From Bacteroidetes bacterium OLB12 (lineage in GTDB: Bacteria > Bacteroidota > Bacteroidia > Cytophagales > Cyclobacteriaceae): a stretch of DNA of 64,000 nt. The stretch is from contig LNFR01000020.1 of NCBI GenBank assembly GCA_001567185.1, positions 18,084-82,083 of the forward strand, read 5' to 3'. Below the pieces are notes generated by a model that was not told the origin of the DNA, did no database searches, and worked only from the letters and a program-made list of their open reading frames with translations. This document shows, one piece after another, positions 1 through 64,000 of the stretch. Positions within the stretch are counted from its first letter, which is position 1; every line of letters begins with the position of its first letter. The position numbers and the translations under genes were made by a program.

Positions 1-1
1 T

Positions 2-115
2 AATTTCAGAGCGGCAAACGCTAAACCTCCCCGCTCAACCAGTGGCGTAAATGGTGGAATGACCAAACAAAAAGGTGGAGGTAAGAAGAAAAAAAGAGAT
101 GAGTTTTCTTTTTAA
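2..115 (+). CDS. C-terminal tail of an unidentified protein (5' end outside window)
   Basis: An open frame enters from the left edge and ends at TAA 113-115, giving about 37 residues. The tail is rich in Gly, Lys, Ser and Pro and ends with a basic run (KKKKRDEFSF), which looks like a disordered, nucleic-acid-binding or ribosome-associated tail. No family can be named from this much. The last codons lie inside the first copy of the repeat that starts near 95, so the repeat has inserted at, or supplies, the end of this gene. It converges on the GH3 gene that ends at 320. It could also be a chance open frame, since only the composition supports it. Confidence 0.4.
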   Translation, partial: NFRAANAKPPRSTSGVNGGMTKQKGGGKKKKRDEFSF

Positions 116-319
116 ACCGCTAAGACGCTGAGTCGCTAAGCCTATTGCCTCTACAAAACTCTGCGCCTTCGCGCCTCTGCGGTTAATTAAACTATTGAGA
201 GATGAGTTTTCTTTTTAAACCGCTAAGACGCTTGAGTCGCTAAGCTTTTTGTCTTTACAAACTTGCGCCTTCGCGCCTCTGCGGTTAACTAAACTCTGCG
301 CCTCTGCGGTTAATTTAAA
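95..319. repeat. Tandem dispersed repeat between convergent genes, about 103 bp unit
   Basis: Two imperfect head-to-tail copies are visible, at about 95-197 and 198-298, both opening with agagatgagttttc and both ending with gcgcctctgcggttaa. A third piece (about 298-318) repeats only the gcctctgcggttaat end. Each unit has AACCGC near its start and GCGGTT near its end, so it is flanked by a short inverted repeat. The array fills the whole space between the convergent gene ends at 115 and 320. Strings of this kind (gcgcctctgcggtt, taagacgctgagtcgctaag) recur in intergenic DNA of many Bacteroidota, which I state from general knowledge. It probably acts as a REP-like element or bidirectional terminator. 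Confidence 0.65.
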
Positions 320-2597
320 CTACTGCAGCGTAAACTTCGCTTCCTTCACATCCCTGGAGTTACCCCCTACAAACACACTAAACTCACCGGGTTCTGCCAC
401 CCAATTCAAATCGTAGTTATAAAATGACAAATCTTCTTTCGTAAGTTGAAACGTTACGGTTTTTGTTTCACCCGCTTTGATCATTACTTTTTCAAACGCT
501 TTTAACTCTTTTACCGGCCGCGTAACAGAACCTACCCAATCGCGCACATAAAGTTGCACCACTTCAGCCCCATCGTATTTTCCGGTGTTGGTTACATCAA
601 CCGATACGGTAAGGGTTTGTTCAGGAGTTATTGAGGACTTATCCAGTTTTACATCGCTGTATGCAAAAGAGGTATAACTCAGGCCAAAGCCAAACGGATA
701 AAGCGGATCATTCGATACATCGATATAGTTTGATTGAAACTTCTGAAACCACGGGCCACTAAGCGGCCGGCCCGTATTTTTATGGGCGTAATAAAGCGGT
801 ATCTGTCCTACATTTTGCGGAAACGTGGTAGTAAGTTTTCCGGAAGGATTTACGGCACCAAACAAAACATCGGCAATCGCATCGCCTGCTTCACTGCCAC
901 CAAACCACACATTTAGTATAGCAGGTACATTTGCATTCTCCCAATTCAAAACCAATGGCCTACCGGTAAACAACACGGCCGCTACAGGCTTGCCGGTTTG
1001 AAGCAAGGCTTTGAGTAACTCCCGTTGCGTTTGTGGTAGTTCCAGGTTTGTAACACTGCTTGCTTCACCTGTCATCTCAGCCGCTTCTCCAATTACCGCC
1101 ACGACTACATCCGCACTCCGTGCAAGTCGTACAGCTTCGCTGCGCATTTCTTCGGCTGTGCGCTTATCGCGATTTAATGATTTGCCAAACATGGTGGCTC
1201 TTTCTTCAATGGCCGCATCTTCATGTAAATTTGAACCTCGCGCATATACAATTTTGGCAGCGCTTCCTGCCGCTTTTGTAATTCCATCCATAACAGAAAC
1301 CGATTCAGAGAAACGAGCAGCTACACTCCACGTGCCGGTCATATTTTCGCGTGTGTTGGCCATTGGCCCGATCACGGCTATCGTTCCGGATTTTTTTAAT
1401 GGCAGAATATTGCCTTCATTTTTCAGCAACACAAAACTTTCGGTTGCCGCCTTGCGCGCCTCAGCCCGGTTGGCAGCCGTAAATACTTCGGTGTTAGCGC
1501 GCTCTTCGTTACAATATCTGTAGGGATCATCAAACAAACCTAATTGAAACTTTGCCTTCAGAATTCTGCGGCATGCTTCCGTTATTTCTGCTTCCGTTAC
1601 TTTCTTTTCATCCACCGATTTTTTTAAGGTTGTCAATAATCCTTCACTTACCATATCCATATCCAATCCGGCTTTCAGGGCACGGGCCGATACAGTTTGT
1701 AAATCACCAATACCGTGCGCGATCATTTCACTTACACCGGTATAATCAGAAACTACAAAGCCTTTAAAGCCCCATTGGTTACGCAACACATCGGTTAATA
1801 ACCACTTGTTGGCTGTGGCCGGCACACCATCAATTTCATTAAACGAAGCCATGATGCTTCCGGCACCGGCTTCTACCGCAGCTTTGTACGGTGGAAAGTA
1901 TTCGTTGTACATGCGGATGCGACTCATGTCGGTAGTGTTATAATCGCGCCCGGCTTCGGCTGCGCCATACAAGGCATAATGTTTTACACACGACATGATC
2001 GTGTTGTTTGCGGAAAGATCATTACCCTGATAGCCGCGCACCATTGCTTTCGCTATTTCAGCGCTTAGGTAAGGATCTTCGCCATTACCTTCCGATATGC
2101 GTCCCCACCGCGGGTCGCGCGATAAATCCAGCATGGGCGAAAACGTCCAGTTAATACCATCGGCACTGGCTTCGGTTGCAGCAATGCGTGCGCTGCGTTC
2201 AATTAACTCCATATCCCAACTGCAACTTATTCCCAACGGAATTGGAAATACACTTTCATAACCGTGTATCACATCCATTCCAAAAATGAGTGGAATTCCC
2301 AATCGGCTTTTTTCAACAGCTATCTGTTGCATCTCGCGAATAGCAGCTACCCGTTTAATGTTGAACAAGCCACCCACCTGCCCTTGTTCTATTTTTTTGG
2401 CGATGTCGGAGTTTTCGGCTGCTCCGGTTGTAAACTGACCGGCCGATGGAAGATTAAGTTGTCCTATTTTTTCTTCCAGTGTCATTAAATTCAAAACGGA
2501 ATCAACACGGGCATCAATGCCTGCTTGTTGGTTGGTTGGGCCACCGCATGCTATAAAAACCAGTGCAAGGATGACGAAAGAAAAAGTATGCTTTCAT
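320..2597 (-). CDS. Glycoside hydrolase family 3 beta-glucosidase, lipoprotein (BglX-like; frameshift in signal peptide)
   Basis: This is a GH3 exo-beta-glucosidase that releases glucose from oligosaccharide ends. The clean frame runs from 2494 (TTG) for 724 residues: a (beta/alpha)8 domain with the nucleophile motif VSDYTG near residue 248, an alpha/beta sandwich domain with TGEAS near 475, and a C-terminal fibronectin-III-like domain ending in the usual EFSVFVGGNS motif. Upstream in the same frame the codons give VILALVFIACGGP, a typical lipobox, but no start codon precedes a TGA. Removing one T from the T5 run at 2581-2585 joins it to ATG 2597 and gives a good lipoprotein signal peptide, so I place the true start there. 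It is the last gene of the glucan locus. The GH144 neighbour suggests beta-1,2-gluco-oligosaccharides as substrate. Confidence 0.88.
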
Positions 2598-2625
2598 GTG
2601 TTTCTTTTTGTACGAATGATTCATG

Positions 2626-4599
2626 TCAATAAGTAAATCCAAGTTTGGTCAGCCCGGTTTGAATTTCAGGGGCCGACATAAATAAATTCCAAAGTAAACC
2701 GGTGCGATAGTTCTCTATCATTACAATAATAGGACCTTGATCGATGGCCAGGTAGGAGCTTGCATACCAGCCTTCCGTAATATTAAATGCATCATAAAAT
2801 CCGTAAGGACCCCAAAGTTTATTGCCCAGGGTATAATAGAAAAATTTTAACGCATCCATGGACTCCTCCGGAGTATATGGAAATGCCGACAGCGCAGCCG
2901 ATGGCGTAATTACACCCAAATCGTTGGTAGGCGAATGGGCACTATACCCTTGATGATTATCGCTGGCGGTAAGCCCCCAGTTAGTGCTGCTGTAGCCTAC
3001 GAAATCGAGGGGATTACGAATGCAATATTTGTAATTAATTAATGTGTGGTTGCGGTTCTGAGTAAAATAGTCTGAGCAATACGCATCGGACAAATCCCGC
3101 GGGTCTAAACCCAGAAAAGAATATTGTGATAAAAACAACGGGCCACCGTACGCACTACCCAAAGGCAGGGTTATTCCTTCATACACATTACCATTTATAA
3201 TGTTGCCATTGTTTGCCCACCCGTTATCGTAAACTATTTTAGGAATAGTATGCGTGGGCGATGCAGCCGCCAATAAATAAACCATGAGAGCTTCGTTCCA
3301 CCCTCTTACAGGAAGGTTAATCGTCCAATTCTTATCGGGCGACCAATGCCAATACAACACATTCTGATTTTCTCTCCGGTACCAGTCCCACTCCACACCC
3401 TCATACAGGGTAGTAATTCTGGTTCGCAGTTCGTTTTCGGTTGCATTGCCGGCATTCAGGTATTGCCTTACGGTGATTAAACCCTGAACCAGGAATGCAG
3501 TTTCTACCAGGTCGCCCCCATTATCGTTCGTACTGAATGGAATAACCGCACCGGTGTTGCCGTTTATCCAGTGCGACCATGCACCATGAAAGCGATCGGC
3601 TGTTTCCAGAAAGTCGAGAATTTTGTCAAAGCGTTCGATACCTTGTTGACGGGTGATAAAGCCGCGTTCGATACCAACAATGATTGCCATCAGGCCAAAG
3701 CCTGAGCCACCGCTGGTTACCCAATCGTCCGAAGTGTTGCGTTCGCGGGCCATACCGCTGGCCGGGTGCGCAAAATCCCAAAAATATTTGAAGGTTTGTT
3801 GTTGTACGAGGGTAAGCAGGTCTTCATCTGAAATGATGGGGAATTTTGGAGTTTCATCAAAAACTGTATAGAATACACGCTGCGTACCGGCATAGGATTG
3901 TCCTTCCGCTCCTTTTAATGCACTTGAAATTGTAGCTGTGTACTTGCTTAAATACTGCAATGGAGATGATGTGGTAACCTTAACCGTTTTGTTGTCATTC
4001 AATAATTCTGTGGAAACAACAACCGCAGATGGCCCTGTTATTTTGAAAACAGAATTATTAACCGTGGCCGGATTTAAGGGAGCTGAAAAATCGTACGCTG
4101 CCTCAAAGGCTGTAATTGGAATATCTGTAACCCGCGCTGCGGTAAGGGTTTGCTGGTTTATCCGTGTAGCGATTAATTGCAAGCTGCCCGGAACAGTTTT
4201 AAAATTTATTTCACGAACGGAAAAGGATGCGCCATTAGCTGCTTGCAGCTGCTCAGAAATAGTAAGCTTATACGTGGTACTTTGTTCCAAAGCTCCTGTA
4301 GGTTGTACTACCACCACCTGGTTATTGTTTAAGAAACTCAGGGTAATAGTAATTGAACCAGCCGAAGTTGTAAGCTGGATGGCTGTGTTTGCCGAAGTTG
4401 AAACAACCGGTGTAGAAAATGAAAGTGTAAACGTGGCATCGGTGGGGATGTCGTTATTTACTGCACCTGAAAGATCAAGTCTTTGTGATCCGACAAACAC
4501 GTCCATCAGATCAAGTGGTGTAATAGCTTCATCTTCCCGGCAACCTGCAAAAACAAGGGTTGCCACTACACTACACACAAAAAAAGTTCTCTTAAACAT
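2626..4599 (-). CDS. GH144-type endo-glucanase lipoprotein with two N-terminal Ig-like domains
   Basis: A 657-residue protein with a lipoprotein signal (LVFAGC). Two Ig-like (Big_5 type) domains cover roughly residues 30-250, and an (alpha/alpha)6-barrel of the 'glucoamylase' family PF10091 covers about 255-655. The barrel is recognisable from YFWDFAHPASGMARERN, DLVETAFLVQGL and LYWHWSPDK. Characterised members of this family (GH144) are endo-beta-1,2-glucanases, so the annotated 'glucoamylase' name would be misleading. It sits between the LamG lipoprotein and the GH3 enzyme on the same strand. A surface endo-enzyme feeding oligosaccharides to SusCD and then to GH3 is the natural reading. The family call is strong; the substrate is inferred. 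Confidence 0.88.
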   Translation of the reverse strand: MFKRTFFVCSVVATLVFAGCREDEAITPLDLMDVFVGSQRLDLSGAVNNDIPTDATFTLSFSTPVVSTSANTAIQLTTSAGSITITLSFLNNNQVVVVQPTGALEQSTTYKLTISEQLQAANGASFSVREINFKTVPGSLQLIATRINQQTLTAARVTDIPITAFEAAYDFSAPLNPATVNNSVFKITGPSAVVVSTELLNDNKTVKVTTSSPLQYLSKYTATISSALKGAEGQSYAGTQRVFYTVFDETPKFPIISDEDLLTLVQQQTFKYFWDFAHPASGMARERNTSDDWVTSGGSGFGLMAIIVGIERGFITRQQGIERFDKILDFLETADRFHGAWSHWINGNTGAVIPFSTNDNGGDLVETAFLVQGLITVRQYLNAGNATENELRTRITTLYEGVEWDWYRRENQNVLYWHWSPDKNWTINLPVRGWNEALMVYLLAAASPTHTIPKIVYDNGWANNGNIINGNVYEGITLPLGSAYGGPLFLSQYSFLGLDPRDLSDAYCSDYFTQNRNHTLINYKYCIRNPLDFVGYSSTNWGLTASDNHQGYSAHSPTNDLGVITPSAALSAFPYTPEESMDALKFFYYTLGNKLWGPYGFYDAFNITEGWYASSYLAIDQGPIIVMIENYRTGLLWNLFMSAPEIQTGLTKLGFTY

Positions 4600-4611
4600 A
4601 GGCAGGAAGTA

Positions 4612-4638
4612 AAGAGGATACCGGAAAGGTATCCTCTT
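4612..4638 (-). promoter_or_regulatory. Perfect 11-bp hairpin in the leader of the GH144 gene
   Basis: AAGAGGATACC (4612-4622) and GGTATCCTCTT (4628-4638) form an 11-bp perfect stem with a 5-nt loop, 13 nt upstream of the GH144 start codon. On the minus strand the stem is followed by TACTTCC rather than a U-tract, so it is not a good intrinsic terminator. It more likely marks an RNA processing or stability boundary between the susCD/LamG part and the enzyme part of the transcript. Confidence 0.6.
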
Positions 4639-4718
4639 CTAAACAACTCCTAAACAACAAACAATTAACCTAAAAAACAGATGAGCTTTTCCTCATCCTT
4701 ATTCTGATTAAACGATTA

Positions 4719-6431
4719 TTAGTCGTTCATCATCTCTTGAATTTCCGCTTGAGAAAGTTTGCGATTAAATATTCTGATTTCATCAATCAAGCTGTTATCG
4801 GAAAGATGGCCCCACTCCGTGAAACGTGGTGCACCCGATCCGATCGAAATGAACTCGCAATCGGCCCAGCTAACACTTCCGGTAAAGGTTGATTCTGCTC
4901 TTAACAAGGTACCATCTGCATAAATTCCGTGCGATCCATCCCCCACTACCATGGTAATAAACACCCAGTCGGTTGCTGAAATCGTACCACCATCATTCCA
5001 GGATTCGCCCGAACCAATTCCTACGTTGCTCTTCACCGGGCTAACACCACCTTCTCTGAAAAGGCGGAAACCACTGGTTCGGGTGTTGGTGCCAGGAGGG
5101 CCAACGGTAAGAATTCCGGCCCGATCGGGGGTAGTATTGGCTTTATACCAGAAGGAAATACTAAAGGCAGTTCCCAGTTCTAAGTCTGCAATAGGATAAG
5201 TAAGATACGAATCGGCTGCTCCGGCATAGGCCTTTCCAACTTTACCTGTTTGTAAAGATGGAGTGCCTACAACAGTTGCGTTTGCACCACCAACCAGGTC
5301 TCCATAGTCTGCATCAAATGGCATATAGAATACTTCTCCTTCATATTTAGGAGAGTAGTCGCTGCCAATTATTGCTAACACATCTGCCTGCGTAAGCGCC
5401 TTATCAAACAACCTAAGTTCATCCATATAGCTGGCATCCGATTTATGATTCCATTCTGTAAAGCGCGGAGCGCCAGACATAATTGAAAGTATATCACAGC
5501 CTGTCCAGTCAACGCCACCCGTTAGGGCACCTTGCGAAGCCACATTACCATTGATGTAAACTGCGGCATTGGTTGCTGAAATTGAGATAGCAAAATGAAC
5601 CCACTCGCCAGTATTGGGTACAACATCGGCATTGGTTCCGCCATCAAACCAGGTATCACTGGTTCCATTGCCCACGTTTAACTTAAACCGCTGCTTGCCG
5701 CCTGCATTTTCGCGGAAAAACCGGAAGCCCTGAGTACGGGTATTAATACCCGGAGGGCCGGCTACCAACACACCTGCACGATCTGGTGTAGCATTTACTT
5801 TCATCCAGAAAGAAGCGCTAAACTCAGTACCTAACAGCCCTTCGGTGGGGAATGTAAGATAGGCATCGGTAGCACCTTTATAAGCGTTACCACCTTTCTT
5901 GCCTTCGCCTGCAAAGGAGGGTGTGCCTACAACGGTAGGATCCGAAATGGTTATCAATTCGGTATAAATTCCATCAAAAGGCATGTAGAAAGTCTCTCCA
6001 TCAAATACAGGCACGTATGGTGGTTTCTTCTCAAAATTGATATTAGTGGTGGTAACCTTATTCTCAATGTCCGTTGCTGAAATGGTTAACACGTGTACTC
6101 CGGTAGTTAACCCTTCATATAAAATATCTTTTACAGATCGTCTATAGTCCAGGAATTCAGTAAAAGAAGCCACATCATTACCGTCCATTTTCACATTGAT
6201 GCTTTTAATCTCAATATCATCCGTCACTTCAAACTTGATGTTGATGGATATGAGTGTTTCGGCCACTTTAATTTCAGTACCTTCAACCGGATAGGCTACA
6301 TTAATTACTGGTGCAGTTTCATCCGCTCCGGGCGCTACTGCACTAATCGGGTCTATCCCCTCATTACAAGCACCCACCATACCTATGATGGCTATTGCTG
6401 CAATAACATTTTTAATTATTCTGATTCTCAT
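4719..6431 (-). CDS. Surface lipoprotein with two LamG/concanavalin-like domains (SusE-position glycan-binding protein)
   Basis: 570 residues with a lipoprotein signal (GMVGAC). After the lipobox comes an Ig-like segment (about 40-135, beginning TAPVINVAYPVEGT), then two homologous LamG_3/laminin-G jelly-roll domains (about 145-355 and 365-568). They share FYMPFDG/FYMPFDA, FSASFWMK/FSISFWYK and APRFTEW motifs, so they come from an internal duplication. It starts 18 nt after the susD stop and occupies the place of the SusE/SusF-type surface glycan-binding protein. I infer that it holds glucan at the cell surface. No catalytic motif is visible. Confidence 0.75.
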   Translation of the reverse strand: MRIRIIKNVIAAIAIIGMVGACNEGIDPISAVAPGADETAPVINVAYPVEGTEIKVAETLISINIKFEVTDDIEIKSINVKMDGNDVASFTEFLDYRRSVKDILYEGLTTGVHVLTISATDIENKVTTTNINFEKKPPYVPVFDGETFYMPFDGIYTELITISDPTVVGTPSFAGEGKKGGNAYKGATDAYLTFPTEGLLGTEFSASFWMKVNATPDRAGVLVAGPPGINTRTQGFRFFRENAGGKQRFKLNVGNGTSDTWFDGGTNADVVPNTGEWVHFAISISATNAAVYINGNVASQGALTGGVDWTGCDILSIMSGAPRFTEWNHKSDASYMDELRLFDKALTQADVLAIIGSDYSPKYEGEVFYMPFDADYGDLVGGANATVVGTPSLQTGKVGKAYAGAADSYLTYPIADLELGTAFSISFWYKANTTPDRAGILTVGPPGTNTRTSGFRLFREGGVSPVKSNVGIGSGESWNDGGTISATDWVFITMVVGDGSHGIYADGTLLRAESTFTGSVSWADCEFISIGSGAPRFTEWGHLSDNSLIDEIRIFNRKLSQAEIQEMMND

Positions 6432-6449
6432 ATTCGTTTTGTTGAACGG

Positions 6450-7994
6450 TTAATTACTGCTTCCTGCTTCTCTCAAAACTGCCAGTTGATCGCGCTGAGC
6501 CTGAGGATATGGCAAATAAATTTTTATTGGTTGTAAAGGTTCTGCCATCATAGCTTAGCGGAGTGTAATCACCCAGGCGAATCAAATCGTAGTATCTGGT
6601 TCCCCCATTCCATAGCTAAACTCAGCAAATTTTTCATCCATTACCTGTTGTGCGGTTACACCAGATAATCCACTCAAACCTACGCGGTCGCGCACCAGAT
6701 TAACAGCTGCATCTGCACTAATAGATGAACTGGTAGCGCCCCGTGTTAAAGCTTCGGCATGCATCAATAATACTTCGGCATACCGGATACAGATAAAGTT
6801 TTTATTTGTACCGTAGGATGTGCGGCCTGGTGTTAACTGATTAGAGGGCAGGTAGTGTTTGCCACTTGCAAACATAGCCCGGCTGTAATTGTTAAACACG
6901 TCACCATCTGGAGTAGTGTTGCTTATCCAGGCAGGCAACGTAGCATAGTTTGGATCGGCTTTAATCGCATCGATACCCCGGTCGGTAAAGATTACGGTTG
7001 TTAGCAACCGCTCATGCTCACCCCTGTCCAGCATAAACTTGATATACTTCATGCTCGGCTCATAAAAGCCCCAGCCTCCACCGGCACCGGTAACGGCAGG
7101 TGTCCATGACTGCGGTCCAAAGAATGCAAACAAATAGCTTGTTTGATTTCCGGAAGGTTGGCCCAGATCGGTGTACTGCAACTCTAATAAATTCTCGTTA
7201 CTTAGTTTACCAGGTATTTTGAATAGTTCATAGTAGTCTGGTTCCAGCGTAAACAGGTTTGAACTAATAATCTGAGTAGTTGCATCTGCCACCTTCTGAT
7301 ATTCTTTCAACTCAAGATTTGCCAATGCTTTAATGGCCAACGCAGTGTGTTTGGTTACACCCCCTGTAATGTCTGTTCTTTGATTTGGACGTTGGTTGGG
7401 AAGCAGTGGAATTGCTGCATCCATCTGGTCAGAAATATGCTGCATTACATCATTCTTTGATGACAGCGGCATAACCAGGAAATCAGAAGGATCGGAAGAA
7501 ACCGGAATAAAAATATTACCCCAAACTCTTGATAACTGAAGCATTAAAAAAGCACGAAGTGTTTTTATTTCAGCAATATATTGATCGGCCAAAGCCGGGT
7601 TTGGCGCAAATTCTCTATACTTACTAATCTGCTCCATGGCAGAATGTAAATCCAGCACATCGCCATAAATTCCCTGCCATACGGAATTATACATCCAGTA
7701 ATCAACCGTATAGTTGTAAACATCTGTTTCAGCAAATTGGGGTTGGTCTCCTAATCCACCGGCATTTACATCATCTCCTCTTACAGCAATTAATGGGTAT
7801 TGCTCCCACGCCCTGGCCTGAAAAGTAGCATAGGCACCAATTAAAGGTAAATTCATATTGGCTGTAATCGTGTAGTCGGTCTGATCGGTGTACACGAGAT
7901 TTTGCTGTGGTTCATCCAATACATTACATGAGGAGGCTCCTAATAATGCAATACTGAATGCAGCAACTTTGAATAAATTATTTTTAGCTTTCAT
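6450..7994 (-). CDS. SusD/RagB family nutrient-binding outer-membrane lipoprotein (C-terminus frameshifted)
   Basis: The partner of SusC, forming the lid of the TonB-dependent glycan transporter. The first 470 residues carry a lipoprotein signal (LGASSC) and SusD landmarks such as the TPR-like LRAFLMLQLSRVWGNIF and the late FICIRYAEVLLMHAEAL. The frame then breaks after EFSYGMGEP. In other frames the expected end is present: EWGTRYYDLIRLGDYTPLSY followed by LQPIKIYLPYPQAQRDQL, with stop TAA at 6450-6452. Three single-base insertions (a GG and a G5 run near 6600-6615 and a TTT near 6550) explain it. The gene starts 12 nt after the susC stop, in the same operon. Confidence 0.85.
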
Positions 7995-8006
7995 ATCTGT
8001 TGCATT

Positions 8007-11000
8007 TTAAAATTTAACACTTACACCCGCTGTATAAACTGCGGGTATTGGATAAGTCTGTGTATCTATACCATCCGCAATTTCAGGATTGAATCCATTG
8101 TACTTGAATGTGGTAAGCGGGCGTTCGGCAGTAAGTGTAAACCGCATGTCAGGCAACTTCACACCACCTATATTTTTCTGGTTAACATTGTACGAAAGGT
8201 TGATATTCTGGATACGGAAGAAAGCGCCATCCTCCACAAAGTAATTACTCATCTTTTGATTCCATGCCTTCCGCAATCCTGCAGATGATGGATATTTATT
8301 GGAGGTTCCTTCACCATGCCACCTGTTAATAGCCAGGTCGGCATCCATGTTACCATCGTTTGTCCAGATTATTTCACCACGCTTACGGTTCAATATCTTG
8401 TTTCCGCTTTGTCCGTATAGATTAACTCCAAAATCGAAATTTTTGTAGCTAACACCCAGGTTTGCTCCATACGTAAGTTTGGGCAGGTAAGATCCCAACA
8501 CCACACGATCCTTCTCATCAATTACATTATCATTATTCTGATCTTTGTAAATAAAATCGCCTGGTACAATACCTCCTTGTGCCACAGCGGCAGGGTCAGC
8601 AGCTACCTGTTCGGCAGTTTGATATACCCCAAGTACTTCGTAACCAAAGAAGGCGGCAAGTGGCTGCCCTACAATCGTTCGCTGACGGAATTCAGCAGAA
8701 CCACCATCAATATAAGGTTGTCCGTAAATGCTGCGGGTTTCATTTTTAACCGTAGTGAAATTTACACCCACATTATATTTCAATCCACTGGCTAGTTCAT
8801 CATTCCAGTTCAAGGCAACTTCAATACCCGAATTTCTAATTACCCCTACCGAACGACTTACTACCTGGCCGGTAATAGGAGTAATAATTGGAATGGCTGC
8901 ATCCTTGGTGTCTCTCAGGTAATAATCTGCGGTTAGTCTCAGTTTGTTGTTCAACACTTCCAGATCAATACCCACATTGCTGCCTTCCACCTTTTCCCAT
9001 AAAAGATAGGAGAAGTTGTTTGTTGAAACAGTTCCCGACTGTATCGTTCCATTAATGGCTGTAGTTACAACCGAAGCGGTATTGGCTCCGCTACTGGAAG
9101 GAACACTACTGTTTCCTAACCTACCCCATCCTGCCCTTAATTTTAAAAAGTTAACAGGAAGTCCGCTCATAAAGCTCTCTTCAGAAATAACCCAGCCAGC
9201 ACCCACCGCAGGGAAGGTTCCCCACTTCTCCTGGTACTGCATAGTTCCATCTCTTCTTAAGGTTGCGTAAACCAGGTACTTTTCGTTATAGTTGTAGGCT
9301 ACTCTTCCAAAATAAGAAAGCCCATAAATCCGGTTACCACCGTCTGAAACTGTACGCGACTCAACCGGGGTTTGCCCAAGGAACCAGGTATCTTCCCGAT
9401 CTATTGATTGAAGTTCACTACCCGAGCCGGATAAACGTTCCCAAGCCTCGTCTCGGTAAGACATACCCAACATACCTTCTACGGTATGGCTGCCAAAACT
9501 TTCTCTATAGTTTAAAACGTTATCCCAAATCTGGTTAAAGGTGTTGTAAGCAGTTTTTGTTATGGTTGACAAATTTCTTTGCAATGCTGCCGACACATAA
9601 AAAGGCAACCCTACATACCGCTCATTCTGGAAAGTTCCACCCACATTATAGGTTGTTTGAAACGTTAGTTTATCTTCCAGGAAGTTAAACTTTGCATAGA
9701 AATTGGTAAGAATCTTTTTAGTTCTGATTTGATTGTTGCTGTAATCCATGTACGGGAACGGGTTCTTTCCATCGCGGTATCCCAATGTTTGCGCACTGGC
9801 ATACCGTACAGGCCATGCATCCGTATTCAGTTCATCAATTACAGGCATAATCGGAACTGCAAAGTAAGCTACATTCCATGCCGAAGCAGATTGTGCGTAG
9901 GTCATTCCGTTGCTCAATAAGGCATTTCCACCAACTGTTAACCAATCGTTAGCGGCATAATCCAGTTTTAAGCGAACATTAAAACGCTCATAACTATTTT
10001 TCATATCCAGAATTCCGCCTTGCTTGAAATAACTGGTTCCTACGGAATAGGAAGTGTTTTTGTCTCCCCCCGAAATTCCAATGCTGTGATTCTGAATAGT
10101 AGCCGGACGGAGTATTTCTTTGTACCAATCGGTGTTTACATCGGGTACATTCGGGTTAATGCGGCTTCTGCCATACCGTTGCATAGCTGCATCTATGTAG
10201 GCAATATCCGCGGCTGAGCCTGACTCAAGAGCCATATTTGTGAATTGCTCGGCATTCGCCATTTTAAGAACATTCTGAGCTACCTGGGTTCCAACGTAAC
10301 CATCATACACAATTTCAGATTTCTTGTTATAACTACCGGATTTGGTCGTAATCAATACAACCCCATTGGCAGCTCTAACACCATAAATGGCGGCCGCAGA
10401 AGCATCTTTCAATACTGAAATGTTCGCAATATCTGCCGGATTGAGAAAATCGATATTGTCAAAAAACATCCCATCCACCACATACAACGGATTGGTATTA
10501 CCAATGCCTGGGTAGGATCCAATACCACGGATGCGAACTGTTGGCGAACTTCCAGGCGAGCCTGAGTTTACAATCTGAACGCCTGTTACCTTTCCCTGAA
10601 GTGCCTGCATGGCTTGTCCCTGAGGGGTTTTTAGCAGTTCGGCCGAATTAATTTTGCTAATGGCAGATGTGAGATCTTTTTCTTTCTGCACACCATACCC
10701 TACAACCACTACCTCATCCAGCGCTGTAACATCTGTTTCCAGAATAATGTCAACAATTGATCTGGAGCTCACATCAATTGTTTGGGTTTTATACCCAATA
10801 AAACTGAAAACAAGCGTGTTTTCGCCAGAAGCAAGAGAAATTGAATAGGACCCATTAGCATCTGTTGCAGTCCCTTTGGTAGTACCTTGCACCAACACAC
10901 TCACGCCTGGCAGCGTGGATCCATCATCAGAAGCAGTCACCTTCCCAGTCACCACACGATCCTGGGCCATTACCATGTTCAGCAAAAATGCTGAAAGCAA

Positions 11001-11033
11001 AGCAGTTAATAGTATTTTTCTCATCATACACAT
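8007..11033 (-). CDS. SusC/RagA family TonB-dependent outer-membrane transporter
   Basis: 1008 residues with a signal peptide (MRKILLTALLSAFLLNMVMAQ; an ATG at 11024 is the likelier start than 11033). A carboxypeptidase-regulatory-like domain follows (about 24-105), then the TonB box region DEVVVVGYG, the plug domain (about 115-230, with SVLKDASAAAIYGVRAANG) and a beta-barrel ending in VYTAGVSVKF with the terminal aromatic residue. It imports oligosaccharides across the outer membrane with SusD as lid. It is the first structural gene of the glucan locus, preceded by 225 nt without a gene that must hold its control region. Confidence 0.95.
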   Translation of the reverse strand: MCMMRKILLTALLSAFLLNMVMAQDRVVTGKVTASDDGSTLPGVSVLVQGTTKGTATDANGSYSISLASGENTLVFSFIGYKTQTIDVSSRSIVDIILETDVTALDEVVVVGYGVQKEKDLTSAISKINSAELLKTPQGQAMQALQGKVTGVQIVNSGSPGSSPTVRIRGIGSYPGIGNTNPLYVVDGMFFDNIDFLNPADIANISVLKDASAAAIYGVRAANGVVLITTKSGSYNKKSEIVYDGYVGTQVAQNVLKMANAEQFTNMALESGSAADIAYIDAAMQRYGRSRINPNVPDVNTDWYKEILRPATIQNHSIGISGGDKNTSYSVGTSYFKQGGILDMKNSYERFNVRLKLDYAANDWLTVGGNALLSNGMTYAQSASAWNVAYFAVPIMPVIDELNTDAWPVRYASAQTLGYRDGKNPFPYMDYSNNQIRTKKILTNFYAKFNFLEDKLTFQTTYNVGGTFQNERYVGLPFYVSAALQRNLSTITKTAYNTFNQIWDNVLNYRESFGSHTVEGMLGMSYRDEAWERLSGSGSELQSIDREDTWFLGQTPVESRTVSDGGNRIYGLSYFGRVAYNYNEKYLVYATLRRDGTMQYQEKWGTFPAVGAGWVISEESFMSGLPVNFLKLRAGWGRLGNSSVPSSSGANTASVVTTAINGTIQSGTVSTNNFSYLLWEKVEGSNVGIDLEVLNNKLRLTADYYLRDTKDAAIPIITPITGQVVSRSVGVIRNSGIEVALNWNDELASGLKYNVGVNFTTVKNETRSIYGQPYIDGGSAEFRQRTIVGQPLAAFFGYEVLGVYQTAEQVAADPAAVAQGGIVPGDFIYKDQNNDNVIDEKDRVVLGSYLPKLTYGANLGVSYKNFDFGVNLYGQSGNKILNRKRGEIIWTNDGNMDADLAINRWHGEGTSNKYPSSAGLRKAWNQKMSNYFVEDGAFFRIQNINLSYNVNQKNIGGVKLPDMRFTLTAERPLTTFKYNGFNPEIADGIDTQTYPIPAVYTAGVSVKF

Positions 11034-11258
11034 GTGCGATTTGATTGTTTCGCGATATGAATTTTTGAAATATTCTACTATTGATGTGATTTATTTAAAA
11101 AAATTTAGGTGAGAATTACCGCAAACTGGAAGTTGCGAAAATCATGTTTTCATTGAATAAAAACATTGATTTCAAACGTTAGCATGAATATTTACGGGGG
11201 TACATTGGATATTTTTCTTCTTAAAAAACATTCTTCCGCAAAGCATGGCAAAAATACA
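11034..11258 (-). promoter_or_regulatory. Control region between the sensor gene and susC
   Basis: An A/T-rich stretch of 225 nt between the end of the 7TM sensor gene and the start of susC. It is the longest gap in the locus and the likely site of substrate-dependent control. TATTTTTG on the minus strand (11256-11249) resembles the Bacteroidota -7 element TAnnTTTG, but I find no clean -33 partner, so no promoter is called exactly. No strong terminator hairpin is visible after the sensor gene, so read-through into susC is possible. Confidence 0.35.
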
Positions 11259-13244
11259 CTATCCGGAAACGATTTCTGTTTTTCCAGGCCGCGGCTTTGC
11301 TTTCTCCTTGTTGTGGTCTAAAATAACATCCTGCCATTTTGTGGCCGTAATTTCATGGCCAAACTTGCTCTGTTCTGTTATTCGTTCCTGCACTTTCTTT
11401 CTGAACCCCCAAATGGCGTTAACGCCTATCTCCAATTGTACCGAAAGCGCCTCCAGCGTAGCGGCCTTCTTGCCTGTTACAGCCAGGTAGGCAATGTAAA
11501 ACGCCTTCTCTATAGGGAATTTTATACTGTGAAAAACCGTGTATGCGGTTATAGACTCATTGTATCCACACCGGGTACACCTACGCGCAAATTTTTGAGC
11601 GCCCTCAAAATATTTATTGTTACCGCATTTGCGGCAGGTAAAGCCTTCGTTCCATTTTAGTTCTTCTAAAAACCGGTAGCACGATAACGAATCTGGATAA
11701 AGCGTTTTAAACTCATCATAGTCCATGGTTTTCTCCATCAGGCGTTCCTCCAAAACAACCTTTATCCTGTTTTTCAACTTCCAGTTATCGAGGTCCAACA
11801 CAGAATTAATCTGGTTAATTTCATGCGTCTGTTTTACCAAACGTGCATTACTTGTCTCTAACTCTGCATTCTTTAGATTCAATTCTGATGTGCGTTCGTT
11901 TACTTTCTGCTCCAATTCCCGCGTAACCTTGTCCTTTAACTCCATGTTTAACTCATGCTGATGGATGATTCTGCGCAAAGCGCGGTCGCGGTTGTCTTTC
12001 AGAATAGTAATCCGATCACCCAGGGCAAACGTGAGGAATAACATCTCCACCACAAAGCTGAAGTGAAGGCTGTAATGCGACACCGTAGTAAGGGCAATGA
12101 TATTGAAGAATACCAGCGAGCGAACAAAGAACCCGATCAGCAGCAGTCCGTACGCAATTACAAAGTACCGGGCCGGCCTGTAACCGCGCATCAGTATATA
12201 AACACCTGCGTAAAAGATGAGCGAAAGCGGTAAAATTTCAATAAACCTGAACGCAAAAAACTCGGGATAAAAGAATAATTCGAAAAGAAAAACGAATGTG
12301 CGCACCACAATCATAACCCTCAGCGCCAAATCAATACGAGGGGCCTTTGTGCGGGTGCTCAAAAATCTTCTTGTAAAAACAAGTGCCCATAATATTACCA
12401 GGTACAAGCAAATACCCGATGCATAATCATTCCATTGTGGAAAGTTAGGCCAGATGTATTGAAACCCTACGCCATCCAGACTCATCGCATAAAGGGCAAC
12501 ACTTATTATATAGAAGATGTAATACACATTCTTGATCTCTCGAATGGCCAGAAACACAAGGAAGTTGTACAAGGCAATGATTACAATCATGCCATAGAAG
12601 GTTCCAAACAGAAAGTATTCGTTTAATGCGTAATAAATAAACCGATCGACCGAGCGAAAGGCTATGCGGATATCGGCAAACTCGTGCGACTGAACTCTGA
12701 AATAGTAATATTGAATGGATGGATCGTGTGGATAGAGTTTGAACCTCAAAGTTTTATGACTGAATTTTCGCTCAAGAAAAGGATAGGCATCACCCATCAC
12801 CCGTTTTTCATACGTACCATCCGGCCTGGGCAGATAAGCTTCGATGTGGTCTATGGTCTGATCGTAAAATTCTATAAGCCAAACTTTATCGGTTGGTATA
12901 TGCTCTACAGAAAAGCGAATCCAATACGATTCGCCCGAACGATAATCTTTATTCTGGTAAGTTGGTCTTCGGGCAAAATTACTTTTGAACCTGGGCTCAG
13001 AAATTTCTTCAAATGAAAGTGTATTGCCCGGGTCAATAAAAAATTCCAGTTCATTCAGCAGAAATATCCGTTCATCGGTATCATCGCGGGTGGTGGCTGT
13101 TTGGCCATAACCAACACCCACACCTGCCAAAATCAGAATAAATGAAAAGAAAAAAACGCGCCATGGCCCCATTTGTATTCTGGTTAAAGGTCGGAAAAAT
13201 ATTGCGTTCAATGGTTTGAAAGTATTATTAATGTGGTTACCCAC
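11259..13244 (-). CDS. 7TMR-DISM membrane sensor fused to an IS1595-type transposase zinc-ribbon/helix domain; putative locus regulator
   Basis: 661 residues. A signal peptide (perhaps from Met25, ATG at 13172) is followed by an extracytoplasmic jelly-roll 7TMR-DISMED2-like domain (about 55-200, with SYWIRFSV and WLIEFYD). Then come seven hydrophobic helices (about 205-410), a long coiled coil (about 415-510), and a C-terminal domain. That last part has FTCRKCG and RRCTRCG (Cys 537, 540, 556, 559), then a stretch matching the HSIKFPIEKAF and LSVQLEIG... region of IS1595-family transposases. It includes the zinc ribbon and following helix-turn-helix but no DDE nuclease. Placed directly upstream of susC on the same strand, it is best read as a membrane-bound transcription regulator. 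The output function is inferred. Confidence 0.8.
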   Translation of the reverse strand: MGNHINNTFKPLNAIFFRPLTRIQMGPWRVFFFSFILILAGVGVGYGQTATTRDDTDERIFLLNELEFFIDPGNTLSFEEISEPRFKSNFARRPTYQNKDYRSGESYWIRFSVEHIPTDKVWLIEFYDQTIDHIEAYLPRPDGTYEKRVMGDAYPFLERKFSHKTLRFKLYPHDPSIQYYYFRVQSHEFADIRIAFRSVDRFIYYALNEYFLFGTFYGMIVIIALYNFLVFLAIREIKNVYYIFYIISVALYAMSLDGVGFQYIWPNFPQWNDYASGICLYLVILWALVFTRRFLSTRTKAPRIDLALRVMIVVRTFVFLFELFFYPEFFAFRFIEILPLSLIFYAGVYILMRGYRPARYFVIAYGLLLIGFFVRSLVFFNIIALTTVSHYSLHFSFVVEMLFLTFALGDRITILKDNRDRALRRIIHQHELNMELKDKVTRELEQKVNERTSELNLKNAELETSNARLVKQTHEINQINSVLDLDNWKLKNRIKVVLEERLMEKTMDYDEFKTLYPDSLSCYRFLEELKWNEGFTCRKCGNNKYFEGAQKFARRCTRCGYNESITAYTVFHSIKFPIEKAFYIAYLAVTGKKAATLEALSVQLEIGVNAIWGFRKKVQERITEQSKFGHEITATKWQDVILDHNKEKAKPRPGKTEIVSG

Positions 13245-13328
13245 GCTTTAGCAGCATTGGCGGTTACGTTTTGTTTTCAGAACAGGATTTTAGATTTTTA
13301 GCAGAACCTAAAATACCAACTTACCATT

Positions 13329-13969
13329 ATGCCTTTTTCACTTGCCATTTCACCCAGCAAAACACCCCTTAAAAACAACCGCTGGCTACAGGTTTTTATT
13401 ATTGTATTTGTGGCGGTTTGGAGTTCTACACTCGTTGGTACTACCGACATCAGCAACTGGATTTTAGAGAATACCCTGGTATTTATCTTTCTCGCTTTTA
13501 TGATTTTCACGTTTAAAAAATATCAATTCAGCGATTTAAGTTATCTCCTCATTTGTATATACCTCTGTCTGCACGTGTATGGCTCAAAATACACCTATGC
13601 CGAAAACCCGTTTGGGTATTGGCTGAAGGAAACATTCGACATGAAGCGAAACCATTATGACCGGATTGTTCATTTTAGCTTTGGGTTTTTGCTGGCTTAC
13701 CCCATGCGCGAAATGTTTTTAAGCTGGCTCCGGTTTCCGGTGTGGGTTGCCTGGGCTTTGCCAATAGAAATAACACTTTCTATCAGCGGATTTTACGAGT
13801 TGATTGAATGGGCTATTGCCGATGTATTCTTTCCTGCGCAAGGCGATGCTTACCTGGGCACCCAAGGCGATATCTGGGATGCACAAAAAGATATTTTTTA
13901 GCAACATTAGGAGCCATCTCAGCAACCAGTATTGTATCGACAATCAAAAAGGTATTTAACATCCGGTAG
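13329..13969 (+). CDS. DUF2238 family membrane protein (frameshift near C-terminus)
   Basis: An integral membrane protein of about 213 residues with five or so hydrophobic helices and the DUF2238/YjdF-like signature: ENPFGYWLKETFDMKRNHYDR, FSFGFLLAYPMRE, FYELIEWA and GDIWDAQKD. The open frame stops at 13899-13901 just after DAQKDIF. Adding one T to the T6 run at about 13893-13898 continues it as LATLGAISATSIVSTIKK to TAG 13967-13969, which matches how family members end. Function of the family is unknown. It is divergent from the 7TM sensor gene. Confidence 0.8.
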
Positions 13970-13982
13970 GCAGGCTAAAAAC

Positions 13983-14014
13983 AAAAAAGGGTTGATTCAC
14001 CATCAACCCTTTTT
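13983..14014. terminator. Bidirectional intrinsic terminator between DUF2238 gene and gapA
   Basis: GGGTTGAT (13989-13996) pairs with ATCAACCC (14002-14009) around a 5-nt loop. The stem is flanked by A6 on the left and T5 on the right, so it can end transcription of both convergent genes. Confidence 0.85.
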
Positions 14015-14034
14015 GTCATCATAAACTTGTGCTA

Positions 14035-15126
<1,092 letters not shown>

Positions 15127-15131
15127 TTACG

Positions 15132-15162
15132 TTTGCATTTGCAGATCGGGAATTTATCTTTG
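15132..15162 (+). promoter_or_regulatory. Bacteroidota-type promoter of tRNA-Glu
   Basis: TTTG at 15132-15135 and TATCTTTG at 15155-15162 match the -33 TTTG and -7 TAnnTTTG elements with a 19-nt spacer. They lie 18 nt upstream of the mature tRNA start, which fits a short 5' leader. Confidence 0.6.
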
Positions 15163-15180
15163 CACCTCCAATTTCAAAAC

Positions 15181-15252
15181 GGTCCGTTCGTCTAGGGGTT
15201 AGGACACCAGATTTTCATTCTGGTAACACGGGTTCGATTCCCGTACGGACTA
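15181..15252 (+). tRNA. tRNA-Glu (anticodon TTC)
   Basis: A cloverleaf of 72 nt: acceptor GGTCCGT pairs with ACGGACT (first pair G-U), anticodon stem CCAGA/TCTGG encloses loop TTTTCAT with anticodon TTC at 15214-15216, and the T-arm holds GGTTCGATTCC. The CCA end is not encoded. It has its own promoter and terminator. Confidence 0.95.
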
Positions 15253-15254
15253 CG

Positions 15255-15294
15255 AAAGCCTTTGACAATCAGCTTGTTGAAGGCTTTGTTTTTT
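15255..15294 (+). terminator. Intrinsic terminator after tRNA-Glu
   Basis: AAAGCCTT (15255-15262) pairs with AAGGCTTT (15280-15287), with CAA/TTG as extra pairs inside the loop, and is followed by GTTTTTT. Confidence 0.8.
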
Positions 15295-15409
15295 CTATCC
15301 GGTTAGTCTATAACAAGCCCCTAAATCGTTTATCGATACAATCTGCCCATTGGTCTAAAACCTCGGCCTTATTGGGTGTGCAAAGAGCAACGTGTTATAA
15401 ATTTGCATC

Positions 15410-15712
15410 ATGAAAAAGCATTTGATCGTTCTCGTTTTGGCCTTGTTTTCAGCAAGTATTGGCTTCAGTCAGGAAGCGGAAACTCAGGAGAATGTTTCTT
15501 TTGATCCTACTTTCTGGGCACAGGAGCTGAGATTAGATACGGAGCAACGGAACAAAATTGAAGCCATCAACGCTGATTTTTACGAACAACTGAAAGCACG
15601 GCCATCCAAAGACCAATTGCAAACCTACCTGGAAACACGCCAGGAGCAAATCCTGGGCACTTTCCATAATCGTCAAAAGCGCAAGTGGGAGAAAATCGTG
15701 AACTCGCTCTGA
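15410..15712 (+). CDS. Small exported protein of unknown function
   Basis: 100 residues with a clear signal peptide (KKHLIVLVLALFSASIGFSQ). The mature part is about 80 residues, charged and mostly helical (LRLDTEQRNKIEAINADFYEQLKA). The pattern 'Leu-x-Leu-x-x-x-Gln then helix pairs' resembles small CpxP/Spy-like or DUF4168-like periplasmic proteins, but no LTxxQ motif is clear and I do not assign a family. It converges on metG with a 6-nt gap, so there is no room for a separate terminator. Confidence 0.7.
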   Translation: MKKHLIVLVLALFSASIGFSQEAETQENVSFDPTFWAQELRLDTEQRNKIEAINADFYEQLKARPSKDQLQTYLETRQEQILGTFHNRQKRKWEKIVNSL

Positions 15713-15718
15713 TCGCTG

Positions 15719-17827
15719 TTAACTAACCTGCGACCCGGGGGCTGTTTCAGTAGATGGTGACAACAATTTCAGCGAGCCATCTTTATCGGATGCCATTAAT
15801 ATCATGCCTTGCGATTCTACGCCCATAATTTTTCGTGGGGCCAGGTTTACCAATATTGTAACCTGTTTGCCAATTACTTCTTCCGGAGTAAAATGTTCTG
15901 CTATACCACTCATTACCGTGCGCACATCCAGCCCGGTGTCAACCTGAAGTTTCAGTAGCTTTTTAGATTTTTCAACCCGTTCTGCCTTCAGAATTTTTCC
16001 AATCCGGATGTCCATTTTAGAAAAATCATCAAATGAAATTTCGGCCTTAGCCGGAACAGCCGGTTGTTGCGCAAGTTCTACTGCTCTTTTGGTATCCATC
16101 AATTTTTTAATCTGAGAATCAATTACTGCGTCTTCTATTTTTTCGAACAACAAGGTAGCCTCACGCAACTTTGTGCCCGGATTTAGTAAATCCGGATTGC
16201 CGGCTTCCTTCCAATTCCAATCGCCCACACCCAACATATCTTTTAGCTTGCGCGAAGTAAATGGCAGAAATGGTTCTGATACAATAGCCAGGGATGCGGC
16301 AATTTGCAACGCTATGTTCAGGATTGTACCCACCCTGTCCATATCCGTCTTTGCCAACTTCCAGGGTTCTGTCTCTGCCAGGTATTTGTTTCCCACACGG
16401 GCCAGATCCATCAAGTTAGCTGTGGCTTCCCTAAACCGGAATGCTTCAATGGAACTTGCAATTAATGTTGGATACTGCTTTAAATCGGCTAATGCTTTTT
16501 TGTCAACATCAACCAACTCCTTACGTGCGGGTATCTCGCTATCAAAATATTTTTGTGTAAGCACTACCGCCCGGTTTACAAAATTGCCCAGAATAGCAAC
16601 CAATTCATTGTTATTCTTTGCCTGAAAATCCTTCCAGGTAAACTCACTATCCTTAGTTTCAGGCAAATTGGTAAGCAAAGCATAGCGCAATACATCCGGC
16701 TTATCCGGAAAGTCAGCCAGGTATTCATGCATTTCAATCGACCAACCTCTGCTGGTTGACATTTTATCCCCCTCCAGGTTCATAAATTCATTTGCCGGAA
16801 CATTGTCTGGTAAGATAAACTCTTCGCTGGTATGTAACATTACCGGAAAGATGATGCAATGAAATACAATGTTATCTTTTCCTATAAAGTGAATGAGCCG
16901 GGTATCTTTTGCCTGCCAGTATTTTTTCCAATCGTCTTTATCTGCTTTAGAAAAATCACTGCGCGGGGTTGCATACTTCCGGTTGCCCGAAGTTATTTCA
17001 TCAAAAAGTGCCCGCGTAGCCGATATGTAACCAATGGGTGCATCAAACCAAACATATAATACCTTTCCTTCCGCACCGGGTAACGGCACTTTAATTCCCC
17101 AATCCAGATCGCGGGTCATGGCGCGCGGTTGCAGCCCAGCTTCAATCCACGATTTACATTGCCCGAATACATTTGGTTTCCAATCGTGCTGGTGCGATTT
17201 CAAAATCCAATCCCGAAGCCAGGGTTCATACTTTTCAAGTGGCAGATACCAGTGCCGGGTTGGTTTTAATATCGGAGTTTTTCCACTTAATGTTGACCGT
17301 GGATTTATTAATTCACGGGGACTAAGGGTAGAGCCGCACTTTTCACATTGATCGCCATAGGCATTTGTGTGGCCACACTTGGGGCAAGTGCCTACAATGT
17401 AGCGGTCGGCCAGAAAAACTTTTGCTTCTTCATCGAAATACTGTTCCGATACTTCTTCCGAAAGCAAACCCTTGTTATAAAGCGTTAGAAAAAATTCCTG
17501 AGAGGTTTGATGATGAATGGCCTCGCTGGTGCGATGATAAATATCGAACGATATACCCAGCTTATCAAAACACTCCCGAATCAGGGCATCATACTTATCA
17601 ATTATTGCCTGGGGTGTCGTTTGCTCTTTCAGCGCCTGATTAGGGATGGCTGTGCCATGCTCATCACTTCCGCAAACATAAATCACATCTTTACCACTCA
17701 GGCGCAGGTAACGGACATACACATCAGATGGAATGTAGGCACCCGCCAAATGGCCGATGTGCTTAGGTCCGTTGGCATAAGGCAATGCAGCCGTTACCGT
17801 AAACCGATTATACTGATTTGTGCTCAT
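15719..17827 (-). CDS. metG: Methionyl-tRNA synthetase with C-terminal tRNA-binding domain
   Basis: 702 residues. It charges tRNA-Met. The class-I HIGH motif is present as HIGH within [12 protein letters not shown] near residue 22, and KMSTS (the KMSKS loop) lies near 353. A four-cysteine zinc knuckle occurs in [19 protein letters not shown], and an EMAP-II/Trbp111-type OB-fold domain sits at about 603-700 ([26 protein letters not shown]). The start [20 protein letters not shown] is family-typical. The gene is intact, unlike many neighbours. Confidence 0.97.
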
Positions 17828-17884
17828 TAAGACTGTTTAAAAACAGGGCACAAAGATGCAAAATGAAACTGAAAAAGTGGCTAT

Positions 17885-20140
17885 TTAACCTCTGCGTCTG
17901 GAGGAATAGTAGCGTTCCAATGCATCGGCTCCTCCTGATTCAGCGGCCTCCTTGTTTCGTTTTTCCTTTACCCGATGCCGTTCTTGCTCTACCTCTGCAC
18001 GACTGGCCAGAATGGGTTGCAGGTTAACCGGGAATAGAACCAAAAACTTAGTTCCATTTTCGGAGGTATCCAGTAAAAATATTTCGCCACCCAGTTTATG
18101 AGCCGATAGTTTGGCTAAGTAAAGTCCAATACCACCATTTTCAGATCGTTCGGATGCCCGCACAAATAAATGAAACACCTCGTTGCGGTCTTTCGGAGCG
18201 ATACCAATACCATTGTCTTCAACTGAAACCATAACATAATCTGCATCATACTTACCAACCTCAATTTTTACAAACGGATCAATCCGGTCTGAGGTATTAT
18301 AGAATTTAATGGAATTGCTCACCAGGCTTTCGATAACAATAGTAATCAACCCCGGGTCGGAGTCCAGTTGCACATTGTCGGCTATCTTGCAATCAATTCG
18401 CATACGGGGCGGAAGCTGTTTAAATTTCCGTACGATATTCTGCACAATAGCGTTGAAGTTTATCCTTTCAGGAACTAAAACCACGTGATTAATCTGACTT
18501 ACTGTTAACAGCCTGGTAAGAATAGCATTTAACTTTTCTGCTGTAAGATCCAATCGTTTGAGGTAGTCCAGCGCCAATAAATCTTTTACATCCATCAGCG
18601 CAACATTACAAATCCCTTTAAGGGTTACCAGCGGGCCGCGAATATCATGCGCAGTGCGGTAGATGTAATTATCAAGTTCTTCATTTACATCTTGCAACAT
18701 GGTATTGGCATCAACCAGGTCGATGGTTTTTTCGCGAACACGCTTATCCAACTCTTCGTTGGTTTTAGTAAGCTCTTTGTTTTGCCGCTCGATAACCCGC
18801 TTTGCCTCGCTAAGAGCTGAGTTGTGTTTTTGCTGGCGCCTGTTGGCCCAAACCAGAAGGCCGGCCAACGTGGCGATAAACATGGTAACCACCACCGCAA
18901 AAATATATTGTAAACGCTGCCGTTGAATTTGCTCGTCTTTCAACCGGATATTTTCGTCTTTAAGTTGAATGGTTTTTAAGTTCTCTCGTTGTTCAAAATT
19001 TGTTTGAATGGTTGCCAGGTTTTTAAGCAGGTTTTCACTGTAAATACTGTCTTTCAATTCGATATACTTTGTCTGAAACAATGCTTCATTCTTGAAATCA
19101 CCTGTTAATCTATAATTATTGAATGACTCTCTATAGATATCCAACCGCAACTCAGCAAAACCTGAATTTTGTGCCAATGAATTTGCCTCGTTGAGGTGAT
19201 CCAGACTGGCCTGAAAATCCTCCTTTCTATTCTCAATTTTTGATAGTCCAATTAAATTCTCAATCAAATACCTCGTGTCATTTTGATCCCTTGCCAGTGC
19301 TAATGATTTATTTAAGTAAACGACTGCATTGTCAAGATCCGAATTATCGAGGTAGCTAATTCCAAATACAAAATTCGCTTCCTTTAAAACACTTTGCGAA
19401 CAATTTTCACCACATGTCTTCAATGCTCGCTTAACCGAATTAATTGCCTCATTTGGCATTTTAAGTTGATTGTAACATAATCCTATATTGGTTAGTACCC
19501 TTTCAATATCTGCATTATCCTTCAATTCATCTTTGATTGCCAGAGCTTGTAAGTAATGGTCAAGAGCCCGTTGGTAATTCCTAAGTTTAAAATAAACCAA
19601 ACCGATATTGTTATGTGAGTTGCCAACTGCTCGATCATCACCTTCTTCCTCACGCAACAAAAGCGATTTGAAATGATAACTGAGTGCCGAGTCATAATTT
19701 CCCCGGTACATGTAGGCAATACCAGCATTATTCAATATGAATTTTATCTGTGTTTTAATAGCCGGGTACCGGGTAACATTTCTGTTTGCAATTGCCAAAA
19801 CACGATTAAGCATTTCAATTACTTCATCACTCCTACCCAAATCATCAAGCGAATAAGCAATCATTCTACCACTCTCCACAATCTTTATACTATCCCCCAA
19901 TGCTTCAGCCTGGTTATAGGCCAGCTGGGCAAAGTCAAGAGCTTGATGAAACTCTGCGCGCGAAGCGTAGTGAAGTTTTACCAGGATTGCATAGCGGGAA
20001 GTATCTTTGGCCTTTGAAAGCAATTGTTTCAGAGAATCTATTTCTTGATTCGTGCCCTGAGCAAGTACAATACCGGAATTAGTCAATACCAAAATCCAGA
20101 TACAGAAGAATCTCAAATACTTAAGTAAGTTACGGCACAT
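17885..20140 (-). CDS. TPR-containing membrane sensor histidine kinase
   Basis: 751 residues: signal peptide, at least six TPR units (about 50-380; for example NNIGLVYFKLRNYQRALDHYLQAL), coiled coil, one transmembrane helix (about 410-432), a second coiled coil, and a HisKA domain with phospho-acceptor His498 in YRTAHDIRGPL. The HATPase_c domain follows with N box LVSNSIKFYN, G1 VEDNGIGI and G2 NGGIGLYLAK. The TPR part is periplasmic. There is no receiver domain and no response regulator in the window, so it is an orphan kinase. It is divergent, with 135 nt between, from the two small exported peptides at 20276-20595, which are candidate partners. The tail ends in a basic YYSSRRRG. Confidence 0.88.
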   Translation of the reverse strand: MCRNLLKYLRFFCIWILVLTNSGIVLAQGTNQEIDSLKQLLSKAKDTSRYAILVKLHYASRAEFHQALDFAQLAYNQAEALGDSIKIVESGRMIAYSLDDLGRSDEVIEMLNRVLAIANRNVTRYPAIKTQIKFILNNAGIAYMYRGNYDSALSYHFKSLLLREEEGDDRAVGNSHNNIGLVYFKLRNYQRALDHYLQALAIKDELKDNADIERVLTNIGLCYNQLKMPNEAINSVKRALKTCGENCSQSVLKEANFVFGISYLDNSDLDNAVVYLNKSLALARDQNDTRYLIENLIGLSKIENRKEDFQASLDHLNEANSLAQNSGFAELRLDIYRESFNNYRLTGDFKNEALFQTKYIELKDSIYSENLLKNLATIQTNFEQRENLKTIQLKDENIRLKDEQIQRQRLQYIFAVVVTMFIATLAGLLVWANRRQQKHNSALSEAKRVIERQNKELTKTNEELDKRVREKTIDLVDANTMLQDVNEELDNYIYRTAHDIRGPLVTLKGICNVALMDVKDLLALDYLKRLDLTAEKLNAILTRLLTVSQINHVVLVPERINFNAIVQNIVRKFKQLPPRMRIDCKIADNVQLDSDPGLITIVIESLVSNSIKFYNTSDRIDPFVKIEVGKYDADYVMVSVEDNGIGIAPKDRNEVFHLFVRASERSENGGIGLYLAKLSAHKLGGEIFLLDTSENGTKFLVLFPVNLQPILASRAEVEQERHRVKEKRNKEAAESGGADALERYYSSRRRG

Positions 20141-20275
20141 ATGTAGGGTTACTTGTCAAAATAGAAAAAATTAAATCCTGATTAGTCATCATCTTTGACT
20201 CAACAAAAAACGGGAGTTAAACATCCATGCACGAAAAAACATTAAAATTTTTAAAAACTATTAAAATTTAAAACT

Positions 20276-20410
20276 ATGAAAAAGTTAATCGCTATCCTTC
20301 TTCTTGCTTCTTTCTCAACCATTGCATTTACTTCTTGCACCGATGAAGAAGTTGCTCCAAAACTTGAAAAATCAAACAACCAGGGTGGTTCTCCTATTAA
20401 AGAAGGTTAA
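20276..20410 (+). CDS. 44-residue lipopeptide, first of a tandem pair
   Basis: ATG 20276 to TAA 20408-20410. The peptide opens with a basic-hydrophobic signal and a lipobox-like FTSC, giving a mature part of about 25 residues that is acidic then Lys-rich and ends NNQGGSPIKEG. A purine/A-rich leader precedes the ATG. The C-terminus shares N-x-G-G-x-x-(I/L)-K-(E/D) with the next gene. It is shorter than most gene callers accept, but the signal peptide and the related neighbour make it credible. No family is recognised. Confidence 0.65.
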   Translation: MKKLIAILLLASFSTIAFTSCTDEEVAPKLEKSNNQGGSPIKEG

Positions 20411-20448
20411 TTATAAACCAATTAAGAACACCTAAAACATCAATCAAT

Positions 20449-20595
20449 ATGAAAGCAAAATCTATCATCATTTTAGCTGCAGTTGTGATCACGGTATCAT
20501 CTCTTGTGGCTTTTAAGTCGGCTAACAACGCGACCGTAGCTCAAAAAGAAGTTATCGCTACACCAAACAGCGGTGGCTTTGCTTTGAAGGACTAA
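20449..20595 (+). CDS. 48-residue exported peptide, second of a tandem pair
   Basis: ATG 20449 to TAA 20593-20595, 38 nt after the first peptide gene. It has an N-terminal signal (KAKSIIILAAVVITVSSLVA) and a mature region of about 25 residues ending PNSGGFALKD. This end resembles the SPIKEG end of the upstream peptide (N-x-G-G then Lys-acidic), although the two signal sequences differ. It is probably co-transcribed with it. The structured stretch at 20671-20812 follows. Function unknown; an exported signal, toxin or structural peptide are all open. Confidence 0.65.
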   Translation: MKAKSIIILAAVVITVSSLVAFKSANNATVAQKEVIATPNSGGFALKD

Positions 20596-20670
20596 TCAAT
20601 TCAAAGAACGCATTGATTCGTATAAAATCGGTTACTAAGGTAACTCGTTTACATGATTCAATTTGTGCAA

Positions 20671-20812
20671 TCTTCCCTGCATGTTAGGGAAATAGGGTTT
20701 ACAGTGGTATTTAGCACTGCCTTGATATGGCGTATTTACCGCTATTCCCTTCTATATAGGGCCTAATTTTTTTTCCCTCAAGCACGTTTGGCTTAACGTA
20801 GGAGGGCTGGCC
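20671..20812 (+). other. Densely structured non-coding stretch with alternative hairpins and a T8 run
   Basis: AGGGAA at 20686-20691 can pair with TTCCCT just upstream (20673-20678, 7-nt loop) or with TTCCCT downstream (20745-20750, extended with CTA/TAG as a closing stem). The second pairing would enclose a CAGTG/CACTG hairpin (20702-20719). A T8 run lies at 20767-20774. Then CCCTC...GAGGG with inner ACGTT/AACGT forms another hairpin (about 20775-20805). No reading frame covers it. It may be the 3' end of the peptide transcript with a terminator, or an independent structured RNA. Confidence 0.45.
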
Positions 20813-20875
20813 ATTCGTTTAAAAAAATACCCGTTTTTTAGCAAATTGGGGGTATAATATTACATCCTATTTTGC

Positions 20876-22639
20876 TTACTCAATCACCAATTCATAAGGC
20901 ATTCGTGCCTGGCTACCCTGGTAATTCTTTAGTTTTTTAAGGTGTTGATAGGTATCATACTGCGATCCCAATTCCTTCTTTAAAATCCGCGTTTCGGCAT
21001 TTTCTTCCATTCCACTCAACCATTCTTCGAAGAAACTCTTCTGGACCGGGTAGTATCTCAGCTTGTAATCTCCGGCTACGTGGGCTACCTCTGCAGCCAA
21101 CGTTACAGCCTTCTCAAAATTTCCGAGTACATCAACGAGCCCACGTTCCTTTGCCTGGGTACCAGTCCAAACCCGGCCTGAAGCAACCTTCAATAGTTCA
21201 TCCACCGGCATGTGGCGGCCGTCAGCAGCTTTGGAAGTAAAGCTTTGATAAATTTCGTCTGTCTTCTTTTGCCAGATATTTTTTTCTACTGCCGTAAGCG
21301 GCCGCGTAAAGGTTATCAACTCACCCACCTCTCCTGTTTTTACTTCTTCAAACGTAATTCCAAGTTTGTTATTCAGGAAACTACTCATATCAAACAGAAT
21401 ACTGAACACACCAATGGAACCCGTGATGGTTGTGGGCTGTGCTACAATTGTATCGCACGCCATTGCCAGGTAATAACCACCCGAGGCTGCGTAATCAGAC
21501 ATAGAGGCAATAACCGGCTTAACCGCGGTGGCCAGTTTTATCTCACGCCACATCACATCCGAAGCCAATGCACTACCACCCGGTGAATTAATGCGTAGTA
21601 CAATTGCTTTTACCCGGTTGTTGGTTCGTGCTTTGCGTATTTCTTCGGCAAACGTATCTGAACCAATTATTCCATTCTGTCCTTTGCCCGACAAAATATC
21701 ACCATCCGCAACGATTACGGCTATCTCGTTTTTGGATTTACTGGTTCCTGAAAAACTGCGCTTATACTTTCTGTATTTAACCAGGTTAATTTTTGTTTTC
21801 GCAGATATACCCAATCGTTCACAAATATCGGCTTGCACCTGATCGAAGTACACCAAAGAATCAACCAACCCATGCTGCAAAGCGGTGCGGGTGTTTACTA
21901 CCAGCATTTTATCGGCAATTTCGCGCAAGCGTGTGGCTTCTATGCTGCGGGAATCCGCCACGTCTTCAATCACCGTGCGATGGATATCGGCAATCATCTC
22001 ATTTAATTGTAATCTGTTTTCCTCGCTCATTTGGTCGCGAATAAAAGGCTCTACCGCACTCTTAAAATCTCCCACTCTGAATATCTGAGGTTTAATGTCC
22101 AGCTTATCAAACAACTTTTTATAAAACGAAACCTCTACCGAAAGTCCATTAAATTCCAGTTCGCCTTCCGGATGGAGGTAAACTTTATCAGCAACCGAAA
22201 CCACATAATAAGCCGACTCGGTATAATACTCGCTATAGGCTACTATCCACTTACCCGATTCCTTAAAATCCTCAAGAGCCTGCCGCAACTCGCGGGCTAC
22301 GCCATAACCACCCATCAGGGTGCTTAGCTCCAGGTAAATGCCTTCAATCTTAGCATCTGTTTTTGCATTTTGAATGGCACGTTTCAACGGCAATAAACCC
22401 ATCGTTGAAACCGCTCCCGGTATGGGTATATCCTCAAAGGGATCTTCAACTTCATTTTCGCTAATCAGCCCATCTAATTTCAAATGCAAAACCGATTTGT
22501 CCTTTATGGCCACCGACTGGTTGCTATCTGAAAAACTGGCTACCATGCCTAACAACAATAAAAAACCTAAAACACATAAAACAATAAATGCAATGAGCGA
22601 CCCCAGGCAGGAAGCTAAAAATGTCTTGAAGAAATTCAT
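20876..22639 (-). CDS. sppA: Signal peptide peptidase SppA, 67K type
   Basis: 587 residues from ATG 22639 (MNFFKTFLASCLGS); the frame is open to 22693 but the upstream codons are not family-like. One N-terminal membrane helix anchors two tandem S49 peptidase domains. The first contains YSEYYTESAYYVVSVADK (catalytic Lys region is typically here) and the second contains RINSPGGSALASD and SDYAASGGYYLAMACD with the serine nucleophile. It degrades cleaved signal peptides in the membrane. Length and architecture match the double-domain form. Confidence 0.93.
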   Translation of the reverse strand: MNFFKTFLASCLGSLIAFIVLCVLGFLLLLGMVASFSDSNQSVAIKDKSVLHLKLDGLISENEVEDPFEDIPIPGAVSTMGLLPLKRAIQNAKTDAKIEGIYLELSTLMGGYGVARELRQALEDFKESGKWIVAYSEYYTESAYYVVSVADKVYLHPEGELEFNGLSVEVSFYKKLFDKLDIKPQIFRVGDFKSAVEPFIRDQMSEENRLQLNEMIADIHRTVIEDVADSRSIEATRLREIADKMLVVNTRTALQHGLVDSLVYFDQVQADICERLGISAKTKINLVKYRKYKRSFSGTSKSKNEIAVIVADGDILSGKGQNGIIGSDTFAEEIRKARTNNRVKAIVLRINSPGGSALASDVMWREIKLATAVKPVIASMSDYAASGGYYLAMACDTIVAQPTTITGSIGVFSILFDMSSFLNNKLGITFEEVKTGEVGELITFTRPLTAVEKNIWQKKTDEIYQSFTSKAADGRHMPVDELLKVASGRVWTGTQAKERGLVDVLGNFEKAVTLAAEVAHVAGDYKLRYYPVQKSFFEEWLSGMEENAETRILKKELGSQYDTYQHLKKLKNYQGSQARMPYELVIE

Positions 22640-22713
22640 GGATTGAATATTAGGCTCGAAAATTACAGAAAGAAGCACGGTAATTAAAACCACCTTCTAT
22701 CTTTCGCATCTGA

Positions 22714-23202
22714 ATGAACGTAGCTCCGCTAATATTGTTACTGGGCAGCAACCAGGGCGAAAGCCAGGTGTTGCTAAAAAACGCACGGGCTTTACTGGAA
22801 GAAGCTTTGGGAGAAATTAAGATTGTATCATCGATATACCGAACCAAAGCCTGGGGTAAAACCAATCAACCCGATTTTTTGAACCAGGTGGTGGTTATTC
22901 CCTACACAGGCCATGCGGTTTCTGCGCTGGACCTGGTTCTGGAAATTGAACACAAACTTGGCCGCACACGAACGGTAAAGTGGGGAGAGCGCACGATGGA
23001 TATCGATATCCTGTATTATGGTAATCAGATTTGCCAAACCGCCCGGTTAACTCTGCCACACCCAGCGTTGCATATAAGACGATTTGCCTTAGTGCCATTG
23101 TGCGAAATCCTTCCCGATTTCATTCATCCTGTATTCAACAAAACACAGGTGCAACTGCTGGACGAATGTCCCGATCATCTGGAGGTTATTAAACTGTTAT
23201 AA
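22714..23202 (+). CDS. folK: 2-amino-4-hydroxy-6-hydroxymethyldihydropteridine pyrophosphokinase
   Basis: 162 residues. It transfers pyrophosphate from ATP in folate synthesis. The family motifs are in order: LLLGSNQG at the start, SSIYRTKAWG, DFLNQVV, and the signature WGERTMDIDILYYG followed by LPHPALHIRRFALVPLCEI. It is divergent from sppA and convergent with fabD. No other folate gene is in the window. Confidence 0.95.
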   Translation: MNVAPLILLLGSNQGESQVLLKNARALLEEALGEIKIVSSIYRTKAWGKTNQPDFLNQVVVIPYTGHAVSALDLVLEIEHKLGRTRTVKWGERTMDIDILYYGNQICQTARLTLPHPALHIRRFALVPLCEILPDFIHPVFNKTQVQLLDECPDHLEVIKLL

Positions 23203-23247
23203 TCCAGTGCCGGCTTCCCCACTTCTGGCTGAACGAAAAATCCGGTT

Positions 23248-24120
23248 CTATAAACTTAATACCTCCACCTGTGGCGCAATTTTCTTTACAAGGCCCTGTA
23301 ACACCTTGCCCGGGCCACATTCTGCAAATCGGTTGCCACCATCTTTTACCATGTTTTGAACCAATTGTGTCCACCGTACGGGTGCGGTTAACTGATCAAT
23401 CAGATTCTTTTTAATCACAGCCACATCGGTTGAAGGCAAGGCATTTACATTCTGGTAAACCGGACAAATAGGTGTGTTGAAATTTGTGGAGGCAATGGCT
23501 GCCGCCAGTTCTTCGCGGGCAGGTTCCATTAAGGGAGAATGAAAGGCCCCACCAACCTGAAGCGGCATGGCGCGCTTAGCCCCGGCTGCTTTCAATTTTT
23601 CGCAAGCAATATCAATTCCTTTCATAGAGCCGGAAATAACCAACTGGCCCGGACAATTATAATTAGCTGCCACTACAATTTCTTCTGTAATGGAGGCACA
23701 GATTTCTTCAACCTTTGCATCATCTAAACCCAAAATGGCCGCCATGGTAGAGGGATTGATTTCACACGCACGCTGCATAGCCATTGCTCTTTTGTACACC
23801 AGGCTCAGGCCGTCTTCAAACGAAAGCGTTTTATTAGCCACTAATGCCGAAAACTCTCCTAATGAATGCCCGGCCACCATCTGGGGAAGTTTTTCTTGTG
23901 CCAACGCAGTTGCCACAGAATGAATAAACACAGCCGGTTGCGTAACCCGGGTTTGTTTTAGCTCTTCGGCCGAGCCTGCAAACATAATCTCCGTTATATT
24001 AAATCCAAGAATGGTGTTGGCCTTATCAAAAAGTGATTTGGCTATCGGGTTTGAATCGTACAGTTCTTTACCCATTCCGGTAAACTGGGCACCCTGCCCC
24101 GGAAAAACAAATGCGGTCAT
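23248..24120 (-). CDS. fabD: Malonyl-CoA:ACP transacylase
   Basis: 290 residues. It loads malonyl groups onto acyl-carrier protein for fatty-acid synthesis. It begins TAFVFPGQGAQFTGMGKEL, carries the nucleophile motif GHSLGEF (Ser near residue 85) and the catalytic His in GGAFHSPLM (near 194), and ends with GPGKVLQGLVKKI. Length and motifs are complete. Other fatty-acid genes (fabH, accB, accC) lie 14 kb away. Confidence 0.96.
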   Translation of the reverse strand: MTAFVFPGQGAQFTGMGKELYDSNPIAKSLFDKANTILGFNITEIMFAGSAEELKQTRVTQPAVFIHSVATALAQEKLPQMVAGHSLGEFSALVANKTLSFEDGLSLVYKRAMAMQRACEINPSTMAAILGLDDAKVEEICASITEEIVVAANYNCPGQLVISGSMKGIDIACEKLKAAGAKRAMPLQVGGAFHSPLMEPAREELAAAIASTNFNTPICPVYQNVNALPSTDVAVIKKNLIDQLTAPVRWTQLVQNMVKDGGNRFAECGPGKVLQGLVKKIAPQVEVLSL

Positions 24121-24174
24121 GGTAATAAAATTTGAATGCAGTTTACTGGATGCAGCGGTAAGATCAAAATGTAT

Positions 24175-24591
24175 TCAGGACACAAACCTCGCTTTCAGTT
24201 CAGGGGTGGGAATCATGCAGGCGTCTTTCTTGCCAAACCACTTATACCGGTTTCGCGAAATCCAGCTATAAACCCAATCGCGCAATACTGCCGGTACAAT
24301 TTTAAATCCATAGAGAAGCGGCCAACCGCCCGTTAATTGCCGGGCTATTTCAAGCGCTGCATTACTTTTTTGTAATAACCTTCCTTGTTTCACCAATAGC
24401 ACACTATTCAGTTCCGACTCATTTAATCCAAATGCGCGCATTTGGTTTTTTCCGAAATCGGACTGTAAAGAAGCAAATCTGAATTTTGCTTTTGGGTCGC
24501 GCTGAATGATAAACAGAACCGAACTATTGCAAAGGTTGCACACCCCATCGAAAAGAACTACCGGTTGTTCTATCTCACCAGGTGCACCCAT
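24175..24591 (-). CDS. DCC-family thiol-disulfide oxidoreductase-like protein (DUF393)
   Basis: 138 residues. The DUF393 signature DGVCNLCNSSVLFIIQRD gives the DxxCxxC motif near residue 15, followed by FRFASLQSDFG and the late PLLYGFKIVPAVLRDWVYSWISRNRY. The family has a thioredoxin-like fold with a redox-active pair, and its physiological role is not settled. The start overlaps the end of the upstream T9SS protein gene by 22 nt, so the two may be translationally coupled. Confidence 0.85.
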   Translation of the reverse strand: MGAPGEIEQPVVLFDGVCNLCNSSVLFIIQRDPKAKFRFASLQSDFGKNQMRAFGLNESELNSVLLVKQGRLLQKSNAALEIARQLTGGWPLLYGFKIVPAVLRDWVYSWISRNRYKWFGKKDACMIPTPELKARFVS

Positions 24592-27443
24592 CCCTTTAAG
24601 CTTTTATTTTGCCGGGCCGGATCGATCACATCAAAGGTTACATCGGCACTATAGAAATAAAATCCGGTAGATAACTCACGGCCATCTTTATCCCGGCCAT
24701 CCCAATCAATGTAAATGGATCGCTCTCCACCTGAAGTATATCGATATACTTCCTTGCCCCACCGGTTGTAAACTTTAAAATCAACTTTCAATACAAACCG
24801 GGCGCAGCGCTTACGCAAGTCGGTCAGGTCCTGGCCGCAGGGGCCTACTCCGTCTTCACCTATTACATCACCAATTCTATCGCTAAAGGCGCTGAATAGA
24901 TCGTTGCACTGATCTTCATTTGGTGTAAACACATTAGGTAATTCATAATACGGACAATTATCGAAGCAAAATACCTCGCTGGCTTCGCTTTCATTACCGG
25001 CACGATCTACTGCAATAATTTTATAACAGGCTGCAAATGAAGGCAGGTTGGAATGCACGAAGAATGTATCAGACACAATGGCAATTTCGGTAAATGCTTC
25101 GGTAAGCCTGCTTGCCATCAACACCTTATAATTACGAATGTCATCGCGGCACGCCAGGTCGGCAGGCCGTTGCCATGATAATGTATTGCTGTACAAATTG
25201 GTGCCGCAGGTTGATGTTTCAATAAACTCCTGGCAGTCAACACCTGTCATGGTAAATTGTGGCTTGCAGGGTGGAACTAAATCGTTTGGTGTGGCACAAA
25301 TTATCTGCGAAAAAATTTTCCAGGGGTGCATCGATCAGCGGGTTGCCATACGTACCCCTTGTGCGCACCCGGTAGCAATACTCCTGTGTTTCCTGCAGGG
25401 GTTGGTTGTTATACTGGCCGGAGTCTGCATAATTAAAAGCATACTGGGTTACATCAACCACATCGATTAAAACCATTTGTGCTTCGGTTGCATTTTCGGG
25501 CCCACGATAAATCTCGTGCAACGGAAAACTTTGGGAGTTATTAGACCACGGCACATCGGCATTCCATGTTAAATCAATGCGTTGAAATTTCGATGCTGTT
25601 TCCAGCCGTACAGTAGATGCCGTGGCAGACTCTCCTACTTTCACATTGTTATTATCGTATGCGATAACCCGATAATTATAAATCAAATCTTTTGTGTTGA
25701 GTTGGGTATCGGTAAATACGGTATCCGCTCGCCTGCCCGGAAACGCAGGGGTAAGATTAATTTCACCTGAAAATCCTTCGGCCCGATGCAATTCGTATGT
25801 GTAGGGTGGTGGAAATTGCCCCTGGTCTGCCTGAAAGGGCCGCACCCATCGCACCAGAATTTCGCCATTTGTTCTGCTGGTTATTTCAACAGAAACATTG
25901 GTAATGGCAGGTAAATCGGCAAGTATGGGAGGCAGGCATACCTCTTGCGAAACCAGGCTTTCGCCCCCACCCGGTTGTGGAAATACTGCCACCAACCGAT
26001 AACAATATTTTGCACCGGAAACCAACCCGTTACCTCCATTATTGTCAGTAAAGGTGGTGGTTCCTATGGGTACCGTACCAATTAGTGAGAAGCCAAGAAA
26101 ATCGGGCATACCGGTTTCACAATCAGGAATAAATGTGGACGAATCTACCCTGCGCCAAATCTGCATACTTACTGCATTGGCCTCGCAAGTATAATCTTTC
26201 CAACTTAATTGTGCTGATCGGGTTGCCAGGTCTAACACAGGTGGTTCCCATTCTGGTGCAGGCCCCACCACCCGAATGTTTACTGTCTTAAACTGCACGA
26301 GGGCCGCCGGCCTTTATCCGTAATCTTGAAATTAATTTGATACGGTTGATCTTTAATATGATCGCACGTGGTGTTCCAGGTTAATGTTTGCGAAGCCTTT
26401 ATGCCAGGCGCTGTGTGCTGAAATTCAACCGGAGCGGGTGTAAAGGTTGCAGGAGATGGGTTAATGGAGAATATCTGCGAGAAAGCTTCAATTTTTACAC
26501 TGTCAAAATCCGGATCCGTTCCAAACACATCAAACGTTACGGTATCCCCTGCCACTACACAAAAATCAGAAGGCACCTCTAATTCGGGGCGTTGGTTCAT
26601 ACAGTCTTCTACAATTATCTGCATGTCGCGAATCACATAGCCCTGGTTAATCCAGATGCCGTTTATCTTGCGCCATTCAATAATTTTAAAAGCAATGTTA
26701 TACTCACCGGGGGCACCCGGGGCATCCCAGGTAATGGTTCCGGTAATCGGGTTTATGATAAATGTGGGCGATCCGGTACCTGCTTCGTTGGCTGTTCCGT
26801 AATTCAAGCCAATGCGATCATAAAAAGTTTTGGTATTAGGATCCAAGTAACCAATTACGTTTGATCCTTTGTCTTTTTTAGGAATCGTAAATTCATATGA
26901 AAGGCTGTCTCCATCAGGATCGTATGCACCCGGATTATGAAAAAATGCAACACTGGTACAGGCTTTATCTATTGGTGGTACAAGTAAAACAGGCGTATTG
27001 CTGCAACCCAAAAATGGATCGATGATAATCTGTGTTTCAATATAAAATGTTGTGTTTACCGAATTGGCAATATTCAATACTCCTTCGTTGCGATTTGCTT
27101 CAAGGTAACTGATGATGTAGCTTCCCGGGCCGGGAAAGGTGTGCTGCACTGTATAAGCCACAAAGCCAACGTCTTGAGGTAAATTAAGTTCCGGTGGAAA
27201 TGAGTTGGACCTTTCGGGAGTAATGTGAACGGGCGATCCATCGCCAAAACGAAGCTCCCCATCGCCAAAGCGAATTGGCGAACCGGTATCGGTGTACATG
27301 TGAATTGTAACATCAAAAGTTAAGGCTGCGCAGTCCACTCTTTTAAGAGTAATTTGGCCGGCCCGGATGTGCGTGGCCCAAACTGAAACCGGCAGGCTTA
27401 AGAAAACCATCCCCACAAAAACCCTGATCGCTCTGCTAACCAT
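24570..27443 (-). CDS. Large surface protein with fibronectin-like repeats and type-B T9SS sorting domain (two frameshifts)
   Basis: About 957 residues when read through two breaks. It starts with a signal peptide and THIRAGQITLKRV, typical of gliding-associated adhesin-like proteins, then PKD/Ig-like and several fibronectin-III-like modules. It ends with YNRWGKEVYRYTSG...IDWDGRDKDGRELSTGFYFY, the gliding-motility-associated (type B) C-terminal sorting domain recognised by the type IX system. One missing C in a CCC run near 26310 and one extra T in a T6 run near 25312 split it into three frames. Each correction joins smoothly (GRRPLVQFKTVNI and LENFSQIICATP). Likely exported to the cell surface; ligand unknown. 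Confidence 0.85.
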
Positions 27444-27631
27444 GTTGATGCCTGATTTTTATATTCAAATAATTCAACCGAACGCTAAGTTACAAGAAAC
27501 AATAAATACTTAGCCTAACAAAACCCGATTCTACCAACGCTGTAATCACATAAATATTTGCTACACAGCCAATAAAAATAAACCGGGTAGCTTACCTGTT
27601 AATTAATTCTTTAAATTTAACAATTAAGTTT

Positions 27632-27874
27632 ATGCGCATCATCAACGAATTTTTTAAGGAAGAAATAAAAATCACCCTATACCACTGGAACAACCGCTAC
27701 CTGATCAAACTGGAGTGGCAATTGTTTGAGCAAACCTACAAGGTAAGCGAGTGGGATGTAACATCTGAAGCCGAGCTACCCGAAATTCTGGATGAAGCAT
27801 TTATGACCTCTGCAAAAAAAGGTTTTCAGGAAATGGCACACGCGCTGGGTACCGCTTTACAGCGATTGAGCTGA
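27632..27874 (+). CDS. Conserved small cytosolic protein, unknown function
   Basis: 80 residues without a signal peptide or membrane helix. Aromatic and acidic residues dominate (LYHWNNRYLIKLEWQLFEQTYKVSEWDV). It stands alone between the divergent T9SS gene and the acyltransferase gene, 57 nt before the latter. Codon use and the A/T-rich leader look native. No family is recognised, though small proteins of this sort are often conserved within Cytophagales. Confidence 0.6.
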   Translation: MRIINEFFKEEIKITLYHWNNRYLIKLEWQLFEQTYKVSEWDVTSEAELPEILDEAFMTSAKKGFQEMAHALGTALQRLS

Positions 27875-27930
27875 TCATTTGCTATTGCCCCTTAAGCCCT
27901 TAACTTTGAATCCCCGCATGATTTACAGGC

Positions 27931-29624
27931 ATGGAATTACTGGAAGAAAAGAAAAATAAGAATCGAAAATACGAACCCATTCTGGAGGGTATTCCCGATT
28001 GGCCTGTCTATCAGCTAAGTAAAAACCGAAAGGAATTTATTGAACTGGTAACACAACAATCCATTATCCGGATAAAAGCTTTAAGACCTACCCGCAAACA
28101 ACTGATTGACGATCTGGAAGCAACCGCTTACCGCGAACAAAACCGGATTAAACGAAACCGCTGGCGTGTAGATCCAAAAGATGACAGCCGCTTTTGGTCG
28201 TATGTAAAAAATGAATTGGTAGAACTTAGCTCCAAAGACCCAGAAACAACCGGGCCGATTGTGGATGCGTTGCTTGAAAAAATTGTTAACCGCTATGCTA
28301 ATGAAATTGCGGGAAACTTTAAACCCAACTCATACCGCTTTACACGCGAAGTAGTTAAATTCTGGTTTCAGCGTTTGTTAAATGGTGCCCGTGTAAAAAA
28401 ATTCGGGGCGTTTTTCCGAAATCAATATACCCTACGCGACAAGATACAGGTGGTGGGAAAGGTTAGAATGCTGCGCGACCTGGCAAAAAAAGGAACGGTA
28501 ATCATGGTGCCCACCCACTTCAGCAACCTGGATTCCATTTTAATTGGCTGGGTAATTCATGCCGTGGGCTTACCCGCTTTTATTTACGGAGCAGGCCTTA
28601 ACCTGTTCAATATTAAAATCTTCGCGTACTTTATGAACAGCTTAGGCGCCTACAAGGTTGACAGACGAAAGAAAAACCTGCCCTACCTGGAAACACTTAA
28701 GATGTACTCCAGTTTGGCTATTCAAAAAGGTGCGCATAGTTTATTTTTTCCTGGCGGAACCCGCTCGCGCTCCGGTTTGATTGAGAAGCAACTGAAGTTG
28801 GGGCTGCTCAGCACGGCCATTGAGGCCCAGCGCAATCTTTACCAGCAGACCCCCGAAGGCGAGGTACGCAAAATTTTTGTTGTACCGGTTACGCTCAACT
28901 ACAACTTTGTGTTAGAAGCTCCCGATCTGATTGAAGACTACCTGCAGGTGAAAGGGCAGGATAAGTATTTTCCTGAGCAGGATAAATACGGCAGCATGGA
29001 GTTGCTCCGGTTCATGTTCAAATTCTTTACCAAGGGTTCTAACATTTCTGTTTCAATCGGGCCAGGCCTGGATGTAATGGGTAACTACGTGGATGAAGCA
29101 GGTAACAGCCTCGATCCGCAGGGACGAATCATTGACACCCGCGGCTATTTTATATCTAACGGTAGTATTACAGACGATAAGCAACGCGAAGACGAATACA
29201 CCCGTATGCTTAGCCAGCGTATTGTTTCAGAGTATCATCGCATTAACCGGGTATTTGCCAGTCACCTGGCCGCATTTGTGGCTTTTGAAATGTGGCAAAA
29301 AAATATTCTAAACTGGATTTGTTCAACCTGTTACGCTTGCCGGAAGAAGACCTGGAACTGGACTATAACGAATACCGCCAGACCTTTAAACGGGTTCGAA
29401 AAAGGATTTACGAATTAAAAGATAATGGTAAGGTTTACCATGCCACCCACCTGAAAGGCAAGGTTGACCAGGTGATTAAATTGGGAATTGAAAACGTGGG
29501 GATATTCCATCTCAAGCGCCCCTTACTCAAAAACAAAAAAGGCAACATCATCACCAAAGATCTTACCGTATTGTACTATTACCATAACCGCCTGGTAGGC
29601 TATGATCTTGAGCAGTACATCTGA
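27931..29624 (+). CDS. Large phospholipid acyltransferase (PlsC/PlsB-like; one frameshift)
   Basis: About 564 residues. A central acyltransferase domain carries the HX4D motif in VPTHFSNLDSILIG (near residue 193) and FPGGTRSRSG (near 275), the catalytic and phosphate-binding blocks of glycerolipid acyltransferases. Long N- and C-terminal parts (about 180 and 200 residues) make it much bigger than PlsC and closer in size to PlsB. One missing A in the A7 run near 29296 breaks the frame; joining gives EMWQKKYSKLDLFNLL. It overlaps gpsA by 23 nt, which favours glycerol-3-phosphate or its monoacyl form as acceptor. Which acceptor is used cannot be decided here. Confidence 0.8.
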
Positions 29625-30659
29625 AAAACCCGTAGGCGTAATTGGTGCGGGTAACTTCGGAACCGTAATTGCCAACATTTTAGCCCATAGCCGGAAAGTG
29701 TTGCTCTACACCCGCGATGAGCAAACGGCCGTGCGCATCAAATCCGAAAATCAAAATAAGGGCTATCCGCTACACGCAAATGTTGAACCCGTACACGATT
29801 TGCAGCAAATAGCTACTCAATGCGATGTGCTGTTTCCTATAGTACCCTCTGCGCATTTCCGCGCTATGATGCGGCAATTATCGCCTTACTTGCAGCCTTA
29901 TCACATCCTCATCCACGGCACCAAAGGATTTGACATTACCCTACCGGAAGGCCAATCGTTGGAAAATGTTACCAAGCTTACCCGGCAACAGGTAAAAACC
30001 ATGAGCGAGGTAATACAGGAAGAAAGTGTGGTGGTGCGGGTAGGCTGCCTGGCCGGGCCCAACCTTGCAAAAGAATTGGCGCAACGCCAACCCGGAGCCA
30101 CCGTAGTGGCCAGTCATTTCAACGAAGTAATTCAGCTTGGTAAACGCCTGTTACGCAACGATCGCTTTCAGGTATATGAAAATAATGACATTGTTGGTGT
30201 TGAGATTGCCGGTGTCTTAAAAAATATAATTGCTATTGCCTCGGGCGCATTAAGCGGGTTGGGGTATGGCGAAAATGCCAAAGGACTTTTGATAAGCCGG
30301 GGAGCGGTAGAAATGGTTTACCTGGGCCGCGCCCTGGGTGGCGACTTAAAAGCTTTTTTAGGTGTGGCCGGCATTGGCGATCTGGTTACAACCTGCAACA
30401 GCCCAATGAGCCGTAACTTTACAGTTGGCTATCGCCTGGCCAAAGGCGAAAAGTTACCCGACATCTTAGCAGACATGACGGAAGTTGCAGAAAGGTGTAA
30501 ACACAGTGCGCATTGCCAAAAAAATGTGCTGATCATTACAAAGTTCGCGCTCTTATTACCGACCGGTTGTACAAAGTGCTTTTTGAAGGAATGACCGTTG
30601 AAGAAGCCCTTGAGTTTCTGATGCGCTATCCACTTAATGTGGATATTGATTTTATCTGA
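29602..30659 (+). CDS. gpsA: Glycerol-3-phosphate dehydrogenase [NAD(P)+] (C-terminus frameshifted)
   Basis: About 351 residues once corrected. It makes sn-glycerol-3-phosphate for phospholipids. The dinucleotide site VGVIGAGNFGTVIA, HGTKGFD, GPNLAKELAQRQPGATVVAS, the catalytic Lys in GVLKNIIAIASG and GIGDLVTTCNSPMSRN are all present. After EVAE the frame fails. Two extra A bases (near 30491-30493 and in the A7 run at 30518-30524) hide the expected end GVNTVRIAKK then CADHYKVRALITDRLYKVLFEGM, stop TGA 30657-30659. Start could be ATG 29602 or TTG 29608. It overlaps the acyltransferase gene, so the two are an operon. Confidence 0.93.
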
Positions 30660-31055
30660 TTACACCAGGTTGGCTTTAATCCGGTCTGCCACTGCCTGCA
30701 TGGTTTCGGCCGGCAATTTTATTTTGGGCATGGTAAAGTTAATGTCGTTCATGGTGTTTAGCGGAACGAGGTGCACATGCGTGTGTGGTACTTCTAACCC
30801 AATAACTGCTACCCCAATTCGCTTGCATGGGATGGATTTTTTAACCGCTTTGGCAACCCGCTGTGCAAACACCATCAGGTTTGCAAGGGTGGTTGTGTCC
30901 AGATCAAAAATATAATCAACTTCTGTTTTGGGTACTACCAACGTATGCCCTTCTACCAAAGGCATTACGTCCAGAAAAGCAATAAAATGCTCGTCTTCGG
31001 CTACAATGTATGCCGGAATTTCGCGATTGATGATTTTGGTAAAGATCGATGGCAT
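30660..31055 (-). CDS. HIT family protein (Hint-type nucleotide hydrolase)
   Basis: 131 residues of the histidine triad superfamily, which hydrolyse nucleoside phosphoramidates or related nucleotides. It begins SIFTKIINREIPAYIVAED and ends with the triad PHTHVHLVPL. It overlaps the greA stop by one base (ATG/TGA-type junction) and so is co-translated with greA. It converges on gpsA with no gap between stop codons. Confidence 0.94.
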   Translation of the reverse strand: MPSIFTKIINREIPAYIVAEDEHFIAFLDVMPLVEGHTLVVPKTEVDYIFDLDTTTLANLMVFAQRVAKAVKKSIPCKRIGVAVIGLEVPHTHVHLVPLNTMNDINFTMPKIKLPAETMQAVADRIKANLV

Positions 31056-31531
31056 CAGGCTCCAATATTTACAACTTCAAATTCCATTTCGCCAGCCGGA
31101 GTTTTGATCAGCGCGATGTCACCTTTCTTCTTCCCCAGCAACCCTTTTCCTATGGGTGATTGGGTGGAGATTTTGCCCGCCTTTAAATCGGCTTCTTCTT
31201 CCGATACCAGCATGTACGTAACGGATGCACCATTCTTTTTATTCTTGATAGTAACCTTGGAAAGAATAGAAACTATGCTCGTATCAATTTTAGATTCATC
31301 CAACAACCGCGCATTGCCCAGCAACTCTTCCAATTGCGCTATCTTGGCTTCCAAATGCCCTTGTGCATCTTTGGCTGCATCATACTCTGCGTTTTCGCTC
31401 AAATCTCCTTTGTCGCGCGCTTCTGCAATTTGCTTTGCAATGTCGGCACGCCCTTTTGTTTTAAGCGTGCTTAATTCAAGCGTAAGTTTATCTAACCCTT
31501 CTTTGGTGTAATATGAAATTTTCTTGCTCAT
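31055..31531 (-). CDS. greA: Transcription elongation factor GreA
   Basis: 158 residues. It stimulates RNA cleavage by stalled RNA polymerase. It has an N-terminal coiled coil (YYTKEGLDKLTLELSTLKTKGRADIAKQ...GDLSENAEYDAAKD, with the acidic tip DLSENAEYDAA) and a C-terminal FKBP-like domain ending in SPIGKGLLGKKKGD and TPAGEMEFEVVNI. First gene of a two-gene unit with the HIT gene; a hairpin at 31580-31610 separates it from the pentapeptide gene upstream. Confidence 0.96.
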   Translation of the reverse strand: MSKKISYYTKEGLDKLTLELSTLKTKGRADIAKQIAEARDKGDLSENAEYDAAKDAQGHLEAKIAQLEELLGNARLLDESKIDTSIVSILSKVTIKNKKNGASVTYMLVSEEEADLKAGKISTQSPIGKGLLGKKKGDIALIKTPAGEMEFEVVNIGA

Positions 31532-31579
31532 AACTCTGGTTTTAAATTCATCGGGATTCTTTTCAAACCCAACAAAAGA

Positions 31580-31610
31580 ACAACGGCTTTTCCATAGGGA
31601 AAGCCGTTGT
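31580..31610 (-). terminator. Intrinsic terminator-like hairpin downstream of the pentapeptide gene
   Basis: ACAACGGCTTT (31580-31590) and AAAGCCGTTGT (31600-31610) form an 11-bp perfect stem with a 9-nt loop. On the minus strand it is followed by TCTTTTGTT, a moderate U-tract, so it ends transcription from the 31656-32501 gene before greA. Confidence 0.75.
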
Positions 31611-31655
31611 CTGTTTTACGATTCAAAAGTATTCTTTTAATTCACGAAAACAAAA

Positions 31656-32501
31656 TCAAGCTCCTACCAGGTCTGGTAGCGTAAGTTTAATCTGTTCCAG
31701 AATTTCATCATCAAATTTAGCCAGGTATAATGTTTTTGCTTTTACCAGTTGATCTACGGTTAATCCTTTTACGCCCCGCAAATCTGCCTTGTACAAACTG
31801 GCGTTTTCAAAATCGGCTCCCATCAGGTAACTGCCCGCTAAATTCGCCTCCATCAAAAAAGCATTTTTAAAATTTGCTTTGATCAAGAACGAATTTTCAA
31901 ACTGTGCCTTAATCAAAAAAGCATCTTTAAAATTTGCCCCGCTGGCATACGCGCCATTCAGGTTGGCCTGGTTCAGGTTAGCATTTTCGAAATTGGTCTG
32001 ATTAAGGCGTGTGTTTTCCATGTTGGTTTCGATAAGTGAGGAACTGGAAAAGTTGGCCGAATTAAGATTAGATCCTTTCAGATTTACATAGTTGAGGTTG
32101 GTGCGGGCCAGGTGGCAGTTTACCAGGTTAATTTCATGAATCTTGTGCCGGTTTAAACGCTTAATATTACCCACCGTACGAAAGGCCGCTTCATCCGACT
32201 CCCACAACCGAAAATCGTCTATCTCATCTTTATAAGTGCGAATCCTTTGGCGGGTTTCTCCATTCTGGTTAAGCCAGAAAATTAATATACCGATAATGGC
32301 AATGTCGAATATCATGCCATGTGCCTCTGCCAGAATCTGTTCCCAGAAATTATCGAAGTCTTTCAGGTAATAGGAAATACTTAGGCTTAGAACCAGAACG
32401 GTTACTCCCGCCAACACAATTGTAGAAGTAAGCAACGGCTTTTCAATAATTGTATTGAACCGATCTACAATAGTTTCTTTATATTTCTTAAAGCGGGACA
32501 T
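31656..32501 (-). CDS. Membrane-anchored pentapeptide-repeat protein
   Basis: 281 residues. Two N-terminal hydrophobic helices (about 24-45 and 60-80, TSTIVLAGVTVLVLSLSISYYL and IFDIAIIGILIFWL) are followed by a charged linker and about 20 pentapeptide units of the A(D/N)LxX type (about 125-250; NLNQANLNGAYASGANF). These form a right-handed quadrilateral beta-helix in known structures. It is anchored in the inner membrane with the helix in the cytosol. Its role is unknown; gyrase-protection relatives usually lack membrane anchors. Confidence 0.85.
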   Translation of the reverse strand: MSRFKKYKETIVDRFNTIIEKPLLTSTIVLAGVTVLVLSLSISYYLKDFDNFWEQILAEAHGMIFDIAIIGILIFWLNQNGETRQRIRTYKDEIDDFRLWESDEAAFRTVGNIKRLNRHKIHEINLVNCHLARTNLNYVNLKGSNLNSANFSSSSLIETNMENTRLNQTNFENANLNQANLNGAYASGANFKDAFLIKAQFENSFLIKANFKNAFLMEANLAGSYLMGADFENASLYKADLRGVKGLTVDQLVKAKTLYLAKFDDEILEQIKLTLPDLVGA

Positions 32502-32626
32502 ACGTTCAGGTCAGGCAATACACGCACCTCTAAAATAAACTTAAAAAAATCAAACCTTTGCCAACAATACAAACAATATTTATAGAAGCTTTATCTCGTT
32601 GTAACAATTTAACGCAATACGAAAAG

Positions 32627-33979
32627 TTACAATAAAAGATGAATGGTTAAAAAATAAACACCCAACCCTAACAAGTCGTTGGTTGTGGTAATAAATGGGC
32701 CCGATGCGAGTGCCGGATTAAACCCAAACTTGTTTAGTACGATAGGTGTAATAGTACCTACAAACGAAGCAAACAACACCACAAAAAATAAAGCCAAAGA
32801 TACCACCAAATTTAGTGGTTTGTTACCAAACACAATCCAGTTTACACCAAACACTACCAGCCCCAGAAAAAATCCATTCAGAAGAGCCACGCTAAATACT
32901 TTCAATAACCTTTTCCATAGGCCCTCATCTACAAAACCTGGGTTGGCCAGGCTTTGCACCACCAACGAAGATGTTTGAATGCCTACATTTCCGCCAGTTG
33001 CCTGGATAAGCGGTACAAAAAAAGCGATAGCTGTAATTTGTGTTAGTTCGCGCTCAAAAAAACCCATGAACCGTGCACTGATTAGTCCGCCCAGGATTCC
33101 AATCAGCAACCATGGCAAACGGGCGCGTGTATTGCGCCAAACGCTGTCATCTTCTTCTACATCTTCTGTAATACCCGACATTAACTGGCGGTCTTCTTCT
33201 GCCTGTTCGGTAATTACATCCACCACATCATCAATGGTAATACGCCCCACCAGGTGGCCTTGCACATTTACCACCGGCACCGATTCAAGGTCATATTTAC
33301 TCATTATCTCTGCCACTTCCCGGTCTTCCAAATAGGTTTCCACTGATACCACCTCTTCATCTAAAATGTCTTTCACAATGGTGCGTGGGTCGGTAAGGAT
33401 TAATTTCTGTAAGGAGACTTTTCCCAGCAACTTGTCGGAATCGTCCACCACATAAACGGTGTAAAACTTGGTTACGTTTTCGGCTTGCTTGCGGATTTCT
33501 TCTACACACTGCACCACGTTCCAGTGGGCCCTGGCTTTGATCAATTCTTTCGCCATCAAACCACCCGCTACGTTTTCATCGTACCGGAGCAGATCAATAA
33601 CCTGCGATTTAAGATCCGCATCCAGGCCGGCAATAATCTCTTCGCTGGTTTTAATTGGCAGCTCGTTCAGAATATCGGCTGCATCATCCGAATCCAGTTG
33701 ATTAACAACCTCCGTAATCTCGGCCGTTGTGTAATTGGTAAGAAAACTTTTTCGGGTGTCGCTGTCTAAATCGTTTATAATCTTAGAGCGAACATCAAGC
33801 GGCAGAAGATCCAACACATACTTGGACTCTTCCCCGTTAAACTCGTAAAGTAACGCGGTAATATCAGCCGGATTCACCTCCTCAAGCGAAGCACGGATAA
33901 ATTCATTATCGCGCGCATCAAGGGCTTGCTGGAAGCGATCCCGAAACTCTTTATTCAACTCAAATTCTAGGTGCTTCAC
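32627..33979 (-). CDS. mgtE: Magnesium transporter MgtE
   Basis: 450 residues: N-terminal MgtE superhelical domain (about 1-130), two CBS domains (about 135-255, with ESVPVVNVQGHLVGRITIDDVVD), then the connecting helix and five transmembrane segments (about 280-450). The pore segments include VPLIQATGGNVGIQTSSLVVQSLA and SFVGTITPIVLNKFGFNPALASGPFITTTND, both conserved. It is a gated Mg2+ channel. Its start overlaps the end of rsmA by 20 nt. A second Mg2+ channel, corA, is also in the window. Confidence 0.96.
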   Translation of the reverse strand: MKHLEFELNKEFRDRFQQALDARDNEFIRASLEEVNPADITALLYEFNGEESKYVLDLLPLDVRSKIINDLDSDTRKSFLTNYTTAEITEVVNQLDSDDAADILNELPIKTSEEIIAGLDADLKSQVIDLLRYDENVAGGLMAKELIKARAHWNVVQCVEEIRKQAENVTKFYTVYVVDDSDKLLGKVSLQKLILTDPRTIVKDILDEEVVSVETYLEDREVAEIMSKYDLESVPVVNVQGHLVGRITIDDVVDVITEQAEEDRQLMSGITEDVEEDDSVWRNTRARLPWLLIGILGGLISARFMGFFERELTQITAIAFFVPLIQATGGNVGIQTSSLVVQSLANPGFVDEGLWKRLLKVFSVALLNGFFLGLVVFGVNWIVFGNKPLNLVVSLALFFVVLFASFVGTITPIVLNKFGFNPALASGPFITTTNDLLGLGVYFLTIHLLL

Positions 33980-34751
33980 GGTGCAACTCCAATTGCCGGG
34001 TTAAAAAAATAAATTGTTCTACATCTAATTGTTCGGCCCGTTTCTCCATAAGCGAATGGGCCATCAGCGAGGCCGGCAAATTTAAAATTTTAAGTGCGTT
34101 GCGCAAGGTTTTGCGCCTGTTTTGAAACGCCTGCTTTACAACTGTTTTAAATAATACTTCATTACAGTCCAATTGCACCCGGTTATTACGGGTTAAGCGA
34201 ATAACAGCAGACATAACTTTAGGAGGCGGATGAAAAACCCCCGGTGGCACTTTAAACAAATACGTAACATCATAATAAGCCTGCAATAACACACTTAAGA
34301 TTCCATACGTTTTACTGCCGGGTTTCTCGGCAATACGATCAGCCACTTCTTTCTGAAGCATGCAAACCACTTGTGTTACCTGGTTGCGATGTTCCAGTAT
34401 TTTAAAAAAAATCTGCGATGAAATGTTATAGGGGAAATTCCCTATCACGAAGAGCGGAGATGGGTACAACTGATCCAGGTTCAACTCCAAAAAATCACCA
34501 TCGGTGATCTTATTTGCGAGCTGTGGATAATGTTCTTTCAGGTAGGCTACCGACTCACGATCAATTTCTACCAGGTGCAAATCAACCAATGGATTGGATA
34601 CCAGGAATTGAGTTAATACGCCCGTTCCAGGGCCAATCTCCAGCACGTGCTGGGGTGCTGGCGGCAACTGCAAAGCATCTACTATGCGTTGGGCCACTTG
34701 TTTGTCCCTCAAAAAATGCTGACCAAGAAATTTTTTCGGACGTACATTCAT
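33960..34751 (-). CDS. rsmA: 16S rRNA (adenine1518/1519-N6) dimethyltransferase
   Basis: 263 residues. It dimethylates two adjacent adenines near the 3' end of 16S rRNA. It shows KKFLGQHFLRDKQVAQRIV, the SAM site LEIGPGTGVLTQFL, the catalytic motif NFPYNISSQI and the C-terminal FQNRRKTLRNAL. It is the first gene of a pair with mgtE and divergent from pdxA, with 91 nt between them; the rsmA/pdxA neighbourhood is common in bacteria. Confidence 0.96.
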   Translation of the reverse strand: MNVRPKKFLGQHFLRDKQVAQRIVDALQLPPAPQHVLEIGPGTGVLTQFLVSNPLVDLHLVEIDRESVAYLKEHYPQLANKITDGDFLELNLDQLYPSPLFVIGNFPYNISSQIFFKILEHRNQVTQVVCMLQKEVADRIAEKPGSKTYGILSVLLQAYYDVTYLFKVPPGVFHPPPKVMSAVIRLTRNNRVQLDCNEVLFKTVVKQAFQNRRKTLRNALKILNLPASLMAHSLMEKRAEQLDVEQFIFLTRQLELHREAPRI

Positions 34752-34842
34752 AAACAGAACCAGATCGCATGCAAACTACGCACTATAAATTCAAAACAAT
34801 AAATTTAAGTTAACTTGCCAGCCACACCCATTACTTTATACT

Positions 34843-35865
34843 ATGAGTTCAGCATCAGATAAACCCCGCATCGGCATAACCATTGGCGACCTGAATGGAA
34901 TTGGTGCCGAAGTAATAATTAAGGCACTAAGCGATGCCCGGTTACTTAACCTTTTTACGCCCGTAGTATATGGCTCTGCGAAGGTACTCTCTTTCTATCG
35001 GAAGCAAATGGGGCTCGAAGATTTCAATTACTCGCAGGTAAAATCCAAAGGCCAGTACTTTCATAAGTCTGTGAATGTGGTTAACTGCTGGGAAGATGTT
35101 ATTGAAATTAACCCGGGCCAGCCCTCTAAACAAACAGCCAAAGCTGCTTTGCTTAGTTTGAAACGAGCCGTGGAAGATTTAAAAGAAGGCCACCTGGATG
35201 GTTTGGTTACAGGGCCCATCGATAAGAATACAATACATGGTGAGGAGTTTCCGTATCAGGGCCACACAGAATATTTAACGCAAGAGTTTGGAGCAGGCCA
35301 AAGCCTGATGTTGATGGTGGGCGAAGGGCTACGGGTTGGGTTGGTTACCGAACATATACCGGTAAAAGACATCCCTTCATTCATTACCAAAGAGCGTGTA
35401 GAACTTAAGATCCGGTTAATGGAACTTTCGCTGAAACAGGATTTTATGATCAGCAAACCTAAAATTGCAGTACTTGGATTAAATCCGCATGCCGGTGATG
35501 AGGGCTTGCTGGGTAAGGAAGAGCAGGAGGTAATCAAACCTGTAATCAACGATCTGAAAACAAAAGGCAAACTTATTTTTGGGCCCTTTGCGGCCGATGG
35601 CTTTTTTGCCAGCGGCCAGCACAGCAAATTCGATGGTGTAATAGCCATGTACCATGACCAGGGCCTGGTGGCATTTAAAACCTTATCGTTCGAATCGGGA
35701 ATAAACTACACAGCCGGGTTACCCTATGTGCGCACCTCGCCCGATCATGGTACCGCCTATAACCTGGCTGGCAAAAACATGGCCAGTGAAGGCTCTATGC
35801 GGCAGGCCATGTATGTTGCGTGCGAAATTATTAAGAACCGTGCACAGCAAACGATTGAAATTTAA
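34843..35865 (+). CDS. pdxA: 4-hydroxythreonine-4-phosphate dehydrogenase
   Basis: 340 residues. It oxidises 4-phospho-hydroxythreonine in the DXP-dependent route to pyridoxal phosphate. Family motifs include GITIGDLNGIGAEVI at the start, TGPIDKNTIHG and GHTEYLTQEFG, GLNPHAGDEGLLGKEE, and YHDQGLVAFKTLSF with GTAYNLAGK near the end. The metal-binding histidines are in place. First gene of a run leading to DUF177, rpmF and the fatty-acid genes. Confidence 0.96.
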   Translation: MSSASDKPRIGITIGDLNGIGAEVIIKALSDARLLNLFTPVVYGSAKVLSFYRKQMGLEDFNYSQVKSKGQYFHKSVNVVNCWEDVIEINPGQPSKQTAKAALLSLKRAVEDLKEGHLDGLVTGPIDKNTIHGEEFPYQGHTEYLTQEFGAGQSLMLMVGEGLRVGLVTEHIPVKDIPSFITKERVELKIRLMELSLKQDFMISKPKIAVLGLNPHAGDEGLLGKEEQEVIKPVINDLKTKGKLIFGPFAADGFFASGQHSKFDGVIAMYHDQGLVAFKTLSFESGINYTAGLPYVRTSPDHGTAYNLAGKNMASEGSMRQAMYVACEIIKNRAQQTIEI

Positions 35866-35960
35866 AAAAACTTACATCGTTTTTTTGCCTTTTGTCCAAT
35901 AGGGTACGGATACATCACAATAAGTAATTACCTTGAATTGAAACCTATGAACCGGAGCGA

Positions 35961-36347
35961 ATGGACATTGTTACTAAAAAGAAACTTAACATTTTAATTC
36001 AGCTGGCCGAGGCAGATAAACATTTTGCGCGCGCAGAGCGCGAAATGATCCTGAAAATTGCCAATGACAGAAAGTTTCCGGAAGAAGAAGTAAATCAGTT
36101 AGTTCGCAACCCCGAACCTATCGATACCCTGGGGGCCCTATCCAACGATCAGAAGTTCGATTACCTGGTAGATTGCATTGAACTTATCTTTGCTGATCAA
36201 AAAATTTTTGAAAGTGAGGTTATTTTTACCAGAAGCATTGCCATTAAACTGGGCTTCAAGAAAAACGTAGTAGATTTTCTGATAGAAAATTCGGGAAAAA
36301 AACCACATACCGAATTAAAAAGTACCGTTTTTGCAGAATACTGGTAA
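35961..36347 (+). CDS. TerB-like helical protein
   Basis: 128 residues, all predicted helical, with the TerB-fold pattern LIQLAEADKHFARAEREMILKIA and DCIELIFADQKIFESEVIFTRSIAIKLGF. In this family paired acidic residues bind metal. The specific role is unknown, and the tellurite-resistance name should not be carried over. It lies between pdxA and the DUF177 gene in the same direction. Confidence 0.75.
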   Translation: MDIVTKKKLNILIQLAEADKHFARAEREMILKIANDRKFPEEEVNQLVRNPEPIDTLGALSNDQKFDYLVDCIELIFADQKIFESEVIFTRSIAIKLGFKKNVVDFLIENSGKKPHTELKSTVFAEYW

Positions 36348-36447
36348 TAAAATCCGCGCCTTCCACATCGCGCCATAAAATCCTCAAAAAAGCGGTTTCA
36401 AAAGGGGTAAATCCAATAAATACTGATAAATTTGCCCGCTCATTTTA

Positions 36448-36463
36448 AAAACCTTCGGGTTTT
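36448..36463 (+). promoter_or_regulatory. UUCG-capped hairpin overlapping the likely start codon of the DUF177 gene
   Basis: AAAACC (36448-36453), TTCG, GGTTTT (36458-36463): a 6-bp stem with a stable UUCG tetraloop. The proposed TTG start codon lies at 36462-36464, so the hairpin would hide two of its bases. The T-run is too short for a convincing terminator. Confidence 0.45.
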
Positions 36464-36979
36464 GAGAGAATTTGCAATCAATATTATCGGCCTGAGTAAA
36501 AAGGCTCATCTTTTCAATTTTCACCTTGAAAAGGGCTTTTTTGAAAAGTATGGTTCAGAGGCTGTATCGGATGGCCGGTTTGATATTGAAGTAATTCTTG
36601 ATAAAAAGAGACGTTCATTGAGGTAGAATTTAATATTTCCGGGCAGGCAGTTTTGGTATGCGATCGCACACTCGATCTGTTTGATTTTCCAATTAACAAA
36701 AGTCACAAAGTGGTGTTTAAATACGGAGAAGAAGCCCAGGAAATAAGCGATGAAATCGTGATTATTACGCGCGATCAGGACAGCATTGACCTGGGACAGT
36801 ATTTTTACGAGTTTATTGCATTAGCAATTCCTATGAAAAAGTTGCACCCGCGCTTTGCCAATGAGGCGGAGAACGACCAATTTATAGTTTACTCTACCGC
36901 GCAAAATGAAACTGAAGAAAGTGACAAAGAAAATGATGCGATTGATCCCCGTTGGGAAAAATTGAAAAAGTTGAAATAA
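36462..36979 (+). CDS. DUF177 (YceD-like) protein (one frameshift)
   Basis: About 173 residues when corrected. The family fold is seen in LREFAINIIGL, LEKGFFEKYG, then, in the next frame, FNISGQAVLVCDRTLDLFDFPI and IDLGQYFYEFIALAIPMKKLHP. The break is at about 36603-36607, where A5 should be A6; correction reads LDKKETFIEVEFNISG. No ATG is available. TTG 36462 gives the family-typical start, and TTG 36432 is an alternative. DUF177 genes sit directly before rpmF in most bacteria and the protein is linked to 23S rRNA or ribosome maturation. Confidence 0.85.
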
Positions 36980-37012
36980 AAAGAATAAGTAAAAAGTTAA
37001 ATACAACAGGTT

Positions 37013-37204
37013 ATGCCAAATCCAAAACGTAAGACCTCGAAAACCAGAAGAGATAAGAGAAGAACACATTATAAGGCTACCCCCAAACAATTGGTTGTGT
37101 GCCCTACTACTGGCGAAAATCACCTACCCCACCGCGCTTTCTGGCACGAAGGCAAACTTTACTTTAAGGGTAATGTGGTAATGGAGAAAGAAGTTCTGGC
37201 TTAA
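37013..37204 (+). CDS. rpmF: 50S ribosomal protein L32, zinc-less form
   Basis: 63 residues beginning [21 protein letters not shown], which is diagnostic. The zinc-ribbon cysteines of the C+ type are missing: only one Cys remains ([20 protein letters not shown]), as is usual in Bacteroidota. It follows DUF177 by 33 nt and is followed by a terminator. Confidence 0.96.
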
Positions 37205-37297
37205 TACGCCATGCGCGTCTGCGAAAGCAAAACCCGTTTAATTCTCCATCAGCTTCTCGAAATCACGAAAAGCATAACTAACGTATGTGTTATTAAT

Positions 37298-37330
37298 GCC
37301 CGATTGGTAAACAATCGGGCCTTTGTTTTT
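37298..37330 (+). terminator. Intrinsic terminator between rpmF and fabH
   Basis: GCCCGATTG (37298-37306) and CAATCGGGC (37312-37320) form a 9-bp stem with a GTAAA loop, followed by CTTTGTTTTT. It ends 38 nt before fabH, so fabH must have a promoter between or inside it, or be reached by partial read-through. Confidence 0.8.
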
Positions 37331-37368
37331 ATAAGCTGTTTAAGAATTAACCACACACGATAAAAAAT

Positions 37369-38367
37369 ATGAGTAAGATCAAAGCGGCCATTACCGGAGT
37401 TGGTGGATACGTTCCCGACTACATTCTTACCAACAAGGAGTTGGAGACTATGGTAGAAACAAACGATGAGTGGATTACCACGCGCACAGGGATAAAGGAA
37501 AGACGAATTCTGAAGGGTGATAACCAGGGTGTATCCGTAATGGGTATTGCCGCTGTTAAAGACATGCTGGCAAAAACCAAGACCGATCCTAAAGAAATTG
37601 ATGCAATCATTTTTGCCACCGTAACCCCCGACATGACATTTCCGGCTACCGCAAACATTGTGGCAACGGCCGTGGGCGCAACCAATGCATTTAGCTTTGA
37701 TATGGGAGCAGCCTGCTCGGGCTTTATTTATGCATTGGCAACAGGGGCCAGCTTCATACAATCGGGCGTGTATAAAAAAGTCATTGTAATAGGAGGCGAT
37801 AAAATGTCATCCATTATCGATTACACCGATCGTACCACCTGCATTATTTTTGGCGATGGTGCCGGTTGTGTTTTACTGGAACCTACCACGGAAGATGTTG
37901 GTGTAATGGATTGGGAATTACGAAGCGATGGCAGTGGAGAACAATTTCTGCACATGAAAGCCGGAGGCAGCCGCAACCCCGCCTCTAGTGAAACTATTGC
38001 CAAACGCGAACACTATGTGTACCAGGCAGGCTCAGCCGTATTTAAGTTTGCCGTTACCAATATGGCCGATATTTCAGCACAAGTGGCTGAACGCAACAAC
38101 CTGAATGCGGATACCATAACCTGGCTGGCTCCACACCAGGCCAACAAACGCATTATCGATGCAACCGCCCAACGCGTAGGTATTAGCGATGAAAAAGTGA
38201 TGATGAACATTGAGCGCTATGGCAATACCACAGCCGGCACCATTCCGCTCCTTTTGTGGGACTACGAAAAACAATTAAAAAAAGGTGATAACATCCTGAT
38301 GGCTGCCTTTGGCGGAGGTTTTACCTGGGGTGCCGTTTATGTAAAATGGGCTTACAATGGTCAATAA
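37369..38367 (+). CDS. fabH: 3-oxoacyl-ACP synthase III
   Basis: 332 residues. It starts fatty-acid chains by condensing acyl-CoA with malonyl-ACP. The triad is visible: Cys in [13 protein letters not shown] (near 113), His in [10 protein letters not shown] (near 252) and Asn in [13 protein letters not shown] (near 284). The end [13 protein letters not shown] is canonical. It is followed by efp, accB and accC. The plsX gene that often stands between rpmF and fabH is absent. Confidence 0.97.
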
Positions 38368-38435
38368 CCTACATCCCTGTATCCAATATAACTTGATATT
38401 AACCATTTCATTTGTAAATTAAAGTTTGATTTTAA

Positions 38436-39002
38436 ATGGCAACTATTTCTGATCTAAGCAAAGGAAACTACATCCGCTACAATGGCGAGGTAGTACAAGT
38501 AGAAGAACTCATACACCGCACCCCCGGCAACCTGCGTGCATTCTACCAGGTAAAAATGCGTAGTGTGCGCACGGGTAAAATTGTGGAAAACCGTTTTCGC
38601 CCTGGTGATGCTGTTGATCTGTTGCGTGTAGAAACCAAAGAATACCAATACCTATATGCTGATGGCGACAGCCTGGTGTGTATGGATAACAACACCTTTG
38701 AACAAGTTTACATTGATAAAGCATTGTTAGGTCAATCCGTAAACTACATTAAAGAAGGCGTTACCTTATTGATTGCATTTGAAAACGGAACCAATCCAAT
38801 TACTGCCGAGCCTCCTTCGCATGTAGTTGTAAACGTAACTTATACCGAGCCCGGACTGGCCGGTGATACCGCCACCCGAACCCTTAAAGCAGCCACCATT
38901 GAAACCGGTGCAGAAATTCGGGTGCCCTTATTTGTAAATACAGGCGATAACATTAAGATTAAAGCTGATACCGGTGAATATGTTGAACGCGTGAAAGAAT
39001 AA
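38436..39002 (+). CDS. efp: Translation elongation factor P, with non-lysine tip
   Basis: 188 residues in three beta-barrel domains, ending in the signature VTYTEPGLAGDTATRTLKAATIETGAEIRVPLFVN. It relieves ribosome stalling at polyproline. In the domain-I loop where E. coli has PGKGQA with modified Lys34, this protein has PGNLRA. The usual modified lysine is therefore Asn, with an Arg two residues later. It is 4 nt upstream of accB, so the genes are coupled. Confidence 0.95.
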   Translation: MATISDLSKGNYIRYNGEVVQVEELIHRTPGNLRAFYQVKMRSVRTGKIVENRFRPGDAVDLLRVETKEYQYLYADGDSLVCMDNNTFEQVYIDKALLGQSVNYIKEGVTLLIAFENGTNPITAEPPSHVVVNVTYTEPGLAGDTATRTLKAATIETGAEIRVPLFVNTGDNIKIKADTGEYVERVKE

Positions 39003-39006
39003 AATC

Positions 39007-39561
39007 ATGGCAACAAAAAAAACTACTGCTGGCGCAAATGGAAAAAATGCTGGCAATAACGAACCCACAAAAAAAGCTGAAATGAAAACTTCTGAAATCC
39101 GTGATCTTATCGACTTCATCGCTCAATCGGGCCTGAACGAAGTTGATATTGAAACCAAAGAATTAAAGCTTCATGTAAAACGCGAGCCCGATCAAAAAGT
39201 AATCAAATCCTCCGCTCCGGTAATTGCCGCTCCGGTTTCAGTAGCACCCGCAGCCGTTACTGCGCCAGCCGTAACTCAAACTCCGGTTAAAACAGAAAAA
39301 CCCGCAGCGTCCGGTAAAAACACGGTAGAAATTAAATCGCCCATGATCGGTACCTTCTACCGCTCGGCCAATCCCGATTCGCCCGCATTCGCATCGGTAG
39401 GCGATAAAATTTCAAAGGGGCAAACCGTTTGTATTATCGAAGCCATGAAGTTGTTCAACGAAATTGAATCTGAATTTTCAGGCACGGTAACCAAAGTGCT
39501 GGTTGAAAATGCCACACCGGTTGAATACGACCAGGTGTTGTTTGTAGTAGAACTTGATTAA
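39007..39561 (+). CDS. accB: Biotin carboxyl carrier protein of acetyl-CoA carboxylase
   Basis: 184 residues. A Lys/Thr/Ala-rich N-terminus and an Ala/Pro linker (about 75-105) precede the biotinyl domain, whose biotin lysine is in the EAMKLFNEIESEFSG motif (near 149). It carries CO2 from AccC to the carboxyltransferase in the first step of fatty-acid synthesis. The N-terminal extension of about 25 residues before EIRDLIDFIAQSGLNEV is longer than in E. coli. Confidence 0.96.
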   Translation: MATKKTTAGANGKNAGNNEPTKKAEMKTSEIRDLIDFIAQSGLNEVDIETKELKLHVKREPDQKVIKSSAPVIAAPVSVAPAAVTAPAVTQTPVKTEKPAASGKNTVEIKSPMIGTFYRSANPDSPAFASVGDKISKGQTVCIIEAMKLFNEIESEFSGTVTKVLVENATPVEYDQVLFVVELD

Positions 39562-39625
39562 TTAGTGCTGCTGGTTGCCGGCTGCTCGTTACTTGTTGCC
39601 AGAAACCAGAAACCAGAAACCAGTT
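39562..39625. repeat. Palindromic element with three AGAAACC units between accB and accC
   Basis: AGAAACC occurs three times in a row at 39601-39621. CTGGTT at 39571-39576 is complementary to AACCAG, which these units make available more than once, so several alternative stems are possible. The last unit ends 2-3 nt before the accC ATG at 39626. Strings such as ccagaaaccag and ctggttgccggctgctcgttac are seen as dispersed intergenic repeats in this phylum (general knowledge), so it may be a mobile REP-like element. Confidence 0.6.
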
Positions 39626-40975
39626 ATGTTTAAAAAAATATTAATTGCCAATCGGGGTGAAATTGCATTGCGCGTAATCCGTACATGCAAAGAAATGGAC
39701 ATTAAGACAGTGGCCGTCTATTCTACTGCCGATAAAGAAAGTTTGCATGTTCGCTTTGCTGACGAAGCCGTGTGCATTGGTGCTGCTCCCAGCAAAGAAT
39801 CATACCTCAACATTCCGCGCATTATTTCGGCTGCCGAAATAACCAATGCCGATGCGATCCATCCTGGCTATGGTTTCCTTTCTGAAAATGCGGAGTTCTC
39901 GGCTGTGTGTCATGAATACGGAATCAAATTTATCGGGCCAACCCCAGAAATGATCCGTGCGATGGGCGACAAGGCAACTGCAAAAGCTACCATGATTAAA
40001 GCCGGTGTACCTTGTATTCCGGGTTCGGATGGCCTGCTAGAATCTATGGAGCAAGGCATGAAAATAGCCAAACAGATTAAGTACCCGGTAATTGTAAAAG
40101 CAACAGCCGGAGGCGGTGGTAAAGGTATGCGCATCATTAACGATGAGTCGGAGTTTAAAAAAGCATGGGATGATGCCAAACGTGAAGCAGGTGCTGCCTT
40201 TGGTAACGATGGCTTGTATCTCGAAAAATTTATTGAAGAACCACGCCACATCGAAATACAGATTGTGGGCGATCAATACGGCAAAGTATGCCACCTTTCT
40301 GAGCGCGATTGCTCCATACAACGCAGGCACCAGAAGTTAGTAGAAGAAACACCCAGCCCGGTTCTAAACCAGGAACTGCGCGAAAAGATGGGCGAAGCTG
40401 CCATTAAAGGTGCCAAAGCCATTAATTATGAAGGTGCCGGTACCATCGAGTTTCTGGTGGATAAACATGGCGACTTCTATTTCATGGAGATGAACACCCG
40501 TATTCAGGTAGAGCACCCCATAACAGAAGAGGTTACCAATTACGATTTGATTAAAGAACAGATTAAGGTGGCGGCCGGTGTACCCATTAGTGGTACCAAC
40601 TACTATCCCATGTTGTTCTCGATGGAGTGTCGCATCAATGCTGAAGATCCGGGCAACGGCTTCCGCCCTTCGCCTGGCAAAATCATAAACTTACACAAAC
40701 CGGGTGGCCATGGCGTGCGAGTGGATAGCCACGCGTATGCAGGCTATACCATTCCGGCTAACTACGATTCGATGATTGGTAAGTTGATTGTAACCGGCCA
40801 ATCGCGCGAAGAAGTAATTACACGCATGAAACGTGCACTGAGCGAGTTTGTGATTGAAGGCGTAAAAACCACCATTCCTTTTCATTTGAAGTTGATGGAT
40901 AACCCCACTTTCCGATCAGGAAAGTTTACCACCAAGTTTTTAGAAACCAGTTTTGATTTTTCAGATTTGAAGTAA
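39626..40975 (+). CDS. accC: Biotin carboxylase subunit of acetyl-CoA carboxylase
   Basis: 449 residues from ATG 39626 ([20 protein letters not shown]). An ATP-grasp enzyme that carboxylates biotin on AccB. It shows the glycine loop [14 protein letters not shown], the [17 protein letters not shown] block, [17 protein letters not shown] and the C-terminal ECRINAEDP. The open frame upstream to 39575 runs through the repeat and is not real coding. It is the last gene of the fabH-efp-accBC run, closed by a terminator. Confidence 0.97.
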
Positions 40976-40995
40976 ACTAGTTGGGTTTGAAGATT

Positions 40996-41037
40996 TTAAA
41001 ATCCCTCGTCTTAAAAGGGCGGGGGATTTTTTGTTTT
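40996..41037 (+). terminator. Intrinsic terminator after accC
   Basis: AAAATCCCTCG pairs with CGGGGGATTTT (one T-G pair) around an 11-nt loop, followed by TTGTTTT. It closes the fabH to accC operon. Confidence 0.8.
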
Positions 41038-41191
41038 ATTAGCCTTCGTAGCCAGAAAACAGGAAATTAAAAAATCAAAATTACTTTGAAATTAACCACA
41101 CGCTCGCTAAATTTTTCTACTCGACACAAAGAGAAATAAACTATTAAAGGCAATTGATGTTTACAACGCAGAGATGAAATAATCATCTTTT

Positions 41192-41716
41192 ATGAAGCTC
41201 AAACCCGAACTAACCACTACCCTTCTCACCAATCACCAGGAGTTTCAAAGCTACCTGGCCGGTTTAAATGCCGAACAATTGGTTATCAGTAAAAACAACA
41301 AGTGGAGTGCCGTACAACAATTAGAACATATCTGTTTATCGGTACAACCAGTAAGGTTGGCCTTTACACTTCCTAAATTTTTGTTGCGTGCGTTATTTGG
41401 AAAAGCAAATCGCGCCAGCCGAACATACACAGAGCTTATTTCGAAATACAAAGCAAAACTACAGGCTGGCGGCCGTACCAGCGGAAGGTTTATACCCGCA
41501 ACCAGTAATGTGAAAAATTATCAACGCCTAAATGTTCGCCTAACCAAAGAAGTAAAAGGGCTTGCTGCTAAAATCAACCGGTTCTCAGAAGCGGAATTAG
41601 ACCTTTATATTCTACCCCATCCCCTATTGGGAAAACTTACGCTGCGCGAAATGATTTGTTTTACATGTTATCACGTGCAACATCATCAGGAATTAACGAA
41701 ACAAAATCTATCCTAA
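41192..41716 (+). CDS. DinB-like (DinB_2) family protein
   Basis: 174 residues, four-helix-bundle type. WSAVQQLEHICLS gives the first His of the DinB metal site, and the other two are in CYHVQHHQEL near the C-terminus. The family includes thiol-dependent hydrolases and transferases of low-molecular-weight thiols, but this one is uncharacterised. It is preceded by a 200-nt A/T-rich gap (terminator of accC and no other feature) and followed by the cytochrome module. Confidence 0.8.
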   Translation: MKLKPELTTTLLTNHQEFQSYLAGLNAEQLVISKNNKWSAVQQLEHICLSVQPVRLAFTLPKFLLRALFGKANRASRTYTELISKYKAKLQAGGRTSGRFIPATSNVKNYQRLNVRLTKEVKGLAAKINRFSEAELDLYILPHPLLGKLTLREMICFTCYHVQHHQELTKQNLS

Positions 41717-41852
41717 AGTACAGCCGTAAGACAGCTTGAAGACTACAGCCGTTCAGGCGCCATAAACCTGAACCCAAAAGCACAGGTGCTTATTAATAAA
41801 AACCATTTTAAAAGTCCTTAAAAATTCTCACATTCGGTGTCATCTACCGGGT

Positions 41853-44153
41853 ATGCGAATTTTAGTTGGAATATTTACCTGTTTACTTTCGCTATTTCTT
41901 GTGGGCTGCCAGCAAGGGGGAAGCATAACGGGCATTCGCGATTCAGTAGATTACAACCTGCACATCCGCCCCATTCTTTCCGATCGGTGTTTTAAATGTC
42001 ATGGCCCGGATGCCGGCCAGCGAAAAGCCAACCTGCGGCTTGATATACGCGAAGGTGCCCTGGCCGCTTTAAAAGACAACCCCGCAGCGCATGCCATCAC
42101 GCCCGGAGACCCCGATCAATCGGAAGTATTCTTACGCATCTCCTCTTCCGATACCTCGGTGTTAATGCCACCACCCAACTCAAACCTGTCGCTGAACGCC
42201 CAGGAAATTTCTTTAATCAAAAAATGGATTGAACAAGGTGCAAAGTATAAACCCCATTGGGCATTTATCCCTCCCAAAAAACATCCGTTACCCGAAGTGG
42301 ATAAATCGTGGCCAAAGAATGAAATTGACTATTTCATTATTGAACGAATAGAAGCAGCCGGGCTACAACCCAACAAACCTGCGGATAAAGAACGTTTATT
42401 AAAACGCGTGAGCTTTGATCTTACCGGCTTGCCGCCAACACCCGATCTTCAGGCACGGTTTCTTGCGGATAATTCAGACAATGCGTACGAAAAAATTGTA
42501 GATGAATTGCTGGCCCAGCCGCAGTATGGCGAAAAGATGGCCGTGCATTGGATGGATGTTGCCCGTTATGCCGACTCGCACGGCTACCAGGATGATGGCT
42601 TACGTACCATGTGGCCATGGCGCGATTGGGTGATTCATGCCTTCAACCAGAATTATGCTTACGATAAATTTGTTACGTGGCAACTTGCGGGCGACTTATT
42701 ACCGAATCCCACCAAAGAACAATTACTGGCAACCGGTTTTAACCGCAATCATAAAATTACGCAGGAAGGTGGCGTGATTGATGAAGAATATCGCATTGAA
42801 TATGTAACCGACCGAACCAACACATTTGCGAAAGCATTTCTTGCCCTTACGTTTGAGTGCGCCCATTGCCACGATCATAAGTACGATCCTATTTCACAAA
42901 AGGATTATTACCAAACCTTTGCCTTCTTTAATCGCGTGCCCGAAAAAGGTTTCTTTGGTGATATTCAAATAGCCTCGCTGGCTGATCCACCTAAGATAAA
43001 AATAACCAGTGAAGAAGTAGATAATATTCTCACCTTCATCAATAAAAAAGATACTACACCGGTTGAGGTGATGGTTATGAAAGACTCTGCATGGAAACGC
43101 CCCACGTATATCCTGGTACGCGGCAATTACGATGCACATGGTGAAGTGGTGGATGTAGGGATGCCAAATGCCGTGTTCCCATTTGACTCAACCGTTTTTG
43201 GAAACAATCGCCTGGCTTTAACAAAATGGTTATTGCATGAAAAAAATCCGTTAACTGCCCGCGTATTCGTAAACCGCATGTGGCAGGAGTTATTTGGCAG
43301 AGGCCTTGTAAAAACCAGTGGCGATTTTGGTATGCAGGGCGAACTACCCACACATCCGGAATTGCTTGACTGGCTTGCAGTTGATTTTCGTGAAAACGGC
43401 TGGAACATCAAGCGTTTAATGAAACAGTTGGTGATGTCGGCCACGTATCAGCAATCCTCATCGGTAAGTAAACAACAACTCGAAAAAGATCCGGATAACA
43501 TTTTCCTATCCCGCGCACCGCGCATCCGGTTACCAGCCGAGAGCATTCGTGATCTGGCATTGGCCAGCAGCGGATTACTTGTAAAGGAAATTGGTGGCCC
43601 CAGCATGAAAGTGTATCAACCAAAGGGCATCTGGGAGTCTTCGACCTCCGGGCGCGGTGTGTTGGCACGATATGTACAGGATCATGGCGATAAGCTCTAC
43701 CGAAGGGGGTTGTATTCATTTATTAAGCGCACCGTTCCGCCACCGGGTATGCTGATAATGGATGGCAGCAACCGCGATCAGTGCGAGGTAAAACGCGGCT
43801 TAACCAATACTCCCTTGCAGGCTCTTTTACTAATGAATGAACCCCTGATGCTGGAGGCTTCGCGTGTATTGGCCGAACGACTAATACAGGAGAAATCCTC
43901 CACAGAAGAGAAAATCAAAAAAGCATTCTTACTGATTGTTTGTCGCCAAAGCAAGAAAGAAGAATTTGACTTGCTTGCATCTTACTACAAATCCGAGAAA
44001 GAAAAATTTCAGCAAAGCCCGAACAAAGCAAAATCGTTTATTGCGATTGGTGAGTATCCACACGAAAAAATTGAGGATGTTGTCTCGCTTGCCGCCTTGA
44101 TGCAGGTGATTCAAACCATTTATAATATGGATGAAACCATAACTAAAACCTGA
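41853..44153 (+). CDS. Lipoprotein with planctomycete-type cytochrome, DUF1549 and DUF1553 domains
   Basis: 766 residues. Lipobox LFLVGC, then a planctomycete-type cytochrome C domain with one heme motif CFKCH (about 48) and the typical CHGPDAGQRKANLRLD. DUF1549 follows (about 140-345, with DWVIHAFNQNYAYDKFVTWQLAGD and the second CAHCH-like motif ECAHCHDHKYDP) and DUF1553 (about 440-700, VNRMWQELFGRGLV and LTNTPLQALLLMNEP). Such proteins abound in Planctomycetes and Verrucomicrobia with DUF1501 partners. They are linked by context to oxidative or desulfating polysaccharide attack, but no reaction is proven. It ends 4 nt before the DUF1501 gene. Confidence 0.9.
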   Translation: MRILVGIFTCLLSLFLVGCQQGGSITGIRDSVDYNLHIRPILSDRCFKCHGPDAGQRKANLRLDIREGALAALKDNPAAHAITPGDPDQSEVFLRISSSDTSVLMPPPNSNLSLNAQEISLIKKWIEQGAKYKPHWAFIPPKKHPLPEVDKSWPKNEIDYFIIERIEAAGLQPNKPADKERLLKRVSFDLTGLPPTPDLQARFLADNSDNAYEKIVDELLAQPQYGEKMAVHWMDVARYADSHGYQDDGLRTMWPWRDWVIHAFNQNYAYDKFVTWQLAGDLLPNPTKEQLLATGFNRNHKITQEGGVIDEEYRIEYVTDRTNTFAKAFLALTFECAHCHDHKYDPISQKDYYQTFAFFNRVPEKGFFGDIQIASLADPPKIKITSEEVDNILTFINKKDTTPVEVMVMKDSAWKRPTYILVRGNYDAHGEVVDVGMPNAVFPFDSTVFGNNRLALTKWLLHEKNPLTARVFVNRMWQELFGRGLVKTSGDFGMQGELPTHPELLDWLAVDFRENGWNIKRLMKQLVMSATYQQSSSVSKQQLEKDPDNIFLSRAPRIRLPAESIRDLALASSGLLVKEIGGPSMKVYQPKGIWESSTSGRGVLARYVQDHGDKLYRRGLYSFIKRTVPPPGMLIMDGSNRDQCEVKRGLTNTPLQALLLMNEPLMLEASRVLAERLIQEKSSTEEKIKKAFLLIVCRQSKKEEFDLLASYYKSEKEKFQQSPNKAKSFIAIGEYPHEKIEDVVSLAALMQVIQTIYNMDETITKT

Positions 44154-44157
44154 TGGT

Positions 44158-45606
44158 ATGAGCAAAGAATTCATGGATCATCGGAAGCACGTTACACGCA
44201 GGTATTTTATGGGCAAACTCAGCCTGGGAGTTGGTTCGGTTGCCCTGGGCTCTTTACTTATACCCGACTTGTTTTCAAATTCCGAATCGCCCGTTGCTTC
44301 GACAGGCCTCCCGCACTTTGCGCCCAAAGCAAAAAGAATCATTTACCTGTTTCAGAACGGGGCGCCCTCGCAATTGGAAAGTTTTGATTACAAGCCCTTG
44401 TTGAATAAAATGACCGGGCAAGAACTTCCTGCTTCCATTCGCATGGGGCAACGGTTAACGGGTATGACCTCCGGGCAATCGAAATTTCCGTTGGTAGGTT
44501 CGTACTTCAAATTCAACCAGCATGGTAACTCCGGTGCCTGGGTAAGCGAGATGTTCCCTAATATCTCTAAAGTGGTTGATGACATTTGTTTCATTAAAAC
44601 CATGCACACGGAAGCGATTAATCATGACCCCGCACTTACGTTTATGCAAACCGGTGCCCAACAGGGCAATCGGCCCAGCATGGGTTCTTGGTTGAGTTAT
44701 GGGTTAGGAAGTGAAAATAAAAATCTGCCGGCTTTCTGTGTCTTGCTATCGCGTGGCCGCGGAAACGGACAAGGTGTATATTCGAAATTATGGACCAACG
44801 GATTTTTGGATAGTGTTCATCAGGGCGTGCAATTCAGCAGCAGCGAAGAACGGGTTTTGTATTTGAAAGATCCGGAAGGCAGAGATCGGGCTGACAGGAG
44901 AAATATGTTGGATCAGCTATCAAAACTGAACGATCTGAACTATAAAGAATTTGGCGACCCCGAAATTCAGGCGCGTGTACAACAATACGAGATGGCCTAT
45001 CGCATGCAAACCGCAGTTCCGGAACTAACGGATCTTTCGAAAGAGCCGGATAACATTATTAAAATGTATGGATCGGATTGCCTGGTACCCGGTACCTATG
45101 CAGCCAATTGTTTGCTGGCCCGAAAACTTTCAGAAGCAGGCGTTCGCTTCGTGCAGTTGTATCATCAGGGGTGGGATCAGCACGGCAACATGGTTGGCGA
45201 AATGCCCCTGCAAGCGCAAGACACCGATCGGGCTACAGCCGCTTTAATTATGGATTTAAAACAGCGTGGCTTGCTGGATGAAACATTGGTGATTTGGGGA
45301 ACCGAATTTGGTCGTACGAATTATTGCCAGGGCGATCTGACAATTAAAAATTATGGCCGCGACCACCACCCCCGGTGTTTTACCATGTGGATGGCAGGTG
45401 GCGGTGTGAAAGCCGGAACCACCTATGGCGAAACCGATGAGTTTGGATATAACATTGCAAGCAACCCTGTTCATGTAAATGACTTTCATGCAACAGTTTT
45501 ACACCTGCTGGGTTTAAATCATGAACAACTTACCTTTAAGCATCTGGGCAGACGGTACAGGCTAACTGATGTTGGCGGTAAAGTAATTTCCGGGTTGATG
45601 GCTTAA
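44158..45606 (+). CDS. DUF1501 family exported protein (sulfatase-like fold), Tat-type signal
   Basis: 482 residues. The N-terminus VTRRYFMGKLSLGVGSVALGSLL is a twin-arginine signal, so it is exported folded. DUF1501 landmarks are KRIIYLFQNGAPSQLESFDYKP, TEAINHDPALTFMQTG, LYHQGWDQHG, IWGTEFGRTN and GRDHHP. The fold is alkaline-phosphatase/sulfatase-like, but the active-site Cys/Ser of sulfatases is not evident. It is coupled to the cytochrome gene before it, and a third gene follows 18 nt later. The pairing of these two families is fixed across many genomes. Confidence 0.92.
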   Translation: MSKEFMDHRKHVTRRYFMGKLSLGVGSVALGSLLIPDLFSNSESPVASTGLPHFAPKAKRIIYLFQNGAPSQLESFDYKPLLNKMTGQELPASIRMGQRLTGMTSGQSKFPLVGSYFKFNQHGNSGAWVSEMFPNISKVVDDICFIKTMHTEAINHDPALTFMQTGAQQGNRPSMGSWLSYGLGSENKNLPAFCVLLSRGRGNGQGVYSKLWTNGFLDSVHQGVQFSSSEERVLYLKDPEGRDRADRRNMLDQLSKLNDLNYKEFGDPEIQARVQQYEMAYRMQTAVPELTDLSKEPDNIIKMYGSDCLVPGTYAANCLLARKLSEAGVRFVQLYHQGWDQHGNMVGEMPLQAQDTDRATAALIMDLKQRGLLDETLVIWGTEFGRTNYCQGDLTIKNYGRDHHPRCFTMWMAGGGVKAGTTYGETDEFGYNIASNPVHVNDFHATVLHLLGLNHEQLTFKHLGRRYRLTDVGGKVISGLMA

Positions 45607-45624
45607 TCAAATCCTTCGAAGCCA

Positions 45625-47769
45625 ATGCAACAGTCAATCCGCTTTTTTAAAAATCTATCTCTTTTCTTCCTGCTGCTCACTTCATTCATTTTTTTATTTG
45701 AAGACCGGGTTGTTATACCCTTGTGGCTTCAGGTGGCAGGCAGATTGCACCCTGCGTTGTTACACATTCCCATTGGCATTGTGGTAATGCTGGTGCTGCT
45801 GTTGCTTGTACGGTCTCAGTTCAAATCCAAACAATTCAAAAAAGTATTAGCCATCAGCTTAACCATGGCTACCGTAACAATTACACTTACTGCATTTTTT
45901 GGATTGCTTTTGTCATTTAGCGATGACTACGGAGCTGATTCCCTTCAACGCCATAAAGTAAGCGGCCTGGCTCTTGCCTGGTTAAGCTACTTTGTCTTGG
46001 TATTTTATTTATCCACGTCCGAAATCAGAATGCTAAAACATGCCGGTATTCTTCTGGTATTTGTGCTGCTTGTTTTTGTAGGACATACGGGATCTGTACT
46101 GACACATGGTGAAAATTTTATACTCGCACCATTGCAAACTTCGGTACCCAGAGTAGATTCAGTTAATGCTTCGGTATATCAATTGGCCGTAATGCCCGTG
46201 CTGGAGAAGAAATGTTTTTCTTGTCATAATGAAAAGAAGGCAAAAGGAAAATTGATAATGACCGATCCTTCTAAATTTAAAACAGGTGGAGAAAGTGGAG
46301 TAGCCTTTGTTGCCGGTAAGTCGGATTCGAGCCGGATGATCCATCATATACTGCTTCCATTGGCACACGATGATCACATGCCACCCGATGGCAAACCACA
46401 ACTAACTGGTTTTGAAATTGACTTATTGAAAGCGTGGATTAATTCCGGGGCCGATTTTGATAAACCATTGGCTGCATACAACCCGACTGACACATTGGTT
46501 AAGCTGGCTGGTAAAACCATTGAGTCGTACTACGCTTCATCTGTTAACTATACATTTAAGCCGGCAACACCAGACCTAATCCAAAAACTTAATACACCCT
46601 TTCGATCCGTATTTCCAATTCATATAAACAGCCCCGCCTTGCAGGCTGACTTTTTTGTAAAAGAATATTTTACAATACAATCGCTTAAAGAGTTGCAGCA
46701 AATTAATGAACAACTGGTGGCACTTAGTCTTTCCAAAATGCCCATTACCGACAGCGATCTTCAGTTACTGTCTGCGTTTCAGAACCTGGAAAAATTAAAC
46801 TTAAACTTTACCAATTTGTCGGGCACCGGGTTGGGGAATCTGGATAAGTGCAGCAACCTGAAATCAATTTCACTGGCAGGAACCCAAGTAACACCTGAAA
46901 CCATAAAACCGCTTCTAAGCTTACCTAACCTAAAGACCTTATATCTCTGGAATACCGGTATTGATACCACGCAACAACATCAACTGGAAAAAGATTACCC
47001 AACGATCAACTTTGTACACACCGCTTATAAAGACGAAAGCATTTTAACTTTGAGTAAACCGATGCTGGTTAACGAAGGTATTCTTACGCAACAAGATTTG
47101 CTTACTTTAAAACACACCATGCCTGGCGTAACCATTCGTTACAGTCTGGATGGTACAAAGCCCGATAGTGTGAATGGAATTATTTATTATGGTCCGATTA
47201 AACTAGACGAAACCGTAAAACTTCAGGCTGTTGCCTGTAAACCGGGCTGGTATTGCAGTAAACTACTCGAAACAACTGTATATCTGGAAGGTTATAAGCC
47301 AGAAAACATAACATTATTAACCCCTGCCGATAAGCAATACCGGGGCGAGGGAGCCCTTTCGCTTACGGATGGCCGCAAAGGGTTTGTAGATATTTTTAAA
47401 GAACCTTCCTGGTTAGGCTTCCGCGAAAATGATTTTGTATCCAGCGTGGACTTTGGCAACCAACCGCCAACGCTTAACAAGGTGGTAATTAGCTATAGCG
47501 ATAACGTAGGGTCCTATATTTTTCCACCCACCGAAGTACAGATTTGGGGCGGACAAAGCGAACACAACTTTAAACTTCTTACCACAGAAAAAATTACCGA
47601 ACCCACCGGCTATCGCACCCCGTTCAATGGATTCATTCCTGTAAGTTTAAAAGAATCGAACTTCCAATACTATAAAATTGTAGCAAAGCCGATTGCCAAA
47701 CTTCCCAAGTGGCATGGCGGGAAAGGACAAAAGGGCTGGTTCTTTGTGGATGAGGTTTTCTTTTATTAG
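45625..47769 (+). CDS. Multidomain membrane protein: DUF2231, cytochrome, leucine-rich and chitobiase-C domains
   Basis: 714 residues. Five to six N-terminal membrane helices form a DUF2231-type domain (about 10-155; RLHPALLHIPIGIVVMLVLL and HKVSGLALAWLSYF). A planctomycete-type cytochrome domain follows with one heme motif CFSCHNEKKAKGKL (about 195). Next comes a leucine-rich segment (about 370-455; LSAFQNLEKLNLNFTNLSG) and a chitobiase/beta-hexosaminidase C-terminal-like domain (about 480-550; GVTIRYSLDGTKPDSVNG). A discoidin-like beta domain ends the chain. The membrane part probably feeds or drains electrons for the two preceding proteins. Third gene of the unit. Confidence 0.8.
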   Translation: MQQSIRFFKNLSLFFLLLTSFIFLFEDRVVIPLWLQVAGRLHPALLHIPIGIVVMLVLLLLVRSQFKSKQFKKVLAISLTMATVTITLTAFFGLLLSFSDDYGADSLQRHKVSGLALAWLSYFVLVFYLSTSEIRMLKHAGILLVFVLLVFVGHTGSVLTHGENFILAPLQTSVPRVDSVNASVYQLAVMPVLEKKCFSCHNEKKAKGKLIMTDPSKFKTGGESGVAFVAGKSDSSRMIHHILLPLAHDDHMPPDGKPQLTGFEIDLLKAWINSGADFDKPLAAYNPTDTLVKLAGKTIESYYASSVNYTFKPATPDLIQKLNTPFRSVFPIHINSPALQADFFVKEYFTIQSLKELQQINEQLVALSLSKMPITDSDLQLLSAFQNLEKLNLNFTNLSGTGLGNLDKCSNLKSISLAGTQVTPETIKPLLSLPNLKTLYLWNTGIDTTQQHQLEKDYPTINFVHTAYKDESILTLSKPMLVNEGILTQQDLLTLKHTMPGVTIRYSLDGTKPDSVNGIIYYGPIKLDETVKLQAVACKPGWYCSKLLETTVYLEGYKPENITLLTPADKQYRGEGALSLTDGRKGFVDIFKEPSWLGFRENDFVSSVDFGNQPPTLNKVVISYSDNVGSYIFPPTEVQIWGGQSEHNFKLLTTEKITEPTGYRTPFNGFIPVSLKESNFQYYKIVAKPIAKLPKWHGGKGQKGWFFVDEVFFY

Positions 47770-47788
47770 ATCATGGCTAAATTATGTC

Positions 47789-48079
47789 CTAAAGATTAGC
47801 CAGCGTAAAAAGAATAATACCAGTAATCACTAGTAATATCGTGATAGATCGTATCCGTGAATTCCGGTTTTCGCGCCTTAACTCATCTCTTAACAGAGCC
47901 CTGGCCGAGGCTGTCATAATCGGGTCGTTCAGTGATAGCGACTGCGAATTAGAATTCTTTCCTTTGGACCTCACACTTGCCAGGCTATTCTTCATCGAAA
48001 GCTTAACCGCTTCCTGCCGTAATTCCCGGTTGTAAGTAAAAGAATCTTGTGATTGTTTCAGGAACCCTCCGCCTAACAT
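47789..48079 (-). CDS. Small membrane-anchored protein downstream of flotillin
   Basis: 96 residues with one C-terminal membrane helix (IRSITILLVITGIILFTLANL) after a polar, Ser/Arg-rich cytosolic part. The start codon overlaps the flotillin stop (TAATG), so translation is coupled. No family is recognised. By position it may belong to the same membrane microdomain complex as the flotillin and the NfeD-like protein. Confidence 0.7.
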   Translation of the reverse strand: MLGGGFLKQSQDSFTYNRELRQEAVKLSMKNSLASVRSKGKNSNSQSLSLNDPIMTASARALLRDELRRENRNSRIRSITILLVITGIILFTLANL

Positions 48080-49648
48080 TACTTTTTATCCTTGCCTGGT
48101 TCTTTCTTCTCTCCTTCTCCTAATTGACCTTGCTTGGCCTTTGCCTCATCTGCCATCTTTTGCAATTCAGCAGCCGTTTTTCCCTTTAGGTATTCAGGTA
48201 ATTCCATACCTGCCATGTTGAAGATTTCCTGTAGTGGTGGCACTGATTTATACAAACCTGAAATAAAATTAGCCGTAGAAGTTTTACCATCACCGGTTCC
48301 ACCATTGCCACCGTCCCACACGGTAAGCTTATCGATCTTAATATTTTTAATCGCTTCGGTTTGCAAGCGCACCAATCCGGAAGTTTATCTACAATTAACA
48401 ACAACACAGCATCGCGGGCATTATCGCCTGAAGCCTGCACAATTTGTTGTAAGCCTTGTGCTTGTTTGGTTAATATTTCAAACATACCGCGCGCTTCGGC
48501 TTCCAATTTGGCAAAGATGGCATCTGCTTCACCTTTTGCACGCTCGCGCAGTTTCTCTGCTTCTGCTTGCGCTTCAATAATGGCTTTCTGTTTCTGGATT
48601 TCAGCCGCCACTACCACGTTGGCATTTTGTGAAGCCCGATCGCGTTCAGCACGGGCCTGTTCAGCCTTTTGTTCAGCCAGGTATGCCTCTTCCAATGCCC
48701 GGGCTGCCTGTACTTTTTTCTGCAGCAATTGCTTTTTTCAATGCTTCGGCTTCCCGTTCTCTGCGTTGTGCATCAGAATTGGCAATGGCAATTTTCGATT
48801 GGTTTTCCCCCGCAACTGCCAATGCATTTGCTTCAGCTGATTTAATACGAGTATCGCGTTCGGCCTCTACTTTACCTATTTGTTCATCGCGCTTGGCCCC
48901 GGCAATTAAGATTTCTTTATCTTTTTATAGTTACGGCTACCTGCGTATCACGGTCGCGCACCATTTCCGATACTTTAATATCGCGTTCCTTTTCTGCTTC
49001 GGTCTTACCAATATCTCCCAACCGTTCCTGGTCGGCCACCCGAATCTTAGCTTCATTGATTGCTTTTGCCGCAGCCTCTTTACCAAGCGCAGCAATGTAA
49101 CCACTCTCGTCTTTAATATCGGTTATGTTTACGTTGATCAGTTTGAGACCAATTTTTTTCAATTCCGATTCCACGTTGTGCGATACATTCTGCAAAAATT
49201 TATCACGGTTGGTGTTGATCTCCTCTATATCCATCATGGCTACCACCAAACGCATCTGGCCCACAATAATATCGTGTGCCAATGCGTGTACATCCTGGCG
49301 TTGTAACCCCAGCAAACGCTCGGCTGCATTTTCCATTACACCACTTTCAGTAGAAATACCGACTGTAAACTTCGAGGGCACATCTACGCGAATATTTTGT
49401 TTACTCAGGGCATTGGTAAGATTTACTTCAATAGAGATTGGAGTAAGATCCATAAAGGAATAATCCTGAAACACCGGCCAGATAAACGCGGCACCCCCAT
49501 GAATACATTTGGCTGAACCACCTCCTCCTACTTTACCATACACCACAAGAACTCTATCAGACGGGCACCGCTTGTACCTGCGGAGCATGGTCGTGATCAT
49601 GATAAAAATAAAAAGACCTACAATTGCAATAATGGGGAGTGTTAGCAT
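48079..49648 (-). CDS. Flotillin-like SPFH/band-7 protein (three frameshifts)
   Basis: About 523 residues when read through three breaks. An N-terminal membrane hairpin (LPIIAIVGLFIFIMITTMLRR) is followed by an SPFH domain (FIWPVFQDYSFMDLTPISIEV) and a long Ala/Glu-rich coiled coil (KEAAAKAINEAKIRVADQERLG, IANSDAQRREREAEALKKA). The end is a flotillin tail, KIDKLTVWDGGNGGTG. Breaks: A5 for A6 near 48923, A6 for A5 near 48716, and one missing A near 48374. The protein scaffolds membrane microdomains. It is downstream of an NfeD-like gene, the usual partner. Confidence 0.88.
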
Positions 49649-49656
49649 AACAAAAA

Positions 49657-50238
49657 CTATTTGGAGGTTACTAAAAGGATATTATCGTTTATGATTTGAA
49701 CCACGCGTGCCAGCTGGCCGGTAGTAAGCGATTCATCATCGTCTGTCATGGCATCTAACGTGCGCACGGCACCGCTTACTTTTACCTGTATTTTACCAAG
49801 GCTTTTGCGGTTGGCCTGAATGGTGAGGTAAACTTCACCGGTTTGGCCAATTGCATTTTGAATTTTCATGGTACCATCGGCACCGGATTTTGTCATCAGG
49901 TAAAATAACCCGGCCATCAAACTCATCATTAATAACCCGGCAATTACTGCTACAATCAACGATGTAGTATTCGAATATCCTGCCTCTACGCAGGCAATAC
50001 CCGTCCATGAAAAAATAGTAAAGAATCCAATCAGGTTTTTGAGGGTGAGGAATTGAAATGGAACTCCGTGGTCAGCTTCAATTTCAGCATCGGGTAAATC
50101 ATCGGGCGATTCGGCTCCGAAAAATGAAAGGACCAGTTGTAAAACAAAGAATAAGGTAAAAGGAACCGCAATGCTCCAGTAAATTTTCAGCATTGGAGCT
50201 AATCCCTCCCACCAGGTGCCAAATGATTCCATAGACAA
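49657..50238 (-). CDS. NfeD-like membrane protein, partner of flotillin
   Basis: 193 residues. Three membrane helices (about 16-37, 68-85, 88-112) lead to a C-terminal OB-fold (about 125-190; AIGQTGEVYLTIQANRKSLGKIQV). This matches the short NfeD/DUF1449 type that accompanies flotillins. It ends 8 nt before the flotillin start. The dnaN terminator at 50311-50342 lies upstream, so the operon has its own promoter in about 70 nt. Confidence 0.82.
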   Translation of the reverse strand: MSMESFGTWWEGLAPMLKIYWSIAVPFTLFFVLQLVLSFFGAESPDDLPDAEIEADHGVPFQFLTLKNLIGFFTIFSWTGIACVEAGYSNTTSLIVAVIAGLLMMSLMAGLFYLMTKSGADGTMKIQNAIGQTGEVYLTIQANRKSLGKIQVKVSGAVRTLDAMTDDDESLTTGQLARVVQIINDNILLVTSK

Positions 50239-50310
50239 TTTTTGATAAGATAATTCAGAAATTCATGAATTACAAGAGCTGAAAGTAACCCTCCCTTTTC
50301 CAATTGGCAC

Positions 50311-50342
50311 AAAAAAAAAAAACCGCCAGGCAGGCGGTTTTT
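50311..50342 (-). terminator. Strong intrinsic terminator after dnaN
   Basis: AACCGCC (50321-50327) and GGCGGTT (50333-50339), AGGCA loop; A12 on the left becomes U12 on the minus strand directly after the stem. Ends dnaN transcription. Confidence 0.9.
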
Positions 50343-50369
50343 GGAAGTACTTTATCCTGAATACCCGAC

Positions 50370-51496
50370 TTACACGTACTGATTCAGCATTACGGGCATT
50401 ACCAGCATCAGAATATCTTCGGCTTTATCTTTCTCGGCCGGAAGGATTAACCCTGCTTTGTTAGAAGCTGACATATTAAGCTTAATCTGATCAGTATCCA
50501 GGTTGGAAAGCATTTCAATAAGGAAACGCGCGTTAAATCCGATTTCAATATCATCGCCTTCATGTTCACAAGAAAGCCGTTCGTTGGCTTCATTTGAAAA
50601 GTCTAAGTCTTCGGCTGATACCTGCAACTCGCTGCCGGTAATTTTTAAACGTACCTGGTGTGTAGTTTTATTTGCATAGATGGAAATACGCTTGAGTGAA
50701 CCCAACAAATCGGTTCGGCTAATAGTCATCTTAATTGGGTTTTGCGATGGAATTACATTCTCGTAATCCGGGAAGCGCTCATCAATTAAGCGGCAGATCA
50801 TGCGAATGTTTCCAAATTTGAAAAATGCATTCGACATGTTGAAGTCGATGGTTACATCGGTATTTTCGGTTGGCAATGTAGCCTTTAGTAAATTGAGGGC
50901 TTTGCGCGGAATAATGATGGAATTGCCATTGTCCGATTTAATATCTGTTACTGCGATAACGGCACTAACCGATGGCCATCGGTAGCAACAAAAGTTGTGT
51001 TCTTCTCGCCCAGGTTTACATACACGCCTGTCATGGCTGGTCGCAATTCATCGCTGCTGGTAGCAAAAATGGTATTGTTAAGCGCACGGGCCAGAACATC
51101 AGATGAAATACTTGCCGAGAAATCATTCGACACAGCAGGTACTTTTGGAAAATCTGTGGCATTCTCGCCCGATAATTTATAACGGCCATTGTCCGAACTG
51201 ATCTCAATGGTGTACGTAGATTCGTCAACCGAAAAGGTAACGGGTTGATCGGGCAGGTTTTTAAGGGTGTCAAGGAGAATACGGGCCGGTACGGCTATAT
51301 TGCCTTTCTCTTTTGATTCAATATTTAACTCGGTAATCATAGAAGTCTGTAAATCAGACGCGGTTACCGTTAAGCTGTTTTTATTTATTTCAAAAAGAAA
51401 ATTTTCTAAGATTGGCACCACCGGATTGGTAGTGATTACGCCATTGATATTGGAAAGCTGTTTGAGCAGGTAGCTTGAGTTAACAATAAACTTCAT
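50370..51496 (-). CDS. dnaN: DNA polymerase III beta sliding clamp (disrupted by two single-base insertions)
   Basis: About 374 residues, three clamp domains. The first part (to VATDGHRLVPLSQ) and the second (from MPTENTDVTIDFNMSNAFFKFGN) are in different frames. Removing one C and one A at about 50951-50965 restores ATDGHRLVRYRSTDIKSDNGNSIIIP, the normal sequence. Domain I starts MKFIVNSSYLLKQLSNINGVI, and the end is LMLVMPVMLNQYV, which carries the usual clamp C-terminus (M-P-x-R/L). An essential gene, so a real loss is implausible. Downstream of the DUF4340 gene with a terminator after it. Confidence 0.95.
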
Positions 51497-51577
51497 TGTA
51501 AATCAGTGGTTTGTGGTTATACAGGGCGGTAAAGTTAGAAAGAAAAACCATTCCTGAAAATGAATAAACAGGTAGGT

Positions 51578-52516
51578 TTACTTTGCAAAGTAGGTTCGTT
51601 TTCTGCCAATTGCTTCGCGGCTTGCCCGGCTTAGCAGCAGCATTACTTCTCCATTTAAACGGGCTAAAAACACCGTATTTTTCTCTGTTGGCGGATATAC
51701 CTCCAACTGATAGGTGCGCCTGGCAATATCGCTTATCTGTATTTTAAACTCCGGCCCGATTGCGATAAGGCTATCGAGGTAGGGAAACTCGCCTGGTGTA
51801 ACAAAGCGATTGGCCTGCACCAACGAAACTCCATCCAGGTAGGTATTAAGCCGGGCGGTATCTGCAGCAGGTAAACCGTTTATTCCAAAAAATGTTTGCT
51901 GCATTTCAACCGTAAAATCTTCTTTCGGGTTTTTAGGAAAGGTTGCAGTAAGTTGTCTGAAGTTCTGCCAGTTAAAATTGAACAACCATTTATCCCGCCA
52001 TTCAACGGGTGGAAGTTCAAACACAGATGCGATGTAGAGCCGGTATCCGGGAACCTGCACGATGTACGGAACGCCCTCAGGCAATTGAAACCATGTTTCT
52101 GTTTTTCGATCATTCCCTGCCACCCAAAAGTGTTTTACCAGGTTATTTTGTGTATAAAGTTCAACCTCTCGACCGGTAGCATGAATATGCTTGCTAATGG
52201 AATCTTGAATGGCAGCCGCTACTGCGCGCCTGGGTTCAGTTTGAAGTAAGGTAGCAAACAGGATTTTTATCATTTGCTGGTCCGCATCGTAGGTATTGTT
52301 TACCCGCCAGCGGGTGCCTTCAAATCTCAGCTCAACTTTTTCGCCCTGAGCCGGCTTGATTATTACCTGATCGATTTCGGTTTGGTCTTTAACCTGAAAC
52401 AATTGCTTATCTACTACATCAAAATTTTTACGGGCACTCAGGTAAATAGTAAATAGTAAAGCCAGTGTAGAAACCACCAGCAAAATCAACAACCGTATGT
52501 TTCTCTTCTCCTGCAT
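51578..52516 (-). CDS. DUF4340 domain protein, gliding-ABC-associated
   Basis: 312 residues. One N-terminal membrane helix (RLLILLVVSTLALLFTIYLSA) anchors a periplasmic domain of the DUF4340 type (WRVNNTYDADQQMIKILFATLLQ and WFQLPEGVPYIVQVPGYRLYIASVF). It overlaps the gldG stop by one base, so it is translated with gldG, and it closes the gldAFG operon before dnaN. Its role is unknown, but the tight coupling suggests it works with the transporter. Confidence 0.85.
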   Translation of the reverse strand: MQEKRNIRLLILLVVSTLALLFTIYLSARKNFDVVDKQLFQVKDQTEIDQVIIKPAQGEKVELRFEGTRWRVNNTYDADQQMIKILFATLLQTEPRRAVAAAIQDSISKHIHATGREVELYTQNNLVKHFWVAGNDRKTETWFQLPEGVPYIVQVPGYRLYIASVFELPPVEWRDKWLFNFNWQNFRQLTATFPKNPKEDFTVEMQQTFFGINGLPAADTARLNTYLDGVSLVQANRFVTPGEFPYLDSLIAIGPEFKIQISDIARRTYQLEVYPPTEKNTVFLARLNGEVMLLLSRASREAIGRKRTYFAK

Positions 52517-54195
52517 CAGAATCGCGAATATTTAACTTTTCGCCAGTAGCTTTTTACAATTCCAAATCCAATCAATAACACAATAGGCAACACCAGATTT
52601 ATCGATTGCCAGAACGTACGGTCATTCTTCACTTTCATCTTGTCCAAAGGCCGAACCTTAACTTCTTTATTGCGCGCTTTGATCAACCCGTTTTCATCCA
52701 GCATATAAGCAACAGTGTTCATCAACAAATCCTGATTGGAAAAGGTGTATTGCGTAAACGGATCTAACCCCAGCGGCTGCGGGCTGTTGTCCCGTGGGTT
52801 CACATCATTCCGGGCAATGTCGCCATCTGCTATTACGGCCACTTTTGTGGTTACACTTTCTTCCCGAAAATTTTCTGTTCCCACTCCTTCTGGTGCGAAA
52901 CGGTTTTTATACAACGATGTAAACTTTCCTTCAAGTAAATAACCCATTGGTATGGAGCCACCGGCAAACGCTTCGTCACGCATCTGCCTGCGCAAATCAT
53001 TAACCGATACCTTAACCGGAGCCGTTATTTTGCGTGTGTAAGCCGATGAATAAATCAGGGGTGTTTTTACCACTCCCACAGCCTTTACAGTATCTATGCT
53101 GCTTACAAAGCGTAACAAAGTTGCATCGAGATTGCGTGTTACCGGGTGCTGTGCATACTGATTAACCAGCGGAAAGAAGGGCCACTCCAATTGCATGATC
53201 TGTGGTTGGTTGCGATCGCCCCCAACTACAATCGGGTATCTGCCCGAAACGCGGTCTTGAATCAGATCGGGGTTAATGCGCACGCCATACTTAAACAGTT
53301 GATCATCCAGGTTCAGATCGTATGGAAATGCAAAGTAATCTTCTTCTGAAGTACGGTTCATGTCGGCATCTAACCGATCGAGCAAAAACAACACGTTGCC
53401 GCCCTGCATAATATACTGATCCAGTTTGTACTTGTCCTGTTCAGAAAAGGGTTGGGTGGGTTTGGCTACCACCAGTAAATCATAACCCGTTACAGCTGCT
53501 TTGCGGTTAAGGTAAACCTGAAACACATCGTATTGTTCAATCAGCGCATTATTAAAGCTGGCAAACTCCAGGCTATCGAGTTCGCCATGACCGCGCAACA
53601 GACCAACCCGTTTGCGGTTGGTGTTGCTTAGTTTATGGATTGCATTGGCTAATTCAAACTCAATCTCTTCAATAGATTGATTGATGCTTTGCGCACGGTT
53701 TCCGCGCAACAACATCACACCGGTTTCAAGCCCCTGGTAAGACACCAGCGCCCCGGGAAATACAAATTTTTCAACACGCTCTCCATTTCGGGTTTCAATT
53801 ACATTGCGCGGACTAACACCACGGGCGTTCAGATCGGCAATAAATTCATTACGGGCCCGCTCGTTGTTGGCTTGAAGGGGATCGGTAAACGTGAACTTAA
53901 CTTTATTGTCAGAATAAACTCTGAATTCGTCCAGGGTTTCGCGAATTGTTTTTTGCAGCCGCTTAAATTCAGGATTCAAATCGTTGCCTTCCAAAAACAC
54001 CTCCACAAACAAATCATCTTCCAGCGATTGTAAAAGTGCTTTTGTTTGCGGTTGAATGGTGTATCGCTTTTCATCGGTAAGGTCCAATCGAAAGAAATAG
54101 AATGAAGCCAGGACATTAAGCAGTAATACCCACACCAGCGTGTTGGTTAGCAATAATAAGTCGCCAATGCGTTTACTGTTTTTCCACGTTACCAT
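52516..54195 (-). CDS. gldG: Gliding motility-associated ABC transporter substrate-binding protein GldG
   Basis: 559 residues with a membrane helix at each end. It begins WKNSKRIGDLLLLTNTLVWV and RLDLTDEKRYTIQPQTKALLQSLEDDLFVEVFLEG, then an intflg/ABC-2-type periplasmic region (GHGELDSLEFASF, GNVLFLLDRLDADM). The end includes NLVLPIVLLIGFGIVKSYWR. The name comes from Flavobacterium gliding mutants, where GldA, GldF and GldG form one ABC complex. It overlaps gldF by 7 nt. Confidence 0.93.
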   Translation of the reverse strand: MVTWKNSKRIGDLLLLTNTLVWVLLLNVLASFYFFRLDLTDEKRYTIQPQTKALLQSLEDDLFVEVFLEGNDLNPEFKRLQKTIRETLDEFRVYSDNKVKFTFTDPLQANNERARNEFIADLNARGVSPRNVIETRNGERVEKFVFPGALVSYQGLETGVMLLRGNRAQSINQSIEEIEFELANAIHKLSNTNRKRVGLLRGHGELDSLEFASFNNALIEQYDVFQVYLNRKAAVTGYDLLVVAKPTQPFSEQDKYKLDQYIMQGGNVLFLLDRLDADMNRTSEEDYFAFPYDLNLDDQLFKYGVRINPDLIQDRVSGRYPIVVGGDRNQPQIMQLEWPFFPLVNQYAQHPVTRNLDATLLRFVSSIDTVKAVGVVKTPLIYSSAYTRKITAPVKVSVNDLRRQMRDEAFAGGSIPMGYLLEGKFTSLYKNRFAPEGVGTENFREESVTTKVAVIADGDIARNDVNPRDNSPQPLGLDPFTQYTFSNQDLLMNTVAYMLDENGLIKARNKEVKVRPLDKMKVKNDRTFWQSINLVLPIVLLIGFGIVKSYWRKVKYSRF

Positions 54196-54909
54196 TGCCT
54201 GCTTCCAATTACGGTTCTGGTTGCTACCAAAATAAATGCTGTAATGCTTATAAAGTAAACGACATCGCGGCTATCAATTAGTCCTTTGCTGAGCGAATCG
54301 TAATGGTATAGAATACCCAGTTGCTTAATTAACAAGGCATTGTTCCCAAATGTAGCCAGCGAATCGAAGCCGGTGTAAATCAAAAAACAAAGAAATGCGG
54401 CCAGAATAAACGAAACAATCTGATTGGTGGTTAACGATGAGGCTAGTAACCCAATGGCACAAAATATCATAGCCAGTAATGCAAGGCCAATATAAGAACC
54501 CCACACGCCAGCCGAATCGATATTTCCAACCGGGTTACCCAATTGGTAAACACTCAGGTAATAAATTACTGTAGGCACAAGCGCCAACAGCACCAGCGCA
54601 AAAGCGGCCAGAAATTTTCCCAGCACCACATCCCAATCGCTTAGTGGTTTGGTAAGCAGCAATTCCAGCGTACCCAACTTTTTTTCTTCGGCAAAACTTT
54701 TCATGGTTATGGCCGGCACTAAAAAAATAAAACACATATGGGCCCATCGAAAAGAGTGTGTCCATATCGGCAAAGCCATACTCCAGCACCGAAGTATCCG
54801 GAAACACCCACATCAACAACCCAATGCCTGTAAGAAAAACACCAATAACCATGTACGCTATTAGCGAGTTGAGGAAACTGTTGAACTCTTTGGCAAAAAC
54901 CTGAATCAT
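54189..54909 (-). CDS. gldF: Gliding motility-associated ABC transporter permease GldF (one frameshift)
   Basis: About 240 residues with six membrane helices, ABC-2 permease type. The N-terminus is IQVFAKEFNSFLNSLIAYMVIGVFL. The frame breaks after MGPYVF: one extra T in TTTT near 54730 hides the continuation FIFLVPAITMKSFAEEKKLGTLELLLTKP, which is canonical. The rest is intact to GSRQW. It overlaps gldA at one end and gldG at the other. Confidence 0.92.
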
Positions 54910-55828
54910 GCTTCCGGAGTTTTTACAGTTAATGATCTGAAAATTTCTTCCAGCGAAAGCTGTTCCTGCTTTAGTCCTACTAACGACAAATTGTTTTCGG
55001 CAGCAAAGCGAAAAACCTCGGGCCGCAGGTCTGTACCCTGTGCTACCGTTAGCTTATACACGCCCGCAGAAATAATAACCAGTTGCTGAACCCCCGTAAG
55101 GGCGGCTAACTTTTGTTCTTCAATGGGTGTATCAAATTCCACAATTAGTTGAACCTGGGATTGCGATTTCAACAAATCGGCCACCGCGGCATCGGCAACA
55201 AGCTGGCCCTGGTTAATTACAATTACCCGGTTACAGATGGCCTGCACTTCCTGCATGATATGCGTAGAGAAAATTACCGTTTTGCTTGTGCTGATTTCTT
55301 TTATCAGTTTCCGGATTTCTAAAATCTGGTTGGGATCGAGCCCGGTGGTGGGTTCGTCCAACACGAGCACTTGCGGGTTATGTATTAAAGCCTGCGCTAA
55401 TCCTACCCGTTGGCGGTAGCCTTTTGAGAGTTGTTCTATTTTTTTGTTTTGTTCCCGTTCCAATCCGCAAAGCGCAATAATCTCCCCCACCCGGCTTTTT
55501 AATGCACGATTGGATAATTCAAACACCTTGCCTACAAAATGTAAGTACTCATGCACATACATATCGAGGTATAGCGGGTTGTGCTCGGGCAGGTAACCCA
55601 TTATCTTGCGCACTTGCAGCGATTGGGTGGTTACATTCATTCCATTTACCAGCACCTGCCCCGAAGTAGGTGGCATATATCCGGTGCTGATCTTCATGGT
55701 GGTTGACTTACCCGCACCATTGGGGCCCAAAAACCTACAATCTCACCCGGTTGCACCGCGAATGAAATATTGTTAACGGCCTTTTGTTGTCCGTAAATTT
55801 TAGTGAGATTGGAAACCTGTAGCGACAT
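54906..55828 (-). CDS. gldA: Gliding motility-associated ABC transporter ATP-binding protein GldA (one frameshift)
   Basis: About 307 residues from ATG 55828 (SLQVSNLTKIYGQQKAVNNISF). The Walker A region reads EIVGF then LGPNGAGKSTT across a break at about 55730, where T5 should be T6. Q-loop region YLPEHNPLYLDMYVHEYL, signature LSKGYRQRVGLAQAL, Walker B VLVLDEPTTGLDP and switch His FSTHIMQEV follow. The C-terminal regulatory part ends with KTPEA. It powers GldFG. Divergent, with 135 nt between, from the thioredoxin-like gene at 55964. Confidence 0.94.
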
Positions 55829-55963
55829 TTTTTAGCGCTGCAAAAGTAATTTTAAAAGTTGAGAGTGCATAAGGCTTGCGGCAACTTACCAAATGGCCCA
55901 TTTATTGCGTTATTACCATCGATTTAGGAATTTTGAATCTGATATAAAATCCATTAACGGAAA

Positions 55964-57418
55964 ATGAGACACTGGATTGTATTGTTTTGCTTTCTTTCAG
56001 TTACCGCCTGGGGGCAAACCGGTTATAAATTAGACTTTACGGTAAAGGGCTGGAAAGATACCACCGCCTACCTGGGTTCTTATTATGGTGAACAAACCCG
56101 GTTAAACGATACGGCTCGTGTAAACAGTGCCGGCAAATTTTCATTCGATAATGTTAAGCCTTTACCGCAGGGTGTTTACTTTATTGTTTTGAACAAATCA
56201 AAGATTTTTGATTTTGTGGTTGGTGCCTCCCAACACTTTTCAATTGAAACCTCGGCCGATGACTTTTCGAAGGCCCTCGTAAAGGGCGATACGGATAATA
56301 AACTTTACTTTGAAAACCTGCAAAACAACATCGCGCGGGGCAATGAAGCCGATCCGTACATTGCCATTCTGCGCGATAGTACCCTGAAAGAAGATCAGAA
56401 AAAGGAAGCCCGCGAAAAGTTTTCTAAGATAAGCGACCAGGTGATGGCCTATCAAAAGCAATTGATTGCCAATAACCCCACCACCATGACAGCCCGCCTG
56501 CTAAAGACCACCCAAACCATTGATATACCCCCAGCCCCTAAAAAGGCGGATGGTTCGATAGATTCTACGTTTCAGTTGCGGTATTACCGCGAACATTTTT
56601 TCGACAATTTCGATCTGGCCGATGATGCCTTGATTCGCTTACCACGCCCCACCTACCTGGAAAAAGTAAAAGAATACCTGAACAAACTTTATGCACCCGT
56701 GCCCGATACCATTATGATGGCCATTGATGGTTTGGTAGAGCGGGCGAAGAAAAACCCCGAAACGTATAAGTACCTGGTGTGGAGTTGTATGTTTTTATAT
56801 CAGAACCCTGAGGTTATGGGGTTAGATGAAGTATTTGTAAGGCTTTACGATAAATACTTTGCAACCGGAGCAATGGATTATTGGATTGCTGCCTCAATGA
56901 AAAAAAGTGTTAAAGAATATGCCGATAAACTGCGCACGAGCCTGGTGGGTAAAACCGGAGCAAACCTGATTATGCAGGACTTGAATCTTCAACCCAAATC
57001 GATGTACGATATTAAGAATAAGTACACCATACTTTGGATATATGATCCGGAATGCGGCCATTGCAAAGAAGAAACCCCCAAGCTGGTAGAGTTTTATAAC
57101 AAGAACCACACAAAGTTCGACTTCCAGGTATTTGCCGTGGCTTCTGATACTTCGCTGCAAAAGATGCGTACCTTTATTAAGAACATGAAGATAGAGCCGT
57201 GGGTAAATGTTAACGGGCCGCGCTCTTACCTTCCGCAGCACTATTCAAAATTGTATTATGCCGAATCCACACCTTCTCTTTACATACTGGATCGTGAGCA
57301 TAAGATTATCGCTAAAAAACTTCCTGTAAAGCAATTGGAAGATTTCTTTACCCGGCACGAAAAGTTTGTTCAAAATCGAAAAACGGGTGTTCAGAAAAGT
57401 ACAAAGCTTACACCCTGA
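55964..57418 (+). CDS. Exported thioredoxin-like protein (DUF4369/DUF5106-TlpA type)
   Basis: 484 residues. Signal peptide (FCFLSVTAWGQ), N-terminal beta domain resembling DUF4369 (LDFTVKGWKDTTAYLGSYYGEQTRLNDT), helical DUF5106-like middle (about 140-330), and a TlpA/AhpC-type thioredoxin domain (about 345-470). The redox motif is ECGHC in YDPECGHCKEETPKLVEFY. Such proteins reduce disulfides or assist periplasmic folding. The CxxC is intact. It stands alone between gldA and the next conserved hypothetical. Confidence 0.9.
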   Translation: MRHWIVLFCFLSVTAWGQTGYKLDFTVKGWKDTTAYLGSYYGEQTRLNDTARVNSAGKFSFDNVKPLPQGVYFIVLNKSKIFDFVVGASQHFSIETSADDFSKALVKGDTDNKLYFENLQNNIARGNEADPYIAILRDSTLKEDQKKEAREKFSKISDQVMAYQKQLIANNPTTMTARLLKTTQTIDIPPAPKKADGSIDSTFQLRYYREHFFDNFDLADDALIRLPRPTYLEKVKEYLNKLYAPVPDTIMMAIDGLVERAKKNPETYKYLVWSCMFLYQNPEVMGLDEVFVRLYDKYFATGAMDYWIAASMKKSVKEYADKLRTSLVGKTGANLIMQDLNLQPKSMYDIKNKYTILWIYDPECGHCKEETPKLVEFYNKNHTKFDFQVFAVASDTSLQKMRTFIKNMKIEPWVNVNGPRSYLPQHYSKLYYAESTPSLYILDREHKIIAKKLPVKQLEDFFTRHEKFVQNRKTGVQKSTKLTP

Positions 57419-57570
57419 TCGTTTTTTATCCCAATCAAAAGACAGCATCTGGAATCAATTTGTTGATTCATTACAATTTTTGGGGGTTTAGGTAAAAAAA
57501 TGGCTAGCCCGTGCAACTATTTGCCCTACGAAGAGTATCTAAGGTATAAATCAACCAGTACTCAACTCTT

Positions 57571-58032
57571 ATGGCCTTGCTCAACACGTTATTTGGGAAA
57601 AAGAAGAAAGAATTTAAAGCCACCTGCCAGATTACAAAAGAACCCATTGAAAGAGGTTTTGGTTATCTGCTAACAACCGCCCAGGTAGTTACCTCCAAAA
57701 AGTATTGGGATATGATTATGACAGAGCCCGAAACACTTTCCTATACCGTATCGCACTTTAAAAATCAAGCCACCGGTACGCAAATGCGCTCTATGATTTT
57801 TGAAAAATATGCCACTATTGCCAAAGCCTGGATTGTAAGCGACTCTATCATTAACTACTTTGATGTGGATAAAACAACCGCCCGCGAACTTGCTAAAAAA
57901 TGGTGGGAATCGGAAGGAAACTTTACGCCAGAAAACATTGGGCCAGCCTCGCAAACATTGGAAGCGCGTGAGTACACCGATCTAAAGGATTATGCCATTC
58001 TGGAAGCCGGGCGCAGCCGCGTTGCTGTTTAA
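57571..58032 (+). CDS. Conserved hypothetical protein
   Basis: 153 residues, cytosolic, no membrane segment. It begins NTLFGKKKKEFKATCQITKEPIERGFGYLLTTAQVV, with a CxxxxEx(I/F) pattern that might be a half zinc knuckle, then a helical part with YFDVDKTTARELAKKWW. No family is recognised. Its stop overlaps the polyprenyl synthase stop by 4 nt (convergent). Confidence 0.65.
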   Translation: MALLNTLFGKKKKEFKATCQITKEPIERGFGYLLTTAQVVTSKKYWDMIMTEPETLSYTVSHFKNQATGTQMRSMIFEKYATIAKAWIVSDSIINYFDVDKTTARELAKKWWESEGNFTPENIGPASQTLEAREYTDLKDYAILEAGRSRVAV

Positions 58033-59004
58033 CTTTTTCGTTCGATGGTGAACTGAACCAGGTCAATCAGCGATGTTTTATAGGTGGATGGAGGCAGCGC
58101 ATCCAAAACTGCCAAAGCCTGCCGGTGGTATTCTTTCATTTTAGACTTCGCGTATTCTATTCCCCCCGACTTCTTAACAAAATCAATCACCAATTTGATT
58201 TTGGCCTGATCTTCCGAGCCGCTCTTTACCAGGCTTATAATTTTTCGCTTCTCCATCCAACCTGCCTGAGCGAGCGCATATATCAGCGGTAAGGTCATTT
58301 TTTTTTTCTTTGATGTCGATCCCTACCGGCTTGCCAATTTCTTCATCACCATAATCAAATAAGTCGTCCTTAATCTGAAAGGCCATACCCACATACTCGC
58401 CAAACTGTTTCATCAGGCCAATGACTTTACTTTCGGCACCAGCCGAACTGGCTCCTACTGCACAACAGGAAGCAATTAGTGAAGCGGTTTTTTGGCGAAT
58501 GATCTCGTAGTAAACATTCTCCTCAATATCCAACCGCCTGGCTTTCTCCATTTGCAGCAACTCGCCTTCACTCATTTCCTGAACAGAGGTGTTTACAATT
58601 CTTAGCAGATTAAATTCATCATGTTCAAGCGAAAGGGCCATGCCTCGCGAAAGCAAAAAATCGCCCACCAGCACGGCTATTTTGTTTTTCCACAGGGCAT
58701 TAACAGAAAAAAAACCTCTGCGGTAGTCCGAGTCATCAACCACATCGTCATGCACAAGGGTAGCGGTATGCAATAATTCGATTAAGGCTGCCCCCCGGTA
58801 GGTAGATTCGCAGATAGTGCCCGTGGCACCTGCACTTAGGAACACGAACAAGGGCCGCATTTGCTTGCCTTTTCGTTTTACGATGTAGGTCATTATTTTA
58901 TCGAGCAGCATTACGCGGGTTTTCATGGAAGCCCTGAACTTGTGTTCAAACTCTTCCATCTCGCGGGCAACCGGTGCCTTAATGCTATCGAGCGATTTTG
59001 ACAT
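58029..59004 (-). CDS. Polyprenyl diphosphate synthase (octaprenyl-type; one frameshift)
   Basis: About 325 residues. A trans-prenyltransferase making the side chain of menaquinone. The first Asp-rich motif DDVVDDSDYRRG (near 87), RKGKQMRPLFVFLSA and the second motif QIKDDLFDYG are present. The frame fails at GIDIKEKK: the A-run of ten (forward T10 at 58298-58307) should be nine, giving EKKMTLPLIYALAQAG and the remaining helical end ERKS. ATG 59004 (MSKSLDSIKAP) is the natural start; TTG 59013 is also open. Chain length is not readable. Confidence 0.9.
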
Positions 59005-59111
59005 GCGCTGCAATAATACGGAATAGCCGCCTAAACTTTCTTATCACTACTCATAGTTTAATAATTGATTGTGTTTACCTGCTGTTTATTAAATTGTGTA
59101 CTTTCGATGCC

Positions 59112-59951
59112 ATGAAATGGATGGACCACCGCCTGGAGCAGGTTTTTTTTGTTCTGGCCATACTGGCGGTAGCGTTTATTTTATCGCGGGTTTTGCGTAT
59201 TGTTATCGGGCGTTTTATTCGCAGTGCCGCCACCAAGCTAAAGGTTGACCCTACCCGCTATAACTTCTTCAAAAATGCGGTTGACTTCATCATCTTTCTG
59301 GTAGCCGCTATTATCATCTTCAGGTCGATTCCTTATTTCCGCACCATAGGCACCACCTTATTAACGGGTGCAGGGGTATTGGCAGCCATTGTGGGTTTTG
59401 CCTCGCAGTCGGCCTTTTCAAATATCATCAGCGGATTCTTCCTTGTCATTTTTAAACCCTTTAGTGTGGGTGATCGCGTTCGCATTGGCCAACTTTATAT
59501 GGGCGATGTTGAAGACATAACCTTGCGCCACACGATAATTAAAGATTTTGAAAACCGCAGAATTGTAATTCCCAATAGTGCAATCAGTAACGAAGTAATT
59601 GTTAATTCCACACTAACAGACGAGAAGACCTGTGCCTTTATTGAAGTGCCCGTTGCCTTTACGGCACCGGTTGCCCGGGCTATGGAAATTATTCAGGACG
59701 AGTGCCTGAAACATCCACATTGTATCGACAATCGTTCGCCCGAAGAACTTACCAAAGGCGAATCACAGGTGATAGTTCGTACCATTTCTTATGGCGATTT
59801 TGGGGTGCAACTTCGATGTTATGCATGGACAAATAGTCCCAGCCTGGCGTTTGAATTAAAGTGTGATGTATTGAAGTCTGTTCAGGAAAGGTTTCTAAAA
59901 GAAAACATTGAGTTCGGTTACCCGGGCCGCATCATGATAACAAAACCCTAA
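59112..59951 (+). CDS. Small-conductance mechanosensitive channel (MscS family)
   Basis: 279 residues from ATG 59112 (MKWMDHRLEQVFFVLAILAV). Three membrane helices are followed by the pore helix TTLLTGAGVLAAIVGFASQSAFSNIISGFF, then the beta domain FKPFSVGDRVRIGQLYMGDVEDITLRHTIIKDFENRRIVIPNS, the MscS signature. Ends with the alpha/beta vestibule. It opens under membrane tension to release solutes. The upstream frame to 58998 is not family-like. corA follows 7 nt later. Confidence 0.93.
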   Translation: MKWMDHRLEQVFFVLAILAVAFILSRVLRIVIGRFIRSAATKLKVDPTRYNFFKNAVDFIIFLVAAIIIFRSIPYFRTIGTTLLTGAGVLAAIVGFASQSAFSNIISGFFLVIFKPFSVGDRVRIGQLYMGDVEDITLRHTIIKDFENRRIVIPNSAISNEVIVNSTLTDEKTCAFIEVPVAFTAPVARAMEIIQDECLKHPHCIDNRSPEELTKGESQVIVRTISYGDFGVQLRCYAWTNSPSLAFELKCDVLKSVQERFLKENIEFGYPGRIMITKP

Positions 59952-59958
59952 CTAAATT

Positions 59959-61026
59959 ATGGGAGGCAACAATAAAGCAAAACGTAAAAGCGCACTTAAA
60001 CATTTGCACGAACAGCTTACCGATCATACGCACGCAACCTCTAAAAATGGTGGAATACTGGAATTGATTACTTATAACGAAAACACGGTTAGTGTTTATG
60101 ATAATATTCCTGTTGAAGTGCTTCTGAAAAAGTGTGTGAATGATCAGATCAGTTGGATCAACATTGATGGCCTTACCAACGAGGAGCAAATTCAAAAAAT
60201 AAGTAAACATTTCGATCTTCATTATCTGCTGGTAGAAGATGTAATGAACACGCACCATCAACCCAAAGCCGATGAGTACGAAGATCATCTCTTCTTTACA
60301 TTAAAAATGCTTTACCAGATTGATGGCCAGCGCATTGATTATGAACATATCAGTTTCGTATTGGGGAAGAATTACCTGTTATCTTTCCAGGAGAAAGAGG
60401 GTGATATTTTTGGCAACCTGCGAAATCGCATCAACCAAGACAACAGCATTATCCGGAAGCGCGGGGCCGATTACCTGTTGTACCGACTGATTGATTCGAT
60501 TGTGGATAGTTATTACTCGGTGTTGGATAGCATTGGTCATCGAATTGAGGAAATTGAAGACAAAATCACCACCCAGGCCACCGAATTAGATTTTATTGAA
60601 ATTCAGAAACTGCGCAAAGAGTTTATTTACCTGCGCAAAGTAGTGTACCCCCTGCGTGAAGCACTAAATAAGGTTATCAAAAACGAAGAGGGGTTTATTG
60701 AAGAGCGTAACGAAAAGTACTTTTCGGATGTGTACGATCATGTTATTCATCTGATCGATTCGCTGGATACCTACAAAGACCTTACCTCCACCCTGATGGA
60801 TTTATACATGAATACCATCAATTACCGGATGAATGAAGTAATGAAACTGCTTACCGTTATTACTACGATCTTCATTCCGCTATCGTTTATTGCGGGTGTG
60901 TATGGCATGAATTTCGAGCATATGCCTGAACTTACATGGCCCAATGGGTACTACGGGGTGCTGGTATTTATGGGGCTAATCTTTCTGGCAATGATTGGCT
61001 ACTTCAAATACAAAAAGTGGTTTTAA
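59959..61026 (+). CDS. corA: Magnesium/cobalt transporter CorA
   Basis: 355 residues. A large cytosolic alpha/beta domain and a long helix (about 60-300, VEDVMNTHHQPKADEYEDHLFFTLKML) lead to two C-terminal membrane helices. The Mg2+ selectivity motif is YGMNFEHMPELTW (near 316). Ends with the basic KYKKWF. Stop codons of corA and the CNNM-type gene overlap by 4 nt (convergent). Confidence 0.95.
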   Translation: MGGNNKAKRKSALKHLHEQLTDHTHATSKNGGILELITYNENTVSVYDNIPVEVLLKKCVNDQISWINIDGLTNEEQIQKISKHFDLHYLLVEDVMNTHHQPKADEYEDHLFFTLKMLYQIDGQRIDYEHISFVLGKNYLLSFQEKEGDIFGNLRNRINQDNSIIRKRGADYLLYRLIDSIVDSYYSVLDSIGHRIEEIEDKITTQATELDFIEIQKLRKEFIYLRKVVYPLREALNKVIKNEEGFIEERNEKYFSDVYDHVIHLIDSLDTYKDLTSTLMDLYMNTINYRMNEVMKLLTVITTIFIPLSFIAGVYGMNFEHMPELTWPNGYYGVLVFMGLIFLAMIGYFKYKKWF

Positions 61027-62318
61027 TCCTGCGGGGTTTCTTCTGTTAATTTTACCTCTACCAGTTCCGGAAGCGTTTGGTTAATCTTCAAAATCTTGAT
61101 TTTGTAATTGTACAGAATAAATTCATCTCCTTCCTTAATGGCGGGGCGCTCGTAAGTAATCAACCCTGCCAGGGTTTCATATTCTTCTGATTCCGGAAAC
61201 GGTACCTCCAATAGTTTGTTGATGTCATGAAGTGAGGATTGTGCGGCAATCTGAAACTTTTGCTTATCTAACGGTATCACAATCTGCTGTTCCTGGTCGT
61301 GTTCGTCCTGAATTTCGCCCACCAATTCTTCGAGAATATCTTCCAGGGTAACCAACCCGATAATACCTCCAAACTCACTTACCACAAATGCCATTTGCGC
61401 TTTGGTGCGTTGAAAATCGCGCAGCAATACATCGATTGGTTTGGTTTCGGGGATAAAATGTACCGCCCGCATGATATCTTTCAGGCTCTTTCCATTGTTT
61501 TGTATGTAAACCGATACAATGTCTTTGGAGTGTACCACGCCAATTATTTCATCTTTGTTTACTTCATAAATCGGATACCGGGAATAACCCTCTTTCAGCA
61601 TGATTTGCAACGCATCGGCTATGGATGTGTCTGACTTAATCATACTCATTTTAACGCGGGGTACCATTACCTGGCGTACTACCCGATTATCAAAATCAAA
61701 AACATTCTGAATCAATTCGCGCTCTGAAGTTTCAATAGCCCCTCCTTCTTCACTTTCGGCAATAATCAGTTTAAGCTCTTCTTCCGAGTGGATATCAATT
61801 TCACTCATCGGTTTAATACCAATAAATCTCAGAATCAGGTTTGCAAAACCATTCAGCAGCCAAATGAGGGGTCGAAATACAAAATAAAATGCACGCAAGG
61901 CGATAGATACACGCAGGGTTGTACTGGCCGGGTACCGGATAGCAATTGACTTTGGAGCCAGTTCGCCAAATACAATGTGCATAACGGTAAGTATAAAGAA
62001 AGCTACTGGTAGTGCTATCCGGTGTGCGGCCGCTTCGCTCAGGTTTACACCTATTCCATTCATCGCGCTTAGCACTAATTCAGAAACTACATCTTCACCC
62101 ACCCAACCCAACCCAAGGCTGGCCAGGGTAATACCCAGTTGGGTGGCTGCCAGAAAACCATCCAGGTTATTTATAATCACTTTGGCCGCTTCTTTTGATA
62201 GGGTACCCTTTTCAAGGGCTATTTGAGACGACCGTACCTTTACAATAGCAAATTCGGCTGCAACAAAGAATCCATTCAGAAATACAAGGAACAGCGTAAT
62301 AAAAATTTCGAGCGTCAT
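61023..62318 (-). CDS. CNNM/CorC-type transporter (hemolysin-like: DUF21, CBS pair, CorC domain)
   Basis: 431 residues from ATG 62318 (MTLEIFITLFLVFLNGFFVAAEFAIVKVRSSQ). A DUF21 membrane domain of four helices (about 1-190) is followed by two CBS domains (about 205-330; VMVPRVKMSMIKSDTSIADAL, GVVHSKDIVS, GGIIGLVTLEDILEELVGEIQDE) and a CorC_HlyC domain. It acts as a Mg2+ exporter or sensor in related proteins. The gene name hlyC should not be taken as haemolysis. It stands opposite corA. Confidence 0.92.
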   Translation of the reverse strand: MTLEIFITLFLVFLNGFFVAAEFAIVKVRSSQIALEKGTLSKEAAKVIINNLDGFLAATQLGITLASLGLGWVGEDVVSELVLSAMNGIGVNLSEAAAHRIALPVAFFILTVMHIVFGELAPKSIAIRYPASTTLRVSIALRAFYFVFRPLIWLLNGFANLILRFIGIKPMSEIDIHSEEELKLIIAESEEGGAIETSERELIQNVFDFDNRVVRQVMVPRVKMSMIKSDTSIADALQIMLKEGYSRYPIYEVNKDEIIGVVHSKDIVSVYIQNNGKSLKDIMRAVHFIPETKPIDVLLRDFQRTKAQMAFVVSEFGGIIGLVTLEDILEELVGEIQDEHDQEQQIVIPLDKQKFQIAAQSSLHDINKLLEVPFPESEEYETLAGLITYERPAIKEGDEFILYNYKIKILKINQTLPELVEVKLTEETPQD

Positions 62319-62438
62319 GACCTGGCCAAACCACAAATTTAGCAAGAAACATCAATCGGGCATTGGCTATTTTTTTTGATGTACCTTTTCCATGGTAAAG
62401 AAAAGATTTTATCTTTCGGAAACACCTAAACCCAAACT

Positions 62439-63425
62439 ATGGTTTCCTATCTCTTTGAGGGTCTTGCTTTCCAGCTTTTAGACCTAATAATTGGCTTTGT
62501 TATCCTCATAAAAGGTGCTGATTTTCTGGTTAATGGCTCTTCTTCCATCGCAAAAAAAAATGGTATTTCCAATCTGGCCATTGGCCTTACGGTAGTAGCG
62601 TTTGGTACCTCCATGCCCGAGTTAATCGTAAGTTTACTGTCGGCATTAAATGGGAAGAATGACGCTTCCTTCGGAAATGTAATTGGAAGCAACAACTTTA
62701 ACCTGCTCTTCATTCTGGGTGTATCCGGATTGATTTATCCATTAACCGTTCAGCGAAATACGGTGAAGTATGAAGTACCCCTGTCTTTGCTGGCAGTTGG
62801 TATTTTGTTCATTTTAGTGAACGACCAATTGGTTTTCGGTAGTAAGACAAACGGGATGAATCATTTTGACAGCATTGTTCTCTTACTCTTTTTTGGAGGA
62901 TTCCTGTTATACATCTATCGCACCATGAAGAAAAGCTCAGACCTTGGTGAGGAGGCCCCCATAAAGGTATATGGTACCGGGCTTGCTGTTGGTATGGTTG
63001 TGCTGGGGCTTGCCATGCTAATTGGAGGGGGCTCTACGGTTGTAAATAGTGCTACAACAATTGCAAAATATTACGGTTTAAGTGAAAAACTAATCGGACT
63101 TACCATTCTTGCTGCTGGTACATCCTTACCGGAACTGGCCACTTCGGCCGTAGCTGCATATCGAAAAAACACCGATATCGCCATTGGCAATGTAATAGGA
63201 TCTAACATATTCAACATCTTTTTCATTTTGGGTATAACCGGTGTTATAAACCCTATGCCCTACAATACCGTAATGAATTTTGATTTGTATGTATTGATGG
63301 CCGCTACCGTTGTACTGATGATTTTTATGTTCACAATTAACCAACGGAAGCTGGATAGATGGGAGGCATTTCTGTTATTGGCTGGCTATATTACCTACAC
63401 CATGTACCTGATCGGAATGGAGTAA
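62439..63425 (+). CDS. Calcium/sodium antiporter (CaCA family, YrbG-like)
   Basis: 328 residues with ten membrane helices in two inverted halves. The alpha repeats are VVAFGTSMPELIVSLLSALNGKNDASFGNVIGSNNFNLLFILG (first) and ILAAGTSLPELATSAVAAYRKNTDIAIGNVIGSNIFNIFFILG (second), both with the G(T)S(M/L)PE and N-x-I/V-GSN motifs. The gene lies 121 nt from the divergent CNNM-type gene. Direction and ion coupling are inferred from the family. Confidence 0.93.
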   Translation: MVSYLFEGLAFQLLDLIIGFVILIKGADFLVNGSSSIAKKNGISNLAIGLTVVAFGTSMPELIVSLLSALNGKNDASFGNVIGSNNFNLLFILGVSGLIYPLTVQRNTVKYEVPLSLLAVGILFILVNDQLVFGSKTNGMNHFDSIVLLLFFGGFLLYIYRTMKKSSDLGEEAPIKVYGTGLAVGMVVLGLAMLIGGGSTVVNSATTIAKYYGLSEKLIGLTILAAGTSLPELATSAVAAYRKNTDIAIGNVIGSNIFNIFFILGITGVINPMPYNTVMNFDLYVLMAATVVLMIFMFTINQRKLDRWEAFLLLAGYITYTMYLIGME

Positions 63426-63429
63426 TTCC

Positions 63430-63639
63430 ATGATTAGGCAAGTAGCCATTTTAAATTCCATGATTAATCGGTTTTTACAGGATTTGAAACACCCTTCATC
63501 AGGCACCATGGCAGGACCTAATACTTTAACCGTTGGTTTTGCATTGGGCTGGGACTATATGGCAGACGAAAACAAAACTATCTGGATTTACCAGAACAAA
63601 CCGTGGTTTGGGTTGAGTATTGGGCTTAATATCAACTAA
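63430..63639 (+). CDS. Short outer-membrane-like peptide, possibly a gene remnant
   Basis: 69 residues without a signal peptide. The second half (GPNTLTVGFALGWDYMADENKTIWIYQNKPWFGLSIGLNIN) alternates hydrophobic residues like the last strands of an outer-membrane beta-barrel. The start region carries a 13-bp direct repeat (AATTCCATGATTA at 63424-63436 and 63454-63466), each with an in-frame ATG. It may be the 3' stump of a deleted membrane protein gene, or a chance frame following the antiporter. Confidence 0.4.
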   Translation: MIRQVAILNSMINRFLQDLKHPSSGTMAGPNTLTVGFALGWDYMADENKTIWIYQNKPWFGLSIGLNIN

Positions 63640-63645
63640 AACAAA

Positions 63646-63679
63646 CAGGAGTCCTTTCGAACTCCTGCTTGTTTGTTGT
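63646..63679. terminator. Intrinsic terminator between convergent genes
   Basis: CAGGAGT (63646-63652) and ACTCCTG (63661-63667), 8-nt loop, then CTTGTTTGTTGT on the plus strand and ACAAA/TTTGT on the minus side. A moderate bidirectional terminator. Confidence 0.65.
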
Positions 63680-63694
63680 GACCCTATAATATCA

Positions 63695-64000
63695 CTAAAT
63701 CTTTTTCTCTAACTCAGCAATTTTTAGCCTGCGCTTCTTGTTTACCCAACGAAAGCGCCTTCTTATATAATTCAATCGCCTCTTTCAACGTTTCCTTCTT
63801 CTTTTTAGGAGCTAACTTGGTGCGGTTGGCGGCTTCTTCTACTGCCTGTGCACGGGCAAAGTAAGAAGTCTGCTTCGCTTACCTTGCTGCTAATCATAAG
63901 CTCCTGAATTTTCGCTTCTATCAAAGCCAATTCTTGTTGCTTAGCCAAAATCTGGGCTTCTTTATCAGCCAGTTCAGCCTCTTGTAAACCAACTGTAGTA
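63695..64000 (-). CDS. C-terminal part of a coiled-coil/TPR protein (runs off the right edge; frameshifted)
   Basis: The minus strand from the edge reads as a Glu/Ala/Lys-rich coiled coil (ADKEAQILAKQQELALIEAKIQEL). After one extra T near 63868 it continues as SYFARAQAVEEAANRTKLAPKKKK and a TPR-like ETLKEAIELYKKALSLG. One more extra base near 63745 leads to a final RRLKIAELEKKI and stop TAG 63695-63697. Two corrections in 100 codons make the exact end uncertain. It is probably a periplasmic or envelope TPR protein. The start and domain order lie outside the window. Confidence 0.55.

Follow-up and report, generated by a model that had tools for sequence, protein, structure and literature searches.

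The closest described counterparts of the regulator considered here are the SusR-like regulators of Bacteroides. The excerpted text of a 2013 study (PMC3878776) predicts for SusR a membrane-bound dimer and direct repeats with centres 67 or 77 bp apart, and finds its DNA-binding domain unlike other known ones; HTCS repeats are given there as on average 21 bp apart. HTCS regulators and ECF sigma/anti-sigma pairs also place a susCD locus under the local control of a membrane sensor. Receptors of the 7TMR-DISM type, reportedly defined in a 2003 paper, include RetS and LadS, both of which are recorded as hybrid sensor kinases.

The protein under study comes from Bacteroidetes bacterium OLB12, in which its gene is followed by susC in a 64,000-nucleotide stretch of DNA (the window). 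With the SusR-like proteins, as far as the excerpted account describes them (PMC3878776), it would have in common that one membrane protein regulates a susCD locus and that direct repeats lie six to seven helix turns apart (67/77 bp for SusR and 64-66 bp here), a likeness of analogy only. We consider it probable (at roughly 0.78) that this single protein spans the membrane and itself controls transcription of the glycan-utilisation locus beside it, with its tail binding both repeats and activating susC; DNA binding, ligand and activation are inferred. An initial annotation had proposed just such a regulator with a transposase-derived output, and this proposal gains support from the domains, the clade formed by the tail, the adjacency of susC, and the paired repeats, with DNA binding again an inference. 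None of the three outcomes that the annotation would have counted against itself came about: the zinc ribbon has its match, the frame is conserved, and so is the fusion beside susC. No description of this protein or domain was found in the literature covered; the original 7TMR-DISM paper lay outside that coverage, and databases may already list the architecture.

Domain make-up and origin of the proposed regulator

The regulator gene occupies a minus-strand reading frame without internal stop and comprises the following parts:

11259..13244, minus strand: 7TMR-DISM / IS1595-zinc-ribbon regulator, 661 aa; probable true start ATG at 13172
12663..13052, minus strand: periplasmic jelly-roll domain, 7TMR-DISMED2, residues 65-194 (Pfam E 5.8e-24)
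12012..12620, minus strand: 7TMR-DISM_7TM, seven membrane helices, residues 209-411 (Pfam E 1.6e-44)
11742..12011, minus strand: presumed coiled coil, residues 412-501, in a continuous helix (387-501) of the AlphaFold2 model
11562..11684, minus strand: four-cysteine zinc ribbon, Zn_ribbon_IS1595, residues 521-561 (Pfam, 32.2 bits against a cut-off of 25.4)
11364..11513, minus strand: helix-turn-helix (HTH) region, IS1595-type, residues 578-627, alignable to transposase until its DDE domain begins

Translation probably starts at residue 25 (the ATG at 13172), because residues 1-25 are modelled with pLDDT below 50 and the alignments of many relatives begin only near residue 30. All three named domains exceed their Pfam cut-offs, whereas the NCBIfam IS1595 transposase model matches residues 575-626 only, at 19.9 of 75 bits, far under cut-off. 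Pfam searches of the protein found (i) no DDE nuclease family (PF12762), (ii) no kinase or cyclase domain, and (iii) no histidine kinase, receiver, AraC, sigma-70 region, or anti-sigma (FecR-type) domain. For the DISMED2 domain, sequence relatives in the PDB include the RetS sensor domain 2xbz and also 3jyb (E ~1e-11 with the family profile). The AlphaFold2 model, built from 65 family members (pLDDT 85.8, pTM 0.68), lays out the jelly roll, seven membrane helices, the last of which continues as the single long helix, the ribbon, and HTH helices at 578-590, 597-604, and 608-627. The initial annotation had described a jelly roll, seven membrane helices, and a zinc ribbon plus helices without a DDE nuclease; Pfam, in which the ribbon match clears its cut-off, and the model both confirm this description. 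With helix ends placed by hand from that model, the cytosolic loops carry 2, 5, 3, and 6 K/R against 0, 1, and 0 in the periplasmic loops, and it is on these positive-inside charges and the seven modelled helices that we predict, as had been asked of the C-terminus, a cytosolic location.

The annotation had also left room for a frame joined artificially by a base error. The frame of the putative regulator is no artefact, because one relative keeps it without stops at 94% identity, and 137 frames of 560-720 aa with this C-terminal domain were extracted from 140 locus stretches. The ribbon cysteines 537, 540, 556, and 559, together with C522, are invariant in all 65 aligned members.

As to where the tail came from, a small search with a profile (A3) built on 56 family tails matched a complete IS1595-type transposase of a congener, DDE domain included (L243; E 1.9e-42). 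Profile positions 21-148 align to transposase residues 9-136, with the DDE domain starting at 137, such that tail and transposase are co-linear over ~128 residues. At the level of sequence, then, the tail is the zinc ribbon and HTH of an IS1595 transposase minus the DDE nuclease. In a tree of 95 tail rows (79 regulators, 15 transposase-type, 1 stand-alone), all 79 regulator domains group with the stand-alone domain in a single clade (support 100/93) that excludes the 15 transposase-type rows; few columns, some long branches, and a midpoint root qualify this tree, which fits a putative single capture of the IS1595 domain. The stand-alone domain (L306:1197-1607, minus strand, in G498) is ~137-151 aa long, has neither receptor nor DDE, and lies within the regulator clade. 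Among solved structures in the PDB, the tail had no significant sequence relative (best E 0.045 of 12 matches), and of 443 fold matches to the tail alone none reached E <= 0.001, with weak similarities to HTH folds ranking first. Separately, genome G500 encodes nine proteins of 306-339 aa (L275, L284, and L286-L292) with the same zinc ribbon and HTH, non-identical in the sequence compared and with only a weak DDE match (21.9 and 34.2 bits) in the two tested; these are perhaps another domesticated or decaying family.

The protein has the DISMED2 sensor and 7TM core of 7TMR-DISM receptors (RetS, LadS, and others) but ends in a zinc ribbon and HTH rather than in a kinase; it has the zinc ribbon and HTH of IS1595-family transposases but lacks their DDE/ISXO2-like nuclease, is fused to a receptor, and forms its own clade. 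In kind, it is a 7TMR-DISM receptor whose output is unusual, and its tail makes it a domesticated IS1595 derivative rather than a transposase.

The putative regulator belongs to an intact, conserved Cytophagales family. Matches to the full protein were found in 72 of 96 genomes (other 7TMR-DISM proteins included in the count), and matches to the tail within the order in 127 of 291 (transposases included). In a sample of the phylum, 20 of 395 genomes matched at E <= 1e-20, of which 11 had frames over 600 aa, i.e., nine genomes of this order and two from other orders of the class; a single genome (G173) has ten such frames carrying the ribbon. Species of Ohtaekwangia, Chryseolinea, Roseivirga, and Fulvivirga are among the named carriers (taken from the best 80 of 385 relatives), and relatives of the regulator are present on Persicobacter and Aureibacter replicons. 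PADLOC returned no match. A tail of transposase origin could also be the product of a recent, accidental, and functionless joining to a piece of a transposon; however, one diverse clade with invariant cysteines, conserved neighbours and sites, and intact frames in many species is not what such an accident would leave, and we regard it as refuted by this conservation.

The adjoining glycan locus and its relatives

Downstream of the regulator, the window reads regulator-susC-susD-LamG-GH144-GH3:

8007..11033, minus strand: susC, presumed target (TIGR04056, 769.5 bits)
6582..7994, minus strand: susD (Pfam)
4719..6431, minus strand: Laminin_G_3 (LamG) protein, likely a surface glycan-binding protein (Pfam)
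2626..4599, minus strand: GH144-like endo-beta-1,2-glucanase (PF10091), matching the solved endo-beta-1,2-glucanase PDB 5gzh at E 2.5e-153
320..2494, minus strand: GH3 enzyme, beta-glucosidase-like

Elsewhere in the window (17885-20140, minus strand) lies a gene for a TPR-repeat protein with a histidine-kinase-type ATPase domain, the HisKA match of which is weak.

We compared this arrangement with 80 named loci, which are the best 80 of 385 relatives. In 69 of them, the gene that follows on the same strand, within 800 bp, is susC. Of the remainder, L103 and L109 are cut by a contig end, L073 and L077 have inserted genes behind the regulator, L141 and L143 have susC elsewhere in the stretch, and L123, L125, L128, L133, and L134 have no susC nearby. 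A GH144-like gene is present in 62/80 named stretches (in some cases a shorter gene that lies upstream of the regulator), GH3 in 37/80, and a LamG protein in 22/80, many of these stretches being incomplete (cut). For 60 more distant loci, hand-picked among the matches listed in the order-wide tail search, susC follows within 800 bp on the same strand in 20. Twenty neighbouring proteins sampled from the other distant loci included GH9, GH3, GH18, GH31, GH5, GH10, a CE2-type esterase, PfkB with a sugar transporter, outer-membrane barrels, and, in one case, an efflux operon encoding AcrB and an outer-membrane efflux protein; for one protein no family was identified, and for another nothing beyond a weak PKD match. 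In L304 and L305, from other orders of the class, susC and susD lie on the same side of the regulator. Conservation of the fusion beside susC is therefore borne out (69 of 80 named and 20 of 60 distant loci), but susC is not the sole kind of neighbour: distant paralogues also adjoin GH9, GH3, GH18, GH5, GH10, and other genes.

Two further arrangements were observed. One regulator subclade (L164, L202, L203) is divergent from a gene for 480-481 aa, behind which lie two others; in L164, the products of these divergent genes comprise, among others, an AcrB-type pump and a protein of outer-membrane efflux, and there is no glycan locus in their place. In L199, the regulator and the product of 5388-7391 (minus strand) are two 7TMR-DISM-like proteins encoded head to head, one with a zinc-ribbon tail.

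Paired direct repeats in the regulator-susC gap

The gap between regulator and susC (11034-11258), which the initial annotation had singled out for a test of DNA binding, contains a conserved direct-repeat pair and an associated block:

11212..11231, minus strand: operator-like repeat 1, ATGTTTTTTAAGAAGAAAAA, starting 198 bp before the susC start codon
11147..11166, minus strand: operator-like repeat 2, ATGTTTTTATTCAATGAAAA, 65 bp from repeat 1 and starting 133 bp before the susC start codon
11168..11180, minus strand: AACGTTTGAAATC block before repeat 2, conserved across relatives

In the gaps of relatives, the repeat consensus is ~ATGTTTTTwATCCGnAAAA, in two direct copies. New here is the finding that such repeats are paired 64-66 bp apart in 54 of 70 relatives' regulator-susC gaps, with each site scoring at least 7 bits; allowing the pair anywhere in the stretch, it occurs in 62 of the 80 named loci. 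No 64-66 bp pair of 7 bits was found in the other 16 gaps or 18 named stretches, nor was a pair found in L143, in which susC is 3970 bp distant. At least two motif sites are present in 55/70 gaps, compared to 1/70 on the reverse strand and 0/350 letter-shuffled gaps, and site spacing is 64-66 bp in 52 of 58 cases. The motif was first spotted by eye and its matrix trained on the same 70 gaps (69 true susC gaps plus that of L073, which precedes another gene); these gap counts are thus partly circular. Three tests are freer of this circularity, namely a strict-pair genome scan, a comparison of susC genes within the OLB12 genome, and a scan of rearranged loci.

Across 96 genomes scanned, the strict pair pattern matched the OLB12 genome (3.6 Mb, 92% complete) only once, at window 11149-11230. 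The 58 genus genomes yielded 18 matches, against 2 for a reversed control pattern; by coordinates, 15 of the 18 sit at the end of the regulator gene, with the other three off it (G036:C86 and G057:C463 elsewhere, and one in G051 on a contig without the regulator). Expressed by genome, the strict pair is found in 17 of 34 genus genomes with the regulator and in none of the 24 without (p 1.6e-5), the split having been made by hand and one of the 17 (G057) being the off-locus match. Outside the genus, there were 25 matches against 7 for the reversed control, none of which is taken as support; 16 of the 25 fall by chance in a regular array with a ~66-bp period, CRISPR-like by eye (G091:C129:10238-11507). 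Within the OLB12 genome, only the window susC, of six susC genes over the cut-off, has the pair; another (L208) has a single strong site of 14.5 bits.

Scanning 140 loci on both strands (4.88 million bases) gave 64 pairs, 58 of them at the regulator's end. In L077, which was outside matrix training, a pair of 18.2 bits follows an inserted 255-aa gene and lies 114 bp before susC; in L073, a pair of the same score also follows an inserted 255-aa gene, and the contig ends there. Pairs in two more loci outside training point at divergent genes, GH3 for L145 (10.6 bits) and susC for L141 (only 7.5 bits). L129 has its pair behind a truncated regulator, and the 7.5-bit pair inside a gene in L115 is surely chance; the L141 pair, which scores no higher, is alone weak evidence. 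Because the pairs in rearranged loci stand before susC or GH3, away from the regulator's end, the paired element appears to belong to the target promoter and not to the regulator 3' end. For the 60 distant loci, a refitted motif detected 73 sites on the downstream side, where shuffled sequences averaged 13 and never gave more than 20. In the remaining three side/strand settings, counts were likewise above those of the shuffles (64 vs 46, 55 vs 30, and 56 vs 46) because the matrix was refitted to each, and only the downstream-side contrast is large. With the original matrix, a 64-66 bp pair was found in 1/60 distant loci (L145), and no convincing pair in L304 or L305; spacings in other distant families are, by inspection, 75-78, 80-81, and 88 bp.

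The AAaCGtTTGaAatc block is itself conserved (62/70 gaps; shuffled mean 9, maximum 13). It precedes repeat 2, most commonly by 14-15 bp, and some loci have it at a similar distance ahead of repeat 1; it may belong to the repeat site or to a second regulator. Its core recalls what we take to be LacI-type operators, and there are no binding data for the regulator tail; a different regulator, e.g., a LacI-type protein at the AACGTTTGAAATC block, might thus bind the repeats, with the zinc-ribbon tail binding RNA polymerase or another protein. This we hold to be improbable, given that the strict pair is missing from the genus genomes without the regulator, that its one occurrence in the OLB12 genome is in the regulator-susC gap, that the pair precedes the neighbouring target gene in rearranged loci, and that the usual offset of the block is as expected of one composite site.

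Two other candidates for sequence elements were rejected. A standard Bacteroidota promoter could not be established in the gaps; three of four seeds were promoter-like but drifted onto or near the repeats. Likewise, a resemblance of the operator to IS1595 inverted ends was unconvincing by matrix score against shuffles (lowest p 0.006 among 27 tests), with an ATCCGC(AA) core common to the operator and some IS1595 ends by eye only.

Proposed mode of action and relation to known systems

We propose that the periplasmic DISMED2 jelly roll senses an oligosaccharide, which in OLB12 would most likely be a beta-1,2-gluco-oligosaccharide, inferred because the locus encodes GH144 and GH3 enzymes. The signal would cross the seven helices and then a coiled coil that is inferred to hold a dimer. 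The cytosolic tail would bind the two direct repeats ~65 bp apart before susC, sites which are recognised by their conservation and the binding of which is inferred. The regulator would most likely activate susC-susD-LamG-GH144-GH3, an inference from the placing of the repeats, which begin well ahead of the susC start codon (133 and 198 bp in the window) and do not cover it. The tail domain itself would have been taken once from an IS1595-type transposase and then have radiated in Cytophagales.

The same regulator and sites could instead keep susC repressed in the absence of ligand, since the repeats could loop or block and no expression data exist to say otherwise. We view this as unlikely, if still conceivable: the sites are upstream, since for 49 of the 55 gaps that contain a pair repeat 2 begins 129-194 bp ahead of the start codon, and the excerpted study (PMC3878776) describes SusR, which is nearest to this protein in its mode of action, as an activator.

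Preferring activation, we must still ask whether the regulator is simply a member of the SusR family. The principle is common to both, i.e., a membrane protein with a C-terminal DNA-binding domain and direct repeats 67 or 77 bp apart in the excerpted account (PMC3878776), against 64-66 bp here and 75-78 or 80-81 bp by inspection in other families. However, the SusR-type protein available for comparison (L300) is a DUF6377 protein without zinc ribbon or 7TMR-DISM, sharing neither sensor nor DNA-binding family with the regulator, and our family profiles did not match L300 significantly (full-length E 0.031, C-terminal E 0.085; five loci searched). L300 encodes this protein beside a GH97 gene, a TonB-dependent receptor, and susD, and its gap has a 14-of-16 repeat at 67 bp; from this place and repeat spacing, we read it as SusR proper. 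With one SusR-type protein compared, membership of the SusR family is very improbable, and the regulator would resemble SusR in action without being a SusR. It also differs from HTCS regulators, having no histidine kinase, receiver, or AraC domain and repeats 64-66 bp apart as against the 21-bp average given for HTCS in the excerpted study (PMC3878776), and from ECF sigma/anti-sigma systems, having no sigma or anti-sigma (FecR-type) domain. The initial claim of a distinction from HTCS, SusR, and ECF/anti-sigma control hence stands for the parts (no HTCS, sigma, or DUF6377 domains) but not for the principle, as one protein acting through long-spaced repeats is common to SusR.

Ultimately, we lean towards regarding these proteins as a further class of Bacteroidota glycan-locus control beside SusR, HTCS, and ECF/anti-sigma. 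On this view, a 7TMR-DISM receptor would have acquired an IS1595 transposase DNA-binding domain on a single occasion and the fusion would then have radiated; each member would recognise long-spaced direct repeats of its own, ahead of susC or of glycoside-hydrolase genes, and the SusR-like repeat geometry would have arisen by convergence on a membrane-anchored-activator design. If our reading is true, the regulator would show clearly, for bacteria, that a membrane receptor can gain its output by domestication of a transposase domain, and it would offer a one-gene glycan sensor. The pairing of protein and sites, together with SusR, makes it directly testable how a membrane-bound protein grips DNA six turns apart. 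For many glycan loci of the Cytophagales, the same reading would supply regulators, candidate operator sites, and likely substrates.
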